Virus record (IMG/VR): IMGVR_UViG_3300002145_000146
Coordinates: 1 to 23,102 of that record
Direction: 5' to 3' (one strand)
Source: a virus
DNA: 23,102 bases
This document shows, one piece after another, positions 1 through 23,102 of this stretch (within the stretch, counting starts at the first letter, position 1; each line of letters starts with the position of its first letter). The notes beneath the pieces are model-generated. The model was given only the letters and a program-made list of their open reading frames with translations. It had not been told where the DNA came from and made no database searches. The translations under genes were made by a program, and so were the position numbers.

Positions 1-783
1 ATTAGCCGTTCCACTAGCCTGTCCATACACACCAATAGAAGCTCCAGCCCCAACATTTTGTGAACCACCATAACCTTGCACACCATATCCAGATAAACTA
101 AGATAAGCTAACGCAAGAGTAGTTCCATTATAACCGTGTACGGCTACATTACCCAAACCTGTAACAGTACCCACAACACCATAGGCCTCACCAGCACCCA
201 CACCGTCAGTAGGTCCTACTCCATGAACTCCATAATATTGATGACCTAAGTAACCATTAGAGTTTGTTGTTGAATTATAACCACGAATTGCTGAGTTAGC
301 ACCTACAACTTGTCCTAGAACAGCATTTACTCCACCTGAAGCGTATATAGCATATGGTACTGTTGCCCCACCAGCACCATAAATAGTCATTCCTTTTTCA
401 GAATCAGATATGAGAAATTTTGATGCAGAAGGTACCCCGCCAATACCTACATTACCCGTATTGTCAACGATAAAAGGAGTTGAATCAGGATTAGCAGCAT
501 CTTCAACTAGTAAAGCATTACCAGTACCTGTTTGTGTTATTCTAAGAGCTGAATTACTACCATTATAATTAATTACTACATTGCCAGTAAAAGTAGCTCT
601 ACCACCAGTAATATTAGCGGATGTTTCAGTTTCATTAATTGCAGCAACAATATTAGATTTTGTTGCAGTTACTAACTGTTGTAGGTTGCCTATATTTGAA
701 GTGGCATCTGCAGTTAAAGAAATTAAATTTGTCTTTAGGCGCCATTCTTCAAATGTATCAGTTCTTTCTACTATAATTGCCAT
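1..783 (-). CDS. Tail fibre protein, N-terminal part (cut by window edge)
   Basis: The frame is open for 261 codons from the ATG at 781-783 to the left edge, so the C-terminus is missing. The N-terminus (MAIIVERTDTFEEWRLKTN) resembles the start of many T4-like phage fibre proteins. Around residues 109-118 is a DNTGNVGIGG segment like the NVGIGT motifs common in fibres, some of which end in an S74 chaperone domain. From about residue 184 a Gly-rich region repeats a [Y/I]GVxG motif (184-188, 201-205, 233-237, 250-254), which suggests a repetitive beta-structured shaft. A GGAA ribosome-site candidate lies about 8 bases before the ATG. The gene follows the 79-aa gene by 15 bases. Role in host binding is inferred from composition and position at the end of the baseplate block. 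Confidence 0.75.
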   Translation of the reverse strand, partial: MAIIVERTDTFEEWRLKTNLISLTADATSNIGNLQQLVTATKSNIVAAINETETSANITGGRATFTGNVVINYNGSNSALRITQTGTGNALLVEDAANPDSTPFIVDNTGNVGIGGVPSASKFLISDSEKGMTIYGAGGATVPYAIYASGGVNAVLGQVVGANSAIRGYNSTTNSNGYLGHQYYGVHGVGPTDGVGAGEAYGVVGTVTGLGNVAVHGYNGTTLALAYLSLSGYGVQGYGGSQNVGAGASIGVYGQASGTAN

Positions 784-798
784 TATTGTATTCCGTTA

Positions 799-1038
799 TT
801 AGTTCTTTGACTGATTATTTATTGCTTTTATTAAACTTAAAACTAAGGTTTTCAAATTACTCAGTTCTTCTTTGATCTCATGTATTTCAGAGGTAGTATT
901 TTGTGCTACCTCTCTTTCTTTTTTCAATTTTTCTCTTTGAGCTAAGTACTTTTGACAATTAGAATTGTCAGTGCTGATTATAGCCTTTGAGTATTCGTCT
1001 CTAATCAGCCCTGGCTCGTTTTCTACTTTTATGGGCAT
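799..1038 (-). CDS. Small coiled-coil protein of unknown function, 79 aa
   Basis: This small acidic and lysine-rich protein begins MPIKVENEPGLIRDEYSKAI. Residues about 30-75 are rich in E, K, L and I with a heptad-like pattern, so a coiled coil is likely. No signal peptide or membrane segment is visible. Its start overlaps the end of the upstream 2026-aa gene by 10 bases, which implies co-translation. Short proteins with a similar N-terminus (xVKVExxxxLxRDxxSxA) occur near structural genes of T4-like phages as I recall them, but I know of no assigned function. It may be a small structural or assembly protein. Confidence 0.7.
   Translation of the reverse strand: MPIKVENEPGLIRDEYSKAIISTDNSNCQKYLAQREKLKKEREVAQNTTSEIHEIKEELSNLKTLVLSLIKAINNQSKN
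816..823 (-). promoter_or_regulatory. Possible late promoter for tail fibre gene (AATAAATA)
   Basis: The minus strand reads AATAAATA, one mismatch from the T4 late promoter box TATAAATA. It lies 32 bases upstream of the tail fibre ATG, a spacing close to the other candidates in this window. It is inside the last codons of the 79-aa gene, so it could also be chance in AT-rich coding sequence. Confidence 0.35.
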
Positions 1039-4000
1039 GCAATAATTCTTAGATCTTTAATTAATGGAACCCAAGCAGTTGATGTGCTTCGAAGTACGAT
1101 CTTTACAGCTACTGTAGTAAATGCTGGTATATCGTCAATCTCATATTCAACATCAGTAAAGAATGTTTGATCTTGTGTCTTAACAATATCAGACAACGGT
1201 GAAGTAAATTGTATCCAATTTGTATCAAACAAACTACCTGTACCAGTTCTATAATAGACATCAATATTTGCTTGTTGAGGAACTGTTGCTGCAAACATCA
1301 CTTTTAAATACTTTGAAGAATTCTTCAGATTCAACTGTCTTGTAATATACTTTGCAGCAGCACTACCATTTCTAGGTGCTCTTTCATCAATAAAGTTTTC
1401 TCTAACAATTAGAGTAATAGCATTTCCTGTACTCTCAGTTGCAAACGGATAAAAGCATAAAATGTTTGCAGTACCAGCAATATTTGTAACTCTAGAAACA
1501 ACAACTATAGCATTATTTGTAGGATTACCAGCACCTTCTATAGAAATTGTTTTACCTGCATCAATCGATGCCAATAAATTAGCAACTGTTCCATTTGTAG
1601 TAGTGATAGTATTACCACTAAATGAAAAACTAGTATTACCTGCGATAACTGTTCTATATGCATAGAACAAGTTTTTCTGAGTAGCAACAGTACTGTCAAT
1701 TGCGTTTTTAACTAAAATTACTGAATTTCTATTCAAATCGATAACAGGTGAAACACTATCATTGGTTGAAGATATTACTGCTGTAATTTTCAGAGATTTA
1801 TCATCTGCTGCAGTACCAAGTTGATTGTTATCTGCTCTGATAACTTTTTCGATATCAAAAGCATTATTTCTATTTGGTTGAATACTAGTTGCAGTAGCAC
1901 TTCTTGCTGCGCTCAGTGTTGAATCTGTTGTGTATGCATTGAATCCAATTGCTGTTTCAGAGAATGTTTGATATTGAATTATTGGATGCATAGCATTAAA
2001 TGCTTTGTTTTCAGTAGCCACAATACCAGTTCCACCCAAAAAGGTAGTTGTCGTAGCAGCATTTGATGCTACAATAGTGTATGTGTCAATGAATACATTA
2101 CTTACTGTGTGAGTTTTGTTAATCTCTCCAGCAGTCACATTGCCCTGTGTGCTATATCCAGATATAGTTACATTTGAACCATTAACAAAACCATGATCTG
2201 GATGTGAAATAGTTACTACTGCAGAATTATTTGTTAACTTAATTGGATTTCTTGCTAATGTAACTGAAGGAACTTTTTCATTCACAAAAGACACAGTTGC
2301 ATCTGTGTTTGCTGTATCAAATACTGCACGATATAAAGTAAACTTAAGATCTTGTAATTGATCAGCAGTCCATGTAGAAGCATTTTGTGACTTAAATAGT
2401 GAACCTAAAGCTGGTTGCCCTGAAATGATTCTATCAGTACCAACCATGGTTTCACCCACTTGTGAAATCCAAACTCTATAGTTAAATGAATCTGTTAGAA
2501 CAACAACAGCATACTCTGCACCATCTTGAAGATATACTGGACTTCTAAATGTAAATGTTGTTGCAACACTTGCATCATCAGAAACAGCAACCTCTTGTGG
2601 AATCTTAAACACTGTAGAGAATGGAAGTACTCGTTTACCAGGATATCCGTTGACTACATCACGAATCTCTATTTTTACTGGTATATTTGCGTCTTTTGTT
2701 GCAAAAAACAGATCAATTTTAGTTAGAAAACATCCGCCTCTTTGATCTACGACAAAGGTTTGTGCTAGTGGTTCATCACCGTCACCTCCATCATCGCCGC
2801 CATCATCATCTCTGAAATTTCTATTAGAAATAATGGTGTCGTTAGATTGAACAATAACTTGCTGATCAGTAACTGCTTCTCTTACAAATTCAGCTGATCT
2901 TGTTGAAACTACAGTTGATTGTTTAGTCTCTAAAACACCTGCTGCAGTATATGTTGCAGTTGCTCTAGTTGTAAACACAGAACTATTTGTAGATGAATCT
3001 GTAAGTTTTAGTTCTCTTGAACCTGTACGGAATCTGATTGAATCTGTATTTGGAATATCAAATACACCAGCAATATCACCATTTACGTTGGTTACTAATG
3101 TTGAACCTTCAGCTACCACAGAAACATCAGAAACTAATGTTGCAGTTGCACCTGAAATAGATCCTTTAACTTGATTGCCTGCCTTCAACTCACCTTGAAT
3201 GTTAACTAGATGCAGAATATTTCCTGAAGAACTATTTTCAACAAAAGCAACCACTCCACTACCATTTGATGTTGCTTCTGTATAAGCACCCGAATTGTAG
3301 ATATAAACAACATCACCGCGGTTAAATGCTGGATCAGGATTATTATCTTTTCTTCTTCTATTTCTTGATGCTTCAGTATCAAAAGTTTCTGCGTTAGTTA
3401 GATAATCAAACACACCAGATACGCTTGTTAGAGATGCTTTTGCAGCTGGAGTAACATAACTACCAACTGATACACCATCAAAAAATGCATAAACATTGGA
3501 GTTGGGTTTCATTCCTCTAGCTAAAAACATAACATCCCTTGATCTAATGAAGGGAATTGCTGCTACAGAAATTACTCTATCCTCTAAAACTCTACTATCA
3601 ACTTTAGCAACAACCGATGTACGAACACCTGTTCTTGCTTGTCCAATTTGTGTAGTTTCACGTTGTAGTGTAAGATTTCTTGCTCTAGCATCTTCATCGT
3701 CAACAAACTGAAGACCTAAATCAATTGTTTCGATTTGAGGAGTTCCTACCCACTGTGTTTCCCAAGCATTCCAAATAGTACCTAATACTCCAGATGCTTC
3801 AGCACTTGCTCTGATTGAATCGAAGTTACCATCATTATTAATGATAAGATCTGGGCGACGAGCAGTCTCAAACCATTCATCTGATGAAGGAGTTAATGTA
3901 AATCTGCCATTAAAGTAAGCTACAGAAAATGGATTTACGTTTTCAATTCTAGAAGCATATGGTTGTGTAATCAGAGGTGTATGTGTGTATCTTAGTGTAA

Positions 4001-7000
4001 CTAAATCACCTGTAACTTGATACTTCGAAGTAATTCTAGAAGCTTCAGTATTGTTTTCTTCAACTAAATTGATATTATTCATAAAGTAGAATGGACGTAG
4101 TTGATTATTTTGCATATCAACTGCGCATCTATAATCAGAAGCATAAACATCACCAACACCATGACCTTCAAAATTGTCAACAATAAATCCATTCTTAAAA
4201 CGATCTAAACCTTCAGAATCAAGAATAGTTAAAGATTTAGTTTCTTGTTCTAATAGATTTAAAGCAGTATAATATTCTACCTGATTTAGACGTTTTTCTA
4301 GCGTTCCAATATCACGCATAGTGTAACGTTTATTGTCAATATAGGTAAAAGTTACATCTGGTGTTTTTGGTGTTACTGTGTATGGTTGTAGATTTAATTT
4401 GTAAAGAGGCATTCCTAATGCTGGATCATTTGGTTCTGGTGCTGTTAACGCAGAAGCACCATTCAGAACATATAGATTGCCGTTAGGATCAAGAACAATT
4501 TTATCGTTTCTTGGTAAATAGTACTGATAATCAAAGTTAGTTTGAAATCCTCTTCTTGGTAGAGCTGTATCAGAACTACCTGTTCCAGAAAAGTTTGTAT
4601 TTGTATCATCTTTTCTAGGTCTAAAATCTAAAACATCTGTTAATCTAATAGAATAATTTGTTCCATAAAATGTAGGAACATCACTTCTTTGTACTGTACT
4701 ATATGAGTTTGCTGAAAAGTAATCACCCGAGCCGTGTGCAAAGTAACGATAAAAGATAGTAATGTTACCTGAAGGTACTGGATAATTAGGTTTCTTAATT
4801 AGTTTAGCAGTATCATAATGAGTAGATTTTTGTCCATTATCAAGTGTGAACCAATCGGTAATATCAATAGTGTTACCTGTCATTTTTACACTGTCAATTT
4901 TATAAACATCTGCTTTGTTTAAAAAGATTGAAGATTGACTGTAAAGTGCTGAATCTGCAATAGTTAATGTTGTAATAGTAGGTGTTTTAGTTTTAGCATC
5001 AGCTGTTTTTACAATAGGTAAAATAACTGTGAAATTGTTTGATGGAGTTAGACCTGTAATAGAAATACTACCTGAGGTAGTAACAATTGTTGGATTTTCA
5101 ATTGCGCCTGTAGTTCTATTGATTACAACATAATCTGTTGCTAGTGCAGAAGAATTGTAAGTATCACCAGTAATTGACAATGTTCCGCCGCCTGCTGATG
5201 TTCCTTCAACCGCTTTTGTAACAGTATACGTAGGATCTTCTGTTTGCTTAATTGCAAAGTATGGAAAATCAAATAACAATTGTTGTAGTTCTGCTTCATA
5301 TAATAGTGCTTCTATTCTATAGGGTATAGAAGCAGTTATGGTTGCAGAATTATCAACTGTTAAACTATAATCATCAGTAATTCCGACTACTTTTCTTCTA
5401 CCTACAGATGGATTGTTAAAGTAGATCCAATCTCCGATAGAGAGTTCGGTTGTAAATTTTGTTCCTGATCCTACTACTGATGTAGATGCTGTAGCTGTAA
5501 TAGTACCTGATAGTTGAATATATTCGGGAGAAATATCAGCAGTAAATGCTACTCCAGCTGCAACGTTACCAATCTGTTTGACATTTCTAGCAAATGATTT
5601 ACTAGAATTCATACTAATATCAAACAGTGATAGTTTAAATATTCCTGCAGTAGTTGCAGCATTTCCTGAATCATATGTCAGATCACGCACACGAGCAGTA
5701 CCAACGACATTAGCCGTAACTGCACCCCGAGTAACAGTAAACGAATCATATAAATTTACTGTTCCGAAACTGGTTATACCTAAAGTAGCAGTAGCATTTG
5801 CGAATACGTTAGCAACTTTTATGTAATTACCGACAGTAGTTGCAATTATATCATTAGTTACAGATGCGGTAGCTCTTGCTTTAGAAACAGGAATATACTC
5901 AGTAGAAATCTTTTCAATCTCATAACCCTGAACATAAGCCTTACCTGGCTCCAAACCAATTGCTAATTTAGATTCATCACCATTTAAATCTGCACTAAAT
6001 ACCCCCTGATTGTAAACAGGGTTTTCACTATAGAACCATTCAATAGAACCATCACTTACAGATCCACTAATATGTGTTGGTGCAGTAGAACCTGTAGTGC
6101 CAGAACCTAATGAAACATAAGAATTACCACTATAGGCAATAACATCACCTACGAGTATATTTGCTTTAGACGCTGTCCATGAACCACGATTATTATCACG
6201 ATGTTCTCTAATTTGAATTCTAAAAGGTCTTACTGTATAATTACCAGATTCATCGTATGTTCTACGTGCAAGTGTTCTCTCTAAAACAGAGTATTCTGTT
6301 CTATTGACAAGATTTTTAATAATACCAGATTCAATTCTAGAAAGTTCAATAAAATCTTGATCTAGAGTAGAAGTCAAAGAGAGTTTATCTAGAGCAATGG
6401 ATATCTTATAACGATGGGCACCAGGTGCGTTTTCATTAAAAGATCCTTGTGCATTATCAACTAATGTAGAATCATCTTCCTCTGTAATAAAATCTTCTGT
6501 TACAGCCAAACCAATTCTGTATGAGGGTGTACTACTATACTTGTCTAGAACAATACTTTGTGTATTGATTGAAACAAAGTTTCCTAAAACAAAGTAAACA
6601 CCAGATTCTATCGATGCAATAGAACTATCTGTAACTGCACTAGATGCGATTGTTGTAAGTGTTGATGCTGATCCTGAGATAGAAAGTGTTTCACCATTAT
6701 CAAAAATTGTTTTTTGATTATTAGTTCCTGTTTTTAGAAACTTTACAATCAAAGTTGGTGAATCTGATCCCTCAGCATTTACTGCTTTAACAACAGATGC
6801 AACAACACCTGATGTATCACCAGTAACTAAAATGTTAGCACTTGCAAATGTTGTTTGCAGATTTAAAGCAGTTGCTTCTAATTTTACAGCTTTAACAGTT
6901 TGATCAATTGAAAGTTGCCCAGGAATAACCATCGCACCTTCTTTGAATAGATGGCGTCCGAATCTTTCAATTTGTTTCTGTAAAATTGTTTGTAACTGTG

Positions 7001-7109
7001 TTAACTCTCTAGCTTGAACAGCAACACCTGGTTTAAAAAGAATACGATGATACCCCTTAGATTCATCGTAATCATCGAAATAAGGCTCTACATTGAAATT
7101 TACTGTCAT
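1029..7109 (-). CDS. Giant DUF4815-type baseplate/virion structural protein, 2026 aa
   Basis: The N-terminus carries the block KPGVAVQARELTQLQTILQ followed by RFGRHLFKEGAMVIPGQ (residues about 27-66), which I recognise as the DUF4815 family of T4-like marine phages. In those phages it follows gp8 and is a virion structural protein, probably replacing T4 gp10-type peripheral baseplate components. The rest is Ser/Thr/Ala/Val-rich beta-type sequence. Around residues 1433-1446 is a short Asp/Gly tract (DDDGGDDGGDGDE). It leads into a segment EPLAQTFVVDQRGGCFLTKI typical of phage fibre-like proteins. Residues about 1621-1693 hold a small HGF...G module also seen in two neighbouring wedge proteins. 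The start follows AAAGAGAAACC and lies 12 bases after the original gp8 stop codon. The exact position in the virion is inferred. Confidence 0.85.
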   Translation of the reverse strand: MTVNFNVEPYFDDYDESKGYHRILFKPGVAVQARELTQLQTILQKQIERFGRHLFKEGAMVIPGQLSIDQTVKAVKLEATALNLQTTFASANILVTGDTSGVVASVVKAVNAEGSDSPTLIVKFLKTGTNNQKTIFDNGETLSISGSASTLTTIASSAVTDSSIASIESGVYFVLGNFVSINTQSIVLDKYSSTPSYRIGLAVTEDFITEEDDSTLVDNAQGSFNENAPGAHRYKISIALDKLSLTSTLDQDFIELSRIESGIIKNLVNRTEYSVLERTLARRTYDESGNYTVRPFRIQIREHRDNNRGSWTASKANILVGDVIAYSGNSYVSLGSGTTGSTAPTHISGSVSDGSIEWFYSENPVYNQGVFSADLNGDESKLAIGLEPGKAYVQGYEIEKISTEYIPVSKARATASVTNDIIATTVGNYIKVANVFANATATLGITSFGTVNLYDSFTVTRGAVTANVVGTARVRDLTYDSGNAATTAGIFKLSLFDISMNSSKSFARNVKQIGNVAAGVAFTADISPEYIQLSGTITATASTSVVGSGTKFTTELSIGDWIYFNNPSVGRRKVVGITDDYSLTVDNSATITASIPYRIEALLYEAELQQLLFDFPYFAIKQTEDPTYTVTKAVEGTSAGGGTLSITGDTYNSSALATDYVVINRTTGAIENPTIVTTSGSISITGLTPSNNFTVILPIVKTADAKTKTPTITTLTIADSALYSQSSIFLNKADVYKIDSVKMTGNTIDITDWFTLDNGQKSTHYDTAKLIKKPNYPVPSGNITIFYRYFAHGSGDYFSANSYSTVQRSDVPTFYGTNYSIRLTDVLDFRPRKDDTNTNFSGTGSSDTALPRRGFQTNFDYQYYLPRNDKIVLDPNGNLYVLNGASALTAPEPNDPALGMPLYKLNLQPYTVTPKTPDVTFTYIDNKRYTMRDIGTLEKRLNQVEYYTALNLLEQETKSLTILDSEGLDRFKNGFIVDNFEGHGVGDVYASDYRCAVDMQNNQLRPFYFMNNINLVEENNTEASRITSKYQVTGDLVTLRYTHTPLITQPYASRIENVNPFSVAYFNGRFTLTPSSDEWFETARRPDLIINNDGNFDSIRASAEASGVLGTIWNAWETQWVGTPQIETIDLGLQFVDDEDARARNLTLQRETTQIGQARTGVRTSVVAKVDSRVLEDRVISVAAIPFIRSRDVMFLARGMKPNSNVYAFFDGVSVGSYVTPAAKASLTSVSGVFDYLTNAETFDTEASRNRRRKDNNPDPAFNRGDVVYIYNSGAYTEATSNGSGVVAFVENSSSGNILHLVNIQGELKAGNQVKGSISGATATLVSDVSVVAEGSTLVTNVNGDIAGVFDIPNTDSIRFRTGSRELKLTDSSTNSSVFTTRATATYTAAGVLETKQSTVVSTRSAEFVREAVTDQQVIVQSNDTIISNRNFRDDDGGDDGGDGDEPLAQTFVVDQRGGCFLTKIDLFFATKDANIPVKIEIRDVVNGYPGKRVLPFSTVFKIPQEVAVSDDASVATTFTFRSPVYLQDGAEYAVVVLTDSFNYRVWISQVGETMVGTDRIISGQPALGSLFKSQNASTWTADQLQDLKFTLYRAVFDTANTDATVSFVNEKVPSVTLARNPIKLTNNSAVVTISHPDHGFVNGSNVTISGYSTQGNVTAGEINKTHTVSNVFIDTYTIVASNAATTTTFLGGTGIVATENKAFNAMHPIIQYQTFSETAIGFNAYTTDSTLSAARSATATSIQPNRNNAFDIEKVIRADNNQLGTAADDKSLKITAVISSTNDSVSPVIDLNRNSVILVKNAIDSTVATQKNLFYAYRTVIAGNTSFSFSGNTITTTNGTVANLLASIDAGKTISIEGAGNPTNNAIVVVSRVTNIAGTANILCFYPFATESTGNAITLIVRENFIDERAPRNGSAAAKYITRQLNLKNSSKYLKVMFAATVPQQANIDVYYRTGTGSLFDTNWIQFTSPLSDIVKTQDQTFFTDVEYEIDDIPAFTTVAVKIVLRSTSTAWVPLIKDLRIIACP

Positions 7110-7121
7110 GGTTTCTCTTTA

Positions 7122-7487
7122 TTAGAATTCTACAACAACGTATAATGATTCTACCTGATCACTAGCTCTAGCAATAACATTACGGTTATCTATATACATT
7201 ATTTCACCTGAATTTTGTGCTATTGTAGCAGTAGTATTGCCTGTAATCGTGCCGATTGAATTTACACCAACACTAATAGTTTCTCCATTCACGATTTGCT
7301 TAAAGTTTGCTGCAATATTTGCTGATGTTGTTCTGGTTTGAATATAATTTATAGTACTAGATGTGCCATCATAACTTACAATAGTTGCATTAGCACCATT
7401 ACTACTTTTAATAGTAACACCAGGTAATAATAAATTAGTATTTGTTGGTGAACCAATTGTTAAATTACCATAATTTTTTAATGTTGT
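7122..7487 (-). pseudogene. Orphan C-terminal fragment of gp8 (second repeat copy)
   Basis: This stretch reads in one open frame as the last part of gp8: it repeats gp8 residues 318-423, then adds a natural ending ARASDQVESLYVVVEF and a TAA at 7122-7124. It has no start codon of its own at the junction and is out of frame with the upstream gp8 copy. The stop lies 12 bases before the DUF4815 gene start, the tight spacing seen elsewhere in this block. This looks like the true end of gp8, separated from the rest by the tandem repeat. If the repeat is an assembly error, this is simply the end of gp8. Confidence 0.85.
7165..7486. repeat. Direct repeat copy 1 (distal gp8 3' end)
   Basis: Bases 7171-7486 are identical to 7494-7809 (316 bases, offset 323). 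The match extends to 7165 with one mismatch (7170 A versus 7493 G). The two copies are practically adjacent. The copy encodes the gp8 C-terminal region. Confidence 0.97.
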
Positions 7488-8761
7488 GCTCTGGCAATAA
7501 CATTACGGTTATCTATATACATTATTTCACCTGAATTTTGTGCTATTGTAGCAGTAGTATTGCCTGTAATCGTGCCGATTGAATTTACACCAACACTAAT
7601 AGTTTCTCCATTCACGATTTGCTTAAAGTTTGCTGCAATATTTGCTGATGTTGTTCTGGTTTGAATATAATTTATAGTACTAGATGTGCCATCATAACTT
7701 ACAATAGTTGCATTAGCACCATTACTACTTTTAATAGTAACACCAGGTAATAATAAATTAGTATTTGTTGGTGAACCAATTGTTAAATTACCATAATTTT
7801 TTAATGTTGCTGCTGTTGCAACAGTAGTGGTGCCATATGAATAAGGATCTTTGATTAGACCGATCTGACGAAACTTTATATTGTTTGGTATATCAGTATC
7901 AGTTTGCTCTAATCTCATATTGATCATAGCATACACAGCACCAAGTTCATCTATAGAACTATAACCATGACCATCTACTGGGGCAATAATAGGTTCAATT
8001 ACTGCATTACCTGTGCTTGTTGTAATGTTAGCAACTGTATAATTTGATCCAGGATTGATAACTACAACTTGTGTAACGTTTCCTGCAGAAACATAAACGT
8101 TTGCCTGAGCACCTGTTCCATCACCAACAATAGTTAGTGAAGTATTATTTGCTAGTGCACCGCTTCCTACGTTTGCAGAAACAATTCTGTAGGCATAAAT
8201 TCCTGTGGTATTTGCCGCATTCGTAGAAACAGCAGCATCTTCTTTTACAGGAATAAATGTCGTTGTTGCAAACTTAAGAACATTCGCTGTATCGATGTTA
8301 TACATGTACTTCCAGGTATAACCATCAGCAGTGTATACTAGATTATTAGCAGTTAGTCCAGTACCAGTTGGTTCAACTGTTGATGAAAGTGCAGCATTTG
8401 AATTATTCAAACATTTATAAACATCATAGTTTGAGTTAACTACAACAAACTTTGACGCAAACAAATTTGATGCTGCAATAGCATCACTAAATTGTACGTA
8501 AACATTACCAGAGGACCAATTATTGCGAGGAATAACATGAGTAATATCACCATTTTGCACTTTTTTCAATGCAATCATGTTATCCCAAACATCAATCTGA
8601 GCACGGTAAGTATCTGTGGGTGTATCTGGTGCGCCTTCGGTGGCCCATTCACTTGGTTTTCCTACAAATACATAAATTTTTGTATTTGCTGGTTCTGAAA
8701 CAGCCTCCACAAATTGCTTAGCATTGTGAAGTCTCATATCTTTTGTAATGATGGCAGACAT
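7478..8761 (-). CDS. gp8: Baseplate wedge protein gp8, C-terminus altered by tandem repeat
   Basis: The N-terminus (MSAIITKDMRLHNAKQFVEA, then KIYVFVGKPSEW) and the block MIALKKVQNGDITHVIPR match gp8 of T4-like marine phages. gp8 dimers link the wedge to the outer baseplate in T4, where the protein has 334 residues. As written this ORF has 427 residues and ends ...NVIARAQH. Removing one repeat copy gives 438 residues ending ...ARASDQVESLYVVVEF, with a stop 12 bases from the next gene. The start is supported by GGAG at 8769-8772, 7 bases before the ATG, and by an exact late promoter box upstream. Identity as gp8 rests on recalled family sequence and on position between the wedge genes and the DUF4815 gene. 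Confidence 0.85.
   Translation of the reverse strand: MSAIITKDMRLHNAKQFVEAVSEPANTKIYVFVGKPSEWATEGAPDTPTDTYRAQIDVWDNMIALKKVQNGDITHVIPRNNWSSGNVYVQFSDAIAASNLFASKFVVVNSNYDVYKCLNNSNAALSSTVEPTGTGLTANNLVYTADGYTWKYMYNIDTANVLKFATTTFIPVKEDAAVSTNAANTTGIYAYRIVSANVGSGALANNTSLTIVGDGTGAQANVYVSAGNVTQVVVINPGSNYTVANITTSTGNAVIEPIIAPVDGHGYSSIDELGAVYAMINMRLEQTDTDIPNNIKFRQIGLIKDPYSYGTTTVATAATLKNYGNLTIGSPTNTNLLLPGVTIKSSNGANATIVSYDGTSSTINYIQTRTTSANIAANFKQIVNGETISVGVNSIGTITGNTTATIAQNSGEIMYIDNRNVIARAQH
7488..7809. repeat. Direct repeat copy 2 (gp8-proximal copy)
   Basis: This is the partner of 7165-7486 and is in frame with the intact gp8 N-terminal part. Because the offset of 323 is not a multiple of three, reading out of this copy into the next one shifts the frame and reaches a stop after two new residues (Q, H). 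Confidence 0.97.
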
Positions 8762-8787
8762 CTAAAATCTCCAAAACTTTTGTGTAT

Positions 8788-8795
8788 TATTTATA
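8788..8795 (-). promoter_or_regulatory. Late promoter for gp8 (TATAAATA)
   Basis: The minus strand reads TATAAATA, the exact T4 late promoter box. It sits in the 38-base gap between the 586-aa gene and gp8, 26 bases upstream of the gp8 ATG. Initiation about 6 bases downstream would give a leader of about 20 bases that contains the GGAG ribosome site. This would let gp8, the DUF4815 protein and the fibre genes be expressed as a unit separate from gp48-gp6. Confidence 0.75.
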
Positions 8796-8799
8796 AATC

Positions 8800-10560
8800 T
8801 TATACTGATTCTAAAGCAATATAACTGGGAGGAGGAATATTAAATGGTTGATTTGGTGTTTCAATAACCGATCCAATCACTATATCCTCTACATCTTTTA
8901 TCTGTAAATTATTATATTCAAACTTAAATTGTTCTAATGTACCAAATGTAGGTCCAATTCTGTATCTACTATCTCTTGATGCTTGCTGATAAACTGATAT
9001 AACAGCAAGAGTAGATACTGCTGTTGGAATTTGTACTGAAGTAGATTCAGATATAAGTTTAATAAATTGAACGAATGTATCATAAACATTGGTGATACCA
9101 GCATACACACTTTGAACCGTATCACCTGTAACAGTGACGAAAACTTCACCAAATAATTCCATACCAGCTGGATGTAGAATCTTTTTAACTAAATCTTTCC
9201 AGAAAATAGATGACTGTGTAGTTCTGATTACATAGGAATAGTCTTGATAATAGTAACTGTCTTGTATCTTAATTTTTTCATCTGGTTGACCTTCTTTACC
9301 AGTATAAATTCCATAATAATTACATAAAGTACCAACAACTGGTTTCAAATTAGCCTGTCTACTATTTAATGACAAATTTCCTACAATTACATTGGAATTA
9401 CTTAAAGCAATTCTAAACTTTTTACTTGATGGCACAGAAAGCACTGTATACAAACCATTATATGAACTAGAAAGATTTGATGTAAAACTTACATTAATAG
9501 TATCATTGGCATACAACCCATGATTGATAGAATTGCCTGTATTGCCAAATAGTACCGCAGTAATCACATTAGATTCTAATGTATATTTACCATTCTTTAC
9601 ACTTGTAGGTAGAGCAATATTTGCATTTGCTGCCGAGTAATCAGCACCAAAATTTGATATTGCAATTCTTAAAATCTTACCGCCATCATTCACCGCACCA
9701 ACAGATGCTGAAAAAGAGTTACCTGTGTCAGTAACAGTTATAGATGTTCCGACAGTATATCCATACCCAGGATCAATGATCTCAAATCCAGTGATAACAT
9801 TTACTACTACAGCATTTCCAGTAATTTCTATATTACCAGTAGTTAAATTACCTACACTAAATCGAATAGTTTCATTACCACGAAATACACCAGAGATTGA
9901 ATTCTTTTCTAACTCAAGTTCATAAATGTCTTTTCCTTCTGCTTCAAAACCCAAACCAGTTACACGATCAACAACAGCAGATGCGCTAGATGTTACTCCT
10001 GTAATAAGATTTGCTTCATAATGTGATAAGTTTACATTACCTCCAGGCACATAAACTTTTATTGTTGTTCTTTCATTCCATCTACCATCCGATGCTCGTA
10101 GCATATCTTCTTTTGGATAGTAGAATGTAATTTCATCATCAAAAAGTAATCTGAATAGTAAACGAATTGCTGCCTCAGAACCTTTAGTGGCATAAACCTG
10201 ACTTATTCTTTTTGCTACAGCACGTTTACTTTCAGTCTGATCAATACCAAAAAAAAGTATATTAAAATCATTTGGATTTTGATCTGAAAAGATAGTCTTT
10301 GGTAGATCATAAGCAAATTCTTGCAGAAATTTATCTACAAATGAATCTATAGTTTGATCAATATCCGCATAGGATCTAGCATTTTGAATCACATATTGAG
10401 CTTCACCATTCTGTTCAAGAAACTCATAATATGCTTGTAGAAATGTTACAAAGGTCTGATAGGTATTATCTGCAGCAGGATCAGATGTATCGACACGCAG
10501 AAATTCTGGTAGCTGATTAACTACCAGAGTCGATAATTTTTTAACTAAATTTGTATCCAT
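8800..10560 (-). CDS. Baseplate wedge-type structural protein in the gp7 position, 586 aa
   Basis: The protein lies between gp6 and gp8, where T4 has gp7 (about 1030 residues), but it is much shorter. Its N-terminal part has the pattern AYYEFLEQ...ADIDQTIDSFVDKFL...IDQTESKRAVAKRISQVYATKGSEAAIRLLFRLLF, then FYYPKEDMLRASDGRW (residues about 44-162). I recall this from structural proteins next to gp6 in T4-like cyanophages. The middle has GYGYT and GADYS Gly-Tyr loops like those in gp8. Residues about 323-398 hold a small HGLYANDTINVSF...YNGLYTV module also found in gp6. AGG lies 5 bases before the ATG, and the gp6 stop is 2 bases upstream. Function as a wedge component is inferred from position; relation to gp7 is unproven. 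Confidence 0.75.
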   Translation of the reverse strand: MDTNLVKKLSTLVVNQLPEFLRVDTSDPAADNTYQTFVTFLQAYYEFLEQNGEAQYVIQNARSYADIDQTIDSFVDKFLQEFAYDLPKTIFSDQNPNDFNILFFGIDQTESKRAVAKRISQVYATKGSEAAIRLLFRLLFDDEITFYYPKEDMLRASDGRWNERTTIKVYVPGGNVNLSHYEANLITGVTSSASAVVDRVTGLGFEAEGKDIYELELEKNSISGVFRGNETIRFSVGNLTTGNIEITGNAVVVNVITGFEIIDPGYGYTVGTSITVTDTGNSFSASVGAVNDGGKILRIAISNFGADYSAANANIALPTSVKNGKYTLESNVITAVLFGNTGNSINHGLYANDTINVSFTSNLSSSYNGLYTVLSVPSSKKFRIALSNSNVIVGNLSLNSRQANLKPVVGTLCNYYGIYTGKEGQPDEKIKIQDSYYYQDYSYVIRTTQSSIFWKDLVKKILHPAGMELFGEVFVTVTGDTVQSVYAGITNVYDTFVQFIKLISESTSVQIPTAVSTLAVISVYQQASRDSRYRIGPTFGTLEQFKFEYNNLQIKDVEDIVIGSVIETPNQPFNIPPPSYIALESV

Positions 10561-10562
10561 AC

Positions 10563-12626
10563 TTACCTAGGTACAGCCTGCGTACTTACTGAAATACCAG
10601 CTAGTCTATTTGTTACACTATTAGCCGATTCTGTTTCTAAACGAATGATCTGATTACGTGCAACAGTGATATCTTGTGAATCTTTTGTTAGTTTAAAGTA
10701 TAGATTTAATGTTGTTTGATCTGCTAGAAAACCAGTAACTGTTAGATCAGTTAATTGTATCAAACCAGATTGATAAGAAATAAATCCAATATTATTATTT
10801 AATGTTGAATTATCTTCTACACTGTAGATTAACAATCTACCTCTTTCCTCTGACTGTACTGTTACAGTACCCGAATCATTACCAGTTTGTGAAGAAATAA
10901 CAGTTAATCTTCTATTAGATTCTATAGTATTAATAGTATAGATACCACTAATAGATGCCCCTGAAAATGTCAATGTTACATTCTCACCCGCGGTTAAATT
11001 GTGTTCTTGTTCAAAATTGCAAGTAATAATAGCACCTGATCTACGATAAGAACCAGATATGTTTACTGTTGCAGCATCAGGAATATCTTTAATTCTAGCG
11101 GCATAAATTGTATCAAGATATGTGAAGTAAAATTGTGTAGAGGAAAAACTATGTTCCTCTATCTTATTACTTAACTTAATCTTATTTGCAATACCTACTC
11201 CAAGGGTTGGATTAAGTTTCTTTTGTACTGTCACCTCAGTTATATTACCAATGATAGATTCTCTTGAATTATCAATAGCAGCTAGTAACTTAGATAGTGC
11301 AAAATCTTGCTTAAAACTACCTAAATTTTGTGTAAAATATGTTTGTATTGCTGCATCAACCGCAATTGAAACATCTGTAGATCCTTCATTAGTGATGTTT
11401 GGATTGTACTTTACTACAGATGAAACATTTAGATAAAAAATATCTGGATCCACGAATGTAGGAGTAATCGCTAATGTTCTTTTTTCATTGATTGCTGTTA
11501 CTATAGTATTTTTTCTGGTTGTAGTTAAAAATTGTGATGGTTTTGGAACAATCGAAATATATACTTTTCCATATTGTGGAGGATCATTATCCTCGCCTCC
11601 CCAAACAGAAACAGCACTAATGTAGTTATAATTTTTAACTAAAAAAGATTCATAATCATATTTTGATACTAATCTGTTTTGTGCGGTAGCAGTTTTTGGA
11701 GCATTGAATCTTATTTCATCAATGGTTTCTGCATTCTCACCATCTGTTGATTTTACTGCAGTGGTTACAGTTACATTAGTGTATGATGTTATTCCGTCAA
11801 ATACAGCACCAGCTATAGAAAATGATTGTGTAATCTTATCAGACACGTTTGCTGCAGGACCAGATGTAACCAAATATTCAATAGTAATCTGATTTCCCGT
11901 GCTTAGTTTAGCACCTAAAACTCCATCACCAAAGTAAATTTCATACAATCCACGAACATTCTGATCGATGTAGTAAATATTGCTTTCATCTGTTACTTGT
12001 GTAATGTCACCCGCAAAAAGAGTAAATGTTGTACTTACTGTACTGATTGAGGTATCTTGTACAGTAACACGAATAGTAGTAGAGTCTACATTGTCATTGG
12101 GAATCTCAAATTTTTCATTAGGCCCAGGAGTAGAACCAACAGTAAACTTATTAACTACATAAGTTCCCTCAAACACATCTAAATTTTCAAAAGAATATAC
12201 ACCAGCAACTGGATTGATTGTTTGTGGTTCGGTGTTGTAAAAAGTAAAAGATGAACCATTGATAGATGTTGTAAACGGTGTGTAACGATTAATTGCTAGA
12301 GATGAAGGTGAACCTACTACACCATTGACAGTAAGATTTAACTTTGCAGATGCCGCTCTTATAGATCTAGGTGTATAGTTTAGCATCTTAGCTAGAGATA
12401 CAACAGATTCTCTTTTAACTGCAGTATCTAGAAACAACTCATTCAGTGCCATATTAGCATAGAATGCATTATAATGAGTGTTATAAGCAAGAATATCAAG
12501 CAAAATTGATAGACCAGAACCTTCGAAGTCATAATCCGTAAATTCAGATTGTGCTTTTAGATAATTTTTTAGATTTTGTTTAATCGCATCAAAATCTAAT
12601 TCAGTTACTCTTAAACTATTTGCCAT
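10563..12626 (-). CDS. gp6: Baseplate wedge protein gp6
   Basis: At 687 residues this is close to T4 gp6 (660). The conserved N-terminal block is present (DYDFEGSGLSILLDILAYNT, then HYNAFYANMALNELFLDTA and LAKMLNYTPRS, residues about 32-90). The Baseplate_J-like core includes YEIYFGDGVLGAKL and a VWGGEDNDPPQYGKVYISI block. gp6 forms the dimeric inner ring that holds the wedges together and contacts gp25 and gp53. Residues about 523-592 form a small HNLTAGENVTLTF...GIYTI insertion module shared with neighbouring proteins. A TAAGG ribosome site lies close before the ATG, and the gp25 stop is 2 bases upstream. Confidence 0.93.
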   Translation of the reverse strand: MANSLRVTELDFDAIKQNLKNYLKAQSEFTDYDFEGSGLSILLDILAYNTHYNAFYANMALNELFLDTAVKRESVVSLAKMLNYTPRSIRAASAKLNLTVNGVVGSPSSLAINRYTPFTTSINGSSFTFYNTEPQTINPVAGVYSFENLDVFEGTYVVNKFTVGSTPGPNEKFEIPNDNVDSTTIRVTVQDTSISTVSTTFTLFAGDITQVTDESNIYYIDQNVRGLYEIYFGDGVLGAKLSTGNQITIEYLVTSGPAANVSDKITQSFSIAGAVFDGITSYTNVTVTTAVKSTDGENAETIDEIRFNAPKTATAQNRLVSKYDYESFLVKNYNYISAVSVWGGEDNDPPQYGKVYISIVPKPSQFLTTTRKNTIVTAINEKRTLAITPTFVDPDIFYLNVSSVVKYNPNITNEGSTDVSIAVDAAIQTYFTQNLGSFKQDFALSKLLAAIDNSRESIIGNITEVTVQKKLNPTLGVGIANKIKLSNKIEEHSFSSTQFYFTYLDTIYAARIKDIPDAATVNISGSYRRSGAIITCNFEQEHNLTAGENVTLTFSGASISGIYTINTIESNRRLTVISSQTGNDSGTVTVQSEERGRLLIYSVEDNSTLNNNIGFISYQSGLIQLTDLTVTGFLADQTTLNLYFKLTKDSQDITVARNQIIRLETESANSVTNRLAGISVSTQAVPR

Positions 12627-12628
12627 TA

Positions 12629-13030
12629 TTACCTTACTCTTGTTAGAAAGGTTGTTACTGTTACTGGACGTTCGCTATTAATCAGCGTAAATTCGACAGT
12701 AATTGCTACCTCATTAGGATCATTTGTTTCTGCAACACGAACATCTAATAATCTAGCTCTAGGTTCAAACGCCTCGATTGTCGTTGTTATTGTTCTTTTT
12801 ATAAGTTCTACAGTAATCGGTGTAAAATTTTCAAACAGTAAATTGTTGACCTGTGAACCAATCTCTGGGTGAAAAGGTCTCTCAAAATTCTTTGTCAGAA
12901 TCAAATTCTTCACTGAATTCTTAACTGCATCCTCATCTGTTCTTTTGAGCACATCTCTAGTTACAGGATGGAATCCAAATGTCAGATTTAGATCGGTAAA
13001 TGTTCTAACTTTTCTATTAATGGTAGCCAT
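12629..13030 (-). CDS. gp25: Baseplate wedge protein gp25
   Basis: At 133 residues this nearly equals T4 gp25 (132). It has the GPW/gp25 family pattern: DLNLTFGFHPVTRDV near the N-terminus, then ERPFHPEIGSQVNNLLFE, and the EPR core motif in IEAFEPRARLLDV. gp25 sits in the inner wedge, bound to gp6 and gp53, and helps start sheath assembly. It begins 8 bases after the PAAR gene and ends 2 bases before gp6. An AGGA lies 11 bases before the ATG. Confidence 0.95.
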   Translation of the reverse strand: MATINRKVRTFTDLNLTFGFHPVTRDVLKRTDEDAVKNSVKNLILTKNFERPFHPEIGSQVNNLLFENFTPITVELIKRTITTTIEAFEPRARLLDVRVAETNDPNEVAITVEFTLINSERPVTVTTFLTRVR

Positions 13031-13038
13031 GTAAATAT

Positions 13039-13332
13039 TTATCCTGATTCTACATCAGAAGAACCTGTTATTATAGTTCCAATAAAACATCCAGTGGTAG
13101 TATCACCAATTCTTGCAGCACCTCTACCATTTACCATAGTTTTTATTGAAGCAGTTATAATCGTTCCATAATGACCACAATCTGTATACACAGAATCACC
13201 TAATCTAGCCACACCTCTACCATTAGCAAAAGTATTCGTAGATGCACTAATTATAGTAGCATTTGTAGATAAAGGTGTTTCGTGGCAATAACAAGTACCT
13301 ATAGCCCTGTCACCTAATCTTGCAATTCTCAT
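13039..13332 (-). CDS. PAAR-repeat spike tip protein (gp5.4-like)
   Basis: Three repeats are visible: an ARLGD block at the N-terminus, NGRGVARLGDSV in the middle and NGRGAARIGDTT near the end, separated by GTIITAS-type strands. Candidate metal ligands are the CYCH cluster, CGH and the late Cys. PAAR proteins fold into a small metal-capped cone that closes the tip of the gp5 or VgrG spike. I place the start at ATG 13330-13332 (MRIARLGD, 97 residues, the length of T4 gp5.4). An in-frame ATG at 13344 would add MCLS and overlap the upstream gene by 10 bases. Neither start has a clear ribosome site. Confidence 0.88.
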   Translation of the reverse strand: MRIARLGDRAIGTCYCHETPLSTNATIISASTNTFANGRGVARLGDSVYTDCGHYGTIITASIKTMVNGRGAARIGDTTTGCFIGTIITGSSDVESG

Positions 13333-13334
13333 AC

Positions 13335-13967
13335 TTAAACACATACAAACGCACTAACGTTAGGTAATGCGGGAAGATTTAAAATCGTGTTTCTAACTCC
13401 ATTCAATGAAGTTAAAAATGATGAAACATTTTGTTTACGTAAAAGATTACCAATTAACTCATTTGTTCCTATAGCAGCAATCTGATCAATAGCTAAATTC
13501 GCAACTTGTAAACCAATACTATTAAATTTAATATCAGATGGTATACCAGTTAATGCTTCACTTAAAGTGTTGCAAACTGCTGATGTAACAGCGTTTAAAG
13601 CACTCTTTAAAGCGTTGGCAATTGAAGTCATAACTCCAGCTAGAGTAGTAAAAGCTGCGTCAATTATATCATAGATCGATTCAATACCAGCTAAAAGTAA
13701 ATTTAACCCTTCCTCGTATATAGAACCTAGTGTATCAATTATATTATTTATTTGATTGAACAGAGACGATGCCGCATTCATAACATCTTTAAAAGCACTC
13801 TCGGCAGCATTCTTTATACCTAAATCTTCTAAAAAAGAATCTAGTGTTGAAAGAATACCACATTGTCTGCCAAAATCTAATGCAGTTTGTGCAATTAAAG
13901 CTTCTAATGGAGTCATAAATGCCACGATACTAGCATTATTAGATAAAACTATACAAGCTCCAGGCAT
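13335..13967 (-). CDS. Unidentified virion-associated protein between gp5 and PAAR, 210 aa
   Basis: I do not recognise this protein with certainty. It begins MPGACIVLSNNASIVAFMTP and is rich in Ala, Leu, Ile, Asn and Ser. Most of it (residues about 20-170) looks helical and amphipathic, without Lys/Arg-flanked segments that would mark clear membrane spans. It sits between the spike protein gp5 and the PAAR tip, so a role at the spike or tip, or as an assembly factor for it, is reasonable but inferred. A strong AGGAAGG ribosome site precedes the ATG. Similar proteins of unknown function occur at this place in T4-like marine phages as I recall. Confidence 0.75.
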   Translation of the reverse strand: MPGACIVLSNNASIVAFMTPLEALIAQTALDFGRQCGILSTLDSFLEDLGIKNAAESAFKDVMNAASSLFNQINNIIDTLGSIYEEGLNLLLAGIESIYDIIDAAFTTLAGVMTSIANALKSALNAVTSAVCNTLSEALTGIPSDIKFNSIGLQVANLAIDQIAAIGTNELIGNLLRKQNVSSFLTSLNGVRNTILNLPALPNVSAFVCV

Positions 13968-13981
13968 TATTTTTTCCCTTC

Positions 13982-16477
13982 CTAAGCTAAATTAACAAAC
14001 TTGTTACGAGCATAAACCGCATGATCCTTAAATGTAGCGTAAGGTAGAGCAGCTTTTTGACCAGAAATATCAAATGCTATATGAATCCATGGCATTCTAG
14101 CTCCACCACCATATTCAAGCAATAATTGTTTGAATGGTATATTCTCAGCAATCCATTGCACTATGGTAAAGTAATCTGATGCGGTTACTTTAGTAAACTG
14201 AATATCTGCCGCCATTCCAGTGCCATGATCAGCCGATGATTTACCAGGTTTGTCTAATCTAAAAGCATTCGTAACAATCATATCAGGATACTTATCTTTG
14301 ATTCTGTCTAGACAATTAACTGATAGATTCTTTAGATTACAAACTATTTGTGGTACAGAAAGACCTCTTTGAGAAACCACTTTCTCCTTAACTACAATAG
14401 CACGAGATGAAAGTTGTCCTAAAGTAAAGTACTTAGATAGTTTAATTGTATCGGGGAATTCATTAAAACTTGCAAATTCACTACAATCACTTGATACTTT
14501 TTGATCAGATGTTTGCGACACCTCTGCCTCACCTGATTCTGTTGGTGTGGTTGGCACCACTTCACCCCTAGCAACTTGAGCAGCATGTATCTCTGCCGCA
14601 CCTGGTTCACCAGCATCTAGTGTAAATGCATCTGGAACACAATCAGATCTCTTTAAATCTTTTGTGGTTGTGGCTTCTAAACTCTTTGTTGTAGGTGGTT
14701 CACCCAAACCGTTAGATTCTACAGATTCTGCTAATCCAGAGTTTAGATTAATAGCACCACCATCTATAGAAGTATTTTGCGCAACCATATTAAAATCACC
14801 AGCAGCGGTAAATCCTATTCCACCACCAGTAAAGGCATTGAATTCATTCTCTGTATCTAGTAGAAATGAAGCACTCTTAATCTTAATATCCCCACCCACA
14901 TTTAAATTCATATCTCCTGCCACATTCATATTCAGATCATTATTGAATGTGGCATTAGTTTTACCATAAACTTGTAAATCTACATTATTTTTAACTAATA
15001 TTTGTGTCGCACCTTCAACTGTTAGTGTATACTTACCTCTGCAATAGAGATAATTATTGTTTTCAATAATCTCATAATTATCACCTACAGTTTTTCTAAC
15101 CATGGTACCATTGACATCTATCTCTATATAGGTACCTGCTTTATGAAATACATGGATACGTTCTTGTCCTGGTGTATTATCAAATTCTACTAGATGACCA
15201 GATTCGGTTTCAAAAGTTTGATTGTAGGGATATGTTGCACAGTATGCTGGAGGTGGTTCATCCCATCCACTCAAAACAGTATCAATATTTTCAGTTAGAT
15301 TTTTAGATCTTTTTTCAATTGCAGTTTTTTCTGTAGTACCCTGTGCTAGTTTATTAGTATCCGCTGTTCCTGTTGTCACATAATCGCATTTCGGAAACTC
15401 ATTATTAGGATCAGAAAATGCTGGTGGATTACCAGCAATTGGTAGATTTAAAGAACCTGCTGGATTGGAATTTGATGGAATCTGTGTCTCTTCATTATTC
15501 AACACTGGTACACTTGTACCTACTGCTCTAGCACCTAAAGAATAATACGTAGCTCCTGTAGTACCATTTCCATCTTTTGTGTCTCTACCACTAGCAAATG
15601 AACTAGCTCCACCAGCACCTAAAAGATGTGATACTGCTAGTAGACCAGCTACTTTCTCTGGTGAATCATTTGCAGTTATCACTCCTTTATTCTTCAATAC
15701 TCCATAATTAAACTTTAGATTCTGAAACATAATACTTTCTTGTACTTTTTCAAATCTAAAGAAATCTTCCTTGGATTTTATATTATCTTTTCCTGTCCAA
15801 TTTGCAGGATTATTCAAAACACTATTTGATAGTTTAGAACCAACTGGAATTTTAACGTAACCTAGTGTTGCTAGAGCAGGAGCTCCAAACTGATACTTTC
15901 CAATATAGTTAAACTGATTAGTAGCAGTATAGTTTTGTACTCCTCCAGCTACAGAACTAGATTCTTTGAATCCAATTGCATTCATCAATGATTGTATCTG
16001 TTCTTCTGTTAATGGTGGTAGAGTACTTGCTATAGCATCATTATTTGTAGTTTGTTCTTGTTGTTTTTCTATAGGTTGATTCTCTGCATCTAGAACTGGT
16101 TGCCCAGTAGAATCTTTAACAGAATTCGGTAAATTTTGTGCTGCCTCGGTGGCTTGTTGTTGACAAATTGTTGTCGCGCTAGGTATACCACCCAAAGTAC
16201 CCATTACAATGGGTTGTTGCATATCATCTGAATCAATAAAGAAACCTACACACCATGTACCTTGTAGTAATCCGACTGGTGCTGAACCAATACCAGATAC
16301 ACCCGCAGAGGTAGTTGGTTGCATAGGAATTGCCCACGGCAAATCAGATGTAGAAAGAATTTCTTTATCATCTGAATGAATACCAATGATACGAACACGG
16401 ACTCTACCTAATTTTTGTGGATCATTGCGATCTTCTACTACACCGATCCACCAGTTAAATTTGTTATTCACCAGCAT
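13982..16477 (-). CDS. gp5: Baseplate central spike gp5 with two predicted wall-hydrolase domains, 831 aa
   Basis: Domain order resembles T4 gp5 with an extra end. Residues 8-98 are the OB-fold (WWIGVVEDRNDPQKLGRVRV, then FFIDSDDMQQPIVMGTLGG). Residues about 156-320 look like a lysozyme/transglycosylase-type domain, with candidate catalytic Glu172 in GFKESS and a YIGKYQFGAPALATLGY segment. Residues about 425-575 carry the beta-helix type repeats of the needle (VEGATQILVKNNVDLQVYG, MNVAGDMNLNVGGDIKI). Residues about 665-831 look like an M15-type metallopeptidase: HGTGMAAD gives His751 and Asp758, and PWIHIAF gives His799 as zinc ligands. T4 gp5 has 575 residues and no M15-like domain. The start overlaps the gp27-like gene by 14 bases, with GGAAG 8 bases before the ATG. 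Catalytic roles are inferred from motifs. Confidence 0.9.
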   Translation of the reverse strand: MLVNNKFNWWIGVVEDRNDPQKLGRVRVRIIGIHSDDKEILSTSDLPWAIPMQPTTSAGVSGIGSAPVGLLQGTWCVGFFIDSDDMQQPIVMGTLGGIPSATTICQQQATEAAQNLPNSVKDSTGQPVLDAENQPIEKQQEQTTNNDAIASTLPPLTEEQIQSLMNAIGFKESSSVAGGVQNYTATNQFNYIGKYQFGAPALATLGYVKIPVGSKLSNSVLNNPANWTGKDNIKSKEDFFRFEKVQESIMFQNLKFNYGVLKNKGVITANDSPEKVAGLLAVSHLLGAGGASSFASGRDTKDGNGTTGATYYSLGARAVGTSVPVLNNEETQIPSNSNPAGSLNLPIAGNPPAFSDPNNEFPKCDYVTTGTADTNKLAQGTTEKTAIEKRSKNLTENIDTVLSGWDEPPPAYCATYPYNQTFETESGHLVEFDNTPGQERIHVFHKAGTYIEIDVNGTMVRKTVGDNYEIIENNNYLYCRGKYTLTVEGATQILVKNNVDLQVYGKTNATFNNDLNMNVAGDMNLNVGGDIKIKSASFLLDTENEFNAFTGGGIGFTAAGDFNMVAQNTSIDGGAINLNSGLAESVESNGLGEPPTTKSLEATTTKDLKRSDCVPDAFTLDAGEPGAAEIHAAQVARGEVVPTTPTESGEAEVSQTSDQKVSSDCSEFASFNEFPDTIKLSKYFTLGQLSSRAIVVKEKVVSQRGLSVPQIVCNLKNLSVNCLDRIKDKYPDMIVTNAFRLDKPGKSSADHGTGMAADIQFTKVTASDYFTIVQWIAENIPFKQLLLEYGGGARMPWIHIAFDISGQKAALPYATFKDHAVYARNKFVNLA

Positions 16478-17807
16478 TTTCGCTACTTCCGTCTAAAGAA
16501 TCTTTTGCTAGTTCCATTATCATCATATGTTTCTTTAAGTTTATTTTGTGTCTAATAGCAGTTATTAAATAAAGACCTGAATAATTTCTATCCATTCCAT
16601 TTTCTTCTACTGTAAGAAATTTTTCTGTTATATTGGGGTATTTAAAGTAAATCATAGAACCTACTTCTAAATCTGTTCTACCAGGAACTGTAATTTGTAT
16701 TATAAAGTTGTTTAACTCTAACATTCTTGATGTTCTGTTGCCATATACATCAATTATTTTCTCATTAACATTTTCATCTACTCCAGTAAAAAGTTTTCGA
16801 TTAACAGGATAAAATTTTATGTGAGTAGCAGGATTTCTGATCGTATCTCTAGCAAAAATTGTTTCGGGGCTTTTATTGGTATGCTCATAGGAATAATACT
16901 CATTGGTATAATCAAAATCGGTTACATCGTATTTTTTATTGTACAAATCTAATGTAATCAATCTATTTGCTAAGTATCCGCTATTATAATTTACTAAATT
17001 ATCAGAAGTTCTAATAACATCAAAATCTTCAGCGATAAACATTTTTTCTACAGATGAATCTTTTTCAGATGTATTTGGTGATGAATATTCATATACACCT
17101 TTAATGATCTCTTCATCTTTATGAGCATCTTTATAAATTTTTTCAATGTTTCCAAAATAAAAAGCTTGAGTTGTTTCCCAAAATAAAAAATCCGATGCTT
17201 TACCTTCTTCGGGTATTGATTTAGAAGCTAGCCAATTCAAACACTTTGCTGCTGTCCACCCAGGACTAATAAACTTTACCTTATTTTGTATCTCATTTAG
17301 TAAGTATAAAGGTGTTGATTCAACAGATTCTATCAATTTTCCGTTGTCTATATTGTATGTTCGCGGAAGCTCAAGATAGTCAATAAAAATTTTCTCTATA
17401 ACATCACTTATTTTACCTTCAAATGGTCTAAACAAAGGATTTGCGCTATCTACTATAGCTTCAAAAGAACAGAAATGTAAAATATAGGTTTGAGTATTAG
17501 TATCTCGTACAGTTTTTCTATCAGAAACAGAATAGATACGAAACGTTTTACTAATATCAACACCTATACTTGGAGTGGTCATTTTAACAATAAGATACTC
17601 TTCACCAACTATTGGTAACAAAGAGATAATATTTCTTGAATCTGACAACATTATTTGACCATAAAGAAAATTACTATAGATATCCTCAAAGATGTCTATC
17701 TCAATCAAGTAATCCTCTAAATCTACAATGATACCAGTAGTAGATACAAGTTTCAATTGCTGAATGTCTATCTGACCAGCATATTCTAATGTGTTAGATT
17801 CAGGCAT
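16464..17807 (-). CDS. Baseplate hub protein, gp27-like, 447 aa
   Basis: The gene lies directly before gp5 and overlaps it by 14 bases, as expected for the partner that forms the hub base on which gp5 sits. T4 gp27 has 391 residues. The N-terminal half (about residues 20-130) is beta-rich with LEDYLIEIDIFEDIYSNFLY and GEEYLIVKM. The C-terminal part contains TVPGRTDLEVGSMIYFKYP and YSGLYLITAIRHKI, like the second barrel of the gp27/gpD/VgrG hub fold. Direct sequence similarity to T4 gp27 is not obvious to me. The call rests on position, size and this pattern. Its start overlaps the gp53 end by 8 bases. Confidence 0.65.
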   Translation of the reverse strand: MPESNTLEYAGQIDIQQLKLVSTTGIIVDLEDYLIEIDIFEDIYSNFLYGQIMLSDSRNIISLLPIVGEEYLIVKMTTPSIGVDISKTFRIYSVSDRKTVRDTNTQTYILHFCSFEAIVDSANPLFRPFEGKISDVIEKIFIDYLELPRTYNIDNGKLIESVESTPLYLLNEIQNKVKFISPGWTAAKCLNWLASKSIPEEGKASDFLFWETTQAFYFGNIEKIYKDAHKDEEIIKGVYEYSSPNTSEKDSSVEKMFIAEDFDVIRTSDNLVNYNSGYLANRLITLDLYNKKYDVTDFDYTNEYYSYEHTNKSPETIFARDTIRNPATHIKFYPVNRKLFTGVDENVNEKIIDVYGNRTSRMLELNNFIIQITVPGRTDLEVGSMIYFKYPNITEKFLTVEENGMDRNYSGLYLITAIRHKINLKKHMMIMELAKDSLDGSSENAGE

Positions 17808-18318
17808 TGATTAACTTTTCAAACTCAGTTATAAAGGCGGGTACAAATTCTTTCTTCAGAACCTTAATTCTGCGTTTCTTTTCGTTTTCTGTTAGTTCAA
17901 ATTCAATATTACTGACAGTGATCTTATCAGGAAAATTTACATCGTCAGAATCAACAATTATAGTATTTGTGGTTGATGCTTGATAGTGATGAGTACCGTA
18001 GACATTGGCATCATCAGCACCATACTTAGATTCTGTAAACTTTCTAACACTTTGAACAGTTAGAGGCCAATCATAACGAGGATCTATCATATCGTTTAAT
18101 AGTAGAATTATCCAATGATATTCTGTAGTGTCATACAAACGATATGCAACTACCTCTGGTGTTTCACCATCTAAAACATCATATTCATCATATACAGTAT
18201 AGTTCTCTTTAATTTCATTCCGTACGGCAACTCGTTTTGTAATGTCCGTTACTATAGAAAAATCGATTCGATTATTTGCTAGATATGCTGTTAAAGGAAA
18301 CCGATTGAAATACGCCAT
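17800..18318 (-). CDS. gp53: Baseplate wedge protein gp53
   Basis: At 172 residues it is slightly shorter than T4 gp53 (196). The family pattern is clear: MAYFNRFPLTAY at the start, then DGETPEVVAYRLYDTTEYHW followed by IILLLNDMIDPRYDWPL (residues about 50-86). gp53 completes the inner wedge with gp6 and gp25 and is needed for wedges to join around the hub. A GAAGGG ribosome site overlaps the end of gp48; the gp48 stop and gp53 start are one base apart. Confidence 0.92.
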   Translation of the reverse strand: MAYFNRFPLTAYLANNRIDFSIVTDITKRVAVRNEIKENYTVYDEYDVLDGETPEVVAYRLYDTTEYHWIILLLNDMIDPRYDWPLTVQSVRKFTESKYGADDANVYGTHHYQASTTNTIIVDSDDVNFPDKITVSNIEFELTENEKKRRIKVLKKEFVPAFITEFEKLINA

Positions 18319-18319
18319 A

Positions 18320-19471
18320 TTAATAACCCTTCACGATACGTTCTTTTGTCAAAAGTTCTAGTTCTCTAAATGATAAAGTCATTGAAATCTCTGCAGGAGC
18401 ACCGTTTTTGAAACTAGAGAAATACTCCCCACCATATTTAACATCCATATCAGTCATTACACAGGTACTAATTTTGTTAATAAAACGATTTTCTTTACCT
18501 TGGTAGTAGTATACAATCTCAAACTCTGATGGATAAACATAGAACAAACCACGAGCAGAAAGTTCTGGATGCATGTGAAACTTAAACAAATCTATAATAT
18601 TTTTCACTTTTTGAACTTCTATAGATGATCTAGGTAAAAATGAATATGAGAATGAAAATGTGCGAGGATCTATAGATTCAAATATAACTTCTCTGAAAGG
18701 ATTTGTTTGAACTTTAGCACCTGCTTTTATTAAGTCTGCAGGTGTTGCTGAAGAACCTAAAAATTGTTTAGGTAAACTAGCAACTGACATCGCCGCGCGC
18801 GAGATGGCTTCAGATGCTACACTAGATGCAGAAGTTTCTATTGCAGATGACCCTCCAACTAAACCTGCTAATATACCCATGTCCATATCAGTATATTTCA
18901 TAGAATACTTTACTGCGGGTGGTTTTTCAATTTGTAGAATAACAGCATCCTTTATTCTAGCAGGTTCATCTGTTTTTAAAACCTCAGCTAAATTAGAAAG
19001 TCCTGCACCTGCTGCAGCACCGATTGCACCTGCACCAAAAATCAAACCTAAAGATTTAGCGGCAGCAGCACGTGAACCTGCGGTTTTAAGTGCTCCCAAA
19101 ACTTTAGTTAATTCTGCCCCACCTAAAACTAATTTTTTACCTAAGGCAGCACCTGCTAACAAACCTCCCACAGCCGCCCCAGTTGTTCCAGTGGTTGATA
19201 AGCCGCTTGAACTTGATCTATTTTGCGCTCTAGAAGAAACGTCTACATTAATTTTGTTTTCAGGTTTAAATTTTGTTTTTTGGCGTATATTGATATAGAA
19301 AGCAACGTAGTGTTGTAGATCCGCCTTGGTACTTAGATCTTCAGGATAAGCATACTGTGACACATTGTATTGTCCAGTATTGTACTGATTTAATTCAGTT
19401 GGATTGCGATTCTCTGGACCAGCATATTTGCCCAGTACATCTGATGTATTGTATTTGTCTAGAATAGCCAT
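18320..19471 (-). CDS. gp48: Baseplate tail tube cap gp48
   Basis: At 383 residues it is close to T4 gp48 (364). The C-terminal half has the tail-tube-like block NPFREVIFESIDPRTFSFSY, then FLPRSSIEVQKVKNIIDLFK and FHMHPEL (residues about 257-304), typical of gp48. gp48 sits on the hub and with gp54 starts tube polymerisation. Residues about 95-160 are an unusual Gly/Ala-rich hydrophobic stretch (GAAVGGLLAGAALGKK, FGAGAIGAAAGAGL). The gene is first in the leftward block and has a TATAAATA late promoter box 31 bases upstream. No ribosome site is evident in the short leader. Confidence 0.87.
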   Translation of the reverse strand: MAILDKYNTSDVLGKYAGPENRNPTELNQYNTGQYNVSQYAYPEDLSTKADLQHYVAFYINIRQKTKFKPENKINVDVSSRAQNRSSSSGLSTTGTTGAAVGGLLAGAALGKKLVLGGAELTKVLGALKTAGSRAAAAKSLGLIFGAGAIGAAAGAGLSNLAEVLKTDEPARIKDAVILQIEKPPAVKYSMKYTDMDMGILAGLVGGSSAIETSASSVASEAISRAAMSVASLPKQFLGSSATPADLIKAGAKVQTNPFREVIFESIDPRTFSFSYSFLPRSSIEVQKVKNIIDLFKFHMHPELSARGLFYVYPSEFEIVYYYQGKENRFINKISTCVMTDMDVKYGGEYFSSFKNGAPAEISMTLSFRELELLTKERIVKGY

Positions 19472-19474
19472 AGG

Positions 19475-19482
19475 GATAAATA
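19475..19482 (+). promoter_or_regulatory. Late promoter for gp4 and the rightward block (GATAAATA)
   Basis: GATAAATA differs from the T4 late box TATAAATA at the first base. It ends 31 bases before the gp4 ATG. Initiation about 6 bases downstream would give a leader of about 25 bases. That leader would contain the opposing gp48 promoter box. Confidence 0.6.
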
Positions 19483-19502
19483 ATAGATTGATAATTACTC
19501 AT

Positions 19503-19510
19503 TATTTATA
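19503..19510 (-). promoter_or_regulatory. Late promoter for gp48 and the leftward block (TATAAATA)
   Basis: The minus strand reads the exact T4 late promoter box TATAAATA. It ends 31 bases before the gp48 ATG. Predicted initiation is near 19497. It points toward the gp4 promoter at 19475-19482, so the two boxes face each other 20 bases apart. Confidence 0.78.
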
Positions 19511-19513
19511 TCC

Positions 19514-19957
19514 ATGTATAAGAACACTTATAAGGGAAAGTATTCGGTTAAAAATCCTAAGAAATATCGAGGAGATATCAACGAAATTTCTTACCGTAGT
19601 TCTTGGGAGTTGGGGTATATGAATTGGTGTGATCGCACTGATGCTGTTCTAGAATGGGGTTCTGAGGTGGCAATAATACCATATATCTCACCAATAGATA
19701 GAAAAGTACACAAATATTATGTAGATTTCTACGTGAAAATTAAAGATACACATGGCAATATAAAGAAATATCTGATTGAGATTAAACCCAAGAAATTCAC
19801 ACAAGAACCGATTAAACCTAAAAAAATGACAAAGCAGTTTATTCAAGAGGTCTATACTTATTCTGTCAATCAGGCTAAGTGGAAAGCAGCTAGAGAATTT
19901 TGTGCAGATCGTGGATTTGAATTTTTAATATTAACAGAAGAGGAACTAAAAGTATAA
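19514..19957 (+). CDS. gp4: Head completion protein gp4, nuclease-like
   Basis: At 147 residues it matches T4 gp4 (150), which acts at the portal end of filled heads before tail joining. The sequence shows a PD-(D/E)xK-like core: Glu32 in SSWELGYMNW, Asp71 in KYYVDFYVKI, and Glu89/Lys91 in YLIEIKPKK, as in TnsA-type endonucleases. The C-terminal helix AKWKAAREFCADRGFEFLIL and TEEEL fit the same family. It is the first gene of the rightward block. Its stop and the next start share a base (TAATG), so translation is probably coupled. No clear ribosome site precedes the ATG. Nuclease activity is inferred from motifs. Confidence 0.88.
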   Translation: MYKNTYKGKYSVKNPKKYRGDINEISYRSSWELGYMNWCDRTDAVLEWGSEVAIIPYISPIDRKVHKYYVDFYVKIKDTHGNIKKYLIEIKPKKFTQEPIKPKKMTKQFIQEVYTYSVNQAKWKAAREFCADRGFEFLILTEEELKV

Positions 19958-20526
19958 TGGCAAAGAATCCCTTTGAGGATCTGAGAGCTTTACCTAGTGA
20001 TGCAGATAAATCTATTAAATGGTTTAGAGAGCAGATTAAGGATATCTCTGCAAGATCTCTACGTCCACAAAATCTGATGAATCAGAAAGATCAACTAACA
20101 AAAACACTAATACCTGGTAATCTTTATCTGTATTATTATGATCCTAAGTTTAAAGAAGAACTTCCTTTCTATGACACATTTCCTCTAGTATATCCATATA
20201 GAAAGTTTTCAGATGGATTCATGGGGTACAATCTACATTACCTTCCACCAGTGATTAGATTCAAATTGATGGGTGTTCTAATGAACATCAGTATGTCTAA
20301 TGATACTGAAAGAAAAAAGGAAGCATATGCTTTCGGTGTAATGAATTCTGCAGAACTAAATAAATACTTCGCACCATGTATAAAGAGATATTTGGCGGCT
20401 CATGTAAGAAGCAACTTTTTAAAGATACCTTCAGATTCTTGGTTACATGCTGCTTTATTACCCACAGAAAGATTCGCTAAAGCCAATAAAGGCACTGTTT
20501 GGAAAAACACGATGGATAAAGTATAA
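19957..20526 (+). CDS. T4-like virion-associated protein of unknown function, 189 aa
   Basis: I recall this family from many T4-like phages by its central block: GNLYLYYYDPKFKEELPFYD, then FPLVYPYRKFSDGFMGYNLHYL (residues about 54-95). It is usually labelled hypothetical or structural. No catalytic motif or membrane segment is clear. It is flanked by gp4 and a tail-tube-fold protein, with TAATG stop-start overlaps on both sides, so the three are probably made together. A role in head-tail joining or tail assembly is possible from context only. AGAGGA lies about 12 bases before the ATG. Confidence 0.75.
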   Translation: MAKNPFEDLRALPSDADKSIKWFREQIKDISARSLRPQNLMNQKDQLTKTLIPGNLYLYYYDPKFKEELPFYDTFPLVYPYRKFSDGFMGYNLHYLPPVIRFKLMGVLMNISMSNDTERKKEAYAFGVMNSAELNKYFAPCIKRYLAAHVRSNFLKIPSDSWLHAALLPTERFAKANKGTVWKNTMDKV

Positions 20527-21239
20527 TGGCAAACTTTTCTATAGAGAACTTCAAATCTGAGGTATTTAACCGTGGTCTAGCTCGCCCAAATCGTTTTGAA
20601 GTAGAGTTACCAACAATTCCTCGCTGGGAACCTGAAGCAAGATTATCGGCATTGTTCTGTGAAGCTGCCGTATTTCCTCCTCTATCTATTTTAAATAGAT
20701 CTATGAGAATACAGGGTCCAGTATATACTCGAGGAACAAGTGTTGATTATGGTGGAATAGTTACATTAACATTTTTGTTAGATACAGAAATGTTAGTTCG
20801 TCGATATTTTGAATTTTGGTCAACGTTAATTATAGAACCTGCAACTTTCAACGTAGGGTATCATAGTGATTATGCAAAATCTATTGTTCTGCATCAGTTA
20901 GATACAGACAAAAGAAATAAAGATAAACAAATTTATACTATCAAATTAATCGATGCCTATCCGTCAGTAATCGGTCAGTTAGATTTAACTAATACAAGTA
21001 CTAATGATGTCCATAGATTACCCGTATCTTTTGTATATCGTTACTGGGAATCATATGATATCAAAAATGATTCTTATTATAAAGCAGATATCTCTGGACC
21101 TACAGAAAAATTAACATCATTTGAGCCAGAAATAAAAGCAGCTATACCTAGAACAACTATAGAACAATTACCAGGTGGTACTGTTGAAGTTGGCCCAGGT
21201 GGAGCAGTATTTAACGTAAGAAGAAATAGAACTAGATAA
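20526..21239 (+). CDS. Tail-tube-fold protein, probably baseplate tube initiator (gp54/gp19-like)
   Basis: The N-terminus FKSEVFNRGLARPNRFEVEL matches the RGLARPNxFxVxI pattern of T4-like tail tube proteins. The middle has beta-rich tube features (LSALFCEAAVFPPLSI, YTRGTSVDYGGIVTLTFLLD, LIDAYPSVIGQLDL). At 237 residues it is larger than T4 gp19 (163) and smaller than gp54 (320). It lies with hub genes (gp26, gp51) and away from the sheath and portal genes that normally flank gp19, so I favour the tube initiator gp54 or a specialised tube paralogue. The C-terminus is Gly/Pro-rich and basic. It overlaps the upstream gene by one base (TAATG). Confidence 0.65.
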   Translation: MANFSIENFKSEVFNRGLARPNRFEVELPTIPRWEPEARLSALFCEAAVFPPLSILNRSMRIQGPVYTRGTSVDYGGIVTLTFLLDTEMLVRRYFEFWSTLIIEPATFNVGYHSDYAKSIVLHQLDTDKRNKDKQIYTIKLIDAYPSVIGQLDLTNTSTNDVHRLPVSFVYRYWESYDIKNDSYYKADISGPTEKLTSFEPEIKAAIPRTTIEQLPGGTVEVGPGGAVFNVRRNRTR

Positions 21240-21243
21240 TATT

Positions 21244-21248
21244 GGGAG
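21244..21248 (+). promoter_or_regulatory. Ribosome binding site setting the gp26 start
   Basis: GGGAG lies 5 bases before the ATG at 21254-21256. It rules in that ATG over an in-frame TTG at 21242, which would lie on top of this site. Confidence 0.8.
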
Positions 21249-21253
21249 ATTGT

Positions 21254-21952
21254 ATGTCATCATTACCTAAATTAAATGTACCTACCTTTGAATTGACTTT
21301 ACCATCAACTGAAAAGAAGATTAAATATCGTCCTTTTTTGGTTAAAGAACACAAAACATTACTGATTCTCAAGGATGCTGAAGATGCAGATGTTATTCGT
21401 ATTCTAGAAGAACTCGTGGATGTTTGTACTTTTAATAAACTAAGAACAAAAGATTTACCTAGTTTTGATCTAGAATATATCTTTTTAAACATTCGCGCAA
21501 AATCTCTGGGTGAAATGGTAGAACTTATCATCACATGTGACTGCGAAAATAAAATTGAGTATACCATGGATATTACACAATTAAAAGTTAGTAAAAATTC
21601 TAATCATACTAATAAATTCATGATTGATAATGAAATTGGTATAGAAATGAAGTATCCGAGGTTTACAGATACAATGGATATCTTTTTAACCAAAGATGAA
21701 AGTAAAATATTTGATCTTATTCTTTCATGTGTTAAGGCTGTTTATACCAATGACGAGTATACAGAGATTACTACAGATAATCAGAAAGATTTGATTGAAT
21801 TTTTAGAAAGTATGACACAGGAACAGTTTGATAAAATTGAACAGTTTTTTGTTACGATGCCTAAACTTAGGCATGAGATGAATGTAAAATGCGATAAGTG
21901 TGGAGTAGAAAACCATGCTGTTCTGGAGGGATTGCAAAATTTTTTCGTATAA
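21254..21952 (+). CDS. gp26: Baseplate hub/tail assembly chaperone gp26
   Basis: At 232 residues it is similar to T4 gp26 (208). It begins SSLPKLNVPTFELTLPSTEK and has the typical YRPFLVKEHKTLLIL segment. Two Cys pairs, C95xC97 and C213xxC216 (VKCDKCGVEN), could form a zinc ribbon. The C-terminal EGLQNFF is followed by V and a stop. gp26 is needed for hub assembly in T4. The gene lies between a tube-like protein and a tape-measure-like protein, the usual place of tail assembly chaperones. Its last codons contain a slippery run with a downstream hairpin. A -1 shift there would join residues 1-231 to 62 residues of gp51, giving a 293-aa fusion. Confidence 0.82.
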   Translation: MSSLPKLNVPTFELTLPSTEKKIKYRPFLVKEHKTLLILKDAEDADVIRILEELVDVCTFNKLRTKDLPSFDLEYIFLNIRAKSLGEMVELIITCDCENKIEYTMDITQLKVSKNSNHTNKFMIDNEIGIEMKYPRFTDTMDIFLTKDESKIFDLILSCVKAVYTNDEYTEITTDNQKDLIEFLESMTQEQFDKIEQFFVTMPKLRHEMNVKCDKCGVENHAVLEGLQNFFV

Positions 21953-22134
21953 CTCTAGCGCGTGACTCGCTAGAGGATTACTACACTACAAACTTTTCAT
22001 TGATGCAACATCATAAGTATAGTTTAGCAGAATTAGAGAATATGATGCCATGGGAACGAGATATCTACGTTATTTTATTGATTAATCATCTACGTGAAGA
22101 ACAAGAGAAACTTAGACAACAAGCAAAGAGATAA
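21898..22134 (+). CDS. gp51: gp51-like hub assembly protein; start uncertain, likely made by frameshift from gp26
   Basis: The conserved part is ITLARDSLEDYYTTNFS through LMQHHKYSLAELENMMPWER and DIYVILLINHL, then a charged tail; this is the short gp51 type of T4-like marine phages (T4 gp51 is longer, 249 aa). T4 gp51 is a catalytic factor for hub assembly. The coordinates use the first in-frame start, GTG at 21898, which overlaps gp26 by 55 bases, has no ribosome site and gives an unlikely N-terminus (MWSRKPCCSGG). No ATG, GTG or TTG lies in this frame between there and the conserved block. The frame is exactly -1 to gp26. I think the conserved 62 residues (from 21946) are made as a fusion to gp26. 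Confidence 0.75.
   Translation: MWSRKPCCSGGIAKFFRITLARDSLEDYYTTNFSLMQHHKYSLAELENMMPWERDIYVILLINHLREEQEKLRQQAKR
21925..21975 (+). promoter_or_regulatory. Candidate programmed -1 frameshift signal joining gp26 to gp51
   Basis: Four elements line up. An SD-like GGAGGG is at 21925-21930. Two overlapping slippery heptamers are in the gp26 frame: A_AAT_TTT at 21937-21943 and T_TTT_TTC at 21940-21946. A 6-base spacer (21947-21952) contains the gp26 stop. A perfect 8-bp hairpin CTCTAGCG/CGCTAGAG follows at 21953-21975 with a 7-base loop. A -1 slip enters the gp51 frame at CGT 21946. The elements are seen directly; frameshifting itself is inferred. Confidence 0.75.
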
Positions 22135-22138
22135 AGTA

Positions 22139-23102
22139 ATGACACCTAGTTTTAATAAAGATTTGTCTAAAATCATGGCATCTATAGTGCCTACGGATGC
22201 ATCTGCTTATGGTGAATCTACTATACAGGTTGGTTCTGATAAAAAAGTACAACCTAAGAAATCCTCTTTTAGTTCTGTGGGCTCTACAATACTAGATTTG
22301 TTAACAGGTGAGTATGCAAAGAATCAACCATGGTCAAAAAATGATGAAAAGGATAAAAAAGATTCAAAAAAAATATCTGATCCTATAGTTAAAAAATTAG
22401 ATGAAATAAAAAATATTCTTAAAGAAGTATTGCAAAAAACTAAAGATTCAAAACAAGAAGCTAAAAAAGAAGCTGAAAAACTTTTTAAGCAAAAATCACA
22501 AACATATGAAAACAGAACTGTAGCTAGATCAACACAACCAAGTAGTAGTAGTATTACACCAACTACGTCTATAGTAACTAAATCTGTAGCTACAGAACAA
22601 AAAATTCCCACAGTTACAAATCAAGATAAACCTGAAGAATCTAAAGATGAACCTACAGATGGAAGAAGTGGTTTATTTGATTTTTTAACTGATAAAACTA
22701 AAGGTGTAGGTAAAACAGCAGGAAAAGTTTTAAGAAAAACAGGTGATTTATTTAAAAAAATTAATCCTGGTGTGTTGAAAGGCGGAGCTGCAGCTTTAGG
22801 TGGATTAGCTTTAGGTGCTGGTGCTACGAAATTAAAAGAGAGTGGTTATGAAAAACTGGGTGGCGCTACTGATATTGCATCGGATGCCTTAACTTGGGGA
22901 GGGACTGGTGCTGCATTAGGTAGTGTTATACCTGGAGTAGGTACTGCAATAGGTGCTGGTGTAGGAGCGGTTGCAGGCGGTGCTTATGGACTTTATAAAA
23001 ATTGGAACAATATTTTTGGTAGTAAAACAGATAATGTAAAATCTGCGGCTGAACAGAATAAAAAAAATAAAAAGCCCACTTATATTAATGAAGAAGGCAA
23101 GG
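22139..23102 (+). CDS. Tape-measure/hub-like tail protein, N-terminal part (cut by window edge)
   Basis: The frame is open for 321 codons from ATG 22139-22141 to the right edge. Residues about 60-125 are a Lys/Glu-rich helical or coiled-coil stretch, followed by a Ser/Thr/Pro-rich linker (about 130-175). Two Gly/Ala-rich glycine-zipper segments follow: about 211-229 (GVLKGGAAALGGLALGAGA) and about 254-286 (including GVGTAIGAGVGAVAGGAYG). Such hydrophobic segments next to coiled coils are typical of tape measure proteins, which fill the tail tube and enter the host membrane. It lies directly after gp26/gp51, where tape measure genes usually lie. In T4 terms it may correspond to gp29 or a hub protein, but I cannot identify it by sequence. 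AGAGATAAAG is a weak ribosome site before the ATG. Confidence 0.65.
   Translation, partial: MTPSFNKDLSKIMASIVPTDASAYGESTIQVGSDKKVQPKKSSFSSVGSTILDLLTGEYAKNQPWSKNDEKDKKDSKKISDPIVKKLDEIKNILKEVLQKTKDSKQEAKKEAEKLFKQKSQTYENRTVARSTQPSSSSITPTTSIVTKSVATEQKIPTVTNQDKPEESKDEPTDGRSGLFDFLTDKTKGVGKTAGKVLRKTGDLFKKINPGVLKGGAAALGGLALGAGATKLKESGYEKLGGATDIASDALTWGGTGAALGSVIPGVGTAIGAGVGAVAGGAYGLYKNWNNIFGSKTDNVKSAAEQNKKNKKPTYINEEGK

Follow-up and report, generated by a model that had tools for sequence, protein, structure and literature searches.

Gene order and the gp26/gp51 junction

The window, i.e. the whole stretch of DNA analysed here, is a virus record of 23,102 bases with kinship to marine T4-like phages, and the annotated proteins closest to its gp26 (about 44% identity) come from cyanophages such as S-PM2; a search of genome contigs for relatives found none. 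Near its end, a tail tube gene (clear match to phrog_45), gp26, gp51 and a candidate tape measure gene (weak match to phrog_28, reading frame incomplete) follow each other in this order, with the following features:

20526..21239, + strand: tail-tube-like gene directly upstream of gp26 (phrog_45 tail tube, E 2.7e-35)
21254..21952, + strand: gp26-like gene, putative short tail assembly chaperone form, 232 aa (open reading frame; PF12322 T4_baseplate, E 2.4e-63; phrog_150, E 5.9e-68)
21925..21930, + strand: Shine-Dalgarno (SD)-like GGAGGG, candidate stimulator, 9 nt 5' of the slippery heptamer (sequence)
21940..21946, + strand: slippery heptamer T_TTT_TTC in phase with gp26 (in-phase TTTTTTN in relatives)
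21940..22134, + strand: gp51 or 'T' domain as an extension in the -1 frame, FFRITLARDSLEDYY...QQAKR (phrog_634, E 1.1e-30; phrog_150 columns 227-278)
21950..21952, + strand: gp26 0-frame stop TAA, one codon past the heptamer
21953..21975, + strand: perfect 8-bp hairpin, candidate stimulator (folding and codon-preserving test)
22139..23102, + strand: start of a long open reading frame, candidate tape measure protein, incomplete at the window end (phrog_28, weak match, E 6.4e-5; position)

Homology to the T4 gp26/gp51 family is evident from PF12322 in case of gp26 and from phrog_150 and phrog_634, and a profile of the fusion matches T4-type gp51. The gp26-like gene has a ribosome binding site, GGGAG, at 21244-21248, and the -1 frame ends with a stop codon at 22132-22134. 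Elsewhere in the window, a head closure (gp4-like) gene at 19514-19957 also matches a TnsA-like endonuclease N-terminal domain (PF08722, E 1.6e-21), and a structural-looking open reading frame of 2026 aa, by far the longest of the window, lies on the minus strand at 1029-7109.

At the junction, the gp26 frame reads ...GAG GGA TTG CAA AAT TTT TTC GTA TAA, and the -1 frame reads TTT TTT CGT ATA ACT CTA GCG CGT GAC TCG CTA GAG..., translated as FFRITLARDSLEDYYTTNFSLMQHHKYSLAELENMMPWERDIYVILL...; in the window, the gp51 domain can be reached only via the gp26 frame by a shift of -1. A preliminary description of this DNA had proposed a -1 frameshift signal between gp26 and gp51, composed of two overlapping slippery heptamers, an upstream GGAGGG and a downstream hairpin. 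In the raw sequence, all of these elements lie where it had placed them, with GGAGGG at 21925-21930 and thus 9 nt before T_TTT_TTC, and the gp51 frame is exactly -1 relative to gp26, as judged from open reading frames and translations. The recomputed lengths of the products agree as well, with 293 aa for the joined gp26-gp51 product and 232 aa for gp26 alone. Both heptamers are present, but only one of them is conserved: A_AAT_TTT occurs in a minority of relatives and was rejected as main shift site for this reason, whereas T_TTT_TTN is the conserved site. A lone slippery heptamer is unremarkable, as there are 49 in-phase X_XXY_YYZ sites in the approximately 6,900 codons of the window and TTTTTTC is not over-represented, and the case therefore rests on conservation and context. 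One further in-phase heptamer, T_TTT_TTG at 21334-21340, lies within the conserved RPFLV motif of gp26.

Conservation of the slippery site in relatives

Relatives were collected in two ways. The set selected by gp26 comprises 99 sequences (98 loci and the window), 83 of which are non-redundant at 85% identity. An in-phase heptamer lies shortly before the stop codon in 97 of the 99, the two exceptions being the T4-type phage AR1, in which gene 25 follows gp26, and the Ackermannvirus Vi01. All 83 non-redundant relatives have an in-phase T6N heptamer (TTTTTTC 71, TTTTTTT 11, TTTTTTA 1), and in nearly all relatives the 0-frame stop is found 0-1 codons past it. The second set was picked by the gp51 peptide beginning after Phe-Phe, so that a selection by gp26 was avoided. 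Here TTTTTTN is in phase in 80 of 80 loci (68 C, 9 A, 2 G, 1 T), and a gp26-frame open reading frame precedes the heptamer in each of them. In 11 of these loci (TTA or TTG), the second residue is changed to Leu while the T6 run is retained, which means that nucleotides rather than amino acids are conserved at the heptamer. As an internal control, another conserved Phe-Phe pair, some 30 codons farther upstream, is encoded by T_TTT_TTY in 0 of 73 cases.

The arrangement is also kept in the isolates S-PM2, P-HM1, Melnitz, KVP40, LPCS28, AS-szw, EniLVp02, phiWae14 and phiN3. An alignment of junctions from related phages, which the preliminary description had suggested as a check, thus bears out both the slippery run and the -1 phase. 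The slip signal is kept in every examined relative outside the T4 branch and is almost certainly real.

The gp51 frame and the lack of a good start codon

In all loci, the -1 frame is free of stop codons from the slip (codon 0) to codon +58. The amino acids of this frame are conserved from the slip onwards and third codon positions vary, as in protein coding; selection thus acts at the protein level from this point. Is gp51 then a gene in its own right, for which ribosomes re-initiate, or use a weak gp51 start, after termination of gp26? Public annotations give gp51 its own coding sequence, and in about half of the loci an ATG lies 5-8 codons past the slip, from which a weak independent initiation is conceivable in some loci. 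However, between the upstream -1 stop and codon +30, an SD-preceded start codon is absent in 79 of 83 loci and present in 4 of 83, which answers the question of the preliminary description whether gp51 has a good start of its own. The position of the start is not conserved either, the first ATG being scattered over +5, +8, +20 or +21 in most loci and lying 21 codons past the slip, within the conserved domain, in the window; yet the residues before the start are conserved back to the slip. As a separate gp51 gene would moreover leave the in-phase heptamer and the hairpin unexplained, we regard it as very improbable. Programmed frameshifting, on the other hand, would explain why a good gp51 start codon is missing in the examined genomes of cyanophages and marine phages.

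In public records, the gp51 start is placed arbitrarily within the gene (S-PM2, Melnitz, S-T4), or gp51 is omitted (LPCS28, AS-szw), which points to a systematic annotation error; the mis-annotated loci include L009 1717, L011 1747, L018 1759, L013 and L106.

Downstream hairpins and the SD-like element

In the window, CTCTAGCG (21953-21960) forms a perfect stem with CGCTAGAG (21968-21975), with a loop of 7 nt and a spacer of 6 nt from the heptamer. This hairpin folds with -14.0 to -14.2 kcal/mol, as compared to -4.2 +/- 2.2 kcal/mol for 500 recodings under which the -1 peptide stays the same, which puts z at about -4.5 and p at about 0.002, and its z is -2.8 relative to dinucleotide shuffles. 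The preliminary description had considered such a stem unlikely to arise by chance and its GCG and TCG codons out of place, and both views hold: GCG makes up 6.7% of the Ala codons and TCG 4.0% of the Ser codons of the window, GAC is at 10.9%, and all three occur in the stem.

Also in the relatives, there is RNA structure beyond the need for coding. The mean folding z of 40-nt segments is about -0.3 along gp26 and falls to -2.2 for segments that start 5 nt past the heptamer, a peak of structure that is confined to this place. With codon-preserving recoding of the 83 loci, the mean z is -2.3 just past the heptamer, as opposed to +0.3 to -0.7 at twelve control positions, with about -0.3 at most of these. 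Individually, downstream structure is significant in 32 of 83 loci at p<0.01 and in 45 of 83 at p<0.05, and as about half of the loci are without an individually strong hairpin, the hairpin is not universal. The hairpins belong to several sequence families and registers that are mutually unrelated. Compensatory changes, for which the preliminary description had proposed to look, were found in two families, in which 98.9% and 96.0% of cells are paired with both sides changing, whereas a partner slid by one base reaches at most 66%. At U_UUU_UUU sites, the mean is -5.0 kcal/mol, compared to -9.5 kcal/mol at U_UUU_UUC sites (83 loci; p 0.0014, uncorrected for shared ancestry), suggesting that a better slippery site requires less structural help, i.e. 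that slippery-site strength is traded against the hairpin.

The SD-like element, which the preliminary description had wished to see examined, is enriched in relatives: the Glu codon that forms it is GAG in 48 of 64 relatives, compared to a background of 26% (Fisher p 1.6e-15; like all p-values across loci, this one is inflated by the shared phylogeny of the relatives). An internal SD-like element and a downstream hairpin, candidate stimulators in the manner of dnaX, are thus both present and enriched in relatives.

A proposed frameshifting mechanism for gp26/gp51

These sequence comparisons make it very probable that gp26/gp51 is one gene that gives rise to two proteins by programmed -1 ribosomal frameshifting, in the manner of a lambda G/GT-like tail assembly chaperone. 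Most ribosomes would end translation of gp26 at the UAA (21950), with the short chaperone of 232 aa as product. A minority would slip back by one base on U_UUU_UUC while the hairpin holds the ribosome and the internal SD-like GGAGGG probably promotes the slip; these ribosomes would read on into gp51, resulting in the gp26-gp51 fusion of 293 aa. By analogy to lambda gpG and gpGT, the short form may coat the tape measure protein, and the extra domain of the long form may recruit tail tube subunits. That slippage occurs, how efficient it is and how the labour is divided between the two forms is what we infer.

Could the RNA polymerase instead slip on the T run and thereby generate mixed mRNAs, so that the ribosome would not need to shift? 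The shift site is indeed a T run, and transcriptional slippage aided by hairpins is known from other systems, but a run of 6 T is short for such slippage, and the run has just 6 T in 164 of 177 loci. Every locus has its run in the sole codon phase that is fit for ribosomal tandem slippage, which a polymerase would not need, and the Ackermannviridae site has only TTTT. Transcriptional slippage, reviewed in PMC5009743, is therefore even less probable here than a separate gp51 gene. That an AT-rich poly-T run and an accidental hairpin came together by chance or by an assembly artefact, for which the commonness of in-phase heptamers in the window might speak, is refuted by conservation, as the same arrangement occurs in >160 contigs and in isolated phages, and we give this practically no credence.

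The AlphaFold2 model of gp26 has a pLDDT of 88, and among solved structures it best resembles 3fgx (Z 7.3), 2ob9, the tail assembly chaperone (TAC) of HK97 (Z 7.2, 84 residues, rmsd 4.7), and 3klu (Z 6.5), whereby Z values under 8 may reflect a common arrangement. Neither gp26 nor the gp51 domain had a significant Foldseek match in the PDB, and a profile search of PDB sequences was likewise negative. We therefore treat gp26/gp51 as a tail assembly chaperone by its mechanism, as layout and expression logic are those of lambda G/GT, and less firmly by its predicted fold, for which the HK97 chaperone is among the top three.

Other branches of T4-related phages

The frameshift arrangement extends well beyond the cyanophages. 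The heptamer is T_TTT_TTC in KVP40, VS1, LPCS28, AS-szw, EniLVp02 and phiWae14, and it is T_TTT_TTT in Sinorhizobium phage phiN3; in all of these, gp51 is in frame -1. In Ackermannviridae (Vi01, locus L016 1790-1960; phiMAM1, locus L103), a gp51-like peptide is encoded in frame -1 directly past gp26, and the same holds for the unclassified phages TSW001 (L100) and D503 (L102), which fall into the tree group of the Ackermannviridae. All of these have a shorter run, NTT TTC, with U_UUC in the A-site, and gp51 is unannotated or annotated with an internal start. TSW001 and D503 have a strong hairpin, which in TSW001 (-19.8 kcal/mol) lies directly past the site.

The T4-type phages differ. In AR1, JS09, STP4-a and Acinetobacter phage DP45, gene 25 follows gp26, and there is no gp51 downstream. 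Their gp26 encodes Phe-Phe by TTC TTT without a slippery run, and DP45 has TTT GTT. T4-type gp51 is a separate, divergent gene in one uninterrupted frame, and it contains a gp26 domain (PF12322, E 1.9e-54, residues 1-201), followed by the extension domain across the junction. T4-type gp51 is thus homologous to the fused form, and because it combines both domains, the short and long forms of T4 come from two genes. The window does not have this layout with an uninterrupted long form. In-frame gp26-gp51 fusions, at which the extension in phrog_150 had hinted, are accounted for by T4-type gp51.

In an unrooted tree of 30 sequences, T4-type gp26 and gp51 group together and apart from all frameshift forms (94/87). 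This fits a duplication in the T4 lineage, although the direction of change is not proven by a tree that is unrooted and has long branches. As a tentative reading, which we hold at slightly less than even, the frameshifted TAC pair would be ancestral to the T4-related phages (here Kyanoviridae, non-T4 Straboviridae, Sinorhizobium phage phiN3 and Ackermannviridae), and the T4 lineage would have duplicated gp26, giving rise to a fused gp51, and lost the slippery run. The stimulatory hairpin would turn over rapidly, traded against the strength of the slippery site, and would be weak or absent at U_UUU_UUU sites. Programmed frameshifting would in any case locate the G/GT equivalent of the T4 superfamily, as it appears to be spread across marine and several other branches, with T4 looking exceptional. 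The >160 loci are a natural data set on the joint evolution of slippery site, SD-like element and hairpin.

Comparison with known frameshifting systems

In E. coli dnaX, the -1 frameshift is accompanied by an SD some 10 nt 5' of the heptamer and by a hairpin downstream, a combination that resembles the one found here. In contrast to gp26/gp51, dnaX is a cellular gene with the heptamer A_AAA_AAG, and its shifted product is shorter, whereas the gp26-gp51 product is longer.

Lambda G/GT likewise consists of a short chaperone and a -1 frameshifted long form, with the heptamer near the end of the first open reading frame and with a position between the tail tube gene and the tape measure gene (in the window a candidate with a weak match). 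The differences are the PF12322 family, the U_UUU_UUN site in place of the lambda site G_GGA_AAG, the SD-like element and the variable hairpins. The lambda frameshift has been described by Levin 1993 and Xu 2004, as reviewed in PMC5009743, which also states that long-tailed phages have kept the G-T frameshift, 'except T4'.

T4 gp26 and gp51 are homologous to the proteins described here, with T4-type gp51 made up of a gp26-like domain and an extension domain; they differ in that short and long form are separate, divergent genes and in that the shift site is absent. TACs of the T4 gp26/gp51 type were identified by Vladimirov, Gautam and Davidson (Virology 2022, 566:9-15), according to PMC10274946 and PMC12846349. 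Citing this work, PMC10274946 mentions that some T4-like phages use two genes in place of frameshifting, a short one and, separate from it, a longer fused one, and PMC12846349 mentions poly-T slippery signals in TAC-N genes of T4-like phages. Our literature search for a gp26/gp51 frameshift under those names, which covered Vladimirov et al. 2022 via citing papers only, found no description, and to this extent the preliminary description was right in not being aware of one. As TAC frameshifting is of a known kind, however, and as T4-like TACs and poly-T signals are on record in these sources, frameshifting in some T4-like TACs is likely already in print.

The -1 frameshift of Vandenendeviridae and Andersonviridae TACs at a GTTTTT motif (PMC12846349) again concerns a myovirus TAC with a poly-T site and a downstream open reading frame mis-annotated as a separate gene. 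These are other phage families, and the passages of that paper examined here contain no analysis of a stimulatory hairpin or SD. It is less likely that stimulatory hairpins, the SD-like element and their turnover have already been published, and in comparison to these known systems, the breadth of the arrangement, its fast-changing hairpins and the SD-like element may be new.
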